The position numbers and the translations under genes are program-made. DNA of 64,000 nucleotides. It comes from Polycladomyces abyssicola. GTDB taxonomy: Bacteria; Bacillota; Bacilli; Thermoactinomycetales; JIR-001. The notes under the pieces are model-generated. The model made no database searches, was not told where the DNA came from, and worked only from the letters and a program-made list of their open reading frames with translations. The stretch covers positions 546,001 to 610,000 of the forward strand of contig NZ_AP024601.1 of the NCBI RefSeq assembly GCF_018326425.1, given 5' to 3'. Below are positions 1 to 64,000 of this stretch, piece by piece (positions within the stretch are counted from its first letter, which is position 1; each line of letters starts with the position of its first letter).

Positions 1-36
1 ACTTCACTTTAAATTTGACGTTGTGCTTTCTATTGT

Positions 37-67
37 ACCCGATTTTTTCCCAGTTTGCTCGGGTTTT
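37..67 (+). terminator. Weak hairpin at window start
   Basis: ACCCGA (37-42) pairs with TCGGGT (59-64), followed by a short T run. It could end a gene lying left of the window. The stem is only six pairs and the loop is T-rich, so it is weak. I see no gene in bases 1-255 other than this and the promoter near 193-221. Confidence 0.35.
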
Positions 68-192
68 CAAAAAAACAAGTTCCCACCGGTCGGGGCATGT
101 TTATCCTGTTCTATAAAATAGATTTCCAGTACATTCCCAAATTTGACTTCATTCATTCCCATTTTGTTTGACCAATGATTCGGATTATTCTT

Positions 193-221
193 TTGACCAT
201 CTGTCTACCGACCAGTAAAAT
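193..221 (+). promoter_or_regulatory. Sigma-A promoter of acyl-CoA synthetase gene
   Basis: TTGACC (193-198), a 17-base spacer and TAAAAT (216-221) form a good housekeeping promoter. The start point would be near 228, just ahead of the GGAGG ribosome site at 241-246. TTTGACCA occurs twice upstream (near 168 and 192), which could be a regulator site, but I cannot name one. Confidence 0.55.
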
Positions 222-255
222 AAAGGATGAAGTTCTGAGAAGGAGGCGTGTGGGT

Positions 256-2211
256 ATGGCGAAAGCGGTCTGGTTTCCCGATGAGGAACAAGCACGGCAA
301 ACAAGGTTGTATCGGTTAATGCAGCGGTTTGGGATCTCAGATTATGATCGGTTTTATGAACGGTCCATCCAAAATGTCTCTTGGTTTTGGGAAGCGGTGG
401 TTCAAGATCTGGAATTGGAGTGGATTCGCCCATACCGCCAAGTGATGGACGCTTCCGACGGGATTCAGTGGACACGGTGGTTCGTGGACGGGTGTTTCAA
501 CGTTTCCCACAATTGTCTGGACCGATGGGTGAATCGAAACGAATCCCGTCATCGGTTGGCGCTGGTTTGGGAAGGGGACGACGGCGCGGTCCGCAAATAC
601 ACGTACCGGGACCTGTGGTTCGAGGTCAACCGTTTAGCCCGAGGACTAAGTCAACTGGGCATTCAAAAAGGCGATCGGGTCGGCATTTATTTGCCGATGA
701 TTCCGGAAAATGTCGTGGCGATGTTGGCGATTGCTCGCATCGGTGCCATTTTCACACCGTGTTTCTCCGGATATGGTGCACAAGCGGTTGCTTCCAGACT
801 GAATGATTGCGGAGCAAAACTCCTGATCACGGCGGACGGGTTCCTGCGGAGGGGAAAAGTGGTGCCCATGAAGGAAGAGGCTGACCGAGCGGTCGACTTG
901 TCTCCTTCGGTGAAAAAAGTGTTGGTCGTTCGCCGGCTGAAACGGGACGTGCCATGGAACGAAGAGCGCGATATAGAATGGGACCATTTGATGACAGAAA
1001 TGAAACCGTTTTCTCCTGAGGCAACGGCATCGGAGGACCCGTTCATGATCATTTACACGTCGGGGACCACCGGCAAACCCAAAGGAACGGTACACGTCCA
1101 TACCGGCTTTCCGATCAAAGCGGCGTTTGATGCGGGATACGGCATGGATGTAGGGCCGGGGGATATCCTGTTTTGGGTGACCGACATGGGATGGATGATG
1201 GGACCGTGGATGGTGTTCGGTGCGTTGATGATGGGTGCCGCCATGCTGTTGTTTGAAGGCACACCGGACTATCCGGAACCAGACCGTTTGTGGCGGATCG
1301 TTGCCTCGCACGGGGTGAGCCATTTGGGGATCTCTCCCACGGTGATCCGGGCATTGATGAAACATGACGTTTCCTGGGTCAAACGGCATGACCTCAGTTC
1401 CCTGCGCGTGTTCGGGTCGACGGGGGAACCGTGGAATCCGGAGCCGTGGCAGTGGTTGTTTGAACAGGTGGGCGGCGGACGGGTCCCGATTTTTAACTAT
1501 TCCGGCGGAACGGAGATTTCCGGCGGTATTTTGGGCGGGAACCTGTTGAAACCGATCGCGCCATGCTCATTCAGTGGTCCCATGCCGGGAATGGACGCTG
1601 ATGTGTGGAATGAAAACGGTCAAACAGTGCGTGGAGAAGTAGGGGAGTTGGTTCTGCGGCAACCGTGGGTCGGCATGACCAAAGGATTTTGGAACGATCC
1701 GCAACGGTATGAAGAAACGTATTGGAGTAGGTGGCCCAAAACATGGGTTCACGGCGATTGGGTGGAAGTGGACGAAGAAGGGTTTTGGTACATCACGGGC
1801 AGATCCGATGATACATTGAAAATCGCGGGGAAACGGATGGGCCCGGCAGAGATGGAATCGGTGCTCGTGGATCATCCGGCCGTCGTTGAATCGGCAACGG
1901 TGGGCGTGCCGGATGAGACGAAAGGGGAGCAGGCCGTCTGTTTTGCAGTATTGGCACCCGGTTATGAACCTGGGGAAGAGCTGGAATCGGACCTGATCCG
2001 TCTGGTAGAGGAAAAAATGGGCAAAGCGCTGCGACCCAAGCGCGTTCATTTTGTGCAGGAACTGCCCAAAACCCGTAACGGAAAAATCTTGCGCCGGGTG
2101 ATCCGGGCCGCTTACCTCGGAAATGAGGCAGGAGATCTTTCTTCGCTGGAAAATCCGGATGCGGTGGCAGCCATTCGATCGCTCGGCACGGCGGAAGCCA
2201 ACCGAGTGTGA
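256..2211 (+). CDS. AMP-forming acyl-CoA synthetase (acetyl-CoA synthetase family)
   Basis: This 651-residue enzyme of the ANL superfamily would activate a carboxylic acid to its CoA thioester via an acyl-adenylate. The phosphate-binding loop YTSGTTGKPKG is near residue 265. The adenylate-binding segment around GSTGEPWNP and NYSGGTE follows. The C-terminal RNGKILRR with the catalytic lysine is near 608. The N-terminus has the extra domain typical of 650-residue acetyl- and acetoacetyl-CoA synthetases. I chose the ATG at 256, not the in-frame ATG at 175, because GGAGG stands 8-10 bases ahead of it and the promoter lies between the two. Substrate is not readable from sequence; acetate, propionate or another short acid are all possible. 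Acetoacetate is attractive given acetone carboxylase in the same window, but that is inference. It is monocistronic, with a terminator at 2238-2280. Confidence 0.85.
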   Translation: MAKAVWFPDEEQARQTRLYRLMQRFGISDYDRFYERSIQNVSWFWEAVVQDLELEWIRPYRQVMDASDGIQWTRWFVDGCFNVSHNCLDRWVNRNESRHRLALVWEGDDGAVRKYTYRDLWFEVNRLARGLSQLGIQKGDRVGIYLPMIPENVVAMLAIARIGAIFTPCFSGYGAQAVASRLNDCGAKLLITADGFLRRGKVVPMKEEADRAVDLSPSVKKVLVVRRLKRDVPWNEERDIEWDHLMTEMKPFSPEATASEDPFMIIYTSGTTGKPKGTVHVHTGFPIKAAFDAGYGMDVGPGDILFWVTDMGWMMGPWMVFGALMMGAAMLLFEGTPDYPEPDRLWRIVASHGVSHLGISPTVIRALMKHDVSWVKRHDLSSLRVFGSTGEPWNPEPWQWLFEQVGGGRVPIFNYSGGTEISGGILGGNLLKPIAPCSFSGPMPGMDADVWNENGQTVRGEVGELVLRQPWVGMTKGFWNDPQRYEETYWSRWPKTWVHGDWVEVDEEGFWYITGRSDDTLKIAGKRMGPAEMESVLVDHPAVVESATVGVPDETKGEQAVCFAVLAPGYEPGEELESDLIRLVEEKMGKALRPKRVHFVQELPKTRNGKILRRVIRAAYLGNEAGDLSSLENPDAVAAIRSLGTAEANRV

Positions 2212-2237
2212 TCGGTTGGATAAGTTGGATATCTGAG

Positions 2238-2280
2238 AAATGGGGACGCCATCGGTTCACAGACGGGCTCCCCATTTTTC
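2238..2280 (+). terminator. Terminator after acyl-CoA synthetase
   Basis: AAATGGGGA (2238-2246) pairs with TCCCCATTT (2269-2277), followed by a T run. The 22-base loop is long. Confidence 0.6.
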
Positions 2281-2297
2281 TATTCATCGGAACCATC

Positions 2298-2450
2298 CTA
2301 TTCGTCCACATAGCGATCCTGTTCCAACCGGGTCACGCGGGTCGAGTTGCCCCGGGCGATCTCCTCCGGTGTAGCGTCTTCCTCCAGTTGTTCTTCTGTC
2401 ATTCCTGGAGCAAAACGGGGAGGATGGGGTCTCCTTTCTTCCTTTTCCAT
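2298..2450 (-). CDS. Small acidic protein, 50 residues, unknown function
   Basis: A short reverse-strand gene encoding a charged, proline-rich peptide that starts MEKEERRPHPPRF and ends QDRYVDE. Evidence that it is real: AAAGGAGGT stands 9 bases before the ATG at 2450, and a good promoter lies ahead (TTGTCA, 17 bases, TAATAA at 2511-2483). No signal peptide, membrane segment or cysteine is present. It is divergent from sigI and convergent with the acyl-CoA synthetase gene. I do not recognise the family; small acidic proteins like this are common in spore-formers, but no role can be assigned. Confidence 0.65.
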   Translation of the reverse strand: MEKEERRPHPPRFAPGMTEEQLEEDATPEEIARGNSTRVTRLEQDRYVDE

Positions 2451-2482
2451 CTCAATTTTACCTCCTTTTTCTATATCTTTCG

Positions 2483-2511
2483 TTATTATCCCTGATATTA
2501 TGCGATGACAA
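2483..2511 (-). promoter_or_regulatory. Promoter of the 50-residue gene
   Basis: On the reverse strand TTGTCA (2511-2506), 17 bases, TAATAA (2488-2483). The transcript would start about 25 bases before the ribosome site. Confidence 0.5.
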
Positions 2512-2613
2512 CCTTGAATTTTGCAGACGATAGGTCGAAAACGTGGTACAATTAGGAAGCAAAATGAAGGACAGAAAAACGGATACGTTTACGAATACAT
2601 AGAGTAGGGAGAG

Positions 2614-3402
2614 GTGTCGGTATTGCAAGTGCCGGGTAGCGGGGATCTTTTGGAGCAAAAACCCGAGATCGAAGCACGTGTAAGGGAAGCCCAAGCTGCC
2701 GAATCCGGCGGGATCCGCGATGATTTGTTAAGAGACCTTGAACCCTACATACTTCGCGTGGCCTCCAAGGTTTGTAAACGGCAGATCAGCAAACAGGATG
2801 ACGAATTCACCATTGCGTTGGTCGGATTGAACGAGGCAATCAGCCGTTATGAACCGGAACAGTCAAGTTCGTTCCTGTCCTTCGCGTATATGGTGATCCA
2901 TCGACGCCTCATCGATTATTACCGTCACGAAAAAAAACATGCGAATCAGGTACCGTTGGTGCCGCCAGACGCCAAGGAGAACGAGCCTCATCATCCGGAA
3001 GTGGTGTCCCGATCCTTTGTGCAGTATCAGGAGGAAGAGTTGGCACGGGCACGCCGGTTGGAAGTGAAACATTTTTCGCAATGTCTGGAACGGTTTGGCA
3101 TCAAGATGTCCGAGTTGGTGAAAGCCTCCCCCAAACACCGGGACACACGCGAGCGTTTGCTGGAGATCGCCAGCCGCATTGTGGCTGACAAAGATTTGTT
3201 ACGTGATTTCTATGAGCAAGTCAAGCCGGGTAAAGAGCTGGCGAGTCGGATCGGGTTGCACCGAAGGACCTTGCAAAGGCATCGCAAATACCTGGTTGCA
3301 TTGACGGTGGTATTGGTCGAGGACTTGCCTTTGATGCAGGAATATCTCGGCCTGTCGTCCGGTAAGAAGGGGGGGTTGTTGCTGTGCGAAAGGGAATCGT
3401 AA
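2614..3402 (+). CDS. sigI: RNA polymerase sigma factor SigI
   Basis: A sigma-70-family factor of the SigI type, about 260 residues. Region 2 is visible as the stretch with FLSFAYMVIHRRLIDYYRHEKKH (residues ~88-110). The C-terminal part carries a helix-turn-helix ending in SRIGLHRRTLQRHRKYL. The next gene, overlapping by 19 bases, is its cognate anti-sigma RsgI, which makes the assignment firm. In Bacillus SigI answers heat and envelope stress; in clostridia SigI paralogues control extracellular polysaccharide enzymes. The start is uncertain: the GTG at 2614 lies only a few bases after GGGAG, so the TTG at 2623 or GTG at 2629 has better spacing. A possible extended -10 element (TGGTACAAT) ends near 2551. 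Confidence 0.9.
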   Translation: MSVLQVPGSGDLLEQKPEIEARVREAQAAESGGIRDDLLRDLEPYILRVASKVCKRQISKQDDEFTIALVGLNEAISRYEPEQSSSFLSFAYMVIHRRLIDYYRHEKKHANQVPLVPPDAKENEPHHPEVVSRSFVQYQEEELARARRLEVKHFSQCLERFGIKMSELVKASPKHRDTRERLLEIASRIVADKDLLRDFYEQVKPGKELASRIGLHRRTLQRHRKYLVALTVVLVEDLPLMQEYLGLSSGKKGGLLLCERES

Positions 3403-4619
3403 TGGAGGTCGGTTCGCGGGATTGGGTTGTGATGACGTCGGACGGCGAATTTTTGCACGTACCCAAACAGCATCACCATGCCCAACCCGGAGATGAAGTG
3501 ATCGTGCCCGATCCCCATATGAATCCGGTCTGGAGATGGGGTTCCATCGCCTTTGCTGTGGCGGCCTTCATTGCCGGTATTGTCCTGTTATTGCCGTGGA
3601 TGATCCCTTCGGACACGAAAGCGGAAACGTACGTATACATCGACATGAATCCCAGTCTGGAGCTTGGCATCAACGGTCAGCAGGAAGTGGTTATGGTACG
3701 GCCGCTCAATCAGCCTGCCCGACAGCTGATGCGAGGGATGGATTGGCAACGACAAAATATCCGGGAGTTTGTAGTCTCGTTTCTCGAACGGGCGCGTGAT
3801 CGGGGATATATCCGGGGTAAAGAAGGGATCGTGTTGTCTGGTGTCTCTGACAAAGGATCAGTGAAACCTCTGTTGGAGCAGATTCGTCGGGAGATCCGAC
3901 ACCAGCCTCATCTGGCCACCGCATTGAATGTGTACACTTTGCCGTTGCCCAAGGAACTACGCGAAAAAGCGGAAGGCACCGGGTTGTCGCTCGGCAAATA
4001 CGCTCTCTGGTTGTTGGCAAAGCGGGAAGGGGCTCCCATCTCGACGACTGTCGTGGCCAATGCATCGATCTCCCAGTTGATGAGTCAGCTGAAAACGGTG
4101 GAACCGGTGTTGACAGATCCACCGCCGGAGAAACAATGGGAGAATTGGCTGCAGGAACCGTCCCCGGCTACACAACCGGGTGATCAGGCTCCTCAAGATT
4201 CGGGCAACACCGACGAACCACCTGCACAGTCGGAGGAAAATCCGGCCCCTGCGGTGACGGAACCATCCCCTTCGGATGGAACGGCTACCGATTCACCACA
4301 GACATCAGATGTGGAAAACCCGTCCAACAGTGCATCGGACAATGGACAAACCACGGCTCCCGAGAGCGACTCGGAAACGTCACCGCCAAACCAAAACCCG
4401 TCGGATGACCAGGGAAGTCAAGAGAGCAGCGGCGGTGACGGAGGTCAGGATCAGAAATATCCGGAGCCGCAATCGACGAATCCGCCCGACGACTCCGCAA
4501 ATGATACGGGTCAGGATGAAGGGACGCACACCAACCAGACGGAGGGGGCACCGTCTTCCTCCGTCGAACCCCAGTTCTTATCGGCTATGGGCTTTGTCGC
4601 TCCGCTCCCGCTCTCTTAG
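3384..4619 (+). CDS. rsgI: Anti-sigma-I factor RsgI with disordered C-terminal tail
   Basis: A single-pass membrane anti-sigma factor of 411 residues that would hold SigI inactive. Residues 1-45 form the cytoplasmic RsgI domain that binds SigI. Residues ~54-73 are the membrane helix. The conserved periplasmic-side segment begins YVYIDMNPSLELGINGQ (83-99); the Asn-Pro at 89-90 is the bond at which RsgI proteins are reported to self-cleave. Residues ~225-395 are low complexity, rich in Pro, Ser, Thr, Gln, Asp and Glu, with no carbohydrate-binding or peptidase domain. The GTG start at 3384 has AAGGGGGG upstream and lies inside sigI, so the two are translationally coupled. The tail probably spans or senses the cell wall (inference). 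Confidence 0.88.
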   Translation: MRKGIVMEVGSRDWVVMTSDGEFLHVPKQHHHAQPGDEVIVPDPHMNPVWRWGSIAFAVAAFIAGIVLLLPWMIPSDTKAETYVYIDMNPSLELGINGQQEVVMVRPLNQPARQLMRGMDWQRQNIREFVVSFLERARDRGYIRGKEGIVLSGVSDKGSVKPLLEQIRREIRHQPHLATALNVYTLPLPKELREKAEGTGLSLGKYALWLLAKREGAPISTTVVANASISQLMSQLKTVEPVLTDPPPEKQWENWLQEPSPATQPGDQAPQDSGNTDEPPAQSEENPAPAVTEPSPSDGTATDSPQTSDVENPSNSASDNGQTTAPESDSETSPPNQNPSDDQGSQESSGGDGGQDQKYPEPQSTNPPDDSANDTGQDEGTHTNQTEGAPSSSVEPQFLSAMGFVAPLPLS

Positions 4620-4678
4620 TTCGGTTTTGTATCGACCCTCCCCGAAAACAGTACTATCTGCGTAGTGAGGGGATTGCG

Positions 4679-4927
4679 ATGAATGGGATTGGCATCGTAC
4701 GCAAAGTGGATCATCTCGGACGGATTGTGTTGCCCAAAGAGCTGCGGGACATGATGAACATTCAACCGCATGACGGTGTGGAGATTTTTGTCAACGACGA
4801 CTGCATCGTCCTGCAAAAATACAACCCTTCCTGCGTATTTTGCGGCGGAATGGAAAAACTGTTGTATTTCAAAGGCAAAATCTTGTGCGAATCTTGTCTT
4901 GAAGAAACGAGAAAATACGTCTCCTGA
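4679..4927 (+). CDS. AbrB-family transition-state regulator with C-terminal zinc knuckle
   Basis: An 82-residue protein. Residues 1-48 are the AbrB swapped-hairpin DNA-binding domain (GIVRKVDHLGRIVLPKELR). Residues 50-75 hold two CxxC pairs (C52/C55 and C70/C73) that look like a small zinc ribbon, in place of the AbrB oligomerisation domain. Such short AbrB/MazE/SpoVT-type proteins with CVFC...CESC tails occur across Bacillales. It is likely a dimeric repressor; the targets are unknown. It has its own terminator and probably its own transcript. It is not a toxin-antitoxin partner, as no toxin gene is adjacent. Confidence 0.85.
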   Translation: MNGIGIVRKVDHLGRIVLPKELRDMMNIQPHDGVEIFVNDDCIVLQKYNPSCVFCGGMEKLLYFKGKILCESCLEETRKYVS

Positions 4928-4934
4928 CCCGATT

Positions 4935-4957
4935 AGCCCGCGAGGGCTCTTTTTTTT
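4935..4957 (+). terminator. Terminator after AbrB-like gene
   Basis: AGCCC, loop GCGA, GGGCT, then a run of eight or more T after one C. Confidence 0.8.
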
Positions 4958-5125
4958 GCTTTTGACCTGGAAATGATTTTCTCTTTCGTGCTGCACAGCG
5001 AAACACTGACAATCTACCTGTAGAATTGATAGAATGAATATACAGATGATTATGTATACATGTTTTTTCTTAAAACGTGGAAATGTAAGAGCTTTAATAC
5101 CAATTTATTACAAGGGGGTAGGCCA

Positions 5126-5908
5126 GTGGGAAATCGCAATGATCGTTACATTGTCGCTTCGATTCGGGAAAACGTGGGCTGGATCCGGTTGAACCGGCCG
5201 GAAGTATTGAACGCGTTAAATCTGCAGTTGATTTCGGAATTGGTGGCTGTCTTGACGGAAATGGACCGGGACGAAAACGTCCGTTGTATGGTCATTACCG
5301 GTAATGAGAAAGCATTCGCCGCCGGGGCGGATATCCCGGAGATGGCGGAAGCTTCGTCTGTGGAGATGCTCATTCAGGATCAGCTTGCTGAATGGGATCG
5401 CCTCCGGAAGTTAACTAAACCGTTGATCGCGGCGGTCAGTGGGTATGCGTTGGGAGGCGGTTGCGAATTGGCCATGGCTTGCGATTTGATCGTTGCTTCC
5501 GAGACGGCTGTGTTCGGTCAACCGGAAATCCTGCTCGGCGTTATACCGGGAGCTGGCGGCACCCAGCGGTTGACACGTGCCGTCGGGAAGGTGCGGGCGA
5601 TGGAAATGGTATTGACCGGCCGATCGATGACCGCAAGGGAAGCACTTCAGGTCGGGCTGATCAACCGGGTGGTGCCGCCCGAGCTGTTGGAAGCGGAAGC
5701 GATGAATCTTGCCAAAAAGATCGCTCAACAACCACCGGTTGCTGTTCGGTTGGCCAAGCAAGCGGTACTCAAGGCGATGGACATGACCTTGGAAAATGGA
5801 CTGGATTACGAGCAAAAGCTGTTTTATTTCCTGTTTTCCACTGAAGATCAAAAAGAGGGCATGCGTGCATTTGTCGAGAAACGGAAACCGCGGTTTCAGG
5901 GCAAATAG
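5126..5908 (+). CDS. Enoyl-CoA hydratase (crotonase family, PaaF/EchA-like)
   Basis: A 260-residue crotonase that would hydrate a trans-2-enoyl-CoA to the 3-hydroxyacyl-CoA. Both catalytic glutamates of classical enoyl-CoA hydratase are present: in GGGCELAMACD (near residue 112) and QPEILLGVIPGAGGTQRL (near 132). The oxyanion-hole segment AFAAGADI is also there. The start is the GTG at 5126, with AAGGGGG 6-8 bases ahead; the in-frame ATG at 5060 has no ribosome site. It is followed after 39 bases by a second crotonase and then by amino-acid catabolism genes. This suggests it acts on the enoyl-CoA formed during phenylalanine/phenylacetate or branched-chain degradation. A role in general beta-oxidation cannot be excluded. 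Confidence 0.85.
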   Translation: MGNRNDRYIVASIRENVGWIRLNRPEVLNALNLQLISELVAVLTEMDRDENVRCMVITGNEKAFAAGADIPEMAEASSVEMLIQDQLAEWDRLRKLTKPLIAAVSGYALGGGCELAMACDLIVASETAVFGQPEILLGVIPGAGGTQRLTRAVGKVRAMEMVLTGRSMTAREALQVGLINRVVPPELLEAEAMNLAKKIAQQPPVAVRLAKQAVLKAMDMTLENGLDYEQKLFYFLFSTEDQKEGMRAFVEKRKPRFQGK

Positions 5909-5947
5909 AAGAGGAATTTTCGAATCAATTCAGAAGGAGGAGATTTT

Positions 5948-6733
5948 ATGCCGGAAACGGTGCAATTTACGAAGGAATCGGGCGTGGGGCTCATCACACT
6001 CAATCGCCCGGAAGTGTATAACGCATTCAACCAGCAGATGGGTGACGAATTGGTGCAAGTACTCAAGGAAGCCGCAAAGGATGCCGAAGTGCGTGCGGTG
6101 TTGTTGACCGGTTCGGGCAAGGCGTTTTGTTCCGGTCAGGATCTGCGTGATCGAAGTGATGCCAACCTGCAAACAATGTCGCTCGGCAACAGTGTGCGGA
6201 CACGGTACAATCCGATCATTCGCGCCATCGTGCAGATGGAAAAACCGGTCATCGCTTCGGTGAACGGAGTGGCAGCCGGTGCGGGTTGCAGCCTTGCTTT
6301 GGCCTGCGATTTGCGCATCATCTCCGACAGGGCCAAATTCATCGTGGCGTTTTCGCGGATCGGCTTGGCTCCGGACAGTGGTGCCAGCTATTTCCTTCCA
6401 CGGCTGATCGGTTTCGGCAGGGCAATGGAGATCGCACTGACCGGCCGCGATGTGGAGGCGCAGGAGGCCGTACAGGTCGGGCTGGCAGACCGGATCGTGC
6501 CTCACGATCAGTTGGAGGAAGAGGCTTTCCGGTGGGCAAGACAGCTCGCGCAGGGACCGACCAAGGCGTACAGCCTGACCAAACGGGCGCTGTTTTACGG
6601 GATGGAACATTCATGGGAGGAAGCACTGGAATACGAAGCGCAGATGCAGGAAATCGCGGGGAAAACGGAGGATTTTCGTGAGGGTGTGATGGCATTCGCG
6701 GAAAAGAGAAAGCCCCAGTTCCGCGGAAAATGA
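5948..6733 (+). CDS. Crotonase-family isomerase/hydratase, PaaG-like
   Basis: A 261-residue second crotonase. It lacks the GGGCE glutamate of true hydratases and has instead GVAAGAGCSLALACD (near residue 102) and GLAPDSGASYFLPRLIG (near 140), with the aspartate typical of PaaG. PaaG isomerises the ring-epoxide of phenylacetyl-CoA to the oxepin. The pairing PaaF-like then PaaG-like matches the order seen in paa clusters, but none of the ring epoxidase subunits (paaABCDE) or paaZ is in this window, so they must lie elsewhere if the pathway is complete. A strong ribosome site (AGAAGGAGG) precedes the ATG. It could alternatively be a generic enoyl-CoA isomerase. Confidence 0.78.
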   Translation: MPETVQFTKESGVGLITLNRPEVYNAFNQQMGDELVQVLKEAAKDAEVRAVLLTGSGKAFCSGQDLRDRSDANLQTMSLGNSVRTRYNPIIRAIVQMEKPVIASVNGVAAGAGCSLALACDLRIISDRAKFIVAFSRIGLAPDSGASYFLPRLIGFGRAMEIALTGRDVEAQEAVQVGLADRIVPHDQLEEEAFRWARQLAQGPTKAYSLTKRALFYGMEHSWEEALEYEAQMQEIAGKTEDFREGVMAFAEKRKPQFRGK

Positions 6734-6911
6734 ACCGTGGCCGTCGGGTGAACACCCCGATTTGATCGGGCATATCATTAGTCATAGGGAAAACGGAATG
6801 GCGGACGAGAATACTTACATTTTTGAGGGAACGGAAGGGTGCCCGATGAAAAATCAGCAGACACAGACCCTGCAGTTGGTGAACAACAGTGCCAACGTGG
6901 AGGGAGCCACG

Positions 6912-7997
6912 ATGCGGGATATTTTTGAACTGATGGACCAATTCGGACACGAACAAGTGATCTTCTGTCGCCATCCGCAATCCGGTTTGAAAGCGATCAT
7001 CGCCATTCACAACACCACGATGGGCCCGGCGTTGGGGGGATGCCGGATGGCACCGTACACCACGACGGATGAAGCACTGGAGGATGTGTTGCGCCTTTCC
7101 AGGGGCATGACATACAAGTGCGGTGTGGTTGATGTGGATTTCGGCGGTGGAAAAGCAGTGATCATCGGCGACCCGAATCGGGATAAAACTCCGGAACTGT
7201 TTCGCGCGTTCGGCCGGTTTGTCGGCGGTTTGAACGGACGCTTTTTTACAGGAACCGACATGGGAACGTCCCCTGAAGATTTTGTCCATGCGGCACGGGA
7301 ATCTGATTCGTTTGTCGGGTTGCCCAAAAGTTACGGCGGAAGCGGAGATACGTCCATTCCAACAGCGTTGGGCGTATTGCAAGGGATGCGGGCGACCGCC
7401 GAACATCTGTGGGGTTCTCCCGGCTTGCAGGGGCGCGTGGTTGCGGTGCAGGGTGCGGGCAAGGTAGGAACACGTCTGGTGCAATTGTTGGTGGAGGAAG
7501 GAGCGCGGGTAGTCGTCGCCGATATCGATGAGTCACGCGTGCAGAAGCTGTGTGATCAGTACCCGGACCAGGTGGAGCGTGGGGATATTCAAACGATTCA
7601 TCAAACGGCTTGCGACATTTTCTCACCATGCGCCAAAGGCGGTGTCATCAACGACCGTTCACTTGCGGAACTCCAGTGCCAAGCCATTGTCGGGTCAGCC
7701 AACAACCAGCTGGCGGAGGATCGTCACGGAGACATGCTGCACCAGATGGGTATCTTGTACGCCCCTGATTACCTCGTCAACGCCGGTGGCTTGATTCAGG
7801 TGGCCGACGAGCTGAAGGGCTACAACGAAGAGCGCGTGATGGCCAAAACCCGCTCCATCTATCAGATGTTGTTACAGATCTACCAATTGTCCCGGGAGAA
7901 GGATATCCCGACCTATCGCGCCGCTAACTGTTTGGTGGTCAAACGGTTGGAGCAAGTGGCCGATTTGCGTCGCATCCTTCTCGGGTTTACGCGTTGA
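6912..7997 (+). CDS. pdh: Phenylalanine dehydrogenase (Glu/Leu/Phe/Val dehydrogenase family)
   Basis: This 361-residue NAD-dependent enzyme would deaminate L-phenylalanine to phenylpyruvate. The opening MRDIFELMDQFGHEQVIFCR and the segments DVDFGGGKAVIIGDP, GTDMGTSPEDFVHAARES, CDIFSPCAKGGVIND and AIVGSANNQL closely follow Thermoactinomyces intermedius phenylalanine dehydrogenase as I remember it. The catalytic lysine is in GMTYKC (near residue 67) and the dinucleotide fold motif GAGKVG is near 182. Leucine dehydrogenases read APCALGA where this reads SPCAKGG, which favours phenylalanine as substrate. I chose ATG 6912 over 6846 because GGAGGGAG stands 7 bases ahead and the protein then begins exactly like its homologue. 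Leucine dehydrogenase remains the alternative. Confidence 0.82.
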   Translation: MRDIFELMDQFGHEQVIFCRHPQSGLKAIIAIHNTTMGPALGGCRMAPYTTTDEALEDVLRLSRGMTYKCGVVDVDFGGGKAVIIGDPNRDKTPELFRAFGRFVGGLNGRFFTGTDMGTSPEDFVHAARESDSFVGLPKSYGGSGDTSIPTALGVLQGMRATAEHLWGSPGLQGRVVAVQGAGKVGTRLVQLLVEEGARVVVADIDESRVQKLCDQYPDQVERGDIQTIHQTACDIFSPCAKGGVINDRSLAELQCQAIVGSANNQLAEDRHGDMLHQMGILYAPDYLVNAGGLIQVADELKGYNEERVMAKTRSIYQMLLQIYQLSREKDIPTYRAANCLVVKRLEQVADLRRILLGFTR

Positions 7998-8020
7998 TGC
8001 CATCCAGGGAGGAATCGTCG

Positions 8021-9094
8021 ATGCTGCGACAGATGGAAAAAGTCGGGCTGCAATATCTTCAGCCCGACGGGACGTTGACCCCGGAAGGGGAGGTAGCGTG
8101 GAAACCTATCGAGCGACCGCTCAAAATTGAGTTTTATAGATGGATGTGCAAGATTCGCCTGTTCGATCAGCGCGCGGTCATTTTGCAACGACAGGGGCGG
8201 ATCGGTACGTATGCGCCATTGCAGGGTCAGGAGGCGGCTCAGGTGGGGAGCGCTTTGGCCCTGAATCGGGAGGACTGGGTTTTTCCGAGTTACCGGGAAC
8301 ACGGGGTGGCAATGATCGCCGGGATGCCGCTGAAACAGATTTTGTTGTATTGGATGGGACGGGTTGAAGGATGCCGCCCGCCGGAGGGCATCAAATTGTT
8401 CCCGCCGGCCGTTCCCATCGCCACGCAGATCCCACACGCGGCAGGGGCGGCCTGGGCTTCCAAGCTGAAAGGGGAACAGTCGGTGGCTGTGGCCTATTTC
8501 GGCGATGGGGCCACCTCGGAAGGGGATTTTCATGAGGGATTGAATTTTGCGGGCGTGTTTCGCCTGCCAGTAATCTTTTTCTGTCAAAACAACCAGTACG
8601 CCATCAGTGTACCGTTTTCCCGGCAGACGGCGACGGAGACGGTGGCGGAAAAGGCGGCTGCGTACGCGATTCGCGGAGTGCGTGTCGACGGCAACGACGT
8701 GTTGGCCATCTATACGGTGATGAAAGAGGCGGTAGAACGGGCGCGGTCAGGGGAAGGGGCCACCTTGATCGAAGCGGTGACGTATCGCCATGGCGCACAT
8801 ACCACCGCCGACGATGCAGGAAGGTATCGCAAACAGGAAGAGACGCGGGAGTGGGTCGAACTGCGTGACCCCTTGACACGTTACCGTAGGTTGCTGGAGT
8901 CGGAGGGCTTGTGGTCGGAAGCGGAGGAGCGGGATTGGGAAGCCCATTGCAAACAGGAGATTGAGGAAGCGGTCCGTGAAGCGGAATCTGCGGAAGTGCC
9001 GCCGTCCTCCCATCTGTTTGCACACGTATTTGCCGATCTGCCGCCTTCTCTGGTACGTCAGCGAGAGTCGCTCTTTCGTCTGGAAGAGGGGTGA
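8021..9094 (+). CDS. 2-oxoacid dehydrogenase complex E1 alpha subunit
   Basis: A 357-residue thiamin-diphosphate enzyme subunit that decarboxylates a 2-oxoacid in the first step of a pyruvate/branched-chain-type complex. The cofactor motif GDGATSEGDF ... CQNN spans residues ~160-190. The later loop YRHGAHTTADDAGRYR sits between the forms seen in pyruvate (PHT.ADD) and branched-chain (HHSTSDD) enzymes. The ATG at 8021 has AGGGAGGA 7 bases ahead; an ATG at 7997 overlapping the pdh stop is less likely. Its place right after phenylalanine dehydrogenase suggests the substrate is phenylpyruvate or a related 2-oxoacid released by that enzyme. Pyruvate cannot be ruled out from sequence. Confidence 0.88.
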   Translation: MLRQMEKVGLQYLQPDGTLTPEGEVAWKPIERPLKIEFYRWMCKIRLFDQRAVILQRQGRIGTYAPLQGQEAAQVGSALALNREDWVFPSYREHGVAMIAGMPLKQILLYWMGRVEGCRPPEGIKLFPPAVPIATQIPHAAGAAWASKLKGEQSVAVAYFGDGATSEGDFHEGLNFAGVFRLPVIFFCQNNQYAISVPFSRQTATETVAEKAAAYAIRGVRVDGNDVLAIYTVMKEAVERARSGEGATLIEAVTYRHGAHTTADDAGRYRKQEETREWVELRDPLTRYRRLLESEGLWSEAEERDWEAHCKQEIEEAVREAESAEVPPSSHLFAHVFADLPPSLVRQRESLFRLEEG

Positions 9095-9099
9095 TGACG

Positions 9100-10077
9100 A
9101 TGGCACAGCTCACTTTGATCCAGGCCATCAACGATGCCATGCGCATCGCATTGGAACGGGACCCGAGTGTGGTGATTCTCGGTGAGGACGTGGGAAAAAA
9201 CGGCGGTGTGTTCCGGGCGACAGAAGGATTGTGGAAACGTTTCGGCGATGATCGGGTCATCGACACCCCACTGGCGGAAGCGGGCATCGTCGGTACGGCG
9301 ATCGGCATGGCGGTCAACGGTTTGCGTCCGATCGTGGAAATTCAGTTTCTCGGCTTTTCTTACCCGGGTTTTGAGCAAATTGTTTCCCACGCTGCCCGTC
9401 TGCGGACACGGACGCAGGGGATGTTTCCGGCGACGATGGTGATCCGTGCCCCTTATGGCGGCGGCATTCGCGCCCCCGAGCTGCACAGTGACTCGACAGA
9501 AGCGCTGTTTGTCCACACGCCCGGGCTGAAAGTGGTGGTGCCGTCCACGCCTTATGATGCGAAGGGGTTGTTGTTGGCATCCATCTCAGATCCGGATCCA
9601 GTCCTCTTTTTGGAACCGATGAAACTGTATCGTTCCGTTCGGGAAGAAGTGCCGGAAACAGCGTATGAAGTACCGATTGGACAAGCGCGTGTCGTGCGCG
9701 AAGGGGAAGATGTCACCCTGCTCGCTTGGGGGGCGATGGTGCCGGTGGCGATCGCCGCAGCGGATGAATGGGCCGAAAAAGGCGTCTCCTGCGAGGTGAT
9801 CGATGTTCGGTCACTGTATCCGCTGGACGAGGAAACACTGGTTACATCAGTGAAAAAGACGGGACGTGCCGTCATCGTTCACGAAGCGCCCCGCACTGCC
9901 GGAGTGGGTGCAGAACTCGCGGCAATGTTGCAGGAGCAGGCGTTTCTCTGGTTGGAGGCACCGATTGCCCGTGTGACGGGCTATGATGTGCCGGTACCGA
10001 TGTTTGCGTTGGAAGATGCATTCCGGCCCGATGTAAAACGTGTCTCAGAAGCGGTGCGGCAGGTGATTGCTTTTTAA
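9100..10077 (+). CDS. 2-oxoacid dehydrogenase complex E1 beta subunit
   Basis: A 325-residue transketolase-like beta subunit that pairs with E1 alpha to form the alpha2-beta2 decarboxylase. Recognisable segments are MAQLTLIQAINDAMR at the start, GEDVGKNGGVFRAT, and DTPLAEAGIVGTAIGMA. Three starts are possible (GTG 9091, ATG 9094, ATG 9100). The last has the best distance from GAAGAGGGG, and the gene touches or overlaps the E1 alpha stop. Coupled translation would keep the two subunits in equal amount. No sign of truncation. Confidence 0.88.
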   Translation: MAQLTLIQAINDAMRIALERDPSVVILGEDVGKNGGVFRATEGLWKRFGDDRVIDTPLAEAGIVGTAIGMAVNGLRPIVEIQFLGFSYPGFEQIVSHAARLRTRTQGMFPATMVIRAPYGGGIRAPELHSDSTEALFVHTPGLKVVVPSTPYDAKGLLLASISDPDPVLFLEPMKLYRSVREEVPETAYEVPIGQARVVREGEDVTLLAWGAMVPVAIAAADEWAEKGVSCEVIDVRSLYPLDEETLVTSVKKTGRAVIVHEAPRTAGVGAELAAMLQEQAFLWLEAPIARVTGYDVPVPMFALEDAFRPDVKRVSEAVRQVIAF

Positions 10078-10089
10078 GGAGGGAGAGAG

Positions 10090-11352
10090 ATGAGCGTAAC
10101 CTTTACGTTGCCTGATGTGGGTGAAGGAGTGGCGGAAGCGGAGATTGTTCGCTGGTTGGTGAAACCGGGGGAACTCGTCGAAGCCGATCAACCGGTGGTG
10201 GAAGTGCAGACGGACAAGGCAGTGGTGGAACTGCCCGCACCCGCTGCCGGTCGGGTGGCCCAAATCAACGGGAAAGAAGGAGACGTGATGCGGGTGGGGG
10301 ATGTGCTGCTGGTGATTACGGATCCCTTGGCTGAAGCGCCTTCCTCACAGGAATCGTCAACCGCCGCTTCCGTGGACGAACCCGTCCGTTTCAACCGTAA
10401 AAGAGTGCCTGCTGCTCCCTCCACCCGCCGCCTGGCGCGCGAGCTGGGAGTCGATATCACCCAGGTAGAAGGAACGGGACCGAACGGACGCGTCACTGAC
10501 GAAGATGTCCGTCGGTTTCACGCCGCCGTGGGGAAAGCCCCCGTTACGATCAGCGGTATGCGCGTTGATGAGGAAGAATGGGTGCCGATCCGGGACTATG
10601 CGAAGGAGGTCGCCATTCCCGTCGAAGCCGCGCGTGCGAATGGTACGCCGGCAATTACGGAGGAGCCGTTGCCTGCGACGCGTCGGGTGATCGCAGACCG
10701 ATTGCTCTTCTCGGTCACAAACAAACCGCATGCCACTCATTTTGATGAGCTGAACGCTGAAGGACTGGTAGCATGGTTCAAAAAAATGAAGCAGGAGTGG
10801 ACACCAGATGACGTCAGGTTGACGTATACACCCGTATTGATGAAACTGGTGGCAGTCACCCTGTTGCAACATCCCGCTTTTAATGCCCATTTCGATGAAC
10901 AGCGGCGTACGGTTCGCCGGTTTTCTTCAGTGGCGATTGGGTTTGGCGCAGATACGCCTCGGGGGTTGCTTGTTCCCGTCGTGCGAAATGTAGAGCAAAA
11001 AAGCATCGAGCAGTTGGCTCGGGAAGTATCCGCGTTGACGAAAGCGGCCCGGGAAGGAACGCTGTCACCGGGTGATCTGCGTGGTAGTACGTTTACCATC
11101 AGCAACGCCGGAGCATTGGGCGGACGGTGGGCCACGCCGATCATCAATCCGCCGGAAGTGGCGATTTTGGCGATACATCCGGTCCAAGAGCGGCCAGTCG
11201 TCGAAAATGGTGAGTTGACTGTCGGTTGGCGGATGAACGTGTCGCTCTCCTTTGACCACCGCGTGTTGGATGGGGCCGATGCCATCCGGTTTACGCATAC
11301 GCTGGGACGTTATACGGAAGATCCGGGCCGGTTGTTGACCTGTTTGGTGTGA
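10090..11352 (+). CDS. Dihydrolipoamide acyltransferase (E2 of 2-oxoacid dehydrogenase)
   Basis: A 420-residue core enzyme that accepts the acyl group on lipoate and passes it to CoA. One N-terminal lipoyl domain carries the modified lysine in VQTDKAVVE (K43). A peripheral-subunit-binding domain lies at ~108-145 ([20 protein letters not shown]). The catalytic domain ends with [12 protein letters not shown] near residue 390. The ribosome site AAGGAGGGAGAG is strong. No E3 (lipoamide dehydrogenase) gene follows, so the complex must borrow E3 from elsewhere. The operon ends at the terminator at 11455. With pdh upstream, the likely product is an aryl- or branched acyl-CoA; that is inference from neighbours. 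Confidence 0.88.
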
Positions 11353-11454
11353 TATGTGAAGCCAAAGTGAGTTTACACGAACGACCGATGATCCTAGTGT
11401 TGTGCAAAGTAGGTTTATGCGATCGTATTGCGATGTTTTTCCCGATCACTGTGA

Positions 11455-11482
11455 CCACAGGCGAGGCCTGTGGTTGTTTTTT
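11455..11482 (+). terminator. Terminator of the 2-oxoacid dehydrogenase operon
   Basis: CCACAGGC, loop GAG, GCCTGTGG, then TTGTTTTTT. Perfect 8-bp stem. Confidence 0.88.
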
Positions 11483-11506
11483 AGGAAGAGGCGGACCCGT
11501 ATATGG

Positions 11507-11620
11507 GCGTTTGAGGAATACCCAGGTACTGTGATTGCAGTCTCCCACGATCGGTGGTTTCTCTCACGGTTCCGAGGGACGGTGTGGGAGTTGAAAGACG
11601 GGAGGTTGAAGGAAAGGTGA
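11507..11620 (+). pseudogene. C-terminal remnant of an ABC-F ATPase
   Basis: The reading frame here gives AFEEYPGTVIAVSHDRWFLSR and then a WELKDGRL-type ending. This is the D-loop/H-switch end of the second ATPase domain of ABC-F translation factors. Everything upstream (Walker A, signature, linker) is missing and replaced by the terminator of the preceding operon. It is a dead fragment of about 38 codons, probably left by a deletion. Confidence 0.7.
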
Positions 11621-11678
11621 TAGCGTGTGGTGAGTGTTGCCGCCTCGTATTCTTTACGAAAAGAAATCTAGGAGTTGT

Positions 11679-12467
11679 TCACCAATCTTCCCTTATCAGC
11701 TGATCGATTCGAAACAGTAACCGTTCCTTCTCTTCTGTTGGAATGCTTTCCGTTAATCTCGCCGCGGCAACAGGAAGTTCCCAAGTATTGATTTGTTGCA
11801 TAGTGCAGTTAGACAACCGGATGTATGCATTTAGATATTCTTGAATGATGCTATCTCGTAAGCTTTCAACAACACGATCAGAAATGGATGCCAATCGATA
11901 AATCAACACTGTCCTTGCAACATCTGCCAGTGGATGGCCGCAGGTCCCGTCCATCCAATCAATGATGACTGCGCCTTGAGAGGAGATGATAATGTTATTG
12001 GTGTGAAAATCTCCGTGGCAAACTTGGCTTCCTTCAGGAAGAAGCTCAAGATGATGAAGAATCTTCTTTTTTGTGTTTACCGAGAGTAAGTCCGTTTGAT
12101 AGATACGCCTGCTTAGGATATCTTTTTGTTGTGGTAATCCCATCCCTTTTTTTCGGTGTATCACATCATGTAGATCGGCAAGTTTGTACGCGAACTTTTT
12201 GATGTTTTCGGGCTCTTGGGAGATTGCCTGCGTCATGGTAGGGCCATCGATCCGCTCGTAGAGTATCCCTTCTCTTCCTCGGTATTGCCTTCTTTCAAAC
12301 ACTTTTGGAACGTTTAGTCCCAGCGTTTCCACTAATTTGCTCACGAAGAACTCCCGCTTGATGGAAGATTCGGAGATCCCCTTATGAAACAACTTGATCA
12401 CTCGATTTTCTCCCCAGGGATAGATGTCTGCTGTGTAACCTTGTCCAAGTATTTCTCTATCCGTCAA
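11679..12467 (-). CDS. Aminoglycoside phosphotransferase-family kinase (APH fold)
   Basis: A 262-residue small-molecule kinase. The catalytic loop VCHGDFHTNN and the metal-binding IIDWMDG (Brenner-type motifs) are intact, followed by CGHPLADVART. These mark the APH/choline-kinase fold. Such chromosomal members phosphorylate diverse hydroxyl compounds, and real aminoglycoside resistance cannot be inferred. The start is a TTG at 12467 (TTGACGGATAGA), with AAGGGGG about 9 bases ahead; the frame is open for another 66 codons upstream, but that part does not look like protein of this family. The gene is more AT-rich than its neighbours, suggesting acquisition. Confidence 0.75.
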   Translation of the reverse strand: MTDREILGQGYTADIYPWGENRVIKLFHKGISESSIKREFFVSKLVETLGLNVPKVFERRQYRGREGILYERIDGPTMTQAISQEPENIKKFAYKLADLHDVIHRKKGMGLPQQKDILSRRIYQTDLLSVNTKKKILHHLELLPEGSQVCHGDFHTNNIIISSQGAVIIDWMDGTCGHPLADVARTVLIYRLASISDRVVESLRDSIIQEYLNAYIRLSNCTMQQINTWELPVAAARLTESIPTEEKERLLFRIDQLIREDW

Positions 12468-12496
12468 TGGAGAAAACCCCCTTTTTGAGAACAAGG

Positions 12497-12622
12497 TTAC
12501 AAAAACTGAACGACCCCACCACCTGTGATCAACAACAATCTCCCGACGAAATAATAGACTGACCGCTTGGCATCCTGCCGCTTTGCCTTCTGATTTTTCA
12601 TATGTTCGATCTGAGCGTCCAT
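12497..12622 (-). CDS. Possible small membrane protein, 41 residues
   Basis: A reverse-strand frame starting MDAQIEHMKNQKAKRQDAKR, then a hydrophobic stretch VYYFVGRLLLITGGGVVQFL as a single possible membrane helix. The basic-then-hydrophobic layout is what a small inner-membrane protein would show. There is no clear ribosome site ahead of the ATG, and the frame stays open further upstream. It may be a chance frame or a remnant. It lies just upstream of the APH-family gene. Confidence 0.25.
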   Translation of the reverse strand: MDAQIEHMKNQKAKRQDAKRSVYYFVGRLLLITGGGVVQFL

Positions 12623-12775
12623 ATAGGGTTGCCGCGGAAAATTGATCAATGGATCTATGTTCCACTTCGGTTGGGTGTATCCTTCACAATTAACCGGAAA
12701 AATAGAAAAAACTGATTCGGGCAGCGTGTTTTGTGCTAAGATAGAAAACACCCTGAAGAATCACAGGTGACCAGG

Positions 12776-13603
12776 ATGACGAAGTTGCAATTATCCGTTC
12801 AACATCATGATCACGTCCGCACAGTCAAAGGTGCGTTCACGTTTTTGGGGCATCCGCTTCGCTTTTATTGGTACTGTGTTGACGGGCTGTGGATCGATAC
12901 CGGCCCGCCGAGGGCACGGGTACAGGTGGCGGCATTTGCTGCGGAGCACCCACCTTCAGTCGTGGCGCTGACCCATTTTCACGAAGATCATTCCGGTAAT
13001 GCGGGATGGCTGGCCCGTACCTACGGCGTTCCGGTAATGATGAGCGAGGAGACGGCCCGGATCCTGAGGCAGCCTCCGAGCATTCCCGTCTATCGGAAAT
13101 GGGTGTGGGGGCAGATGGAGCCGGTTTCTGGAACCGTCGCAGAAGAATTGTTGCAGACGGAGCGTTTTCGGTTTCGCGTCATTCCGACACCCGGCCATTG
13201 CCCCGACCATGTTGTGTTTTTGGAAGAAGAGCAGGGATGGTTGTTTTCGGGCGATTTGTTTTTGGGTACCCGATTACATTACGGTATGCGCGGAGAGTCG
13301 GTAGCGGATATGATTGCCTCGATCGAGCGCGTTTTGTCATATCCGTTTGAGACGGTGTTTTGCGCTCATGCCGGTGTGGTGGAGGAGGGCCGCAAAGCGT
13401 TGGAGGCGAAACGTCGCTTTTTGTTGGAGTTGGTGGAGGAAACCCGCCATCTCGCACAAAAAGGGATGCCGGCACGCCTCATCGCCTGGAAACTGTTACA
13501 GGGCAATAAACTGTTGGAATGGTTTTCGTTGGGTGAGATGGGGGCAATTCACTTGGTTCGCTCCATTCTGGAGGAGAAGCGGGCGTCGGCCAAACGGTTT
13601 TGA
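12776..13603 (+). CDS. MBL-fold metallo-hydrolase
   Basis: A 275-residue metallo-beta-lactamase-fold enzyme. The metal-binding THFHEDHSGN (HxHxDH) is near residue 67, a second histidine is in TPGHCPDHVVF, an aspartate in FSGDLFLG, and a final histidine in FCAHAGVV. All ligands for a dinuclear site are present, so the protein should be active, perhaps as a thioester or phosphodiester hydrolase. The start at ATG 12776 is preferred to GTG 12767 because AGGTGA lies at a usable distance. It is monocistronic; the substrate is unknown. Confidence 0.82.
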   Translation: MTKLQLSVQHHDHVRTVKGAFTFLGHPLRFYWYCVDGLWIDTGPPRARVQVAAFAAEHPPSVVALTHFHEDHSGNAGWLARTYGVPVMMSEETARILRQPPSIPVYRKWVWGQMEPVSGTVAEELLQTERFRFRVIPTPGHCPDHVVFLEEEQGWLFSGDLFLGTRLHYGMRGESVADMIASIERVLSYPFETVFCAHAGVVEEGRKALEAKRRFLLELVEETRHLAQKGMPARLIAWKLLQGNKLLEWFSLGEMGAIHLVRSILEEKRASAKRF

Positions 13604-13645
13604 CAGGCGTTATCGAATCAGGAGAAGAGCAGCCGTTTTCCAGCA

Positions 13646-13714
13646 AGTGATGTCTATTTCGAGGACCCGTTCCGGTTGAAGTTGGAAGTGGTGTACAGTC
13701 CGGATTACTTGGGG
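13646..13714 (+). pseudogene. Possible remnant of a VOC/glyoxalase gene
   Basis: In one forward frame the bases read SDVYFEDPFRLKLEVVYSPD, which resembles the end of a vicinal-oxygen-chelate protein (the usual FRDPFG.KLE.V). It has no start and no upstream part. Short similarity only, so this may be chance. Confidence 0.25.
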
Positions 13715-13715
13715 G

Positions 13716-14498
13716 TTAAAAATGTCCCGACCACTGTATCAACAGAATGAACGCCCCCAAGACCCACACGTACCAGGCAAACCCTTTGAGTGATCCGCGG
13801 CTCAGAATGCGGACCATCCAGCGGACGGCCGTGTAACCGCAGACCCCGGCCATGGCTGTACCGATCAAAAGGGAGGACAGGGGGATGTGCTCTGCCCGAC
13901 CGTCCAACAGTTTGGCACCTTGCAACAGGACACCGCCGCCGATGGCCGGAATGGAGAGCAAAAACGAATAGGAGGCTGCGGCGGTTGTCTCGACGTTTCG
14001 CCACAACGCTGCGGCGATGGTCATCCCGGATCGGGAGACGGCGGGTAAAATGGCTGCACTTTGGGCCAAACCGATCCATAGTGCATCGGCATAGGTAAGG
14101 TCGTTGATCCCTTTGTGACCGTCTGCTTTTATCCGGTCAGCCCAGTATAATACCGCGCCGGTGATGAGAAACTCCCATCCGATGGTGACGCCCGTTTGCG
14201 AGATCGCCTCCAATGTATCTTCCCAAGTGATGCCCACCACTACTGCGGGAATCGTGCCGACAATCAGAAGCCGTCCCGTTTTGCCCAGCGGTTTGCGGCA
14301 GATGGCGGCGAGTTCGTCTCCATATACGGCGATCACTGCTGCGAGTGTACCGAGGTGGAGCATCGTGTCCAGGAACAAACCGGCAGAATCCAGCCCGAAC
14401 AAATGACGGCCGAGGTAGAGATGCCCCGTGCTGCTCACCGGCAAAAATTCGGTCAATCCCTGGATGATACCCAGTACCATCGCTTCCAACCAGTTCAT
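13716..14498 (-). CDS. uppP: Undecaprenyl-diphosphatase UppP/BacA
   Basis: A 260-residue polytopic membrane enzyme that dephosphorylates undecaprenyl diphosphate so the lipid carrier can be reused in cell-wall synthesis. The glutamate-rich first motif EFLPVSSTGHL is at residues ~17-27, and the second, AVSRSGMTIAAAL, lies mid-protein; both are the signature of BacA. Seven to eight hydrophobic helices are visible. The ATG at 14498 has AAAGGAG 8 bases ahead, and the longer frame upstream has no such site. Transcribed away from cadA. Extra copies confer bacitracin tolerance in other bacteria. Confidence 0.92.
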   Translation of the reverse strand: MNWLEAMVLGIIQGLTEFLPVSSTGHLYLGRHLFGLDSAGLFLDTMLHLGTLAAVIAVYGDELAAICRKPLGKTGRLLIVGTIPAVVVGITWEDTLEAISQTGVTIGWEFLITGAVLYWADRIKADGHKGINDLTYADALWIGLAQSAAILPAVSRSGMTIAAALWRNVETTAAASYSFLLSIPAIGGGVLLQGAKLLDGRAEHIPLSSLLIGTAMAGVCGYTAVRWMVRILSRGSLKGFAWYVWVLGAFILLIQWSGHF

Positions 14499-14641
14499 TG
14501 TGTTCGCTCCTTTCGCTTTCTTGTCTATGTGTATGGGCGAGGGTGGGGGAGAATGTCCCACCGCTTTCATTCTCCACCTTTTCGCAATACAATGTGGATA
14601 AGCGGGAATCATGCTTGTGTGATTTCAAAGGGGGATAACGG

Positions 14642-16795
14642 GTGACACTCAGGGGACAGGCGAAGGATCGCGAACAGCATGTCTACCCGTTGACGGGATT
14701 GACTTGCGCTGATTGTGCGGCCAAGTTTGAAGAAAAAGTGCGTCAAGCGGAGGGAGTGATCGATGCTCGCGTTCATCTGGCTACGTCCCGGCTGGTGGTG
14801 AGGGGGCGCCAGTTGAGCATCGAGGAAGTGGAACAGCTGGGGGCGTTTGACGACATCCGGGTGGCCAGGCGGGAAGAGCATATTGGTTTGGGACGGTTCC
14901 GTTTGAATGATCCATTGTTTCTCTCAAGCGCCACCGCTTTGGTGCTTCTTTTGCTCGCCGAACTGGCTGAATGGCTGGAGCTTTCTTCGACGCTTTTCAT
15001 CAGTTTGTTTGCCGCGGCCACGGTATTGGGAGGATGGAACCATTTCCGCCGCGGTATGGTGGGATTGCTGCGGTTGGATTTCAATATGAACGCGTTGATG
15101 ACCATAGCGGTGGCGGGAGCATGGGCTATCGGCTACTGGGAGGAAGCGGCGGTAGTGGCCTTTTTGTTCGGCGTCAGCGGTTGGTTGGAACGAACCGTGA
15201 TGGAATCCGCACGTGCCTCGATTCGATCATTGATGGATTGGGCGCCGAAAACGGCGACAATACGTCGCGAAGGGGTGGAACAATCCGTTCCCGTAGAAGA
15301 GTTGAAGGTGGGTGACGTGCTGATCGTCCGTCCCGGGGAGAAAATCGCCGCCGACGGCGAAGTGGTCAAAGGGAGCACGGCTGTCAATCAGGCGGCGATC
15401 ACCGGGGAGTCCCTGCCGGTGGAAAAGTCACCGGGAGATGAGGTGTTTGCGGGATCGCTTAATCATTCCGGGGCAATCGAGGTACGGGTGACACGAAGGG
15501 CGGAAGAGACCACCATTGCCAAGATCGTGGCTCTGGTGGGGGAAGCCGAGGAGCAGCGAGCGCCGGCACAGGCGTTTGTCGACAGGTTTGCCCGCGTTTA
15601 TACGCCCATCGTGTTGGCTTTGGCTTTTGCCATCGCCATCATCCCGCCGTTGGTACTGGGAGCGGCGTGGAAGCCCTGGCTGTATGAAGCGTTGGCGTTG
15701 CTGATCGTGGCTTGTCCCTGTGCCCTCGTCGTCTCTACACCGGTCGTTGTCGTGACGGCCGTCGGCAACGCGGCTCGATACGGTGTGCTGATTAAAGGGG
15801 GTCTACACCTGGAAAAGGCGGGCACACTCCAAACGATTGCCTTCGATAAAACCGGCACGCTGACCCACGGTGAACCCGTTGTGACGGACATCATCCCCCT
15901 GCAGGATCAGAGTGAACCGCAGGTGTTGGCACTGGCAGCGGGGATCGAGCGGCTGTCCGAACATCCGCTGGCGCTGGCCATCGTTCGGAAAGCGAAGGAA
16001 AAACGGGTTCCGGTGGCGCATGTGGACCACTTTAAATCCGTACCCGGCCGAGGAGCGAAGGCCTACATCGCCGGGACCCCCTATTGGATCGGCAGTCCGC
16101 GTTGGATGGAAGAAGAGGGATTTGATCTCGGTCCTTGGCACGAGGCGATCAACCAATTGCAGGATGAAGGGAAAACGGTTGTCGCTTTGGGAAGGGATCG
16201 GGAAGCGTTGGCGATCATCGCCTTCACGGACGAATTGCGGAACAATGCCGCTCAGGTGATTCATGCGCTGAAACAGCTCGGTCTACGCCGTATGGTGCTG
16301 TTGACCGGAGATCATGCCAAGGCGGCGCGATCCATAGCCCATCGGGCCGGTATAGACGAAATATGTGCAGAGTTGTTGCCGGAAGATAAAGTGCGTAAAA
16401 TCCGCCATTATACTGAGGCGGGCGGACCGGTCGGAATGGTGGGCGACGGGATCAATGATGCTCCAGCGCTGGCAACCGCCGATGTGGGAATCGCCATGGG
16501 CGGGGCTGGTAGCGATGTAGCCCTGGAAACGGCGGACATCGTCCTGATGGCTGATGATTTGAGCAAACTGCCGTTTACTGTTCGACTGAGCCGGGCGGCT
16601 CTTCGTGTGATCCGGCAAAATATCGCGTTTGCTGTCGGGATCAAAGTGTTGGCCTTTTTGCTGGCGATACCGGGTTGGTTGACCTTGTGGCTGGCGATCG
16701 GAGCAGATATGGGTGCAACGATTTTGGTGTTACTGAATGGCATGCGTTTATTGAAGGAAAAACCGGATTTGGAAATGAGGAGGGACAAATCATGA
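14642..16795 (+). CDS. cadA: Heavy-metal P1B-type ATPase (Cd/Zn/Co exporter, CadA/ZosA-like)
   Basis: A 717-residue P-type ATPase that would pump divalent soft metals out of the cell. The N-terminal heavy-metal-associated domain has GLTCADCAAKFE (CxxC near residue 23). Transmembrane metal site VACPCALVVSTP is near 357, the phosphorylated aspartate is in DKTGT near 401, and the hinge GDGINDAPAL near 600. The CPC plus C-terminal helix pattern favours Cd/Zn over copper. It starts at a GTG with AAGGGGG ahead. No CadC/CzrA-type regulator gene is adjacent. The stop overlaps the pdxK start (ATGA). Confidence 0.9.
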   Translation: MTLRGQAKDREQHVYPLTGLTCADCAAKFEEKVRQAEGVIDARVHLATSRLVVRGRQLSIEEVEQLGAFDDIRVARREEHIGLGRFRLNDPLFLSSATALVLLLLAELAEWLELSSTLFISLFAAATVLGGWNHFRRGMVGLLRLDFNMNALMTIAVAGAWAIGYWEEAAVVAFLFGVSGWLERTVMESARASIRSLMDWAPKTATIRREGVEQSVPVEELKVGDVLIVRPGEKIAADGEVVKGSTAVNQAAITGESLPVEKSPGDEVFAGSLNHSGAIEVRVTRRAEETTIAKIVALVGEAEEQRAPAQAFVDRFARVYTPIVLALAFAIAIIPPLVLGAAWKPWLYEALALLIVACPCALVVSTPVVVVTAVGNAARYGVLIKGGLHLEKAGTLQTIAFDKTGTLTHGEPVVTDIIPLQDQSEPQVLALAAGIERLSEHPLALAIVRKAKEKRVPVAHVDHFKSVPGRGAKAYIAGTPYWIGSPRWMEEEGFDLGPWHEAINQLQDEGKTVVALGRDREALAIIAFTDELRNNAAQVIHALKQLGLRRMVLLTGDHAKAARSIAHRAGIDEICAELLPEDKVRKIRHYTEAGGPVGMVGDGINDAPALATADVGIAMGGAGSDVALETADIVLMADDLSKLPFTVRLSRAALRVIRQNIAFAVGIKVLAFLLAIPGWLTLWLAIGADMGATILVLLNGMRLLKEKPDLEMRRDKS

Positions 16796-17619
16796 GCATT
16801 CGTAAAGTACTTACCATCGCAGGATCGGACAGCAGTGGAGGAGCGGGCATTCAGGCCGATTTGAAAACGTTTCAGGAACGGGGCGTCTACGGTATGACCG
16901 CGTTGACGACGATCGTGGCGATGGACCCGGACAACGGATGGGCACATCAGGTGTTTCCTGTTGCCTTAGATACGTTGAAAGCGCAGTTGAAAACGATCGT
17001 CGAGGGTATTGGTGTCGACGCGATGAAAACCGGGATGCTGGGCTCCGTGGAGATCATCGAGCTGGCGGCGGAGACGATTGACCGTTATCAATTGAACAAT
17101 GTGGTGATTGACCCCGTCATGGTCTGCAAGGGAACGGACGAGGTGCTTCATCCGGAAACGGCCGTCGCCCTGCGCGAGGTGTTGGTGCCCCGGGCGACCG
17201 TGGTGACGCCCAACCTGTTTGAAGCATGGCAGTTGAGCGGACACGGCCCGATCCGCACGGTGGAAGACATGAAAGCAGCCGCCAAGAAAATCCACGAGTT
17301 GGGCGCGAAATACGTGCTCGTCAAAGGTGGCGGCAAGTTGGAACACGAAAAGGCGGTCGATGTTTTGTACGACGGAGAAACGTTCGATATCCTGGAAGGT
17401 GATCGTATCGACACTACGTACACCCACGGAGCCGGATGCACGTATTCGGCGGCCATCACCGCCGAGCTGGCCAAAGGCGCTTCCGTTCCGGAAGCGGTCC
17501 ACACGGCCAAGGCGTTTATCACCGAAGCCATTCGTCACGGCTTCCCGCTCAACCAATACGTGGGTCCCACCCTGCACGCGGCGTATCGCTTGTATGGAGA
17601 ACAAGTAGCACAAAAATAA
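16792..17619 (+). CDS. pdxK: Pyridoxine/pyridoxal/pyridoxamine kinase
   Basis: A 275-residue ribokinase-fold enzyme phosphorylating vitamin B6 forms. It matches Bacillus subtilis PdxK (formerly YwdB/ThiD-like) closely from the first residues: VLTIAGSDSSGGAGIQADLK, GVDAMKTGML, VVIDPVMVCKG and the anion-hole motif THGAGCTYSAA with the catalytic cysteine. Hydroxymethylpyrimidine kinase (ThiD) is the near relative, but the length and the VMVCKG segment fit PdxK. Its ATG lies in the last codon of the P-type ATPase (ATGA), so translation is coupled. Pairing B6 salvage with metal efflux looks fortuitous. Confidence 0.9.
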   Translation: MSIRKVLTIAGSDSSGGAGIQADLKTFQERGVYGMTALTTIVAMDPDNGWAHQVFPVALDTLKAQLKTIVEGIGVDAMKTGMLGSVEIIELAAETIDRYQLNNVVIDPVMVCKGTDEVLHPETAVALREVLVPRATVVTPNLFEAWQLSGHGPIRTVEDMKAAAKKIHELGAKYVLVKGGGKLEHEKAVDVLYDGETFDILEGDRIDTTYTHGAGCTYSAAITAELAKGASVPEAVHTAKAFITEAIRHGFPLNQYVGPTLHAAYRLYGEQVAQK

Positions 17620-17633
17620 TGGTGAGCAGAAAA

Positions 17634-17664
17634 ACGGTCCGCTTCTATAGCGGACCGTTTTTTG
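17634..17664 (+). terminator. Terminator after pdxK
   Basis: ACGGTCCGCT, loop TCTAT, AGCGGACCGT, then six T. Perfect 10-bp stem. Confidence 0.92.
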
Positions 17665-17720
17665 CTTGTTGGAAAAAACGTGTAATGGGGTTTTACCATG
17701 ATCAAGTGATTTCTAGGAAG

Positions 17721-18161
17721 TCAGTTTGAATCCTCCGGCAAAATCCGCTCTAGCTCCTTCAGGATCTTCACTATCGGCACGGTTTCGTCATAGATACCGG
17801 CTATCGTGCCGTCAGGTGCGATCAATACCGTGGCGGGAACTGAGGTGATGCCGAACGCATCATAGACCCGGCGGCCGTCGTCTTTCAGCACGGGGAAGGT
17901 GTACCCGCGTTCACGAAGGAATTCAGGGACGGACTCCGGGCGAGCTTCCCGTCCGGTGACATTGATGGTCAAAAACGTAAACCGGGGATGGCGGACGGAG
18001 CGGTACAGCACCTCTTTTTGTGGGAGGTCCTGTTGGCACGCTCCGCACCACGTCACCCAAAACGACAGCCAGACAGCATGACCGCGAAATTGTCTCAAGC
18101 AGATGGTTTCCTCTCTGTCAATGGGGGGCAGGCAGAAGTCCGGCGCCGGACGGTTGGTCAC
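17721..18161 (-). CDS. Thioredoxin-fold oxidoreductase (TlpA/ResA/peroxiredoxin-like)
   Basis: A 146-residue redox protein with active site WVTWCGACQQD near residue 38, followed by the cis-proline segment TSVPATVLIAPDGTIAG. It has no signal peptide or N-terminal membrane anchor, unlike ResA, so it is probably cytoplasmic. The GTG start at 18161 has GGAGGG 8 bases ahead. It lies 14 bases after an EamA transporter gene on the same strand and is likely cotranscribed with it. It could reduce a specific partner disulfide; no partner can be named. Confidence 0.82.
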   Translation of the reverse strand: MTNRPAPDFCLPPIDREETICLRQFRGHAVWLSFWVTWCGACQQDLPQKEVLYRSVRHPRFTFLTINVTGREARPESVPEFLRERGYTFPVLKDDGRRVYDAFGITSVPATVLIAPDGTIAGIYDETVPIVKILKELERILPEDSN

Positions 18162-18175
18162 GAATCATTCCCTCC

Positions 18176-19036
18176 TCACAGGCGGATCAGGATCAAACCG
18201 GCGAACAAAAAGACGAGGGAGCAGGTTTGCAAGATCGATAATCGCTCCCGGTAGATCAGAATGGACAAAATGGCGACGATCAGGCTGTTGGTGGCAAACA
18301 TCGGGGCTACGATGCTAGCGGGGCCGTCGATCAGTGCGACGGAGTACAATTGCATGCCCAAAAACGAGAAGATGCCGCTCAACAACCCCCAAACCAGTCC
18401 CGTCCTGGCTGCCTTGCGCGCTTCCGTGTCCCCCGACCGCGGTTGCCGTAGTACCTCCACCACAAACCAGATCAGGCCGAGCACGTATCCGTAAAACAAC
18501 ACGGGTGTACCGGGTATGTGCATTTCCTGTGTCACTTTGAGTCCACCGTTACGGAATGAGAACAGCAGGGTAGCCATCAACAACAGGGCATACCAGCGCG
18601 GGTTGCGAATGGCCAGTTTTTCATTGCGGTCGATGGGAATGAGCAGAATCGCCAGCACCAACAGGGTTACCCCGGCGGTTTCAAACCAGGACAATCTTTC
18701 TCCGTAGACGATCACGGAGAAAAGGATGATCAGCAAAATATTGGTGTTCACTAACGGGGTGGTCAAGCTGGCGGGACCGTGATCCAACGCCTTCATAAAC
18801 AGCAAGTTGCCTAAGGTCGATCCCAAGCCGAGCAGGAGGCCGCCCACCAGCGTCGGCACATCTGTCCGAAATGTCCCTTCCCTCCACATCCATAGTAAAA
18901 AGCCCAATGTCCCGGTCAGATACAGGCCCAGGAGCAGATGGGCCACAGAACCGCGTCGAGCGGCACTCACTTTCATAAAGAATCCGGCCAGTCCGAACGT
19001 AAGCGAACTGAGCGCGGCAATCGCAAACCATGCCAT
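18176..19036 (-). CDS. EamA/DMT-family transporter
   Basis: A 286-residue protein with ten hydrophobic helices arranged as two EamA repeats. Each repeat ends in the typical helix pair (IVYGERLSWFETAG... and LIYRERLSILQTCS...). Members export or import amino acids, purines, drugs or other metabolites; the substrate cannot be read from sequence. AAGGATCG precedes the ATG. First gene of a two-gene unit with the thioredoxin-fold protein. Confidence 0.85.
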   Translation of the reverse strand: MAWFAIAALSSLTFGLAGFFMKVSAARRGSVAHLLLGLYLTGTLGFLLWMWREGTFRTDVPTLVGGLLLGLGSTLGNLLFMKALDHGPASLTTPLVNTNILLIILFSVIVYGERLSWFETAGVTLLVLAILLIPIDRNEKLAIRNPRWYALLLMATLLFSFRNGGLKVTQEMHIPGTPVLFYGYVLGLIWFVVEVLRQPRSGDTEARKAARTGLVWGLLSGIFSFLGMQLYSVALIDGPASIVAPMFATNSLIVAILSILIYRERLSILQTCSLVFLFAGLILIRL

Positions 19037-19210
19037 GTTGCTTCGATCCTTTCGTTCCTATCAATCAAGGACTGAAATTACATTAACACAAAATCAGCAC
19101 GCTCACCAGATCAGAGATATGCTCATTATTATCTTTGGAATATACAAAAAATAATTGTATAGTTTTCAAGTTCCGGAGGCACTTTATGAGAAGAGAAGGG
19201 AGGGACGAAT

Positions 19211-19357
19211 GTGAACCGCAACATGAAGGGCGGCGATCGCGATGTACCCAAACATATCGATGCTGTCGAGCAGATGGTGGAATCAACGCCTGATCTGAAA
19301 AAGGTGGATGAGCTGCGCCGACAACAGCCGCAGAAGCAGATTCCGCCACCCCGATGA
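19211..19357 (+). CDS. Small basic protein, 48 residues, unknown function
   Basis: A short frame starting at GTG 19211 and reading MNRNMKGGDRDVPKHIDAVE, with a glutamine/proline-rich end (QQPQKQIPPPR). GGGAGGG stands 6-8 bases ahead, and a terminator follows at 19487. Hydrophilic, no cysteine, no membrane segment. An overlapping frame from an ATG at 19186 with GGAGG gives an arginine/cysteine-rich peptide and is less protein-like. I do not recognise the family. Confidence 0.5.
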   Translation: MNRNMKGGDRDVPKHIDAVEQMVESTPDLKKVDELRRQQPQKQIPPPR

Positions 19358-19486
19358 CAGAGGGGCCGTGTTCGGAATTGGACATTGCGTACATCAGGGC
19401 GTAAGGCGGAACGAGCTGAGAAGACAAATCTCAAATCTTTCATTTCACTTGAAATCGCGAGTGGTCCACCACTTGTTCAGCAACAT

Positions 19487-19512
19487 ACACCGCTTAGGGA
19501 GCGGTGTTTTTT
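19487..19512 (+). terminator. Terminator after 48-residue gene
   Basis: ACACCGCT, loop TAGGG, AGCGGTGT, then T run. The rest of 19358-19672 holds no gene I can support; an extended -10-like TGGTACAAT lies at 19567-19575. Confidence 0.85.
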
Positions 19513-19672
19513 CGTGTTGTTTGACCAATCTGTCACGGAACGGTTGCCGTGTTCGGAAATGGATCATGGTACAATAAGGATACAAGATGTTCCGCATGCA
19601 AGCGGGTGGCGGCTTTTCAATCAACCTTCTTCTTCGGATTCCGTTTGTCCATGATACACCAACGGGAAAAAG

Positions 19673-19861
19673 ATGGCGGATACGGACAAGCAATGGCTTC
19701 AACTGAAAGGGAGAGCGGAAGGAATCATACATTCCGTCAGTACGACGATCCCAACACCCGATTGCCGGTGGCAGATGACTAGCATGCGGGTGGGGACAAA
19801 AGGAGATTGGCAGGCAGCGCTGGAACAATACATTGCCGCTACAAATGATGCCTCTTCCTGA
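19673..19861 (+). CDS. Hypothetical protein, 62 residues
   Basis: Frame starting MADTDKQWLQLKGRAEGIIH and ending QAALEQYIAATNDASS. Composition is protein-like and hydrophilic. The ribosome site is poor (GGGAAAAAG directly before ATG). It lies 48 bases before the DUF1802 gene on the same strand, with a possible extended -10 about 100 bases upstream. Existence is uncertain and no family is recognised. Confidence 0.4.
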   Translation: MADTDKQWLQLKGRAEGIIHSVSTTIPTPDCRWQMTSMRVGTKGDWQAALEQYIAATNDASS

Positions 19862-19908
19862 CGTCTGACTGATTGATCCTAATCAATAAGCATGAAGGAG
19901 GAAAACAG

Positions 19909-20505
19909 ATGACGGTGCAAACGTTGACACCGATTGCATTGAAAGAATGGGCTGTTGCAGTGGAAGCGCTGGCGGAAGGAAAGCAGATTTTGCTCATGCG
20001 CAAAGGGGGTATTCATGAGGAAACCCGTCATTTCCAAGTGGAAGCGGATGCTTTCTTCCTTTACCCCACTTATGAACATCAGCAGGAGCAAGCCGATCTG
20101 GTGAAACCGGAATTCCAGGACAAGCTGCAAGAAACAATGAAAGAGTGGAACCCGGAAGCCAAGACCAATACCGTCAAATATTTTGCCCGCCTGGCTGAAG
20201 ACATCGAAATCTTGGACGAAGAGGCACTGAATCGTTTGTCGTCGTTCCATATCTGGGTGCCCGACTTTGCCGTGAAACGGTTAAAGTGGAAACGGAAACA
20301 ACCGTTGCATTTGCTTTTGGTGCGCACCTACCGGTTGGAGCGCCCGTTGGAAGTGCCGATTCTGGAGGAGTATCTGGGTTGTCGTTCGTGGATCCGCTTG
20401 CCGGAAGAGCTGATCCGGGAGACGTCGGCAGCGGAGCCGGTATTGTCCGATGCGGAATTTGGGCAGCAAGTGCAGGAGATCAAACAGGCACTGGGCCGTG
20501 CGTGA
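19909..20505 (+). CDS. DUF1802 family protein
   Basis: A 198-residue protein opening TPIALKEWAVAVEALAEGKQILLMRKGGIHEE, the hallmark of DUF1802. This family is widespread in Firmicutes and cyanobacteria with no known activity. No membrane segment or signal is seen; the conserved KGGIHEE and YPTYEHQ motifs suggest an enzyme or nucleotide-related protein. ATG 19909 has AAGGAGG 8 bases ahead. Confidence 0.82.
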   Translation: MTVQTLTPIALKEWAVAVEALAEGKQILLMRKGGIHEETRHFQVEADAFFLYPTYEHQQEQADLVKPEFQDKLQETMKEWNPEAKTNTVKYFARLAEDIEILDEEALNRLSSFHIWVPDFAVKRLKWKRKQPLHLLLVRTYRLERPLEVPILEEYLGCRSWIRLPEELIRETSAAEPVLSDAEFGQQVQEIKQALGRA

Positions 20506-20621
20506 TATGGCCGACAGTGCTGTGTGAAGCGCTGTCTACCGCCTGATCTGATGAAAATGCGGGCGAGGCGGTTCTTCCACGGTTTTCTACGGCGAGCCAA
20601 TCACGGGAAAGGAGACGGGTG

Positions 20622-21605
20622 ATGCGCGCGATTCTCGTGAAGGAACCCGGTGGCGTGGAACAACTGTACTTGGGTGAATATCCAACTCCCGAACCCAAGC
20701 CGGATGAGCTGCTGGTAAGAGTGAAAGCGACGGCCCTCAATCGGGCGGATATTTTGCAGCGACGCGGCCATTATCCGCCGCCGCCGGGTGCAAGTCCCAT
20801 TCTGGGTTTGGAAATGGCGGGGATTGTGGAAAAGGCAGGGACGCAATGCACACAGTTTCGCGAGGGAGATCGGGTGTTCGGCCTGCTTCCCGGGGGTGGG
20901 TATGCCGAGTATGCCGTCATTCCCGAATCATTGGCCATGCCGATACCCGAGCACATGGACTTCACGGAAGCGGCGGCGATCGCGGAAGTGTTTCTCACCG
21001 CCTATCAGGCGATGTTTTGGTTGGCTGAACTCAAAGCGGGTCAGTACGTACTGATTCACGCGGGAGCCAGTGGCGTGGGCACGGCCGCGATTCAACTGGC
21101 CAAAGAAGCCGGTTTCATCCCGATCGTCACCGCCGGGACGGAGGAAAAACTGGCGTTCTGTCGGGAGTTGGGTGCGGTCGCGGCGTTCAACTACAAGGAA
21201 GGCCCTTTCGCCCCCAAAGTGATGGAAGCGACCGACAGGGCAGGCGTGCATGCCGTCCTCGATTTCGTCGGCGCGCCGTACTGGCATCAAAATGTGGAAT
21301 GCCTGACGGCTGACGGTCGGATCATCCTCATCAGCGCGTTGGGCGGGGTCAAGGTGGCTGAGGTGAATCTGGCACCGTTGCTGGCCAAACGAATTCATGT
21401 GATCGCCACCACCTTGCGTGCGAGGAGTGTGGCGTACAAAGCTCAGTTAGTTCGCGATTTTACCCAATTTGCATGGAAACGGTTTGCCGATGGGCGGTTG
21501 CGGCCGATCATTGATCGCGTATGGCCATGGACACAAGTGCGGGAAGCGCACCGATATATGGAAGAAAACCGGAATATCGGAAAAATCGTCCTGCGGGTAG
21601 AGTGA
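20622..21605 (+). CDS. NAD(P)H:quinone oxidoreductase, zinc-free MDR family (PIG3-like)
   Basis: A 327-residue medium-chain dehydrogenase/reductase. GroES-like N-terminal half, then the Rossmann half with HAGASGVGTAAIQLAKEAG (near residue 150) binding NADPH. The zinc ligands of alcohol dehydrogenases are absent. Segments such as ALNRADILQRRGHYPPPPG and the end MEENRNIGKIVLRV match TP53I3/QOR-type quinone reductases, which detoxify quinones. AAAGGAGACGGGTG precedes ATG 20622. Monocistronic. Confidence 0.88.
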   Translation: MRAILVKEPGGVEQLYLGEYPTPEPKPDELLVRVKATALNRADILQRRGHYPPPPGASPILGLEMAGIVEKAGTQCTQFREGDRVFGLLPGGGYAEYAVIPESLAMPIPEHMDFTEAAAIAEVFLTAYQAMFWLAELKAGQYVLIHAGASGVGTAAIQLAKEAGFIPIVTAGTEEKLAFCRELGAVAAFNYKEGPFAPKVMEATDRAGVHAVLDFVGAPYWHQNVECLTADGRIILISALGGVKVAEVNLAPLLAKRIHVIATTLRARSVAYKAQLVRDFTQFAWKRFADGRLRPIIDRVWPWTQVREAHRYMEENRNIGKIVLRVE

Positions 21606-21693
21606 TGACGTGTTGCATGCATGTCTGTCCCATGAAGGGCAAATGCTAGCAATGTCAAACAAACCATATCATGCCCGAAAGGACGGATGATAC

Positions 21694-22050
21694 ATGGACC
21701 ATTCCGTTATTCACGATGCCCTGCAGGAATACAAGGAAGGATTGGGTGAGCTGGAGCGCCATCTCCCGGAAGTGGCTCGTCACTACCATGCATTCACCCA
21801 TGCATGTTTTACCGACGGAGAGCTTTCGAGTCAGGTCAAGCACCTGATCGGTCTGGCGCTGGGTGTCCTCACCAATGACGAGTATTGCATCTTGTACCAC
21901 ACGAAAGGAGCGGTGGACCAAGGAGCCAATGACATGCAGGTGATGGAGGCTGCCGCGGTATCCGCCGCTTTCGGTGGAGGTTCCGCCATGGCTCAGGCCG
22001 TGACGTTGGTGCAGGATGCGTTGCAGGCATTTAGCGGTCACACCCATTAA
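21694..22050 (+). CDS. Carboxymuconolactone decarboxylase-family (AhpD-like) protein
   Basis: A 118-residue all-helical protein with the core motif DEYCILYHTKGA, in which a cysteine is followed four residues later by histidine, as in CMD/AhpD proteins. The usual second cysteine (CxxC) is missing, so it has only half of the classical alkylhydroperoxidase active site. It probably forms a hexamer. Function may be peroxidase-like or a simple thiol enzyme. GAAAGGACGG precedes the ATG and a good terminator follows. Confidence 0.85.
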   Translation: MDHSVIHDALQEYKEGLGELERHLPEVARHYHAFTHACFTDGELSSQVKHLIGLALGVLTNDEYCILYHTKGAVDQGANDMQVMEAAAVSAAFGGGSAMAQAVTLVQDALQAFSGHTH

Positions 22051-22052
22051 AC

Positions 22053-22080
22053 GGGGAGAGAGGATCTCCCCCTCTTTTTT
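22053..22080 (+). terminator. Terminator after CMD-family gene
   Basis: GGGGAGA, loop GAGGA, TCTCCCC, then CTCTTTTTT. Confidence 0.85.
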
Positions 22081-22301
22081 ATTGTCGACTTGCGTTATGA
22101 TAAAAAGAGGAAAATCATGCTTTGTTGTTACATAGTGAATCACTAGGGTACTTGATTATGGCGGCAACTATCTGCTTCCGTGCAGAACGGCAGGTAGAGC
22201 GAGCCGGAAAAGCAATCGGATTAGTATTTACCAGACACGTTCTAGAGAACATGGGCATCGGATGAGATGATGGATGGGAAATCAGCGAGAAGGGTGATGA
22301 C

Positions 22302-24098
22302 ATGGGCAAACAAAAATATAACATGAAATGGGATTTGGATTCCTTTTTTCCAGGAGGGAGTGCATCTCCTGAGTTTGAACAGTTCGTCAACGACCTGTCG
22401 CGGCGGATTGATGAACTGAAGCGGGATATCACGAAACTGGCCACTCTCAAGCCGGCGACCCCTGATCGTTGGCATGAGACGTTAACGCGTGCACAAGAAG
22501 CCACCAGTCGGTTGTATCAGGCGAGCGCTTTCGTCAGTTGTCTGACCGCTCAGGATGTGAAGGATGAAAAAGCGAAGTTGTGGCGGGGACGACTGACGCA
22601 ATTGGGGGCCGCTTACCGGGCCGCGATGACGGCGATGGATGACGCACTCTTGAAAGTGCCGGATTCCGATTGGGCGGGATTGTTGCAAGACGAACGACTT
22701 CAGCCGATCGCCTTTTTCTTGGAAGAACGGCGTCGGCATGCCAAGGAGAAACTTTCTCCCGAGATGGAAACTTTGGCGGGAGATTTGTCCGTTGACGGAT
22801 ACCATGCTTGGGGTCAACTGTACAACACCGTCGTCGGCAGGATACAGATCCCTGTGGAGGAGAAAGGAAAAACCGTTCACCTCTCCGTCGGGCAGGCGTC
22901 CAATCGGTTGTCCCACCCCGATCGCCGCGTGCGCCAATCCACTTTTGCCGCACTGGAAAAAGCGTGGTCGCAGGAGGCGGAGCTGTGTGCCGCATCACTC
23001 AACCATTTGGCGGGATATCGCTTGAATTTGTACCGGCACCGGGGTTGGGATTCGGTGTTGAAGGAACCGCTCGACGACAATCGAATGTCGGCGGAAACCC
23101 TGGAGACGATGTGGCAAGTGATCGAGAAAAACAAGCCCCGCCTGATCTATTACATGGACCGAAAAGCATTGTTGCTGGGAGTGGACGCTCTCAGTTGGTA
23201 CGATTTGAGTGCCCCCCTTCCGGGAGAGGAAAAACAGATTCCGTATGATGAGGCCGCGGATTTCATCGTAGAACAGTTCGGGCACTTTGATCCGGAGATG
23301 GCAAAGTTTGCCCGCCATGCGTTTGAGAACCGTTGGATTGAAGCGGAGGATCGTCCCGGCAAACGCCCCGGCGGTTTCTGTACGAGTTTCAAACTTTCCC
23401 GCCAATCTCGGATTTTCATGACCTATGCGGGGACAGCCAGCAACGTTTCCACCTTGGCACACGAGCTGGGTCATGCGTACCATCAGCACGTGATGAACGA
23501 TTTGCCCGAGTTTGCCCAGGATTATGCGATGAACGTGGCGGAAACGGCATCTACGTTCGCGGAGTTGATCGTGACTGACGCTGCCATTCGCCACGCTTCA
23601 TCGGCCAAGGAAAAATTGAAACTGGTGGAAGACAAACTGCAGCGCGCAGTGGCCTTTTTCATGGATATTCACGCTCGTTTCCTGTTTGAAACGCGGTTTT
23701 ATGAACGGCGCAAACAAGGCCCGGTCAGCGTGGAGGAATTGAACGCACTCATGTTGCAGGCGCAAAAGGACGGATTTCACCACGCACTCAGTGTCTACCA
23801 TCCGTATATGTGGGCGTCCAAACTCCACTTTTACATTACCGGTGCACCGTTTTACAATTTCCCGTACACCTTCGGTTACCTGTTCAGCACGGGTATTTAC
23901 GCCCGTGCACAGGCGGAGGGGCCGTCGTTCGCCCGGAAATACGTGGCGCTGTTGCGCGATACGGGTCGCATGACGGTGGAAGATCTTGCAAAGAAACACC
24001 TCGGTGTCGATTTGACTCAACCGGAATTTTGGCAATCGGCCGTGGATACGGTACTCGAAGATGTCGATCTGTTTTTGGAACTGACGGAGACCAAGTGA
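22302..24098 (+). CDS. M3-family oligoendopeptidase (PepF-like)
   Basis: A 598-residue cytoplasmic zinc metallopeptidase cutting short peptides. The zinc motif LAHELGHAYHQHV (HExxH) is near residue 388, with the third ligand glutamate in NVAETASTFAEL about 25 residues on. Full length for the family, no signal peptide. Ribosome site GAGAAGGGTG. The 200 bases ahead hold no other gene I can support. It recycles peptides in Bacillus relatives; overproduction affects sporulation signalling there. Confidence 0.9.
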   Translation: MGKQKYNMKWDLDSFFPGGSASPEFEQFVNDLSRRIDELKRDITKLATLKPATPDRWHETLTRAQEATSRLYQASAFVSCLTAQDVKDEKAKLWRGRLTQLGAAYRAAMTAMDDALLKVPDSDWAGLLQDERLQPIAFFLEERRRHAKEKLSPEMETLAGDLSVDGYHAWGQLYNTVVGRIQIPVEEKGKTVHLSVGQASNRLSHPDRRVRQSTFAALEKAWSQEAELCAASLNHLAGYRLNLYRHRGWDSVLKEPLDDNRMSAETLETMWQVIEKNKPRLIYYMDRKALLLGVDALSWYDLSAPLPGEEKQIPYDEAADFIVEQFGHFDPEMAKFARHAFENRWIEAEDRPGKRPGGFCTSFKLSRQSRIFMTYAGTASNVSTLAHELGHAYHQHVMNDLPEFAQDYAMNVAETASTFAELIVTDAAIRHASSAKEKLKLVEDKLQRAVAFFMDIHARFLFETRFYERRKQGPVSVEELNALMLQAQKDGFHHALSVYHPYMWASKLHFYITGAPFYNFPYTFGYLFSTGIYARAQAEGPSFARKYVALLRDTGRMTVEDLAKKHLGVDLTQPEFWQSAVDTVLEDVDLFLELTETK

Positions 24099-24290
24099 AT
24101 AGATGACTTTGGCGCATTGAAGCTGATTTCTCCGGAATAACAGCTGGCTGATTGGCAATGTGTTTGAAGATCAATGGCCGCTGGGAAGACCAAGTGAGTA
24201 TTACCTGCTGGATGAGGAGTACCTTTGTGGATGCAGGAAAAGCGAAACGTGAAAACCGGGTGTTTCGTGACTCGTTCTTCTTCATACTCT

Positions 24291-24323
24291 ACTCCGTAGC
24301 CATTCCTGGCGCGGAGTTTTTTC
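24291..24323 (+). terminator. Terminator downstream of the oligopeptidase gene
   Basis: ACTCCG (24291-24296) pairs with CGGAGT (24312-24317), with inner GCCA/TGGC, then TTTTTTC. The rest of 24099-24402 holds nothing I recognise. Confidence 0.75.
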
Positions 24324-24402
24324 TTTTTCCGGTGAGAAGTCGCCGACTCTCCAGCGTATCAAGGGTGAAACAGAAATCAGCAGACAGATGGGAGTGCAGG
24401 AC

Positions 24403-24948
24403 ATGCCGGATGATCTGACCTTGGTACGGCAGGTTCTCGCCGGAGACCTGGATGCGTTTGATGCCCTGGTTCTCCGCTACAAGGACCGCGTGTACCGCCT
24501 CATGCTCCGGTTGATCGGTAATCCGGAAGACGCCCAGGATTTGACGCAGGAAGTGTTCATCAAGGTGTACCGGAACCTTCAGCGGTTTGATTCTTCACGT
24601 CGCTTTTCCACCTGGCTGTATCGGATCGCCTTCAACCGCTGCGTGGATGAACTCCGGAAGCGCGACAGAATGGGCGCCGTCCCGACCGATGGGGAGCCGC
24701 CCGGAAGCGAAAGCGCTGAAAGCATCGTTCTGAAACAGGAGGTATACCGGTCGCTCATGGACCGGATCTATGACTTGCCAGAACACTACCGGAGGGTGTT
24801 TCTGCTCAAGTATCTGGATGATTTGAGTTACGCGGAGATTGCTCACGTGCTAGGCATCACGGTTGATGATGTGAAAAACCGCCTCTACCGGGCGAGGAAG
24901 AAGCTCAGAGAACAGAAAACGCTCAGGAAAGCGGGGAATGGAGCATGA
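24403..24948 (+). CDS. ECF-type RNA polymerase sigma factor (SigW-like)
   Basis: A 181-residue group-4 sigma factor. Region 2 has NPEDAQDLTQEVFIKVYRNL and FSTWLYRIAFNRCVDELR; region 4 has LPEHYRRVFLLKYLDDLSYAEIAHVLGI and VKNRLYRARKKL. GGAG stands 8 bases ahead of ATG 24403, so this start is better than ATG 24388. The next gene overlaps by 4 bases and encodes the zinc anti-sigma partner. The pair likely senses envelope stress. No clear self-recognised promoter was found upstream. Confidence 0.92.
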   Translation: MPDDLTLVRQVLAGDLDAFDALVLRYKDRVYRLMLRLIGNPEDAQDLTQEVFIKVYRNLQRFDSSRRFSTWLYRIAFNRCVDELRKRDRMGAVPTDGEPPGSESAESIVLKQEVYRSLMDRIYDLPEHYRRVFLLKYLDDLSYAEIAHVLGITVDDVKNRLYRARKKLREQKTLRKAGNGA

Positions 24949-26456
24949 AATGTCCCGGTCTGAACGTGTTGTTCGCGTATCTGGATGGTGAACTGTCACC
25001 GGAAGAGAGGAGCCAGACGGCGGCCCATCTGTTGAAGTGCCCGGCGTGCCGATCTTTGCTGGACGAGTGGAAAGATGAGGATCAGCAGTTCCGTGAGGTT
25101 TTGACCGAACCGTCCCTACCGAACTCCTTTGTGGCGGAAGTGCGGAAGGAAGTAGAGAGGATTGCTCGGAAGTCCGCCTGTGGCGCCGGACCGGAATCGG
25201 GGGCAAGAAAATCCGGATTCAAATGGATGAAGCGAACCGCCGCGGCCTTCGCTTTTCTGGTGTTGGGAATCGGAATCACCGCTTGGGCTTCACCGACGTT
25301 TGCGGAATATTTGACGGCCACTTTCCGGGATTTCGGTTTACTCCCCGGAGTTGTCAAGAAAAATGAATACCGCAACGGCTACAGCGTGACGGACAAAGGA
25401 TATACGTTGCGTGTCACGGAAGTGCTGGCCAACACCAATGAGGTGTATTTCATATACCAAGTGGAGAGGGACGGCAAGATCCTGGATGTGCGCGACATCA
25501 GCAAAGACCGTCATTTTCTGGCCATTCGTTCCAAATTGTTTGATGCACAGGGGAAATGGATCAATACCATGGAGTCTCACAGACCTGCCAAAGATTGGCG
25601 GTCGGAAATGGTCGGTTTAAAGGGTTTCAACCAACCCAAAAATTCCCGGATCACCTTGGTCGTGAAGGCCAAGTCCATTCAGGGCGTTCAAGGAAATTGG
25701 GAGTTGAAAATCCCTCTGGATCTCAGTAAAGCCCGTGTGCAAAAATTCAAGCCCGGTGAGCAAAGGGTGACCCCCGACGGAAAGTTTGCATTCACGCTCA
25801 AGGAAGTGTCTTACACTCCCACCAGTGCGCAGATTGTTGCCGGTGTTCGCCTGAATGGACAAGAAGAGGCCAGGCACAAAGAACGGCGCCCGGAACTTCA
25901 CTTTGCATACCAGATCGTGGATCAAAGTGGCGAGGTGATCTCCGGCACGCACCATGAGGAAAAATGGGTCATGCGTTATCACGTCTTTCCCAAAGGCGGC
26001 GGTGGAGAGGAATACAATTTCGGTCCTCTTCCGAAAAAACCGTTGTATTTGCTGTTTGATGCCGTCTATTTGGCTGAACTGACCGACAAAACTTATGAAT
26101 TCATTCCTGGCCGGGAGCAGACGATCCGGTTGAACCGCGCCGCCTACACGCTCAACAATGCGAGATTGGGCAAAACAACCGCCTCCTTGCCAAAAACGCC
26201 GAACCATCTGCTCGTCGACTTGACCAAAACTTCCGTGGTGGAAAATGAGGACCCTCTTCTGATCGCCAAAGAAAATTTATGGCTGGTGTACGATGAGTCT
26301 GGGAAGGAATATTCGGGATTGGTCCTCAACGACAACGGACGCTGGGTGCTGGAAGTTCCGGACCTTTACCGAGTCCCCGAAAAGTTGAAAATCCGACCGT
26401 ACGATGTCACAGTGTACAAGTACCAGGTGAAGATTCCTCTGCCGGAACAGAAATGA
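24945..26456 (+). CDS. Membrane anti-sigma factor with zinc-finger domain and large DUF4179-like ectodomain
   Basis: A 503-residue partner of the preceding ECF sigma factor. The N-terminal zinc anti-sigma domain holds H28, C32 and C35 (HLLKCPACRSLL). A membrane helix lies at ~98-117. The remaining ~385 residues are extracytoplasmic, beta-rich and immunoglobulin-like, beginning with the DUF4179 pattern YLTATFRDFG. The start overlaps the sigma stop (ATGA). The large outer part is probably the sensor; its ligand is unknown. No protease gene is adjacent. Confidence 0.85.
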   Translation: MKCPGLNVLFAYLDGELSPEERSQTAAHLLKCPACRSLLDEWKDEDQQFREVLTEPSLPNSFVAEVRKEVERIARKSACGAGPESGARKSGFKWMKRTAAAFAFLVLGIGITAWASPTFAEYLTATFRDFGLLPGVVKKNEYRNGYSVTDKGYTLRVTEVLANTNEVYFIYQVERDGKILDVRDISKDRHFLAIRSKLFDAQGKWINTMESHRPAKDWRSEMVGLKGFNQPKNSRITLVVKAKSIQGVQGNWELKIPLDLSKARVQKFKPGEQRVTPDGKFAFTLKEVSYTPTSAQIVAGVRLNGQEEARHKERRPELHFAYQIVDQSGEVISGTHHEEKWVMRYHVFPKGGGGEEYNFGPLPKKPLYLLFDAVYLAELTDKTYEFIPGREQTIRLNRAAYTLNNARLGKTTASLPKTPNHLLVDLTKTSVVENEDPLLIAKENLWLVYDESGKEYSGLVLNDNGRWVLEVPDLYRVPEKLKIRPYDVTVYKYQVKIPLPEQK

Positions 26457-26523
26457 ATGGACGAAGCAATAAAAATGCCCCTCCATTTTTCGAGGGCTGT
26501 AGAAGGCTCGCCCGGATCACTTT

Positions 26524-26550
26524 GCCCGGCCAATACCGGCCGGGCTTTTT
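26524..26550 (+). terminator. Terminator of the ECF sigma operon
   Basis: GCCCGGCC, loop AATACC, GGCCGGGC, then TTTTT. Perfect 8-bp GC stem. Confidence 0.9.
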
Positions 26551-26615
26551 CATGCTAAAATAGAAATAATCTGAGATACGTGGATATGAATAAACATGTT
26601 CTTGTGGAGGTCCCT

Positions 26616-27419
26616 ATGAGACGACTCGCTCAATTGTTCAGTTGGATTGCGATCGTGCTGATGATGTTCATAGTAGTTGCTTGCAATCGGGGAGAAAATC
26701 AAGCTCATTCACAACCGGTGGAGATCTCGGTTTTGGCGGCAGCTAGTCTGACGGATGCCATGAAAGAAATCAAGTCCCGGTATGAGTCCACACACCCCGG
26801 TGTCCAAATTGTGACCAGTTTTGCGTCTTCCGGCAAGCTCAAACAGCAAATTGAGCAAGGGGCACCTGCGGATCTGTTCATCTCTGCAGGAGCAAAAGAG
26901 ATGGATGCATTGGTTAGGGAAGGGATCGTTGATCCGCGTGACCGTACCCATTTGCTCAGTAACGAATTGGTTCTGGTCGTGCCGAAAGAGTCCCACGTGA
27001 AAGCGAGGGGGTTTTCCGATTTACCATCCCCCCAAATCAAAACGATCGCGATCGGGCAACCGGAAACGGTACCGGCCGGTCAATATGCGAAACAAACACT
27101 GGAAAACATGAACCTGTGGAAACAGGTGCAATCCAAGTTGGTGTTCACAGGTGATGTTCGTCAAGTGCTCGCTTATGTAAAAACGGGAAATGTTGATGCG
27201 GGAATCGTGTATCGGACGGATATCCGAACTGCCCATGATGTACAAGTAGTGGCTGAGGCTGATCCGAAAACGCATCAACCGATCGTGTATCCGATTGGTG
27301 TGATCAAATCGACCCCGCGCCCCAAGCAAACACGGGATTTCTACAATTGGTTGCGCAGCCCCGATGCAATGAATATCTTCCAAAAATACGGATTTGAAAA
27401 GGCACATCATCCGACATGA
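26616..27419 (+). CDS. modA: Molybdate ABC transporter substrate-binding lipoprotein
   Basis: A 267-residue lipoprotein. The signal peptide ends in the lipobox FIVVAC (C23). The mature protein opens ISVLAAASLTDAMKEI and contains FASSGKLKQQIEQGAPADLFISA, both typical of ModA, and later GQPETVPAGQYAKQTLE. It binds molybdate or tungstate outside the membrane. GGAGG stands 6 bases before ATG 26616; the in-frame ATGs at 26580 and 26586 are less likely. It overlaps modB by 4 bases. A molybdopterin enzyme gene lies at the right end of the window. Confidence 0.9.
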   Translation: MRRLAQLFSWIAIVLMMFIVVACNRGENQAHSQPVEISVLAAASLTDAMKEIKSRYESTHPGVQIVTSFASSGKLKQQIEQGAPADLFISAGAKEMDALVREGIVDPRDRTHLLSNELVLVVPKESHVKARGFSDLPSPQIKTIAIGQPETVPAGQYAKQTLENMNLWKQVQSKLVFTGDVRQVLAYVKTGNVDAGIVYRTDIRTAHDVQVVAEADPKTHQPIVYPIGVIKSTPRPKQTRDFYNWLRSPDAMNIFQKYGFEKAHHPT

Positions 27420-28081
27420 TGAATCAGGATTTCTGGTCTCCTATTTGGTTGTCCTTGGAAGTAAACGGGGTTGCCAGCATTCTCGTGTTTGTTATCGCCC
27501 TAGTAGCCGCATGGTGGATGAAAGGACATTCTTTTTATGGAAAAAGTGCGGTAGAGACATTGTTGATCCTGCCCCTTGTCCTTCCGCCCACGGTGGTTGG
27601 TTTTGGACTGCTCGTCCTGATGGGGCGAAAAAGCTGGATCGGACAAGCGATGGAGTGGTTGTTTCATCAGCCCATACTGTTTACTTGGTGGGCAGCCGTG
27701 ATCGCTGCGGTTGTGGTAGCTTTTCCCCTGGTATATCAGACGCTGAAGAACGGTTTTGAGTCGGTCGATCGGGAATTGGAAGATGCAGCCCGATCGATGG
27801 GAGCCGGAGAATGGCAAGTCTTCCGATATATCACGTTGCCGCTTTCGTGGCGATCACTTTTGACGGGGTACGTGCTCGGATTTGCGAGAGGGATGGGGGA
27901 GTTTGGTGCGACTCTGATGGTGGCCGGAAACATCCCGGGAAAAACGCAAACCATCCCCACCGCCATTTATATTGCCGTGGAATCGGGTGACACACGGTTG
28001 GCCGCTTACTGGGTGGCTTCCACAGTGTTGCTTTCATTTGCATTGTTGGCCATTGTTCAGCGGATGAAAATACGCTCCTGA
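27416..28081 (+). CDS. modB: Molybdate ABC transporter permease
   Basis: A 221-residue permease with five to six membrane helices. The cytoplasmic coupling loop ELEDAARSMGAGEWQVFRYITLPLS is the EAA motif that docks the ATPase. GFARGMGEFGATLMVAGNIPG is typical of ModB/CysT. Translation is coupled to modA. Oddly, no modC ATPase gene follows; the next genes are convergent. The ATPase must be supplied from another locus or shared. Confidence 0.9.
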   Translation: MMNQDFWSPIWLSLEVNGVASILVFVIALVAAWWMKGHSFYGKSAVETLLILPLVLPPTVVGFGLLVLMGRKSWIGQAMEWLFHQPILFTWWAAVIAAVVVAFPLVYQTLKNGFESVDRELEDAARSMGAGEWQVFRYITLPLSWRSLLTGYVLGFARGMGEFGATLMVAGNIPGKTQTIPTAIYIAVESGDTRLAAYWVASTVLLSFALLAIVQRMKIRS

Positions 28082-28097
28082 CAAATTATCTAAATCA

Positions 28098-28130
28098 AAG
28101 AAAAAGGCAGGATCACCAACGACCCTGCCT
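28098..28130 (-). terminator. Terminator of the aldehyde dehydrogenase/DUF779 operon
   Basis: On the reverse strand AGGCAGG and CCTGCCT flank a 12-base loop, followed by TTTTCTTT. It lies between convergent modB and the DUF779 gene. Confidence 0.75.
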
Positions 28131-28169
28131 GGATTAGGAACGGACAATTTTGCTGAGAAAAGGGTTTGA

Positions 28170-28547
28170 TCAACCGGGGATGCGAATTGGCTCCAGCCGT
28201 TCCCGTTCCTCCGTCGTAAACGGTCGGGAACGGATGAGGAAGCGCACACCCAACGGGATTTCCAGGGAGAATGAAGCACCCCTGCCGGGGGTGACATCCA
28301 CTGTAAGCTGCGTATGCTGCCAGTATTCGAATTGGGAACGGGACATATAGAATTCACAACCGTCGATTTCGCCGAGCAACACATCGCTGGAACCGACCCG
28401 GAACTCCCCTTTGCGAAAACACATGGGGGAGGAACCGTCACAACAACCGCCGCTTTGGTGAAACATCAGCTCGCCGTGTTCGGCTCGCAACTGCTCAATC
28501 ACGCGTTTGGCCTCGTCGGTGACGAGTACGCGTTTGACCGTTTCCAT
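28170..28547 (-). CDS. DUF779 family protein (acetaldehyde dehydrogenase companion)
   Basis: A 125-residue soluble protein with the family cysteines in HQSGGCCDGSSPMCF (near residues 30-45). DUF779 genes usually sit beside acetaldehyde/aldehyde dehydrogenase genes, exactly as here, where it follows the dehydrogenase by 18 bases. The cysteine cluster may bind metal, or protect or load the dehydrogenase; this is unproven. ATG 28547 has GGGAG 9 bases ahead. Confidence 0.85.
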   Translation of the reverse strand: METVKRVLVTDEAKRVIEQLRAEHGELMFHQSGGCCDGSSPMCFRKGEFRVGSSDVLLGEIDGCEFYMSRSQFEYWQHTQLTVDVTPGRGASFSLEIPLGVRFLIRSRPFTTEERERLEPIRIPG

Positions 28548-28565
28548 CAACACCAACTCCCGGGT

Positions 28566-30098
28566 TTAGAAGAATCCCATCGGATTCTTGTCGTAGGAGA
28601 TCAGGACGTTTTTCGTTTGCTGATAGTGTTCCAACATCATTTTGTGATTTTCCCGCCCGATACCAGATTGTTTGTACCCGCCGAAGGCGGCGTGTGCCGG
28701 ATACAGGTGGTAGCAGTTGACCCACACACGGCCGGCTTCGATCTTCCGGGCGATTTGGTAGGCTTGATGCACGTCGCGTGTCCAGAGACCAGCACCCAGG
28801 CCGTACAGCGTGTCATTGGCGATTTCCAGCAGTTCCGTTTCGTCCTTGAACGTGGTGACGGATACGACCGGACCAAAGATTTCCTCTTGGAAGATGCGCA
28901 TTTTGTTGTGACCTTCAAAGACGGTCGGCTCGATGTAGAAGCCGTTCGGGTAGCGTTCGTTTTGGTACGGTCGTCCGCCGGTAAGGCATTTGGCTCCTTC
29001 TTCCTTGCCGAGGGCGATGTAGCTCAGGATCTTTTCATATTGATCGTTGGAGGCTTGCGCACCCATCATCGTGGTTGGGTCGAGCGGGTCACCCAATTTG
29101 ATCTTCTTCACCCGTTCCAGTGCCCGTTCCATAAAGGCGTCATAAATCGATTCCTGGATGAGCGCACGGGACGGACAGGTGCAGACTTCCCCCTGATTGA
29201 GGGCAAACATGGTGAAGCCCTCCAGAGCCTTATCCAGGAACTCATCATCGGCTTCCAGTACGCTTTCCGTGAAGATGTTCGGAGATTTTCCACCCAGCTC
29301 CAGCGTAACTGGCGTGATGTTTTCGGAGGCGTACTGCATGATGAGGCGCCCGGTAGTCGTTTCGCCTGTGAAGGCCACTTTGCCCACACGGGGTGACGAA
29401 GCGAGCGGTTGACCCGCTTCCGGTCCGAAACCGTTGACCACGTTTACCACACCCGGCGGGAGCAAATCAGCGATCAATTCCATGAAGAGCAGGATGGTAG
29501 CCGGTGTTTGTTCTGCCGGTTTCAGCACCACACAGTTGCCGGCGGCCAAAGCGGGAGCCAGTTTCCACGCCGCCATCAGGAGCGGGAAGTTCCAGGGGAT
29601 GATTTGTCCGACGACGCCGATCGGTTCTTTGATATGAAGCGATACTGTGCTGGCGTCAATCTCGGACATGCTGCCCTCTTCACCGCGAATCACGCCGGCA
29701 AAATAGCGGAAGTGGTCGATGGCCAGCGGCAGATCGGCATTCAGCGTTTCACGGATCGGCTTTCCGTTGTCCCAGGTTTCTGACAAGGCCAGTTTCTCCA
29801 GATTTTCCTCCATACGGTCCGCGATTTTCAGTAGGATATTGCTACGCTCAGTGACGGAGGTGTTCGCCCATTTTTCCTTGGCGGCATGTGCTTTGTCCAG
29901 AGCGTACTCGATATCTTCTTTTCGAGAGCGGGGAACACGGGTAAACGCTTGACCGTCAACCGGAGAGATGTCGTCGAAATACTCTCCGCCCACAGGCGGC
30001 ACCCATTCTCCACCGATGAAGTTTTCGTACTGAGACCGGTAGTGAAGCAAGCTCCCTTCTGTATTGGGCTTTTTGTAGCCGGACAACGTGACGCTCAT
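28566..30098 (-). CDS. NAD-dependent aldehyde (acetaldehyde) dehydrogenase, AcoD/ExaC type
   Basis: A 510-residue ALDH oxidising an aldehyde, probably acetaldehyde, to the acid. The NAD-binding [20 protein letters not shown], the catalytic-glutamate stretch [13 protein letters not shown] and the nucleophilic cysteine in [12 protein letters not shown] are intact. The sequence matches the AldB/AcoD/ExaC subgroup, induced by alcohols or acetoin under sigma-54 activators in other bacteria. AAGGAGG stands before the ATG. A sigma-54-type promoter at 30171-30152 and the AcoR-like gene across the gap indicate the same control here. Confidence 0.9.
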
Positions 30099-30151
30099 CC
30101 TTCCCAGCCTCCTTGCAAAATAGTTTGGTAGCGTTTCCGCCCATCAAGAAA

Positions 30152-30171
30152 GAGCAAATTCTATGCCAAAC
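30152..30171 (-). promoter_or_regulatory. Sigma-54 (-24/-12) promoter of aldehyde dehydrogenase operon
   Basis: On the reverse strand TTGGCATAGAATTTGCT. The GG and GC are exactly 10 bases apart, as required for sigma-54 (SigL). TGGCATA departs from TGGCACG at the last two bases. Transcription would start near 30142, giving a 44-base leader before the ATG at 30098. Confidence 0.78.
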
Positions 30172-30198
30172 TCTACATCGCGAAATCAAGGCCATCAG

Positions 30199-30246
30199 TT
30201 GTTCCGTTTTTGTTCCAGCGGTGTATCGGTGTTTCAGTTTGGAACA
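30199..30246. promoter_or_regulatory. Probable activator binding sites (UAS)
   Basis: An imperfect palindrome TGTTTCAGTTTGGAACA (30230-30246), and nearby TTGTTCCG and TTGTTCCA half-sites (30199-30217). They lie 30-80 bases upstream of the -24 element, between the two divergent genes. This is where an AcoR-type hexamer would bind. Confidence 0.5.
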
Positions 30247-30416
30247 GTTTTTTCTGAAATCAATTGAAATTTCCGAACATAAACGCTATACTCGAATTTG
30301 GAAGACACTGGGTGTGTCTGATCAATGGGTGAGACGGCAACGTTTTGCTTAGCGTAGAGTCGAAAAAGCGGACATGATGTATCCGACACGTCTCAGTCGA
30401 CCGCGGAGGGATTTTT

Positions 30417-32294
30417 ATGCAAGCGGAGCCGGAACAAAACGAGCTTCCCCCGATGTTGGCATCCTCGTGGAAACGAAGTCGCAAATGGGGTGTCGATCCC
30501 AAAAGCGTGCAGGACGAGTTGCTGACCGACGGCGAACTGGAAGACCGAAGGGAGCGGATGCGTGATCTGTTCCAAGCCTGCTCGCCAGTATTGGAAACGC
30601 TGTACATGCAGGTAAGGCATTCCTCTTTCATGGTGTTGGTATCGGATCGGGACGGATATATCGTAGCCAAGTGGGGAGATCCGCCGTTTACCGATCGTGC
30701 GTCTCGGGTCCGGCTGGATATCGGGGCCAATTGGGAAGAACGGGTGAAGGGGACAAATGCGATCGGTACATCCTTGGCAGAATCCAAACCGGTTTCGGTT
30801 TGGGGAAACCAGCATTATTGTGAAGAGAACCGGTTTTTGACCTGCTATGCGGCTCCTTTGTATTCACCGACGGGAGAACTGTTGGGGATTCTCGACGTCA
30901 GCGGAGACGCCCGGCTGCATCATCCCCATACGTTGGGGATGGTGATCACGGCCGCACAAGCGTGTCAGGCTCGTCTGTTGCTGCATCAAGCCCGACGCGA
31001 ACTGGTCTTGCAAATGCGGGAAGCGGACGCACTGATGGAAAGTATGAGTCACCCGATGATCGCCGTCGATACGGATGGGCAGATCACCCGGGTGAATCAG
31101 TCCGCGGCCAGGTGGTTGGGACACGCGATGGCGGATTGCATCGGGCAACCGCTGACCCGTTGGTTTGATCCCGACGATGTCAAAGTGCTGCTGACAAGAT
31201 CGGACCGAGATGTGAGCGTTCTGAAGCCCGCCCTCGCAGACAGCGATGTTTCCTGGGTGGCTAAACCCATCCAAGATGAGCGGAAACGGACGTTTCGCAT
31301 TCATCTTACTGGTCGGATTCCGGCAGACAGCCATTCCGACAAACAGGAACCCGTTTCCAATCTGGTAGTGGGTTGCCCCAAGGTGAGGGAAGTGTTTGAG
31401 CTGGCTGTTCGGATCGCTCCTTCCCCCCTTACGTTGCTGATCCGTGGGGAAACGGGGACGGGCAAGGATCGGCTGGCACGTACCGTTCACGAGGCCAGCG
31501 GAAGAAAAGGTGCGTTTGTTGCCGTCAACTGCGGGGCGATTCCCGAGACGCTGGTGGAGTCGGAGTTGTTCGGCTACGAAAAAGGGGCATTTACGGGAGC
31601 GCGAAAGGACGGATACAAAGGGAAGTTTGAAGCGGCTGACGGAGGCACGCTATTTCTGGACGAGATCGGGGACATGCCGCCAGCTTCACAGGTGGTGTTG
31701 TTGCGTGTTTTGGAGGAAAAGAAAGTGACCCGGATCGGTTCTCATCGGCCGATCCCGGTTGATGTGCGCGTGATCGCCGCGACGCATCAGAATCTGGAAC
31801 AGGCTGTCGCTGAAGGACGTTTCCGGGCTGATCTCTTTTACCGTCTGCGTGAGATGGAGTTGGTTCTGCCGCCTCTTCGGGAGCGGACAGACCTGCGTTT
31901 GTTGGCGGAACATTTTTTGAAGAAGGTGGAGCAGGAGCTGGGACGTGCCATCGGGGTTTCAGATGAAGTGTGGCCCATCCTCGAACAGCACGATTGGCCG
32001 GGAAATCTCCGTGAACTGCGGCAAGTGATCCGGCAGTCGGCTTATCAAGCGTGTTTGATTCGAGGAGTGGATTGGATCAGCCTTCAGGACTTGCCTCTGC
32101 TGAGGCGCGAAGAGCCTGGATCGGAAAAGACGGTTTCTTTACTCTCGATCAACGACGCCGAGGAGCGGGCCGTTGCACAGGCGATTCAAGCTGCACGCGG
32201 GAATCTTTCGGAGGCTGCCAGATTGCTTGGGATCGGCCGTACCACGTTGTATCGGAAATTGCACAAATATCCCCATCTCAAACCGAGGTGTTGA
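30417..32294 (+). CDS. Sigma-54-dependent transcriptional activator, AcoR family
   Basis: A 625-residue enhancer-binding protein. N-terminal GAF-type sensor with [14 protein letters not shown] (~110). A PAS-like segment lies at ~205-270 ([25 protein letters not shown]). The AAA+ domain has Walker A GETGTGKD (~343), the sigma-54-contacting GAFTGA loop (~389), and [12 protein letters not shown]. The C-terminal Fis-type helix-turn-helix is [25 protein letters not shown] stands before the ATG. It is divergent from the aldehyde dehydrogenase operon with its -24/-12 promoter, so that operon is the likely target. The effector may be acetaldehyde, acetoin or an alcohol (inference). Confidence 0.92.
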
Positions 32295-32323
32295 ATCGGT
32301 CAAACAAAAAGGGAGGTGTTCGC

Positions 32324-32674
32324 ATGTTCACTGATTTCCAATCGTTCTGGCTACACTATCTGAGACAGCACAGCAAGAAAAAAACGCGACAGTGGCATGC
32401 GGCGGGCACATCCATGGTGGTGGTGTGTGCAGTGTTGGCGTTGGTCACCATGGAATGGAAGTGGCTGTTGTTGGCGCCTGTGATTGCGTATGGATTTGCG
32501 TGGTACAGTCACTTTTTCATTGAGGGAAACAAACCGGCCACGTTCGGCCATCCGTTGTGGTCACTGGTTGCTGATTTTCGTATGGTGTTTCTCATGTTGA
32601 CCGGCAAACTGGATGAGGAGTTACAGAAAGCACAGATCGGGCATGTCGAGATGCGCTCGTCCAATTTGGATTAG
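32324..32674 (+). CDS. Mpo1-like (DUF962) membrane protein
   Basis: A 116-residue protein with two to three hydrophobic helices and the motif WYSHFFIEGNKPATFGHPLWSLVADFRM typical of DUF962. The yeast member Mpo1 is an iron-dependent 2-hydroxy-fatty-acid dioxygenase; the histidines in QWHAAG, WYSHF and FGHPLW could bind iron. GGGAGG lies 7 bases before ATG 32324. It follows the activator gene by 29 bases and may be cotranscribed. Confidence 0.8.
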   Translation: MFTDFQSFWLHYLRQHSKKKTRQWHAAGTSMVVVCAVLALVTMEWKWLLLAPVIAYGFAWYSHFFIEGNKPATFGHPLWSLVADFRMVFLMLTGKLDEELQKAQIGHVEMRSSNLD

Positions 32675-32782
32675 TCCTTATGCAAATGGATTACGATTCG
32701 CGGGAAATCGCGCGACTGATGCAAGAAAATATCGATCGGCGTCTCCGGAAAGTTTAAATAAAAAAGATGATGAACTATTGGT

Positions 32783-32815
32783 GCCACTCTGAAATAGAGT
32801 GGCTTTTGCTTTTTG
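32783..32815 (+). terminator. Terminator after Mpo1-like gene
   Basis: GCCACTCT, loop GAAAT, AGAGTGGC, then TTTTGCTTTTT. The remaining bases to 32998 are AT-rich and hold no gene I can support; they should contain the tct promoter. Confidence 0.88.
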
Positions 32816-32998
32816 TGGTCGAAATCGAACGAGAGGAAAACGGTTCACCTAATCTTGAGTAGTTTAGTGGTGAGCGGGCAAATATTGGTGAAGTGAAACA
32901 TACAACTTACGTCGACATTATTTTATCTAAAATATTTATTTTTTCTGTTGATTCTGATACCATATATCATACAAAACAAGTGGATAGGAGGAATTTTG

Positions 32999-34000
32999 AT
33001 GAGAAATGCGGCTATCGCTTGGATGTGCGCACTGGTGCTGGTGGTTGTAACCGCTTGCAGCGGGAACCCTTGGACCGCGGGTGCCTATCCTGCAAAACCG
33101 ATTACCGTGGTCGCGCCTTCCGGTGTGGGCGGAGGTTGGGATTTGACTGCCCGGGCATTGGTCAAGGCGCTACGGGAATCCAAGTTGGTGGATCAAACGA
33201 TGAGCGTTGAAAATAGACCGGGTGGTGGTGGCACGGTGTTTTTGGCCGAATACGCTACCCAAGACCGGGCCAATCCTTACAAACTGTTCGTCAATTCCCC
33301 TCCAATCCTGATCAATCATCTGAAAAAAGAGGGCAACAGTCCGTTCGGATATCGGGATACGACGCCGTTGGGACAGTTGACCGAAGATTTCGGTGCTTAT
33401 GTAGTTCGGTCAGACTCGCCTTACCGCGATTTACGCTCTGTCCTACAGGTGATTCGAACCCATCCCGAACGCTTGACAGTGGCGGGCGGGTCGGCCCCTG
33501 GTTCCATGGATCACCTGATGGCGGTTCTCCCCGTTTATTATTCGGGTGTTTCGCCGAAAAAGATGAAATATGTCTCCTATGATGGTGGAGGAGAAGCGAT
33601 GGCCGCTTTGTTGGGAGGAAATGCTGATTTGATCGCTACCGATGCATCTAGTGTCGGTGAATATCTGAAGGCGGGCAAAGTGCGGGTACTGGCCGTCACC
33701 GCTCCACATCGGCTGGACGGCGAATTGAAAACAGTACCAACGTTAAAGGAGTTGGGTATCAACACCCAATTCGTCATTTGGCGAGGGGTGTTCGGACCCA
33801 AGCAAATGCCGCCGCAAGCGGTGAAATATTGGCAGAAGCAGTTGAAAGCTTTGTCTGAGCATCCGGCTTGGAAACGGGAGTTGGCGGCCAACCATTGGAT
33901 CGGACGATATCGGGACGCTCAATCATTTCAGGCGTTTTTAGAGGAGCAGGATCAGCAGATCCGTACGCTGTTGAAGGTGTTGGGCATGGCCAAGCCCTGA
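32999..34000 (+). CDS. tctC: Tripartite tricarboxylate transporter substrate-binding lipoprotein
   Basis: A 333-residue Bug/TctC-type receptor. Lipobox VVVTAC (C20) follows a short signal peptide. The mature part opens YPAKPITVVAPSGVGGGWDLTARAL, and VENRPGGGGTVFLAEYA is the family pattern. It captures a carboxylate outside the membrane and hands it to TctAB. AGGAGG stands 6 bases ahead of ATG 32999; upstream in-frame ATGs lack a site. First gene of tctCBA. Substrate could be citrate, tartrate or another di/tricarboxylate. Confidence 0.88.
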   Translation: MRNAAIAWMCALVLVVVTACSGNPWTAGAYPAKPITVVAPSGVGGGWDLTARALVKALRESKLVDQTMSVENRPGGGGTVFLAEYATQDRANPYKLFVNSPPILINHLKKEGNSPFGYRDTTPLGQLTEDFGAYVVRSDSPYRDLRSVLQVIRTHPERLTVAGGSAPGSMDHLMAVLPVYYSGVSPKKMKYVSYDGGGEAMAALLGGNADLIATDASSVGEYLKAGKVRVLAVTAPHRLDGELKTVPTLKELGINTQFVIWRGVFGPKQMPPQAVKYWQKQLKALSEHPAWKRELAANHWIGRYRDAQSFQAFLEEQDQQIRTLLKVLGMAKP

Positions 34001-34015
34001 TGGGAGGGATTGCAG

Positions 34016-34474
34016 TTGAGCAAGAAGTTTGATCGGGCGGCTGCTATCGTCTTTATCTTGATCGGAGTCGTGTTTGTAGCCGAAAGCCGCAGGATTGCCG
34101 ACACAGCTTACGGCAGTGTGGTGGGACCTGATATCTTTCCCATGATCCTGGGTGGCGTGCTGGCGTTGCTGGGACTACGCCTGTTGATGGAAACATTCCG
34201 CTATCCGGACCAGTTGGAGAAGAAGGAAAGACCGGATGTGAAACGATTCGCCGTGATACTGGCGGCCACGATATTGTACGGCGCGCTGCTGGAAACATTG
34301 GGTTACATTTTGTCTACTTTTCTCTTTCTCGTCGTCGCCTTTCAAACGATGGAACGGGGGAGTTGGGGAAAAACCTTTTTGATTTCAGGTGCTTTCTCCG
34401 TGGGAGTGTACGGGTTGTTCGTCATGGTTTTGGAAGGAACATTGCCCGGTTTGCCGTTTTGGCTGAGCGGATAA
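34016..34474 (+). CDS. tctB: Tripartite tricarboxylate transporter small membrane subunit
   Basis: A 152-residue protein with four hydrophobic helices, matching TctB in size and layout and in the motif GPDIFPMILGGVLALLGLRLL. It bridges TctA in the symporter. The TTG at 34016 is preferred because GGGAGGG lies 7 bases ahead; the TTG at 34010 is too close. Lies between tctC and tctA with short gaps. Confidence 0.85.
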   Translation: MSKKFDRAAAIVFILIGVVFVAESRRIADTAYGSVVGPDIFPMILGGVLALLGLRLLMETFRYPDQLEKKERPDVKRFAVILAATILYGALLETLGYILSTFLFLVVAFQTMERGSWGKTFLISGAFSVGVYGLFVMVLEGTLPGLPFWLSG

Positions 34475-34487
34475 GGGGGGAACGGCC

Positions 34488-36014
34488 ATCGAAACACTGG
34501 CGTATCTGTTGAAGGGATTTCAAACGGCACTCGAATGGCACAATTTGTTGTTTGCATTTGTCGGCGTATTGATTGGTACGGCTGTAGGTGTGTTGCCCGG
34601 CATCGGGCCCATGAGCGGCGTGGCACTCCTCATCCCGCTCACCGCCACGATGACGGCCGGAGCACAGCCGGAAGAAGCGGCCGCCAGCGCCATCATCCTG
34701 TTGGCGGGTGTTTACTACGGGGCGATGTATGGAGGGTCCACCACATCGATTCTGTTGAATACACCGGGTGAATCCTCCTCCGTTGTGACTACGTTGGACG
34801 GCTATCAATTGGCTCGGCAAGGCCGTGCGGGGGCTGCTTTGGCCATTGCGGCGATCGGGTCGTTCGTTGCCGGCGTGGTGTCATTGGTGGGACTGGTGTT
34901 TCTGGCACGACCGTTGTCCGATTTGGCTTTGTCGTTTGGACCAGCCGATTATTTTTCCTTGATGGTGTTGGGGTTGTGTGCTGTCAGCGGATTGGCCGGT
35001 AAATCGATGACCAAAGCCTTAATCATGACAGTGATGGGACTGTTGTTGTCGACCATCGGGATGGACAATGTGTCGGGTGTTGCCCGGTTCACTTACGATA
35101 TACCGGTGTTGTACCAGGGATTGGAGTTTCTCACGGTGGCCGTTGGACTGTTTGCGATGGGGGAAGTGTTTCGGGCGATCCTGGAGAGGGAACGTGGTGA
35201 ATCGCCGGTGGGCAGGATCGGAAAGGTGATGCCGACTCGCCAGGAATTGGGGCAAAGTGCCATGCCCATTATGCGCGGTTCTCTGTTGGGCTTCCTGATT
35301 GGAGTACTGCCAGGGGCAGGGGCGACATTGGCTTCCTTTTTTGCCTATGTTCTGGAGAAAAAGTGGAGCAAACACCCCGAGAAGTTCGGGCGCGGAGCGA
35401 TTGAGGGGGTGGCCGCACCGGAGTCGGCTAACAACGGGGCATCCGGCGGAGCCATGATCCCGCTGCTAACGCTGGGGATACCCGGTTCCGGCACGACAGC
35501 GATTCTCATGGGTGCGCTGATCATGTACAACATCCAGCCCGGTCCGCTGCTGTTTTCGGAGCATCCCCAAGTGGCGTGGGGCTTGATCGCCAGCATGTTC
35601 ATCGGCAATGTGATGCTGTTGGTTCTCAACATGCCGTTGGTCAAGTTGTTTGCCAAGATCATCGAAACGCCGCCGAAATATCTGCTTCCTCTGATCATCG
35701 CCATTTCCGTGTTCGGAGTATATGCCGTCCAGGTCAACATTTTTGACGTGTTTTTGTTGATCGTTTGCGGTGTGATCGGGTACGTGCTCTCCCGAAATGA
35801 TTTTCCGTTGGCACCGCTTGTTCTGGGATTGGTGTTGGGGCCAATGATTGAGAACAACATGCGGCGGGCGCTTACCGCTTCCAATGGCGACTGGACAGTG
35901 TTTGTCGCCAAACCGATGTCCCTGTGCTTCCTGTTGGTCGCCGTTTTATGGATCACCGTAGTGTTGTGGCGAAAACGCTCAAGAGGGAAAGGCGAGGTTT
36001 CCGTAAAATTTTGA
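34488..36014 (+). CDS. tctA: Tripartite tricarboxylate transporter large permease; probable ATC start
   Basis: A 508-residue permease with about twelve helices and the family signatures GVLPGIGPMSGVALLIPLT (~38) and, in the second half, GVLPGAGATLASFFAY. TctA proteins generally begin METLxYLLxGFxTAL; here that start reads ETLAYLLKGFQTAL and the codon in the Met position is ATC (34488). AAGGGGGG lies 6-7 bases before it. Upstream in frame there is a TGA at 34464 and no ATG, GTG or TTG; the first ordinary start downstream is TTG 34509, which has no ribosome site and would drop seven conserved residues. So either an ATC start is used or there is a base error. Confidence 0.88.
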   Translation: METLAYLLKGFQTALEWHNLLFAFVGVLIGTAVGVLPGIGPMSGVALLIPLTATMTAGAQPEEAAASAIILLAGVYYGAMYGGSTTSILLNTPGESSSVVTTLDGYQLARQGRAGAALAIAAIGSFVAGVVSLVGLVFLARPLSDLALSFGPADYFSLMVLGLCAVSGLAGKSMTKALIMTVMGLLLSTIGMDNVSGVARFTYDIPVLYQGLEFLTVAVGLFAMGEVFRAILERERGESPVGRIGKVMPTRQELGQSAMPIMRGSLLGFLIGVLPGAGATLASFFAYVLEKKWSKHPEKFGRGAIEGVAAPESANNGASGGAMIPLLTLGIPGSGTTAILMGALIMYNIQPGPLLFSEHPQVAWGLIASMFIGNVMLLVLNMPLVKLFAKIIETPPKYLLPLIIAISVFGVYAVQVNIFDVFLLIVCGVIGYVLSRNDFPLAPLVLGLVLGPMIENNMRRALTASNGDWTVFVAKPMSLCFLLVAVLWITVVLWRKRSRGKGEVSVKF

Positions 36015-36538
36015 TGCAACTTGATCTGCAAAACTACCTCTTCGTTTTCCCATATAAATTAAGGTGTGTCTGGTGAAATACTGTCCACATCGCTTTCCCG
36101 GCTGATCACTTGCGCCTTGCAGGGAAGCGGATGCATGAGCGCTTAGACGGTCAGCGCAGGACGCGGGCAAATTACGTTTCACTTTGAGAAAATGGCCGGC
36201 GAATTCAATTCTGCACTTTCCGAGTCTTCACTTCGTTAAGCGATTCCAGGTTCGCGTTTTCTCCTTTGTTCGCAATTTCTTAGCCACCCTTTTATAAGAG
36301 AAGGGGAAGCACAGCTTCAGACGGGAGACAAGCCTGTCGAATTTTGCAACAACCTGATCTCTCCGTTTTACGGAGAGTTTTTTTAGTATTTATGGATATT
36401 AATTTCAAATTCAACTTAATATATAATACTTATTACCGATATTCATGATTTTTTAACGTAATCTGCTTGACGCGTGTAAATTTTGGGTTTATTTTAAGTT
36501 GTATGGGGAGTCCACATATGGGAGGCAATCGGGTACAT
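36015..36538. other. 524-base gap without a gene
   Basis: Between tctA and a lipoprotein gene. It holds a short repeat (near 36066-36096) that recurs at 45885-45917, and a terminator hairpin at 36359-36384 with no gene directly before it. The last 150 bases are AT-rich and probably contain the lipoprotein promoter. The hairpin could end the tct transcript or be part of a leader, but I match no riboswitch class. No transposase frame. Confidence 0.5.
36359..36384 (+). terminator. Terminator hairpin in leader-like region
   Basis: CTCTCCGT, loop TTT, ACGGAGAG, then seven T. The very short loop and strong T run make it a good intrinsic terminator. Confidence 0.82.
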
Positions 36539-37102
36539 ATGTTAAAAAAACTTATCATCCTTGTATCTTTCGCCCTTATGAGCAGTCTATTATCCGGATG
36601 CGGTCAACTTCTTTCGGCTGTCAGCAATCCGCCCAAAGACAGCAAGGCATCGGAGAATACCAGTGATACCAAGGGGCAAGACGGACAAAATCAGGAAGAT
36701 GTGGAAGGCGCCACGGCTCCGCAGGAAACGTATCAGGAGATCAAGTTCCAGCCGATCAACTGGATCAACGGCGCGCCGGACCCGCAGCCCACACCGGGGG
36801 TTTGGGTGTACACCAAAGAGAAACATCCCGGCAATCTTGAGGATTCCTTCACTTGGGATGAAGAGGATGTGTTGTTGGTACAGATCGGCAACCCGGAATA
36901 TGAAGGGTATGAAATGACTCCGACCAATCTTCAGATAATCAAGCCCGACGTGGTTCGGGTAGTGGTGAAGCTGGAAAAAGATGAGTTCCAGACCGATGAG
37001 AAAGAACCGGCTCGGGTGTACATGACTGTCAAGCGGGGATCGCTCGACGGGAAAAAATTCATTGTGGTCGATCAGAACGGAAAAAAACTGCAAACAAAAT
37101 AA
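36539..37102 (+). CDS. Putative lipoprotein of unknown function
   Basis: A 187-residue protein with signal peptide MLKKLIILVSFALMSSLLSGC (lipobox cysteine C21). It is followed by a ~40-residue Ser/Lys/Asp/Gln linker and a compact domain rich in Glu, Val and Trp (FQPINWINGAPDPQPTPGVW..., FTWDEEDVLLVQIGNPEYEGY). I do not recognise the domain. GGAGG lies 13 bases ahead of ATG 36539, rather far; ATG 36518 is an alternative but would put charged residues before the signal. It is alone between terminators, so monocistronic. Confidence 0.72.
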   Translation: MLKKLIILVSFALMSSLLSGCGQLLSAVSNPPKDSKASENTSDTKGQDGQNQEDVEGATAPQETYQEIKFQPINWINGAPDPQPTPGVWVYTKEKHPGNLEDSFTWDEEDVLLVQIGNPEYEGYEMTPTNLQIIKPDVVRVVVKLEKDEFQTDEKEPARVYMTVKRGSLDGKKFIVVDQNGKKLQTK

Positions 37103-37133
37103 GAAGTTTAATCAAAATGCTCAGTTGAAATGT

Positions 37134-37167
37134 AACCCGATCTGTTATGAAGATCGGGTTCGTTTTT
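37134..37167 (+). terminator. Terminator after lipoprotein gene
   Basis: AACCCGATCT, loop GTTATGA, AGATCGGGTT, then CGTTTTTT. Confidence 0.9.
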
Positions 37168-37460
37168 TCGTGCTATTTTTGAAAAAACGCTGCCGGAGTC
37201 ATGGATTAGTCCGGGAAATATGGAAGGTTTTTTTATAAACAAGAGTTGTCAAACACTTCCAAGTATAAAGTATTGGCATGGTTCCTATCGATTATGTTAT
37301 ATTAGTTGACGTATGATTTATCCAGTGTATCACCTTCTGACATTTTTGACGCCATAAATCAGGCAACTTACCGTCTATTACGGATCCGGAACGATAGCAG
37401 GATCATTCGCAAATGTCTGCCAACTCCCGCATGGTTGTCTTCGCAAATCCATGCATACGG

Positions 37461-37475
37461 ATGTAAACGCTTCAA
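37461..37475 (+). promoter_or_regulatory. cre-like site ahead of amino-acid permease
   Basis: ATGTAAACGCTTCAA differs by one position from the CcpA cre pattern WTGNAANCGNWNNCW. It lies 19 bases before the GTG start and downstream of a possible promoter (TTGGCA then TTATAT near 37303), a roadblock position. Bases 37168-37460 hold no gene I can support. Confidence 0.35.
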
Positions 37476-37493
37476 TGGAGAGGAAGTGATTCG

Positions 37494-39092
37494 GTGTCGG
37501 AAAAAAACATGAAAAAAGATTTGGGAACGTTTGCCCTGATGATGACGGGCTTGGGTTCCATCATCGGCTCCGGCTGGTTGTTCGGTGCGTGGAAAGCGGC
37601 GTCGGTTGCCGGACCTGCGGCGATTTTCGCCTGGATTTTGGGCATGATTGCCATTATGTTCATCGGTTTGACGTATGCGGAGTTGGGCGCGATGTTTCCA
37701 CAAACGGGCGGTATGGTGCGTTATGCCCAATATTCGCATGGTTCCTTTGTAGGCTTCATTTCCGGTTGGGCCAACTGGATCGCGATCGTTTCGGTTATTC
37801 CGGTTGAAGCGGAAGCTTCTGTTCAGTATATGAGTTCGTGGCCATGGGAATGGGCCCGCAACCTGTATGACGGTAAGGAATTGTCGCCGATGGGTCTCTT
37901 CCTTGCAGGCATTTTGGTTATCGTGTATTTTCTGTTGAACTACTGGACTGTTCGCCTGTTTGCCGTGGCGAACAATGCCATTACCGTCTTCAAATTTATC
38001 GTTCCGGCCTTGACGGCTTTGGGCCTGATCGTCGCCGGATTCCACAGCGGCAACTTTACCGACCACGGTGGTTTCACCCCTTATGGTTGGTCCGGTGTAT
38101 TAACGGCGATTGCCACCTCCGGTGTGGTGTTCGCGTTCAATGGATTCCAAAGCCCGGTCAACCTGGCGGGCGAAGCAAAAAATCCGAATCGCTCCATTCC
38201 AGTGGCAGTGGTCGGTTCGATTATGATCGCCGGTTTGATCTACGTCTTGTTGCAAGTTGCATTTGTCGGTGCGGTGTCTCCTGATCAGGTGGCCAAAGGT
38301 TGGGCCAACATCAACCTGAATTCTCCGTTTGCCGATTTGGCTATCGCGCTTAACCTGAACTGGCTGGCGTTGATCCTGTTCGCGGATGCGTTCGTTTCAC
38401 CGTCGGGCACGGGTATCACCTATACTGCCACAACTGCGCGGATGATTTACGGCATGAAGGAAAACGGCTATATGCCAGGAATTTTCGGTGCCATTCACCC
38501 ACTTTATGGTGTGCCGCGTGCGGCGATGTGGTTCAACTTGGCCATTTCGTTCGTTTTCCTGCTCTTGTTCCGCGGATGGGGTTCCTTGGCTGAGGTCATT
38601 TCGGTCGCGACATTGATTTCGTATGTGACGGGTCCCATCTCGGTCATGGCGTTGCGCCGTACGGCTCCTCATCTGAACCGTCCGCTCAAGGTGAAGGGAA
38701 TGTCGATCATTGCACCCGTTGCATTCATCATGGCGTCTTTGATCCTGTACTGGGCGACTTGGCCACTGACGGGTGAAGTGATCTTGATCATGATGTTGGG
38801 TCTGCCGATCTACTTCTATTATCAGGCGAAATCGAACTGGACCGGTTTTGGCCGCCAGCTGAAAGCGGGCATGTGGCTGATCGTGTATCTGGCCTACATG
38901 ATTCTGATCTCGTATCTGGGCAGCGACAAATTCGGTGGACACAACTACATTCCGTACGGTTTCGACATGGCACTGATCGCTGTATCGTCCTTGGCTTTTT
39001 ACTACTGGGGAATCAAAAGCGCTTGGGAAACCGAGTACATCCAAGCTAGCAAAGAAGAAAAAGCTCTGGAAAAGTCTGCAGCTTCGATGTAA
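37494..39092 (+). CDS. APC-family amino acid permease (YbeC-like)
   Basis: A 532-residue transporter with about twelve to fourteen helices. The first helix carries GLGSIIGSGWLFG, the APC substrate/sodium-binding break. Next come PQTGGMVRYAQ and FAFNGFQSPVNLAGEAKNP, where the EAKNP loop is diagnostic of APC permeases. The GTG start at 37494 has GGAGAGG 9-13 bases ahead. Substrate unknown; such Bacillus permeases carry neutral or acidic amino acids. Single gene with a hairpin after it. Confidence 0.87.
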   Translation: MSEKNMKKDLGTFALMMTGLGSIIGSGWLFGAWKAASVAGPAAIFAWILGMIAIMFIGLTYAELGAMFPQTGGMVRYAQYSHGSFVGFISGWANWIAIVSVIPVEAEASVQYMSSWPWEWARNLYDGKELSPMGLFLAGILVIVYFLLNYWTVRLFAVANNAITVFKFIVPALTALGLIVAGFHSGNFTDHGGFTPYGWSGVLTAIATSGVVFAFNGFQSPVNLAGEAKNPNRSIPVAVVGSIMIAGLIYVLLQVAFVGAVSPDQVAKGWANINLNSPFADLAIALNLNWLALILFADAFVSPSGTGITYTATTARMIYGMKENGYMPGIFGAIHPLYGVPRAAMWFNLAISFVFLLLFRGWGSLAEVISVATLISYVTGPISVMALRRTAPHLNRPLKVKGMSIIAPVAFIMASLILYWATWPLTGEVILIMMLGLPIYFYYQAKSNWTGFGRQLKAGMWLIVYLAYMILISYLGSDKFGGHNYIPYGFDMALIAVSSLAFYYWGIKSAWETEYIQASKEEKALEKSAASM

Positions 39093-39104
39093 TGGCGAAA
39101 CAAC

Positions 39105-39138
39105 ACAGCCTTCCGCATATCTTAAGCGGAAGGCTGTT
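39105..39138. terminator. Bidirectional hairpin between convergent genes
   Basis: ACAGCCTTCCGC (39105-39116) pairs with GCGGAAGGCTGT (39126-39137). T runs are weak on both sides. It separates the permease from the reverse-strand pfpI unit. Confidence 0.65.
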
Positions 39139-39153
39139 ACTGTAAGGAGACGC

Positions 39154-39339
39154 TCAGCGCCGATCACGGTCATTTTGTTCGGCGGAATCGCGGGGTGAGG
39201 ACGATTCGGACTCAACTCGAACATACCAACCCTTGCCAATGGATCGGTAAAGATGCCGGTTTTTCTTGTGCAGGGGGCAAAATTCACATCGGCCGCCCGG
39301 TCTCTGAAGGTAGCACTGAATACAGCGGATCGGTTGCAT
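39154..39339 (-). CDS. Small protein with two CxxC pairs, possible zinc ribbon
   Basis: A 61-residue frame opening MQPIRCIQCYLQRPGGRCEF. The cysteine pairs C6/C9 and C18/C21 (CIQC and CEFC) could form a zinc ribbon; the C-terminus is Ser/Glu/Asp/Arg-rich and likely disordered. Its ATG lies 3 bases after the stop of the pfpI gene, with GGAAG overlapping that stop, so it looks translationally coupled. I do not recognise a family. The regular cysteine spacing and tight packing argue that it is a real gene. Confidence 0.5.
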   Translation of the reverse strand: MQPIRCIQCYLQRPGGRCEFCPLHKKNRHLYRSIGKGWYVRVESESSSPRDSAEQNDRDRR

Positions 39340-39342
39340 GGT

Positions 39343-39867
39343 TCAGCTTCCGGCCAATGCGTCACAGAAAGCTTTGGCGTAAGGCGGCAAATCCGGCGGA
39401 CGGCGGCTGGAGATGATGTGTCCGTCAACGACGACCGGTTCATCGACCCAAGTAGCTCCGGCATTTACCATATCATCGCGGATGCCGGGCGTAGACGTTA
39501 CTCGTTTGCCGCGGAGAATACCGGCGGAGATCAGCACCCAACCTGCATGGCAGATATGTCCGATCGGTTTTTGGGCTGCATCCATCACGCGGACCATGTT
39601 CAGCACCGATTCGTAACGTCGCAACTTGTCGGGCGCCCAACCGCCAGGCACCAAGATGCCGTCGAAATCATTCGGGTCGATGTCGTCGAATGCGGCATCT
39701 GTCCGAACGGGTACACCATATTTTCCTTTATACTCGGCTTTTGCTTCGGGACCGACCAAAACCACTTCCGCTCCCTCTTCCTGGACGCGGAGGACGGGAT
39801 ACCAGAGCTCCAAATCTTCAAATTCGTTTTCCACCAGCGCAATCACTTTTTTTCCGGCGAGGCGCAT
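39343..39867 (-). CDS. DJ-1/PfpI-family protein
   Basis: A 174-residue class-I glutamine amidotransferase-like protein. The nucleophile elbow is GHICHAGWVLISAG (cysteine near residue 105), with the upstream glutamate in VENEFEDLE and VPGGWAPDKLR. This places it with PfpI/YfkM/YhbO, reported as general-stress proteins with deglycase or chaperone activity. GGGAGGAG stands before ATG 39867; the longer frame upstream is not needed. It heads a two-gene unit with the small CxxC protein. Confidence 0.88.
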   Translation of the reverse strand: MRLAGKKVIALVENEFEDLELWYPVLRVQEEGAEVVLVGPEAKAEYKGKYGVPVRTDAAFDDIDPNDFDGILVPGGWAPDKLRRYESVLNMVRVMDAAQKPIGHICHAGWVLISAGILRGKRVTSTPGIRDDMVNAGATWVDEPVVVDGHIISSRRPPDLPPYAKAFCDALAGS

Positions 39868-39950
39868 GTTTCTCCTCCCTTTCCTGCAAGTTAAAACTGA
39901 CAGATTTCCGGATGGGATGACCACCAAGTTCATCTATGCACGATTGTACC

Positions 39951-40004
39951 TTGATCCCCATGAGCACATGATATAGAATAGAATGAGAATCAGATGATAA
40001 TCAG
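39951..40004 (+). promoter_or_regulatory. Probable suf promoter with Fur-like box
   Basis: TTGATC (39951-39956), 17 bases, TAGAAT (39974-39979). Directly after lie hexamers GAGAAT (39985) and GATAAT (39996), resembling the GATAAT repeats of a Fur box over the start site. Iron control of suf would make sense, but the match is partial. Bases 40005-40269 form a long leader with no gene I can support. Confidence 0.42.
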
Positions 40005-40269
40005 TTTAAGGAAAGATTGGTTTCACCGTCCCGGTTTCATCGTACCATCAGCTGTGGCCATCCCGCAAATGGAATCGGGACGCACTGGCGTTGGAAATTC
40101 CCGAAGGCGCCCAGGACGAGTCTGGTCCTACGGTTATGAGGCAAAGGCAGAAGGCAGCTTTTTGCGGAACTTTGTCGGCGATAATCAGCAGACTGGATCG
40201 GCCAGACACGCCCAAGCAGGCGCCGTTCGGTTTGAACATACAAGTGCTGACGCATTGGAGGAATTGTAT

Positions 40270-41058
40270 ATGTCGAACGTACCGAAGCTCAAAATAGAAA
40301 ATCTTCACGTAAACGTAGAAGGAAAAGAGATTCTCAAAGGCGTCAACCTGGAAATCAACGGCGGCGAAGTGCACGCCATCATGGGTCCTAACGGGACGGG
40401 AAAAAGCACGTTGGCTTCGGCGCTGATGGGACATCCCAAATATGAAGTGACCAGCGGTAGCGTGACGCTGGACGGCGAAGACGTACTGGAGATGGAAGTG
40501 GATGAACGGGCGCGCAAAGGCCTGTTTCTGGCTATGCAGTATCCGAGTGAGATCAGCGGAGTGACCAACTCGGATTTCCTGCGTACCGCCATCAACGCCA
40601 AACGCGGTGAAGGAAACGAAATTTCCCTGATGAAGTTCATCCGCAAAATGGATGAAAAAATGGCCATGCTCAATATGGATGAATCGTTTGCTCACCGTTA
40701 TCTGAACGAAGGTTTTTCCGGCGGTGAGAAAAAACGGAACGAGATTTTGCAGATGATGATGTTGGAACCCCGCATCGCCATCCTGGACGAAATTGATTCC
40801 GGTCTCGACATCGATGCGTTGAAAGTGGTGGCCAAAGGCGTCAACTCCATGCTGGGGCCGAATTTGGGCGTTCTGATCATTACGCACTATCAACGGTTGT
40901 TGAACTACATCAAACCGGATTTCGTCCATGTATTCATGCAAGGACGGATCGTGAAGTCGGGCGGTCCGGAATTGGCGGAACGGCTGGAAGCGGAAGGTTA
41001 TGACTGGATCAAGGAAGAGCTGGGCATCGAAGACGAAACCGTCGGGCAGCAATCGTAA
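40270..41058 (+). CDS. sufC: Fe-S assembly ATPase SufC
   Basis: A 262-residue ABC-type ATPase of the SufBCD scaffold. Walker A is MGPNGTGKS (~39), the signature is FSGGEKKRNEILQMM (~155), and Walker B is IAILDEIDSGLDIDAL. All are full consensus for SufC. GGAGG lies 8 bases before ATG 40270. First gene of sufCDSUB, in the same order as in Bacillus subtilis, where the system is the sole and essential Fe-S assembly machine. Confidence 0.96.
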   Translation: MSNVPKLKIENLHVNVEGKEILKGVNLEINGGEVHAIMGPNGTGKSTLASALMGHPKYEVTSGSVTLDGEDVLEMEVDERARKGLFLAMQYPSEISGVTNSDFLRTAINAKRGEGNEISLMKFIRKMDEKMAMLNMDESFAHRYLNEGFSGGEKKRNEILQMMMLEPRIAILDEIDSGLDIDALKVVAKGVNSMLGPNLGVLIITHYQRLLNYIKPDFVHVFMQGRIVKSGGPELAERLEAEGYDWIKEELGIEDETVGQQS

Positions 41059-41073
41059 GGCGGGGTGGCGATC

Positions 41074-44028
<2,955 letters not shown>

Positions 44029-44050
44029 GCCCTATAAGGGGGGATTGAAC

Positions 44051-45475
44051 ATGGCGAAAGAACTGCCGGATCTGTCTGAGTACAAATACGGCTTTCGCGA
44101 TAAAGACGTAGCGGTTTACCGGGCCAAGCGCGGTTTGACCCGGGAGATCGTCGAGGAGATTTCCCGGATGAAGGGCGAACCCGAGTGGATGCTGGAGTTT
44201 CGCCTGAAAGCGTTGGAGCAGTTTTACAAAATGCCCTTGCCCAACGAAATGAACAGCAAATGGTTCTCCATTTTGCCCGGTAAATTGGACGACTTGGACT
44301 TTGACAGTATCACCTACTATGTAAAACCGTCCGAACGTCAAGGACGTTCCTGGGATGAGGTGCCGGAAGAGATCAAACGGACGTTTGACCGTTTGGGGAT
44401 TCCGGAAGCCGAGCAGAAGTTCTTGGCTGGCGTGTCGGCGCAGTACGAGTCGGAAGTGGTTTACCACAACATGCAAAAAGAGCTGGAAGAACAAGGTGTC
44501 ATTTTCTGCGACACGGACACTGCCGTACGCGAATATCCGGAACTGGTAAAGGAGTACTTCGGCACGGTCGTACCGCCCTCGGACAACAAGTTTGCCGCTT
44601 TGAACAGTGCGGTCTGGAGCGGTGGCAGCTTCATCTACGTTCCGCCGGGGGTGAAATGCGAAGTACCGTTGCAGGCGTACTTCCGGATCAACTCCGAAAA
44701 CATGGGGCAATTTGAGCGGACGCTCATCATTGCGGACGAAGGCAGCTTCGTCCACTACGTCGAAGGTTGTACGGCCCCGATCTACAGCACCGACTCGCTG
44801 CACAGCGCTGTTGTGGAGATCATCGTCAAGAAAAAGGCCCGTTGCCGGTACACCACGATTCAGAACTGGGCGCCCAACATCTACAACTTGGTAACCAAAC
44901 GTGCGGTGGCCGAAGAAGGGGCGCACATGGAATGGGTGGACGGCAACATCGGTTCCAAACTGACCATGAAGTATCCGGCCGTCATCATGAAAGGGGAAGG
45001 TGCCAAAGCGGACGTCCTTTCCATCGCGGTCGCAGGCAAAGGTCAACATCAGGACGCCGGTGCCAAAGTGGTGGCGTTGGCTCCCAATTGCACGGCGACG
45101 ATCATCTCCAAGTCGATCAGCAAACAAGGCGGAAAGGTCACCTATCGCGGTTTGACCAGCTTTGGCCGCAATTCACAAGGGTCCAAAGCCAACGTCAAAT
45201 GCGATACCTTGATCTTGGATGACCAATCGACTTCCGACACGATTCCTTACAACGAAATTCTGAACGACGACATCACGCTGGAACACGAAGCCACGGTCAG
45301 CAAAGTGAGCGAGGATCAGCTCTTCTACCTGATGAGCCGTGGGTTGAGTGAAGAAGAAGCCACACAGATGATCGTGATGGGCTTTATCGAGCCTTTCACC
45401 AAGGAACTGCCGATGGAATATGCGGTGGAGATGAACCGTCTCATCAAGCTGGAGATGGAAGGCTCGATCGGCTGA
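44051..45475 (+). CDS. sufB: Fe-S assembly scaffold protein SufB
   Basis: A 474-residue beta-helix scaffold on which the cluster is built. Conserved blocks include [29 protein letters not shown], and the end [38 protein letters not shown] stands before ATG 44051. Last gene of the suf operon, followed by a strong terminator. Confidence 0.96.
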
Positions 45476-45492
45476 TGGGGAAGCAATAACAA

Positions 45493-45532
45493 AAAAGGGT
45501 GACCGGTTTACGATTAAACCGGTCACCCTTTT
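45493..45532. terminator. Strong bidirectional terminator
   Basis: AAAAGGGTGACCGGTTTA, loop CGAT, then the exact complement. An 18-bp stem with A runs on one side and T on the other, able to stop both the suf transcript and the reverse-strand SOS transcript. Confidence 0.95.
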
Positions 45533-45536
45533 ACCA

Positions 45537-45626
45537 TTAGGGGCAACGTCGGGATAAAACGGCCCCGGAGACGGGACTTCCAGTGGAGAAACGGTGTGAT
45601 GCGCGGCATCCGGACGTGAGAAGCAA
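45537..45626 (-). CDS. Possible SOS-induced peptide, 29 residues
   Basis: A reverse-strand frame from TTG 45626, reading MLLTSGCRASHRFSTGSPVS and ending SRRCP, stop at 45537. GGAGG stands exactly 7 bases ahead of the TTG, and a LexA-boxed promoter lies about 40 bases further upstream. The stop is 4 bases before the terminator stem. The peptide is serine-rich with two cysteines and no clear membrane helix. It could be a genuine small protein, or only part of a small RNA whose function is not the peptide. No homologue known to me. Confidence 0.4.
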   Translation of the reverse strand: MLLTSGCRASHRFSTGSPVSGAVLSRRCP

Positions 45627-45659
45627 GATATCTCCTCCCATTTCCGTGGATCAGCTATC

Positions 45660-45707
45660 GGAACATATGTTCGCTAATAGTATATCCCGATTTTCATCAT
45701 ATTGCAA
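45660..45707 (-). promoter_or_regulatory. SOS promoter with LexA box
   Basis: Reverse strand: TTGCAA (45707-45702), 17 bases, TATACT (45684-45679), then CGAACATATGTTCC (45673-45660) across the start site. The last element matches the Bacillus LexA/DinR box CGAACNNNNGTTCG at all but the final base. This is a textbook arrangement for damage-inducible repression. Confidence 0.78.
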
Positions 45708-45917
45708 GAGAGAAATATCAGATTTCCCAGGAAATGAGGCCTGATTGGCTTCTTCCTCCTAAGTAGTGAGTAGAAGGCTCTTCCCAGGCTCATGACAGTG
45801 TCCAACTATTCAAGACCTGTTCCAAGGGTTAGCAGTTTCACACGAGTGCCATGAGCGACCTTTTGAGCACAGACATACCCTAGGGCGTATCTGGTGAATA
45901 CTGTCCACATTGCTCCT

Positions 45918-46611
45918 TTACGGAATGACCAAACGTGCTCTAGTTGTTATGTTCATAGTGCATCCTTTGCCGATCGATCGATAGGGGCAATCCGCCATCT
46001 CGGCAATATACAGTACCGCTTCTTTATTTCGGCTGGTTTGGGTCGCAATTTGTTCATCGGGTGAGTAGAATCCGGGGTTGGATGTACGAGGATACATTTC
46101 AAATGTATATGCGAAGATTTTATACGTACCATAAGCCCAGTCCGTCAGATCCCAGTCGGTGATGTACGAATCGCTCGCTTGTTGGAGTGTGTAGCCGTTG
46201 GATTGCGCCATGACTCTTCCCATGGCAACAAACACATCATGATCATCTTGTGTCATGTCTCGGCACATCCGTGTACGTATAGCCATATGGGTACAAGCTC
46301 AGATCGCTGTAGGTATTGAATGTGATGGCAGTGCGGATTTGTTTGTTGCCGCCGACTACTCGACTGTTGATAAAATCGCGCAGTCGGGCGGTTTCCGGAG
46401 CGGAAAACGGTGCCGAGCCGCGATAGGTCTCAATGGACGGATTGCCGCTGGAACCGCCGCAGCACCCCCATTTGTATCCGTAATTTCGGTTCAAATCGGT
46501 GCCGACATAAGAAGAACCGCTCTTGGGTTGTCGGTTTTTTGCGCCAGAAGTCGTACGAGTTGTTGCGGATGTCGTACTCTCCACCGTCACCACCGGTGTG
46601 CATTCGTATCA
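45918..46611 (-). pseudogene. Decayed carboxypeptidase T (M14 zinc carboxypeptidase)
   Basis: Three reverse-strand frames together give the C-terminal two-thirds of carboxypeptidase [20 protein letters not shown], then [20 protein letters not shown] to [11 protein letters not shown], then [10 protein letters not shown] to the end. At least two frameshifts split it. The signal peptide, propeptide and the first two zinc ligands are gone, cut off at a terminator near 46612. The third zinc ligand, His in the usual TFHTYSE, reads TFNTYSD. The catalytic glutamate in FTFEMYP remains. Clearly inactive. Confidence 0.92.
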
Positions 46612-46620
46612 CAAATTCAA

Positions 46621-46652
46621 AAGGCGTTCTCCACATTGGGAAAACGCCTTCT
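46621..46652 (-). terminator. Terminator of the dap operon
   Basis: Reverse strand AAGGCGTT, 14-base loop, AACGCCTT, then TTGAATTT. It lies 30 bases after the dapL stop. Confidence 0.65.
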
Positions 46653-46681
46653 AAAAAAGAATCAACAGCCTGATGCTGGCT

Positions 46682-47833
46682 TCAGTTTTGTTGTGAAGCT
46701 TTCCACGTGATATATTCTGTCAACACGCGAATAGCGACAGGGATGGCCTCCTCATTCGGCTCGATTTTCGGATGATGTAATCCGTACGGTGTGTCCACAC
46801 CCAGCCAGAACATGAATCCCGGGATCTCCTGCAGAAAGTAGCCGAAATCCTCGCCGGTCATCGCTTCTTTGCATACCGTCAGGTTGGCGATGTTCGTCTG
46901 ACGGAGCCAGTCCATAAACTCCGTCGTCAATGGTTCGTCGTTATACACTTGACAGTAGTTGGCGCCCCAGTCAATGGTCGCCTCACATTCAAAACTCGCT
47001 TCGATCCCACGTACCATCGCTTCAATTCGTGACTTGATCTTCCGCATGGAATCCATCGAGAGGGTGCGGATCGTCCCTTCCAGCCGCCCTTTCCCGGCGA
47101 TGATATTTTGTTTGGTGCCGATGGTCACTTTGCCGATGGTGACAATGGCCGAATCCAACGGGTCAATGTTGCGCGAAACGATATGATGCAGTTGAATAGC
47201 CAGATGGGAGGTGGCCAGCACCATGTCGTTGGCCCGGTGGGGATAGGCGGCGTGGCCGCTTTTGCCGACCAAGTCGATGAACAGCTCCGACGTGTTGGCG
47301 AACAGGATGCCGGGCTTGACGGCAATCGTTCCCACGGGATATTCCGGCGCGACATGAAGGGCAAACATACAATCCGGTTTCCAGGAGCGGAATTCTTCGC
47401 TTTCCAACATGGGTTGGGCACCGCCCGGTCCTTCTTCAGCCGGTTGGAAGACGAACAGCAGGTCGTCGCGGACGGGATGATGGACAAAATGGGTCAATAC
47501 ACCCAGCGCGATCGCCATGTGCATATCGTGGCCGCAAGCGTGCATGTATCCGGGATGGGTTGATTTGAAGGGAAGCGTCGTCTCTTCCTCCATCGGCAGA
47601 GCGTCCATGTCGGCACGGTACCCGATGCATTGGCGTGGAGCGGTGCCGGAAATCTTCACCAACACACCGGTGCGCCAAGTGCGGATCTGCAACCGTTCTT
47701 GTGGCAATCCCGCGAGATACTCCAGGATGAATTGCTGGGTTTTGAACTCGGCAAAACCGGGTTCGGGGATTTGATGCAATTGTCGCCGAATCTGGATAAA
47801 CGGATTCAGGATCTGATCTGAAACGGCGCTCAT
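46682..47833 (-). CDS. dapL: N-acetyldiaminopimelate deacetylase
   Basis: A 383-residue M20D amidohydrolase removing acetate from N-acetyl-LL-diaminopimelate, the last step of the acetylase branch. Metal motif [14 protein letters not shown] is near residue 100, [13 protein letters not shown] follows, and a late [13 protein letters not shown]; all metal ligands present. The sequence fits YkuR of B. subtilis. GAGGGGG lies ahead of ATG 47833 (GTG 47842 is possible). Third gene of dapH-aminotransferase-dapL. Confidence 0.85.
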
Positions 47834-47848
47834 TCGGCACACCCCCTC

Positions 47849-49051
47849 TCACAAAAAGGTTCGTTTCATGTATTGTTCCATCCGTTCGATGAAAAGGTCC
47901 ACTTCTTCCCGCGTGAGTGTCAGCGGCGGCAGCAGGCGGATCACTGTTTTCGCGGTCACATTGAACAAAATGCCTTCCTTCAACAACGCTTTTTGCCACT
48001 CCGCGATTTCCTCCGCACTCCGGTTGGTGCGGATGCCGATCATCATCCCTTTTCCCTGCACATGATGGATAACCGTGGGATATTGTTCTTTCAGCTCCCG
48101 CAATCGGCTCCACAAGTACTCCGCCGTTTGCCGTCCTTTTTCCATTTGTCCCTCATCCAACAGCACGTCCAGCACGGCGTTGCCCAAAGCAGCGCTGAGT
48201 GGCGACGGGGCAAATGTGGTGCCGTGATCGCCCGGCTGGAAGAGATTCATCAGTTTCTCCCCGGCGATGATCCCGCCCAGCGGCAAGCCGCCGCCCACCC
48301 CTTTGGCAAAAAGGATGAGGTCGGGTTGCAGACCGTAATGCTGGTAAGCAAACAATTTGCCCGTCCGCCCCATGCCGGTTTGAATCTCGTCCATGCACAA
48401 AAGGATGCCGTGCTGTTCACAGAGACGGGCCATTTCCTGCAAGTAGGCATCGGAAAGAGGTACGACGCCGCCCGCGCCTTGAATCGGTTCGGCTAAAATA
48501 GCGGCCGGTCGATGGGTTTCGCATACACGCCGCAGTTCGTCGATGTTTTCGGGCTCCACTTCATAAAAGGGGAAATCGGGTTGCGGAAAGTCCTGATAGA
48601 CACTCGGTTGACGGGTCAGCCGCAGCGCGCCCAGTGTTCGGCCGTGAAAGCTGTTTTTCATCACGACGATGCCGTCACGTCCTTCTCCCCGTTTGGCTGT
48701 CCATTTGTGGATCAGCTTGATGGCCGCTTCGGTCGATTCCGCGCCGGAATTGGCGAAATACACTTTGCCCGGGATGCTGTTTTCCACCAAGCGTTGTGCG
48801 AGCCGGATCGCGGGGGGGTTGAGAAACAGGTTGGAAATGTGCAAAAACCGTTCCCCTTGTTCCCGCAGAGCCCGCAGGATCGCCGGATGGGAGTGGCCGA
48901 GCACGTTGACGGCCAATCCGGTGAACAGATCCAGATAACGGTTGCCTTCCGTGTCGTACAGGTAGTTGCCTTCTGCTTTGTCAATGGCAATGGGCAAGCG
49001 GCGAACCGTGGGCATGATATAGGTCTGGTCAAGTGTGTGCCAGTCGGTCAT
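47849..49051 (-). CDS. Class-III PLP aminotransferase (ArgD-like), probable N-acetyl-LL-diaminopimelate aminotransferase
   Basis: A 400-residue fold-type-I aminotransferase of the acetylornithine group. The PLP lysine is in LFAKGVGGGLPLGG (~251), the PLP aspartate in LCMDEIQTGMGRTG, and the cofactor-binding NSGAESTEAAIKL is near 105. Between dapH and dapL it fills the one missing step, transfer of an amino group to N-acetyl-2-amino-6-oxopimelate. B. subtilis uses the class-I enzyme PatA for this. It could also serve in arginine synthesis as ArgD does; many ArgD enzymes do both. GGGGGAG stands before the ATG. Confidence 0.85.
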   Translation of the reverse strand: MTDWHTLDQTYIMPTVRRLPIAIDKAEGNYLYDTEGNRYLDLFTGLAVNVLGHSHPAILRALREQGERFLHISNLFLNPPAIRLAQRLVENSIPGKVYFANSGAESTEAAIKLIHKWTAKRGEGRDGIVVMKNSFHGRTLGALRLTRQPSVYQDFPQPDFPFYEVEPENIDELRRVCETHRPAAILAEPIQGAGGVVPLSDAYLQEMARLCEQHGILLCMDEIQTGMGRTGKLFAYQHYGLQPDLILFAKGVGGGLPLGGIIAGEKLMNLFQPGDHGTTFAPSPLSAALGNAVLDVLLDEGQMEKGRQTAEYLWSRLRELKEQYPTVIHHVQGKGMMIGIRTNRSAEEIAEWQKALLKEGILFNVTAKTVIRLLPPLTLTREEVDLFIERMEQYMKRTFL

Positions 49052-49117
49052 CGGGCTCCCCCTTTTTCTGTACCAATATGAAAGGCGGGCCGCCGAGGGC
49101 CCGTGGGATGGTTGTGT

Positions 49118-49828
49118 TTAGAGTTTGCGCAGTTCCTGCATGATTTCCGTTTTGGACCGGGTTTTGTCGTCGATTTGTTTGATGACCCGGGCCGGGGTTC
49201 CCGCCACCACGGTATTGGGCGGAACATCTTCCGTTACGACGGCACCTGCAGCCACCACCGCGCCTTTGCCGACACGGACACCTTCGAGGATCACGGCATT
49301 GGCACCGACGACGACATCATCTTCGATGATGACGGGTGTTGCTGACGGGGGTTCGATCACACCGGCGATGACGGCTCCCGCACCGATGTGGCAGTTTTTC
49401 CCGATCGTGCCGCGACCACCGACGACCACGTTCATATCGATCATTGTGCCTTCGCCGATCACTGCACCGATGTTGATGACCGCTCCCATCATGATGACCG
49501 CGTTTTTCCCGATTTCCACCTGTTCACGAATGATGGCTCCTGGTTCGATCCGCGCTTCGATATTTTTCAGATCAAGCAGCGGAATGGCGGAGTTGCGCCG
49601 GTCGTTTTCCACCACGTAATCTTCGATTTTGTCTTTGTTGGCTTCGAGGACGGGCTGTACTTCCTTCCAATCCCCGAACAATACACCTACATTGCCGTTA
49701 AAGAACGTTTTCACGTTCGAGCCGAAGTCGATCTGATCCAGTTGCCCCTTGATATGCACTTTGACGGGCGTTTTTTTCTCACTGTTGGCGATGAATTGGA
49801 TAATCTGATGTGCATCCATCATTTCCAT
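49118..49828 (-). CDS. dapH: Tetrahydrodipicolinate N-acetyltransferase
   Basis: A 236-residue left-handed beta-helix acyltransferase. An N-terminal alpha/beta domain (~1-85) is followed by hexapeptide repeats (~90-200; [43 protein letters not shown]), ending with [13 protein letters not shown]. It acetylates tetrahydrodipicolinate with acetyl-CoA and commits carbon to lysine and diaminopimelate for cell wall. Matches YkuQ/DapH of Bacillus in size and order. First gene of the operon; promoter at 49919-49892. Confidence 0.92.
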
Positions 49829-49891
49829 TCCGTCATGTCACCTGTCCTTTTTTGCTGATATCCGGTATTTGACCGCAAAAGTCCTTTTACC

Positions 49892-49919
49892 AGTATACCA
49901 CACTCCATTTGATGGACAA
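49892..49919 (-). promoter_or_regulatory. Promoter of the dap operon
   Basis: Reverse strand TTGTCC (49919-49914), 16 bases, TATACT (49897-49892), about 60 bases ahead of dapH. No lysine riboswitch is visible in the short leader. Confidence 0.55.
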
Positions 49920-49950
49920 AGGCGGAATAGTTTGTGATTATGGAGGAGGG

Positions 49951-50127
49951 ATGAGCAAAGAGAGGAAGTTATTTCACCGCAAACATGAACCGGATGTTAG
50001 TTATCCAAATATTTTTCGTTGGTTAAATTGGGAAGAGGCATCGTTTGACGAGCGATTGAGGGCATTACAATTACTTGAGAATGATCATGCATCACGACAA
50101 GGAAGAACGAGTTCGGTTCCGTTTTGA
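49951..50127 (+). CDS. Hypothetical protein, 58 residues
   Basis: A small frame opening MSKERKLFHRKHEPDVSYPN, followed by a helical stretch WLNWEEASFDERLRALQLLE. GGAGGAGGG lies immediately before the ATG, which is very close for use; an ATG at 49909 in frame is the alternative. The sequence just after the stop also reads like protein in the next frame (DKEERVRFRFDGQNRRVDQF), hinting that the gene once continued and is frameshifted. Divergent from the dap operon. Family not recognised. Confidence 0.4.
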   Translation: MSKERKLFHRKHEPDVSYPNIFRWLNWEEASFDERLRALQLLENDHASRQGRTSSVPF

Positions 50128-50580
50128 CGGTCAAAATCGAAGAGTGGACCAATTTGATGCCGGATGTATTCCGTAAGCACTACGGGATCCATTGGGATTG
50201 GTGCATACCGAGTGGTTCGTGGTTTCTTTCCGGTGTTTAATTTATGAAACATATCACATATTAACGATATAAGAAAATCACTGTCATAATATCGTCACTT
50301 ATTTTGTGCAATTTATCACAAATTCTTTTGCAATCCTTTTATATACTGAAAATGCAAGGGTTCCACTGATCTAGGGGTGTTGGGAAGATACCCTCTTTGT
50401 TTTGTCACCCTCTGTCTGTCCACCCTCACCGTCTCCTAATAAATAGAAAATGAGATAGGTTTGGCGCGGACACCGCGCTTTTTTCTTTTTAATTTCCTCC
50501 GTTTCCCATCTCCCGATGTAAAAGCGAAATAATACAATAAAATCAGAATCCCCCGTACATACGAAAACAGGGGGATTTTT
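50128..50580. other. AT-rich gap ahead of DNA ligase remnant
   Basis: After a possible frameshifted tail of the preceding small gene (to ~50177) the bases to 50546 are AT-rich and hold no gene I can support. AATCCCCC (50547-50554) and GGGGGATT (50570-50577) form a hairpin with a T run immediately before the ligase remnant starts. Confidence 0.5.
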
Positions 50581-51204
50581 GTGTTTATCGAGCCAATGCT
50601 TGCACATCCATCTAATCAGCCTTTTGACAGTGACGATTACATTGCTGAACCGAAGATGGACGATTTTGGCTGCTCCTTTCGACGTGGACGGCATACGAGC
50701 ATACACGCGGCATGGGAACTAGGTGACCGATCGTTTTCCCGAACTAAGTATGCCAAAAGTGCCACCGGGAACAGTGTTAGGCGGCGAATTGATTGTAACC
50801 GGTGATGGTGGCCGACCGGATTTTGATGCGGTCATGAGACGGTTGCAGACAAGAAAGCAAGCGATCGAACGATTGATCTCTTCAACGCTTGCTCGAAGCT
50901 GGATCTGGAGGGCATTATGCTGAAAAAGAAGGACACTCCATATCTAGTGGGGAAACGGTCAAAAGCGTGGCAAAAGGTGATCGCCTACAAAGACGTGGAA
51001 GTGGTCATCACGGGATATCGAAAAGGTGAGTTTGGATGGTTGATCGGGATCGAGGATGACAGCGACATCCGGCCAGTTGGTATTTTGGAACTGGGTGTAG
51101 GCCCAGCGGAGAGAAGGGCGCTTTATGATGTGTCTAGCCTGATAAAAATCACCGATAATGAGCAGTTTGTATACTTGGAACCACGTTTGATGTCCGCAGT
51201 TTAA
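50581..51204 (+). pseudogene. Broken ATP-dependent DNA ligase (LigD/YkoU-type)
   Basis: Three frames in succession resemble a ~300-residue ATP-dependent DNA ligase. First frame: FIEPMLAHPSNQPFDSDDYI then EPKMDDFG, where the AMP-accepting lysine motif normally reads EPKxDGxR. Second: PPGTVLGGELIVTGDGGRPDFDAVMRR. Third: LEGIMLKKKDTPYLVGKRSKAWQK to the C-terminus. There are frameshifts near 50710 and 50890 and missing sequence between them. It is a dead relic of a non-homologous end-joining type ligase. Confidence 0.85.
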
Positions 51205-51401
51205 AATAACAGAATCGGAGTAATCGCGATGCCAGTGGGATTAGTTCCCACAGGCAAGGTTGCAACAATAGTATTATTTGCGGTGTCAATCACCGATACC
51301 GTGTCAGGACCCTGATTTGTGACATAAGCGCGTAAACCGTCAGGCGTGATCGCGATTGCAAAAGGAATACCTAAGCCCATTACCGTAGCCACAATCGGGG
51401 G
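51201..51401 (-). pseudogene. Fragment of a YVTN beta-propeller protein
   Basis: Reverse-strand frame with IPFAIAITPDGLRAYVTNQG and NNTIVATLPVGTNPTGIAIT, about one and a half blades of a YVTN-type propeller. A functional protein needs six or seven blades and a signal peptide, neither of which is here. Codons upstream in the same frame are not propeller-like. A relic of a surface protein; it abuts the ligase remnant. Confidence 0.65.
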
Positions 51402-51557
51402 GATGGCGGAAGATGGGGGGGGCATGATCACCGACTTGCGGCAAGCCTTCGGCAACTGAAAGCTCAAATCCTGTTCTCGCATATGGAGCTGCTGTGGTTC
51501 GTTGCAAAGAACCGCCGTAACTTTCCACAAAAACGGAAACCGTTTGGATGAAAGAGA

Positions 51558-52250
51558 TTAATGATTCAAACGGTCTTGATATAAGTCAATATACAGTTGA
51601 TGATTTGAACTCAGTACCATGTAGTTGACATCTTCGGGTGTCAATTTGCGCTTATTCAATTCTTTTTCTAACCATTCCATCGTTAAATTTCTTTTGGCCA
51701 AATTTTCAACAACGATTTCTCCGTCAACAATCAATTCTGTAGGAAATGAGCGGTTAGATGTTTGAAGCGATAAGTCTTTACGAGTCACTGGAAGATACAT
51801 TGGTTTTTTTAATACTGATAATTCCCCGTCCGGTTCCAGTATCGCGCATTCTACTTCATTGATATCAAAGATGTCTTTTCTTCTCAAACTTTGACTCAAT
51901 ACTTCCAAGCCCATATTGATTTTGGATAGATTTTTTTCAAGGATTTTTCCTTTATCGATCAGGAGAACCGGTTCTCCAATAATCCATCTTTGAAAAGTGC
52001 GGCTTTTTAAAGCGAGATATGACAACAGAGCGGACAGAGCGGTTAATAATACAATAGATAACGTTATAAGATAGGGATTAAGTTTATATTCAAAGGCAAG
52101 GTTCCCTGCAATCGATCCTATCGTGATATTCACGATATAATGTAAATAAGTTAAACGAGAAATGGCTTGTCTTCCAATAATATGAGTGCTGATGATGAGT
52201 AAGAAAACAGAGAATATCGTTCTAATAATGGTTTCTATAAAGTCAGACAT
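51558..52250 (-). CDS. DUF421 (YetF/YdfS) family membrane protein
   Basis: A 230-residue protein with three N-terminal membrane helices and a cytoplasmic C-terminal domain containing GEPVLLIDKGKILEKNL and PVTRKDLSLQTSNRSFPTELIVDGE. This is the YetF/YrbG architecture; some Bacillus members take part in spore germination receptor function. AGGAGG stands 6 bases ahead of ATG 52250 (ATG 52253 is also possible). The gene is clearly more AT-rich than the surrounding genome, which suggests recent transfer. Intact, unlike its neighbours. Confidence 0.85.
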   Translation of the reverse strand: MSDFIETIIRTIFSVFLLIISTHIIGRQAISRLTYLHYIVNITIGSIAGNLAFEYKLNPYLITLSIVLLTALSALLSYLALKSRTFQRWIIGEPVLLIDKGKILEKNLSKINMGLEVLSQSLRRKDIFDINEVECAILEPDGELSVLKKPMYLPVTRKDLSLQTSNRSFPTELIVDGEIVVENLAKRNLTMEWLEKELNKRKLTPEDVNYMVLSSNHQLYIDLYQDRLNH

Positions 52251-52401
52251 CATGTTCCTCCTGATGAGGTGAAATGCTGTTATTTACTATTGTCGCCAAA
52301 ATGGGATTGGAATTAACCACATGTAAAATGACTTCGCTTCAAATAATTGAATAGTGAAACATGATTGTGTATCATGTTGGTCAACCCGACCGAAAATGGA
52401 A

Positions 52402-52464
52402 GAGCCGTTGACCACCGCTTCATAACGACATCTGTCGGTTGAAAGCGGAAATGGTCAACGGCTC
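52402..52464. terminator. Long three-part hairpin downstream of VOC gene
   Basis: GAGCCGTTGACCA (52402-52414) pairs perfectly with TGGTCAACGGCTC (52452-52464). Inside, CGCTT pairs with AAGCG, and CGACA with TGTCG. T runs are weak, so it may be a terminator, a small RNA or a mobile-element relic. Confidence 0.55.
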
Positions 52465-52482
52465 ACGTTTATTGGAATACAC

Positions 52483-52851
52483 TTATCCCTTCAACACAAA
52501 GCGGTTTCCATCCGGATCCTCAAATTGAACGAAGGTGCCCCATTGCATCTGTTTGGGCTCGTCCAAAAACTTGACACCGTTGGCGGTGAGTCGTTCGTAC
52601 GTTCCCTGGATGTCCTCACATTCAAACACAATAGAAGGTTTCAGTTCCTCCCAATTGGGCATCATCGATTTCGGGTACAGTACCAGTCGGGTTTGAACGT
52701 TTTCCGGTCCGACTTCGATCCATCTTCCTTGTGGCCCCATCGGTTGATCGCGATACACTTTGAATCCGATTTTCTCGGTCCAAAATTGAAGTGCTGCATC
52801 CTGATCTTCCACGTAGATCGCCACCGTGGCAATTTGTCTGATCATCCTCAT
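52483..52851 (-). CDS. VOC-family (glyoxalase-like) protein
   Basis: A 122-residue single vicinal-oxygen-chelate module pair. It opens IRQIATVAIYVEDQDAALQFW and ends WGTFVQFEDPDGNRFVLKG, the usual FxDPDGN ending with a metal-ligand glutamate position. Substrate unknown; relatives include glyoxalases, dioxygenases and antibiotic-binding proteins. AAAGGTGGGT precedes ATG 52851; ATG 52845 is an alternative. Confidence 0.82.
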   Translation of the reverse strand: MRMIRQIATVAIYVEDQDAALQFWTEKIGFKVYRDQPMGPQGRWIEVGPENVQTRLVLYPKSMMPNWEELKPSIVFECEDIQGTYERLTANGVKFLDEPKQMQWGTFVQFEDPDGNRFVLKG

Positions 52852-52884
52852 ACCCACCTTTCCATTTCCTTTTCATTCCCTACA

Positions 52885-53244
52885 CTAGCACATATGATCC
52901 CGCTCATCAGGCGACTTTTTCTGTAAATCCGTCATCGGAATGTTGAAAAGAGAAGAGAAGCCCCAAGGATAACAGCGAATACCGAACAAACGTAGCCGAC
53001 CGAGGGTGTATAAACGGGTGCATCGTGTCAAAGGTCCGATGAAAAATCCGTGGGGCAAGGGATTTTGATGGTTTTCGAGATGGTATTTCCCATAATGGAT
53101 GAGCAATTGTACAAATCCGTCGGGCCACAAAGTTTCCAGCGGAGCCGACGGATCATACGTCCGTTCCAGATACCAAATGCAACGAATGAACGGGCGGAGC
53201 TGCGGTATCGGTTGCATTTCTCGGTATCGCATGTGGTTCACCAT
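52885..53244 (-). pseudogene. AraC-type regulator lacking its DNA-binding domain
   Basis: A 119-residue frame matching only the N-terminal sensor part (DUF6597 type) of AraC regulators: PIPQLRPFIRCIWYLERTYD, WPDGFVQLLIHYG, FFIGPLTRCTRLY and LFGIRCYPWGFSSLF. It then stops after DLQKKSPDERDHMC, where ~140 residues with two helix-turn-helix motifs should follow. Without them it cannot bind DNA. Probably truncated by a deletion that joined it to the VOC gene. Confidence 0.72.
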
Positions 53245-53349
53245 CCGGGAAATATCATCAATTCTATTTTCATAGAATCATCCTTCTCCGGCAATACAGA
53301 GAGATATATTGGTCAAGGGAAATGGTGGAAAGTACTACATATCCGGAGG

Positions 53350-53400
53350 AACACCTGTTGCGCAACACCTGTTGCGCTGACGTGGACAATTGTTACGCAC
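53350..53400 (+). promoter_or_regulatory. Probable enhancer (UAS) for acetone carboxylase operon
   Basis: AACACCTGTTGCGC occurs twice back to back (53350-53363 and 53364-53377), creating the palindromes TGTTGCGCAACA and GCGCAACACCTGTTGCGC. A related TGTTACGCACA follows at 53391. All lie 50-100 bases upstream of the -24 element, the usual place for binding of a sigma-54 activator. Confidence 0.65.
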
Positions 53401-53449
53401 AGGCCTTCGGTTTTTTGCGGGATAGGTGCGTTCGCATCCAAGTAATCGT

Positions 53450-53465
53450 TGGCACGTGGTTTGCT
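53450..53465 (+). promoter_or_regulatory. Sigma-54 (-24/-12) promoter of acxABC
   Basis: TGGCACGTGGTTTGCT matches the consensus TGGCACG-N4-TTGCW at every defined base, with GG and GC 10 bases apart. Start point near 53476, leaving a ~74-base leader before acxA. Confidence 0.92.
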
Positions 53466-53549
53466 TAGATAATGGGTGAAACGTTTTCCCTTCGGGAAGG
53501 CGTGAAGTTCATTCATACCGATGGTGAATTTGGAGGGGAGTGATGGTCT

Positions 53550-55694
53550 GTGTCCACGCGCAAACCGCAAATCCTAGCCATTGATGCCGGAGGAACGATG
53601 ACCGACACGTTTATCATCGATGACCGGGGGGAGTTTGTCGTCGGGAAGGCGCAAACGACTCCGGAAGACGAGTCGGTCGGCCTCTTGAATTCCTCTGAGG
53701 ACGCTCTCTTGTACTGGGACATGACGGTAGAAGAGGCGTTTCCGCAGCTGCTGACGGGGGTCTATTCCGGCACCGCCATGCTGAACCGACTCGTGTCCCG
53801 TAAAGGGCGTAAGGTCGGATTGATTGTGAACAAGGGCATGGAGGACTTCCACCGGATGGGTCGAGCCGTACAGTCGTACCTCGGATACTCGTATTCGGAC
53901 CGGCTTCATCTCAACACACATAAGTATGATCCGCCGTTAGTACCCCGCGAATGGACACGTGGCGTGACGGAAAGGATCGACATGTTCGGGAACGTTGTCA
54001 TCCCGCTATATGAACACGAAGTGGAGCCGATCGTGCGGGAATTGGTCGAAGAAGGCGTGGAGGCCATTGTCATCAGCCTGTTGCATTCGTACAAGAATCC
54101 GGTGCATGAACGGCGCGTGCGCGACATCGCCCGCGAGACGATTCAAAAGATGGGTAAGGATATCCCGGTGTTCGCGTCAGTGGATTACTATCCGGTGCGC
54201 AAGGAGTCTCATCGGACGAACACAACCATCCTGGAAGCGTACGCGGCAGACCCTTCGCGTAAAACACTTGAGAAGGTCAACGAGAGTCTCCGTGAAAAAG
54301 GGAAGAAGTTTGACATCCGCGTCATGGCCAGCCACGGTGGGACCATTAGCTTTCGTGCCAACGAATTGGCCCGCACGTTGGTGTCCGGCCCGATTGGCGG
54401 TGTGGTTGGTGCCAAATATTTAGGTGAACATCTGGGCATCTCCAACATCGCTTGTTCGGACATTGGCGGAACCAGTTTTGACGTGGCCATGATTACCCAA
54501 GGGGACTTCAGTATCAATACCAGTCCGGATATGGCACGTTTGGTACTGTCGTTGCCGTTGGTGTCAATGGACTCCATTGGCGCAGGTACCGGCAGCTTCG
54601 TCCGTGTCGATCCATATACGAAGTCGATAGTTCTCGGACCTGATAGCGCCGGGTACCGGGTGGGCGTTTGCAATCCGGATGGAGGGCTGGACACGATCAC
54701 CGTGTCCGATTGCCACGTGGTGCTGGGCCTCATCAATCCTGACAATTTCCTCGGGGGGCAGGTTAAGCTGGACCGGGAGCGGGCGTACGAGGCTGTCAAA
54801 ACCCAGCTGGCCGAACCGCTCGGGTTGTCGGTGGAAGACGCATCCTACGGCGTCATCGAGCTGCTCGAGTCCCAGTTGCGTAACTATTTGGAATCGATGA
54901 TCATGGGCAAGGGCTATTCACCAACACAGTTTGTCTGTTTCTCCTACGGTGGTGGGGGACCGCTGCATACCGCCGGTTACGTCAAAGGGCTGGGGTTTGA
55001 GGATGTCTTGGTGCCTGCGTGGGCGGCTGGTTTTTCCGCGTTCGGCTGTGGAGCAGCCGATTTCGAGTATCGGTACGATATGACCTTGGACATCAATGTC
55101 CCCGACGCGGCGACAGAAGAGCAAAAGGCCGAAGCGGCTGGTGTTCTGCAACGGGCTTGGAGCGAACTTCAGGAAAAAGTATCTGAAGAGTTTGTTAAGA
55201 ATGGATTTTCCCGTGATGAGGTCCGTTTCCGGCTGTTCTTCCGCATGCAGTACCAAGGCCAGCTGAACGATTTGGAAATCGAATCACCCCTGATGCGTGC
55301 CGAAACGGCGGACCACTGGGATGCGCTGGTAGCATCGTTCGAAGAAACGTACGCGCGGGTATATGCCAAAGCGGCACGTTCGCCGGAGCTCGGGTACACC
55401 GTTACGGGTGCTATTGTGCGTGGCGTCGTCGACGTGCCGAAGCCGAAGATTCCGGAAGAGCCGCTGGTCGGGGAAGAGCCGCCGAAAGACGCCTACCTTG
55501 GCAAACGGCGGGTATACTGGGACGGCAAGTGGGTCGAGGCCGACATCTGGGAGATGGAAGCCCTCAAGGCGGGCAACCGCATCAAGAGCTTCTCGATCAT
55601 TGAGTCCCCGGCGACCACCTTTGTCGTGCCCTTCGGATTTGAGACCGTTCTCGATAAGCACCGCATTTTCCATCTGCGGGAAGTGTCTCGCTAA
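53550..55694 (+). CDS. acxA: Acetone carboxylase beta subunit (hydantoinase A-like)
   Basis: A 714-residue hydantoinase/oxoprolinase-family subunit with the ASKHA-type ATP-binding pattern at AIDAGGTMTDTFIID (~10) and DIGGTSFDVAMITQGDF (~305). In acetone carboxylase the beta subunit uses ATP to phosphorylate acetone and bicarbonate. The 714-767-166 residue gene trio matches acxA-acxB-acxC of Xanthobacter and Rhodobacter in order and size, so this is acetone carboxylase and not hydantoinase. GTG start; GGAGGGGAG lies about 12 bases ahead. Controlled by the sigma-54 promoter upstream. Confidence 0.9.
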   Translation: MSTRKPQILAIDAGGTMTDTFIIDDRGEFVVGKAQTTPEDESVGLLNSSEDALLYWDMTVEEAFPQLLTGVYSGTAMLNRLVSRKGRKVGLIVNKGMEDFHRMGRAVQSYLGYSYSDRLHLNTHKYDPPLVPREWTRGVTERIDMFGNVVIPLYEHEVEPIVRELVEEGVEAIVISLLHSYKNPVHERRVRDIARETIQKMGKDIPVFASVDYYPVRKESHRTNTTILEAYAADPSRKTLEKVNESLREKGKKFDIRVMASHGGTISFRANELARTLVSGPIGGVVGAKYLGEHLGISNIACSDIGGTSFDVAMITQGDFSINTSPDMARLVLSLPLVSMDSIGAGTGSFVRVDPYTKSIVLGPDSAGYRVGVCNPDGGLDTITVSDCHVVLGLINPDNFLGGQVKLDRERAYEAVKTQLAEPLGLSVEDASYGVIELLESQLRNYLESMIMGKGYSPTQFVCFSYGGGGPLHTAGYVKGLGFEDVLVPAWAAGFSAFGCGAADFEYRYDMTLDINVPDAATEEQKAEAAGVLQRAWSELQEKVSEEFVKNGFSRDEVRFRLFFRMQYQGQLNDLEIESPLMRAETADHWDALVASFEETYARVYAKAARSPELGYTVTGAIVRGVVDVPKPKIPEEPLVGEEPPKDAYLGKRRVYWDGKWVEADIWEMEALKAGNRIKSFSIIESPATTFVVPFGFETVLDKHRIFHLREVSR

Positions 55695-55717
55695 CCTTTC
55701 AAAGGAGGGATTGTGCC

Positions 55718-58021
55718 ATGGCGATTCGCGAGAGCGATTTGGCTGCGAAACAGGAGCAGGCCAAGCAGATGCGGCCGATCGGATGGGACGGCAAGACATT
55801 GAAAGAGATGCGCCGCGAAATCGACGAATTGTCGAAGGAGACCGGGTATTATGCCGGTTTGAAGGAGCTGCCGTTCAAAGAGTCGGAACCGATCCGTTTT
55901 GAGAAAATTTTCGCCAAGCTCCGCGGTGGTGTTGTCCACGCCCGGGAGACGGCCAAACGCGTGGCTGCATCTCCCATTGTGGAACAAGAAGGTGAGCTGT
56001 GCTTCACCCTTTACACCCCGGAAGGCGATTCGGTGGTCACGTCAACGGGGATCATTATTCACGTGGGAACGATGGGTTCGGCAATCAAGTTCATGATTGA
56101 AAACGACTACGAGGAGAATCCAGGGATTGAACCGGGGGATATCTTCTGCAACAACGACTGTCAGGTGGGCAACGTCCATCCCTGTGACGTCCATACCATT
56201 GTCCCGATTTTCTGGAAAGGGGAACTCGTCGGCTGGGTCGGTGGCGTCACTCACGTAATCGACACCGGTGCCACGGCCCCCGGAAGCATGTGCGTCGGGC
56301 CGGTGAACCGCTACGACGACGGATACCAGGTGGCCTGCCGCAAAATCGGTCAAAACGATGAGCTGTTGCGCGATTGGCTGATCGAAAGCCAGCGATCGAT
56401 ACGCACCACGAAGTACTGGCTGCTTGACGAGCGGACTCGCGTGGCCGGCTGCCATATGATCCGCGACCTGGTGCTCAACATCATCGACGAAGAAGGAATT
56501 GACAGGTACAAGCAATTTATCCGCGAGATCATCGAAGAAGGGCGGCGCGGGCTCATCAACCGCCTGAAAGCGATGACGGTCCCCGGCAAGTATCGCCAAG
56601 TGGGGTTTGTTGATGTACCGTATCGGCATTCCGACGTGGATGTCCCGCCCTATGCCAAGGTCGACACGATTATGCACGCACCGTCGGAAGTCACCATTCA
56701 CCCCGACGGCCGCTGGGAGCTGAGTTTCGATGGCGCAAGCCGCTGGGGCTGGCACAGTTACAACGCACAACCCATCGCGTTTACCAGTGGCATCTGGGTC
56801 ATGATGACCCAAACACTGATCCCGAACGACCGCGTGAACGACGGAGCTGTTTACGCCACCAACTTCGTTTTACCCGAGGGGGGCTGGATGAACCCCGACG
56901 ACATCCGCACAGCGCACAGTTATGCGTGGCATTTCCTCGTTTCCGCGTGGAGCCCGCTGTGGCGGGGACTGAGTCGGGCCTACTTCAGCCGCGGCTATTT
57001 GGAAGAAGTGAATGCCGGCAACGCAAACACGAGTAACTGGCTGCAAGGTGGCGGGTTTAACCAGTACAACACCATCCACGCCGTGAACAGCTTTGAGGCA
57101 GCTGCCGAGGGTACCGGCGCCTCGGCCGTGCGGGACGGACTGGATCATGCGGCGGCGATCTGGAATCCTGAAGGCGACATGGGAGACATGGAAATCTGGG
57201 AGCTTGCCGAGCCATTGTTGTACCTTGGCCGGTCGATCAAACCCAACACCGGCGGGTACGGAAAATACCGCGGTGGTTGTGGCTATGAAACCCTGCGCAT
57301 GGTGTGGAACGCCAAGGACTGGACGATGTTCTTTATGGGTAACGGGTACATGTCGAGCGACTGCGGTTTGATGGGTGGATATCCAGCAGCAGCAGGGTAT
57401 CGCTTCGAAGCACACGGAACCGACCTGAAGGAGCGTTTCGAAAAACGGTTGCCGTTCCCGCAAGGCGGAGATCCGAATCCTGACGAACCACAGTACGAAA
57501 AGCTGCTTGAGGCGAAAGTCATCAAGCGTGACAAGCAAGCGATTACCACGGAAGCGATTTTTGACAACTACGACTTGTACCTCAACTACCTGCGCGGTGG
57601 GCCTGGGTTCGGCGATCCGCTGGAGCGCAAGCCAGAGCACATCGAAGTGGACCTCAATGGTGGGTACATCTTGCCGGAGTACGCTGAAAAAGTGTACGGG
57701 GCTGTGTTTACCCGCGACGAAAAGGGGCAATATCATGTTGACCCGGTGAAGACCGCGGAACGGCGTAAGCAAATCCGGCAGGAGCGGCTCAAGCGAGGCA
57801 AGCCGACCCGTGAGTGGATGAAGGAAGAACGCGAGCGCATTCTGCGCAAGGAAGCCGCTGTGCAGGTTCGGCACATGTACGCTTCAAGCTTTTCCTTGAG
57901 TGAGAAGTTCTTACAGGAATTCCGTTCGTTCTGGAACCTGCCGGAAAGCTGGATTGTGAGGGAAGATGAGTTGGAGGTACCCACGTTTGGGGCCAAGTTG
58001 AAACTGAGAGAAAGTCTTTAA
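55718..58021 (+). CDS. acxB: Acetone carboxylase alpha subunit (hydantoinase B-like)
   Basis: A 767-residue catalytic subunit. The manganese-site region reads NNDCQVGNVHPCDVH and later GGVTHVIDTGA, carrying the aspartate and histidines known to bind Mn in acetone carboxylase. Here phosphorylated acetone (as enolate) and CO2 from carboxyphosphate join to form acetoacetate. Full length, no damage. AAAGGAGGG stands ahead of the ATG, 23 bases after acxA. Confidence 0.92.
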   Translation: MAIRESDLAAKQEQAKQMRPIGWDGKTLKEMRREIDELSKETGYYAGLKELPFKESEPIRFEKIFAKLRGGVVHARETAKRVAASPIVEQEGELCFTLYTPEGDSVVTSTGIIIHVGTMGSAIKFMIENDYEENPGIEPGDIFCNNDCQVGNVHPCDVHTIVPIFWKGELVGWVGGVTHVIDTGATAPGSMCVGPVNRYDDGYQVACRKIGQNDELLRDWLIESQRSIRTTKYWLLDERTRVAGCHMIRDLVLNIIDEEGIDRYKQFIREIIEEGRRGLINRLKAMTVPGKYRQVGFVDVPYRHSDVDVPPYAKVDTIMHAPSEVTIHPDGRWELSFDGASRWGWHSYNAQPIAFTSGIWVMMTQTLIPNDRVNDGAVYATNFVLPEGGWMNPDDIRTAHSYAWHFLVSAWSPLWRGLSRAYFSRGYLEEVNAGNANTSNWLQGGGFNQYNTIHAVNSFEAAAEGTGASAVRDGLDHAAAIWNPEGDMGDMEIWELAEPLLYLGRSIKPNTGGYGKYRGGCGYETLRMVWNAKDWTMFFMGNGYMSSDCGLMGGYPAAAGYRFEAHGTDLKERFEKRLPFPQGGDPNPDEPQYEKLLEAKVIKRDKQAITTEAIFDNYDLYLNYLRGGPGFGDPLERKPEHIEVDLNGGYILPEYAEKVYGAVFTRDEKGQYHVDPVKTAERRKQIRQERLKRGKPTREWMKEERERILRKEAAVQVRHMYASSFSLSEKFLQEFRSFWNLPESWIVREDELEVPTFGAKLKLRESL

Positions 58022-58037
58022 ATAGGGGGAAACGTAA

Positions 58038-58538
58038 ATGGCGCAGGAATATGATCGCCGAACGATCGAAGAGCTGATCGACGGAACCGTCAGTTTCCCG
58101 AAACTAAAGGAGATGCTGTCGTCCTTTAAGGATCCTGGCCGGTTTGACACCTACGTGAGCATTTTGCAGGAGCGTGTGCCGTGGGATGACAAGATTTTGC
58201 TCCCATACGGTGAGCACTTGTACGTGGTGCTGAAAAAAGATGGCTCTCGCGTAATCAAGTGCGACTGCGGGCACGAGTTCGGCGATTACTGCCAGAACTG
58301 GAAGCTGAATGCTCTTGTGTATGTGCGTGACGACGAACAGAAGATGACCGAGCTGTATCCCAAGCTGCTGGCGCCCGATCCGCAGTGGCAAGTCATCCGC
58401 GAATATTATTGCCCCAACTGCGCTACGCAGTTGGAGGTGGAAGCCGTCACCCCGTGGTATCCTGTCATTCACGACTACGAACCTGACATCGATGCTTTCT
58501 ACGAACAATGGTTGGGTCGTCCTGTTCCTCAGCCATAA
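58038..58538 (+). CDS. acxC: Acetone carboxylase gamma subunit
   Basis: A 166-residue small subunit. Two cysteine pairs, KCDCGHEFGDYC (~75) and YYCPNCATQLEVE (~128), form a zinc site. This protein family is found only with acetone/acetophenone-type carboxylases, which confirms the identity of the operon. Ribosome site AGGGGG before the ATG. A GC-rich hairpin at 58547 follows. Confidence 0.93.
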   Translation: MAQEYDRRTIEELIDGTVSFPKLKEMLSSFKDPGRFDTYVSILQERVPWDDKILLPYGEHLYVVLKKDGSRVIKCDCGHEFGDYCQNWKLNALVYVRDDEQKMTELYPKLLAPDPQWQVIREYYCPNCATQLEVEAVTPWYPVIHDYEPDIDAFYEQWLGRPVPQP

Positions 58539-58546
58539 GACATACC

Positions 58547-58572
58547 AAGCCCCGCCGGTAGTGGCGGGGCTT
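58547..58572. terminator. Hairpin between acxC and the convergent regulator gene
   Basis: AAGCCCCGCC, loop GGTAGT, GGCGGGGCTT; very stable, but with poor T runs on both strands. Confidence 0.65.
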
Positions 58573-58585
58573 ACGTATTACTTCA

Positions 58586-60604
58586 TTATGGGTTTCCAGC
58601 GCGGATGATGGCCCTCTTTTCAATGCCTAGTTTTTTAAGTCTACGGTATAGCGTGGTTCGGGCAATGCCGAGACGGCGGGCCGCCTCCGACAGGTTTCCG
58701 CCCGTTTCCGTTAGAATTTGCAATAACCGCTCCTTTTCCCCGGAAGGGCTGCCGTCACTGGTAAAAGTGAGTTCGTTTTTGGAATCGACCGTCAACAGTG
58801 TACAGGTTTGCTCCTGAGTGTCAGAGAGGTACGCGTTTCCGATGGCATGAGGGAAGTGGTCCGAGTCGATCCGGTCACCAGCACAGAAGAGCATGGCATG
58901 CTCGACGGCGTTTTCCAGCTCACGAACGTTTCCGGGCCAGTCGTATCGGTGAACGAGAAACGCCTTCAACTCGGGATCGATTTTGGGAATGGGACGGTTG
59001 TACTTGTCTGCGAATCGCCTGACAAAGTGATCGAGTAAAAGCGGAATGTCGTCACGCCGGTCCCGCAGCGGCGGAATGGCGATGCTGATTACGTGCAGCC
59101 GGTAAAACAAGTCAGCCCGAAAGCGTTTTTCCCGCACCATTTGGACCAAGTCACGGTGAGTGGCGGCAATGATCCGTACATCGACCTTGGCGGGACGGTG
59201 ACCGCCCAGGCGGAGAATTTCCTTCTCTTGTAGAACCCGAAGCAGGTGAACTTGAAATTCCAGGGGCATCTCCCCAATTTCGTCAAGAAAGAGTGTACCA
59301 CCGTCCGCTTCCTCAAATTTGCCCTTTTTTCCTTGTTTCAAGCCTCCGGTAAATGTTCCTGGCTCGTATCCAAACAGCTCCGCCGCGATCAGTTCTTTGG
59401 GGATGGCCCCACAGTTGATCGCAATGAAAGGCTTATCGCGGCGGCGGCTCGATGCGTGAATGGCGCGGGCAAACCGTTCTTTTCCCGTTCCGCTCTCGCC
59501 GAGGAGCAGCACTGGAACATCGGTGTCAGCCACCACTTCGCATTTGGTCATTGCTTGTACCATGGCCGGCGAATGACCGACGAGGTCTTTCCATGAAGGG
59601 TTGGAACGCATCAGTGGTTCCGATCGGTTGACGACAGATTTGTTGCGGATGATACAGAGAAATCCGATGCGCGCGTCGTCGTCGAAAACCTCCTCAATGG
59701 CGGTTACGTCGGGTGTTTGCGGTTGAAACGACTTACATTTTTGCGCATCCGCGTTGGATTGGTGATCGGTCATAAGCTGGTAGAGCAGTTGACGCAAGCA
59801 GGCGTAGTTGTTCGCTAACCAACGCCGAGCGGCTGTGTTGGCCTGAACCATCTGAAAAGACAAATCCAACACCACTACGCCATCTTGTGGATAGCGTCTA
59901 TGGGCTTCCCAAAATCGTTCCATTAACCGATAGCGGTGACGATCGGCCTCCTCGTTCAACCGTTGTTGAATCAATTGGGACGCGGCCACTACCAAGCCGA
60001 GACTGTGGGGTTGTGCATAGTTCCAGGGTCCGGTGAGGTCGACAACCCCGAGGATATTCTGGGTGATTGGATCAAAAATGGGGGCGGAGGAACATGTCCA
60101 GTCATGGACGCCCTCGCAAAAGTGTTCAGAGGCAAAAATTTGTACGGGCTGTCCAGTCTTCAAGCACGTCCCGATCGCGTTGGTTCCAATCGCCTCTTCG
60201 CTCCACTGCGAACCAACGACGAAATTCATTTTTTCCGCCCGCTGTAAAATAGATTGTTCGCCGCACAGGTACAAAATGAACCCATCGTGATTGCACAGGG
60301 TTAGGAGATGGCCCGTCTCTTCCGTCTGTTTTGCCAGCCGTTCCAATATGGGAAGGGCCAGTTGATACAAACGGAAATTGGCGATACGTTTTTGTACGTC
60401 CTCATCGCTTAACAGTACCGTTGTCTGCTGCCGTGTGGGATCCACACCGGTCTCCATACAGCGTTTCCATGAGTTTTGTACTACAGGTCGAACGGCACGA
60501 GGGATCTGACGCTCCTCGAGAAAACAATTCCATTGTCGGGACATTTCGAGCCGTTTATCGGCAATTTCGTAAGAGGACGTAAGGGCCAAATGCCTTTGGG
60601 TCAC
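58586..60604 (-). CDS. acxR: Sigma-54-dependent activator, AcxR/AcoR type, with GTFTGG loop
   Basis: A 672-residue enhancer-binding protein. N-terminal GAF-like sensor has EEAIGTNAIGTCLKTGQPV (~135). The AAA+ domain has GESGTGKERFARAIH (Walker A, ~368) and [12 protein letters not shown]; the C-terminal helix-turn-helix is LSEAARRLGIARTTLYRRL. The loop that touches sigma-54, normally GAFTGA, reads GTFTGG (bases 59359-59342). Start GTG 60604 has GGGAGGG 7 bases ahead. It faces the acx operon and is the likely acetone/alcohol-responsive activator of the promoter at 53450. The name is inferred from position. Confidence 0.88.
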   Translation of the reverse strand: MTQRHLALTSSYEIADKRLEMSRQWNCFLEERQIPRAVRPVVQNSWKRCMETGVDPTRQQTTVLLSDEDVQKRIANFRLYQLALPILERLAKQTEETGHLLTLCNHDGFILYLCGEQSILQRAEKMNFVVGSQWSEEAIGTNAIGTCLKTGQPVQIFASEHFCEGVHDWTCSSAPIFDPITQNILGVVDLTGPWNYAQPHSLGLVVAASQLIQQRLNEEADRHRYRLMERFWEAHRRYPQDGVVVLDLSFQMVQANTAARRWLANNYACLRQLLYQLMTDHQSNADAQKCKSFQPQTPDVTAIEEVFDDDARIGFLCIIRNKSVVNRSEPLMRSNPSWKDLVGHSPAMVQAMTKCEVVADTDVPVLLLGESGTGKERFARAIHASSRRRDKPFIAINCGAIPKELIAAELFGYEPGTFTGGLKQGKKGKFEEADGGTLFLDEIGEMPLEFQVHLLRVLQEKEILRLGGHRPAKVDVRIIAATHRDLVQMVREKRFRADLFYRLHVISIAIPPLRDRRDDIPLLLDHFVRRFADKYNRPIPKIDPELKAFLVHRYDWPGNVRELENAVEHAMLFCAGDRIDSDHFPHAIGNAYLSDTQEQTCTLLTVDSKNELTFTSDGSPSGEKERLLQILTETGGNLSEAARRLGIARTTLYRRLKKLGIEKRAIIRAGNP

Positions 60605-60994
60605 GGTTATCCCTCCCGAACGGGAACGTGATTTTTGGCGCAGGGACCCTGTACGATTACTGGAATATATCGACGCACATCCATTGTTGCATACCAATTT
60701 TAACTATACAAAAAATATAGATTCTTTACAACAGATGGGGCAATTTGTGTGATATCGCTTATATCACCGAGTTTTATACCATGATCATGGGCATGTGCAT
60801 GCGTTCAAACATATAGGTGGATACAAAATTTTGTGAGAGCAAATGGTGAAAAAAAGGGATTTGTTATACGAATGATCGAATGGATAGAACGAGAGGTATG
60901 AATTCCGATTGAAGTGTTTTCTGCTTGAGAAAAACATAGGCGTTTGCTTCCCACATGATTAGTAAATTAGGTACAGCAATATCGACGACCAGAA
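60605..60994. other. Intergenic region with orphan palindromes
   Basis: AT-rich gap between the activator and the iolC remnant. GTGATAT, CGCTT, ATATCAC (60750-60768) is a perfect 7+5+7 dyad; CCATGATCATGG (60780-60791) and GCATGTGCATGC (60792-60803) lie beside it. They look like operator sites for a dimeric repressor, possibly left from a former iol control region. No gene seen. Confidence 0.5.
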
Positions 60995-61180
60995 AGTGGC
61001 GATGACGCTTTTGGTGCTGCTTATGTGTATGGGTTGTTGCAGGGATGGGAGGTTCATCGCCGGTTGGCGTTTGCCTGCGCTGCGGGAGCGATCGTGGTCG
61101 GTCGTCACAGTTGTTCTGAGGCGATGCCCACCCTGGAAGAAGTGGAAAATGTGTTACTGCATAACCAAGTAACCAGTTGA
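60995..61180 (+). pseudogene. iolC: C-terminal remnant of iolC (5-dehydro-2-deoxygluconokinase)
   Basis: Frame reading SGDDAFGAAYVYGLLQGWEV, then LAFACAAGAIVVGRHSCSEAMPTLEEVE to a TGA at 61180. The HSCS.AMPT.EE ending is characteristic of IolC, and the front is the PfkB signature-2 (normally TGAGDAF), already altered. About 260 codons are missing. It ends 27 bases before iolA, the gene that shares an operon with iolC in Bacillus. So the inositol operon has been cut away, leaving only its end and iolA. Confidence 0.8.
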
Positions 61181-61207
61181 AACGGGGATATGGAAAGGAG
61201 CTGGAAG

Positions 61208-62668
61208 ATGATGCCCCAAACGCAAACGCGCACGTTGCGCAACTTCATCGGAGGACAGTGGGTGGAGGCTCAAGTGGAACGCCTTGAAACGGTTCCCAAT
61301 CCGGCGACGGGGGAAACGCTCGTACAGGTCCCCCTGTCCGGGAGGAGCGATTTGGACCGGGCAGTGGAAGCAGCCAAGGAAGCATTTCGCACGTGGCGGA
61401 AGACGCCGGTGCCGGTGCGTGCCCGCATCCTGTTCAAGTATCATCAGCTGTTGATCGAGCACAAGGAAGAATTGGCCCGCCTCATCACAGAAGAAAACGG
61501 CAAAAGCTACAATGAGGCGCTGGGAGAAGTGCAACGGGGCATTGAATGCGTCGAGTTTGCGGCTGGCGCCCCAACGCTGATGATGGGCAGTACGCTTTCC
61601 GAAATCGCCACCGATATCGAATCGGCGATGTATCGGTATCCGCTCGGCGTGGTCGGTGGGATCACCCCGTTCAACTTCCCGATGATGGTGCCATGCTGGA
61701 TGTTCCCGCTGGCCATTGCCTGCGGCAACACGTTTGTGCTCAAGCCGTCCGAAAAAACGCCATTGTCGGCCAACCGCCTCGCCGAGCTGTTTGCCGAAGC
61801 CGGATTGCCCGACGGTGTTCTGAACGTTGTTCACGGTGCTCACGAAGTGGTGAACGGATTGTTGGAACATCCGGACATCAGAGCGATCTCCTTCGTCGGT
61901 TCCCAACCCGTTGCCGAGTACGTGTACCGGACGGCGGCGGCCAACGGGAAGCGGGTGCAGGCCTTGGCAGGAGCCAAAAACCACTCAATTGTCATGCCGG
62001 ATGCGGATTTGGAAAAGGCTGTGCCGGCCATCATCAACGCCGCATTCGGATCCGCCGGGGAGCGGTGCATGGCTTGCAGTGTCGTCGTGGCGGTAGGGGA
62101 CATCGCTGATCAACTGGTGGATCAACTGGTGCAGGCGGCGAATGAAATCCGCATCGGTAACGGTCTGGAACCTGACGTGTTCCTCGGTCCGGTCATTCGC
62201 GATGCGCACAAGGAGCGGACGGTCCAGTACATCGTCACGGGTGAAAAAGAAGGTGCCAAACTGGTCCGGGACGGACGGAACGACGCGGTGGACGAATCCG
62301 GTTACTTCATCGGGCCGACGATTTTCGATGAGGTAAAACCCGGTATGAAGATCTGGCAGGATGAGATCTTCGCTCCCGTCCTGTCCGTGGTTCGGGTAAA
62401 CACCTTGGATGAAGCGATCGAAGTGGCCAATCAATCTTCGTTCGCCAACGGTGCTTGCATTTTCACCGACAGTGCCAAAGCGATCCGCCAGTTCCGCGAA
62501 GAGATCGATGCGGGGATGCTCGGTGTCAACGTCGGGGTACCGGCACCGATGGCCTTCTTCCCCTTCTCCGGATGGAAGAACAGCTTCTACGGCGACCTGC
62601 ATGCTAACGGCCGCGACGGGGTGGAGTTCTATACCCGTAAAAAAATGATCACCCAACGGCATCAGTAA
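61208..62668 (+). CDS. iolA: Methylmalonate-semialdehyde dehydrogenase (CoA-acylating)
   Basis: A 486-residue CoA-dependent ALDH turning malonate or methylmalonate semialdehyde into acetyl- or propionyl-CoA. [20 protein letters not shown] binds NAD; the nucleophile is in [11 protein letters not shown] (~286); [15 protein letters not shown] replaces the usual ELGGK, typical of MmsA/IolA, which lack the general-base glutamate. AAAGGAG stands before ATG 61208. In this strain it probably serves valine or beta-alanine breakdown, since the inositol genes around it are gone. Confidence 0.92.
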
Positions 62669-62675
62669 ACAGCAA

Positions 62676-62700
62676 CGCCCGCGATTGTGCGGGCGCTTTT
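62676..62700. terminator. Terminator between iolA and the nitrate reductase-like gene
   Basis: CGCCCGC, loop GATTGT, GCGGGCG, then CTTTTG on the forward strand. Usable in both directions. Confidence 0.75.
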
Positions 62701-62717
62701 GTTTCCTGTCAAATCAG

Positions 62718-64000
62718 TTACGACACCAGTACGGGTTCTTGTTGTCGGGATTGCGGCTGTTCCTTTACCGGCTCGACCCGAACCCGGACGATTTTGAATG
62801 CGGGCATCCGACTGGTCGGATCGAGCTTGGCCGGGATCAGGCGGTTGATAGATTGTTCCCCCTCCCAATGAAAGGGGGCAAAGACGGTGTCCGGGCGGAT
62901 GCGCTCCGTTATTTTCACCGTCAGCACAATCGAACTGACAGGAGAGGTGACGCGGGCCGGTTGGCCATCTGACAGTCCCAGCTGCTGGGCCGTTTCGGGA
63001 TGCATTTCCAGATAAGGTACAGGTGATTTTTCCATCAGAGCAGGGGTTCGTCTTGTCAGTGTACCGCTCAAATAATGATGGATGATGCGCCCGGTTGTGA
63101 GTGTGAGCGGCCATTCGTCTTCTTCTCGCCAATTTGAGGTTGGGGCATGGACGGGAACGAGTCGTGCTTTCCCGTCGGGATGACCGAACCGGCCATCTTC
63201 AAACAATCGTGGTGTTCCTTCCGGGCGTTCATGGGTGCAAGGCCAAAACAACCCTTGCGATTGTTCGATCCGTCCGTAAGTCATGCCGGAGTAATCCGCT
63301 TTTCCGCCCCGGCTGGCTTCGGCCAACTCGCGAAAGATGTCTTCCGCCGATTGGTAACGAAACCATTCTCCTTTTCCCAATGCCCGTGCCATTTCCATGA
63401 TCGTTTCCCAATCCGGTTTGGCTTGCCCCGGTGCGGGACGGACCGCTCTACGCAACAGAACCCGTCCTTCCAGATTGGTGATCGTTCCTTCGTTTTCCAG
63501 ATACGATGCGGCGGGAAGCACCAAATCGGCCATCTGTGCCGTCTCGGTCAAAAAGAAATCGACGACGACCAGCCAATCCAATCGTCGCAATGCTGATTCC
63601 ACCCGCGCGGCGTTGGGGCTGGAGATGATCGGATTGGAACCGAAGACAATCATGCCGCGGATCTTATCGGCCAGGATTTTGTCAAACATTTCATAAGCAG
63701 AAACGCCGGATCGAGGAAGCGTGTCCGGTGACACTCCCCAGATGCGGGCGATCCGTTCGCGCGCTTCAGGATCATCCAACAAACGGTATCCGGGCAGTTG
63801 ATCCGCTTTCTGTCCGTGTTCCCGTCCTCCCTGTCCGTTTCCTTGACCGGTGATCGCACCGTACCCGCAACCCGGTTTGCCGATCTTCCCGGTCAACAGC
63901 ACCAGATTGAGGAAATTGCGGACGTTTTGCACACCCCAGGCATGTTGCTCCACTCCGCGGGCGGTCAGGACAAACCCGGTGGAGGCTTGTCCGTAAGCCA
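62718..64000 (-). CDS. Molybdopterin oxidoreductase, assimilatory nitrate reductase-like catalytic subunit (partial)
   Basis: The C-terminal ~427 codons of a large molybdenum enzyme; the 5' part lies beyond the window. Blocks such as KIRGMIVFGSNPIISSPNA, DFFLTETAQMADLVLPAASYLENEGT and NLEGRVLLRRAV, with a final Molydop_binding domain (LTLTTGRIIHHYLSGTLTRR), match NasC/NarB-type assimilatory nitrate reductases. Formate dehydrogenase alpha is the alternative. It would need molybdate, which fits modAB in this window. Its frame is open to base 64000. Confidence 0.8.
   Translation of the reverse strand, partial: AYGQASTGFVLTARGVEQHAWGVQNVRNFLNLVLLTGKIGKPGCGYGAITGQGNGQGGREHGQKADQLPGYRLLDDPEARERIARIWGVSPDTLPRSGVSAYEMFDKILADKIRGMIVFGSNPIISSPNAARVESALRRLDWLVVVDFFLTETAQMADLVLPAASYLENEGTITNLEGRVLLRRAVRPAPGQAKPDWETIMEMARALGKGEWFRYQSAEDIFRELAEASRGGKADYSGMTYGRIEQSQGLFWPCTHERPEGTPRLFEDGRFGHPDGKARLVPVHAPTSNWREEDEWPLTLTTGRIIHHYLSGTLTRRTPALMEKSPVPYLEMHPETAQQLGLSDGQPARVTSPVSSIVLTVKITERIRPDTVFAPFHWEGEQSINRLIPAKLDPTSRMPAFKIVRVRVEPVKEQPQSRQQEPVLVS

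Follow-up and report, generated by a model that had tools for sequence, protein, structure and literature searches.

A truncated iolC in front of iolA in Polycladomyces abyssicola, very probably the deletion scar of a former inositol operon

Introduction

Truncated genes that mark the scar of a deletion are a common kind of feature in bacterial genomes. The locus of the thermophile Polycladomyces abyssicola described here shares their marks, namely two colinear flanks, one cut gene, and an intact version in a sister genome, but differs in that 181 bp at its joint have no match. In the iol operons of Bacillota, such as those of the same-genus genome G002, of G004, and of Marinithermofilum abyssi (locus L054), the end of iolC is followed by iolA, and this order is also found here. 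Compared with the iol locus of G002, however, P. abyssicola has lost the remaining iol genes together with the operator and the gene of the LacI regulator. Compared with full-length IolC (5-dehydro-2-deoxygluconokinase, TIGR04382), the P. abyssicola segment matches profile positions 259-308, and positions 1-258 are missing. IolA, a methylmalonate-semialdehyde dehydrogenase (MMSDH), also serves the oxidation of valine and malonate-semialdehyde.

The JIR-001T genome of P. abyssicola comprises 3,197,230 bp in a hybrid assembly, which was taken at face value (PMC8210696). Inositol is nowhere mentioned in that genome paper, and a literature search found no paper on the P. abyssicola locus of acetone carboxylase (acx) genes, iolC stump, and iolA; the one paper listed in which Polycladomyces and inositol both occur concerns endophytes. 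An earlier note, made from the sequence alone, had read this segment as the stump of a lost inositol operon into which the acx cluster was inserted, or to which it became joined. In this study, we compared the locus with those of relatives. The segment is, with high confidence, the deletion scar of a former inositol operon, a case of ordinary gene loss.

Materials and methods

The P. abyssicola genome (G000) is a single contig. The window, i.e., the whole stretch of 64,000 nucleotides analysed, covers its bases 546001-610000. The comparison set comprised 40 relatives (41 genomes in all), and the same-genus genomes were G001 and G002. The close comparison of the complete locus rests on one relative, G002, whose locus stretch on contig C42 (L039) was aligned to the window. 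IolA loci were the 80 listed of 584 confirmed relatives, some of them with less than 10 kb per side. In G000, iolB and iolG were covered by the DNA query of the missing segment only. The gene names acxA-C and acxR are to be taken as presumed.

Results

An iolC remnant precedes an intact iolA

The features at the joint and downstream of it are as follows.
60822-61002, no strand: junction DNA, 181 bp, GC 37.6% (alignment, searches, GC)
61003-61180, plus strand: 3' remnant of iolC, 58 codons and a stop (TIGR04382; identity to the end of G002 iolC)
61208-62668, plus strand: iolA, methylmalonate-semialdehyde dehydrogenase, intact (TIGR01722)
62718-63998, minus strand: molybdopterin oxidoreductase, the colinear downstream flank in G002 (Pfam search, alignment)

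The open frame at 60995-61180 translates as SGD-DAFGAAYVYGLLQGWEVHRRLAFACAAGAIVVGRHSCSEAMPTLEEVENVLLHNQVTS-stop and directly precedes iolA. Homology to iolC covers 58 codons (61004-61177) plus one base. The natural iolC stop ends at 61180, so that 27 bp separate it from the start codon of iolA (ATG, 61208); a further ATG lies at 61190. The 58 residues match TIGR04382 (iolC) best of seven families (E 1.2e-15, profile 259-308 of 309), match PfkB at E 3.8e-7, and are identical to the last 58 residues of the full-length, colinear iolC of G002, which marks the segment as IolC-derived. With 57.6 bits over 50 residues against a cut-off of 300 bits, it falls short of a full IolC kinase, and an active kinase is not expected from it. 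Thus, the remnant reported earlier was confirmed, and its length was corrected from 61 codons, since the residues SGD are junction DNA. For the same reason, the apparent alteration of the PfkB signature is the breakpoint and not a mutation.

The iolA product scored 644.7 bits against TIGR01722 (cut-off 448.5), which classes it as IolA/MMSDH, and is the sole G000 protein over the MMSDH cut-off. Compared with G002, iolA has a dN of 0.007 and a dS of 0.26. Its survival may be owed to its role in valine and malonate-semialdehyde oxidation.

The intact locus of G002 defines the missing segment

The gene order in G002 is acxABC, acxR, two ABC permeases and a binding protein (a sugar ABC transporter), iolG, iolE, lacI, iolD, iolB, a Cgl0159-like gene, full-length iolC, iolA, and the molybdopterin oxidoreductase; iolG, iolE, iolD, iolB, and iolC are each over the NCBIfam cut-off. 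Window 57754-60821 aligned to L039 1-3083 at 89% identity and window 61003-64000 to L039 14065-17061 at 92.6%, with nothing aligned between the two blocks. Colinearity continues along that G002 contig as far upstream as window 52907, and downstream to 2.6 kb beyond the window end. Hence the comparison with an intact-iol relative, as the earlier note had proposed, revealed colinearity on both sides and 10,981 bp of the G002 arrangement missing in G000: the spacer, the operator, and the genes as far as roughly codon 259 of iolC, which has 317 codons. The middle was not found elsewhere in G000, as expected of a deletion scar.

An iolC-like match was present in 30 of the 80 listed IolA loci and ended less than 400 bp before iolA in 26 of them. 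This position directly before iolA, also seen in G004, argues for the complete arrangement as the ancestral state and for the stump as derived from it. The only C-terminal-only iolC match among the 80, in L092, lies at a contig edge. Among the loci examined, no other relative carried the same stump, with or without acx. G001 lacks acx-beta and the iolC tail and has no iolD, iolE, or MMSDH over the cut-off; the whole locus is therefore variable within Polycladomyces.

Full-length iolC was not found elsewhere in G000. Nine PfkB matches were obtained, including the stump. The other eight either reached at best 212 bits against IolC (cut-off 300) or did not list IolC at E 1e-20, and their best models were ribokinase, KDG kinase, fructokinase, 1-phosphofructokinase (three), HMP kinase, and pyridoxine kinase. 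iolD and iolE, both over the cut-off in G002, had no counterpart over it in G000 or G001; iolD passed it in 13 of the 41 genomes. No relocated copy of the lost DNA was found in G000 or G001. The DNA query gave 14 matches of 43-97 bp, 12 of which fell on query positions 4416-4532, a repeat in the iolG-iolE spacer and not genes.

We propose that the ancestor carried acxABC-acxR followed by an intact iol operon, from the ABC transporter to iolA. On the branch to P. abyssicola, a stretch of about 11 kb would then have been lost that ran from the spacer upstream of acxR to roughly codon 259 of the 317 in iolC, so that the final 58 iolC codons and an intact iolA remained. A single event may account for the loss, either illegitimate end joining or recombination. 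Ku has a role in end joining, and since a Ku gene is present in G000, G001, and G002, end joining is a possible mechanism. The 181 bp at the joint, for which no source was found, leave a one-step cut short of proof.

The acx cluster was in place before the deletion

The features upstream of the joint are as follows.
53449-53465, plus strand: sigma-54 -24/-12-like site without mismatches, about 85 bp ahead of the start codon of acx
53550-58538, plus strand: acetone-carboxylase-type cluster of three subunits (Pfam matches Hydantoinase_A, Hydantoinase_B, Acetone_carb_G)
58586-60697, minus strand: acxR-like sigma-54 activator (Pfam matches GAF, Sigma54_activat, HTH_8), kept in G002

The acx cluster, colinear in G002, matches the NCBIfam acetophenone-carboxylase models, but under cut-off. 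With the site ahead of it, acx forms a unit of its own. Sites of the -24/-12 type are sigma-54 promoters. Eight such sites with at most two mismatches occur in the window (6 expected), and only that of acx is exact; it is kept in G002 and has one mismatch in G035, G022, and G011. acx-beta at 73% identity or more was found in five of the 41 genomes (G000, G002, G035, G022, and G011), and G035 has two additional matches at 52%. Relative to G002, acxR evolves faster (dN 0.077, dS 0.43) than the acx genes and iolA (dN 0.007-0.021).

The acx cassette with its sigma-54-like site (window 53391-58528) has 86.5% DNA identity to L157 5123-10241 of G035, a genome of another family. With the iolA of G035 only 71.5% identical, acx was likely transferred horizontally at some time. 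acxR had no match within the 19 kb fetched from G035.

The earlier note took the acx locus to have replaced the iol genes or to have been inserted into the operon, the junction being the insertion edge. The adjacency of acx and iol, seen only in G000 and G002, and the suggested transfer of acx speak for this explanation, but it is extremely unlikely: G002 has acxABC-acxR at the same place beside a whole iol operon, which refutes acx as the cause of the deletion, and the block common with G035 stops at the acx gamma gene (window 58528), 2.5 kb short of the joint. An insertion of acx at the junction would call for an acx edge at the joint and for iol relatives that lack acx between the same flanks; instead, G002 has acx and intact iol together. 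Since acxABC-acxR adjoins the intact operon in G002, the joining of acx and iol came first and the deletion later, and acx is no replacement. What holds of the claimed deletion/insertion junction near 60990 is the deletion, with its junction at about 61002 where the iol operon formerly stood. An earlier coming together of acx and iol holds in the looser sense of neighbouring: acxABC was absent at E 1e-5 from the flanks of the 80 named IolA loci listed of 584 relatives, and no iol genes lay near acx of G035, G022, and G011 in the stretches fetched. The order of events is thereby fixed at this locus.

Control of iolA and inositol use

A promoter-like site at L039 3215-3243, weak in that 2 sites were found against 1.6 expected in the stretch, was deleted with the iol genes, as was the palindrome GGGAAAGCGCTTTCCC at L039 3260. 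The palindrome recurs at L039 6376 (before iolG, 3 mismatches) and 6677 (inside iolG, 2 mismatches), and three copies in the locus were reached by 0 of 200 shuffles. These LacI-type palindromes (L039 3260-3275, 6376-6391, and 6677-6692) are possible sites of the G002 LacI regulator. With as many as 3 mismatches allowed, the window contains no copy of the G002 operator palindrome. Region 60600-61300 contained no forward sigma-70 promoter and two on the minus strand (mean 1.4 expected). Since acxR points in the direction opposite to iolA, the simplest origin of iolA transcription is a site within 60700-61200.

JIR-001 is predicted to have lost growth on inositol, and the species with the intact locus is predicted to use it. 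For annotation, the presence of iolA here does not imply inositol catabolism.

The joint consists of unmatched AT-rich DNA

The AT-rich gap reported earlier was reproduced, with a GC content of 0.35 at 60698-60821 and 0.38 at 60822-61002 against 0.53 in the window. Searches of G000, G001, and G002 with the 181 bp returned only the segment itself, a 42-bp flank in G002, and short matches of E 0.37 or worse; plasmids and phages gave no source beyond chance. Templated filler from the deleted segment was rejected (local score 23 against a mean of 22.96 in 100 simple shuffles). A single direct repeat of 8 bp, with its copies at 60706 and 60821, was taken as chance in AT-rich DNA, and there were no inverted or long repeats at the joint. 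Rfam on 60600-61250 gave one chance match, far under the gathering score.

The 181 bp might instead be the old spacer between acxR and the transporter, diverged past recognition, with the cut nearer 61000 and part of the iol control region kept. We hold this variant, which is compatible with a deletion, as a tentative possibility that is somewhat less probable than its opposite. The GC content (37.6% against 37.8% in the G002 spacer) and the length (181 bp; the G002 spacer measures 193 bp to the start of the transporter) agree with it, and the adjoining 60701-60800 is already strongly diverged from G002. However, identity with G002 breaks off sharply after 24 identical bases, the local and anchored alignments to the G002 spacer were equalled by 115 of 300 and 90 of 1000 shuffles, respectively, and the operator and a forward promoter match are missing, as described above.

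The unchanged stump suggests a recent loss

Over the remnant, the DNA differs from G002 iolC at 10 synonymous and 0 nonsynonymous positions (dS 0.29), which points either to a recent loss or to continuing constraint on the stump. Under neutrality, about 17-19 amino-acid-changing substitutions would be expected in the stump over the whole branch (half of the divergence), and 0 were seen. The iolC loss would then fall within about the final 16-17% of the branch, an estimate made without an outgroup that takes the branches as equal and the neutral rate as the same as dS. The unchanged stump protein thus indicates that the deletion scar is probably recent.

Continued use of the stump, e.g., as a translated leader coupled to iolA whose protein remained constrained after the deletion, would also account for this substitution pattern and for the open frame with its natural stop close to iolA. 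We consider such use very unlikely: a young deletion gives the same pattern, and the first start codon of the frame after the stop at 60968-60970 is GTG 61025, inside the stump, where no ribosome site is evident. Also very unlikely is selection for the stump, in which the fused joint and iolC tail would be translated as a short leader, or a new promoter would lie in the joint DNA, and iolA would have been released from inositol control and rewired for constitutive use or for use linked to valine. With the preferred explanation, a deletion scar, the locus would represent a recent, well-bounded case of catabolic operon loss in Polycladomyces.

Repeated sequences in the window and in the G002 locus

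The repeat in the G002 iolG-iolE spacer (L039 7499-7615) is a dispersed element that measures about 80-115 bp and recurs at several sites in both G000 and G001 (e.g., G000:C1:955543-955622 and G001:C13:29668-29750). It had no match in Rfam, its folding is barely better than that of shuffles (z -1.67), and a search of the window with 20 bases of it, allowing as many as 3 mismatches, gave no hit. Window 50264-51266 has many partial copies in G001 and G002. Three of its frames gave no Pfam match, and its broken frames resemble what we presume to be pieces of an ATP-dependent DNA ligase. A sequence of about 35-60 bp at window 45879-45945 also has many copies in G001 and G002 and is perhaps another dispersed repeat.
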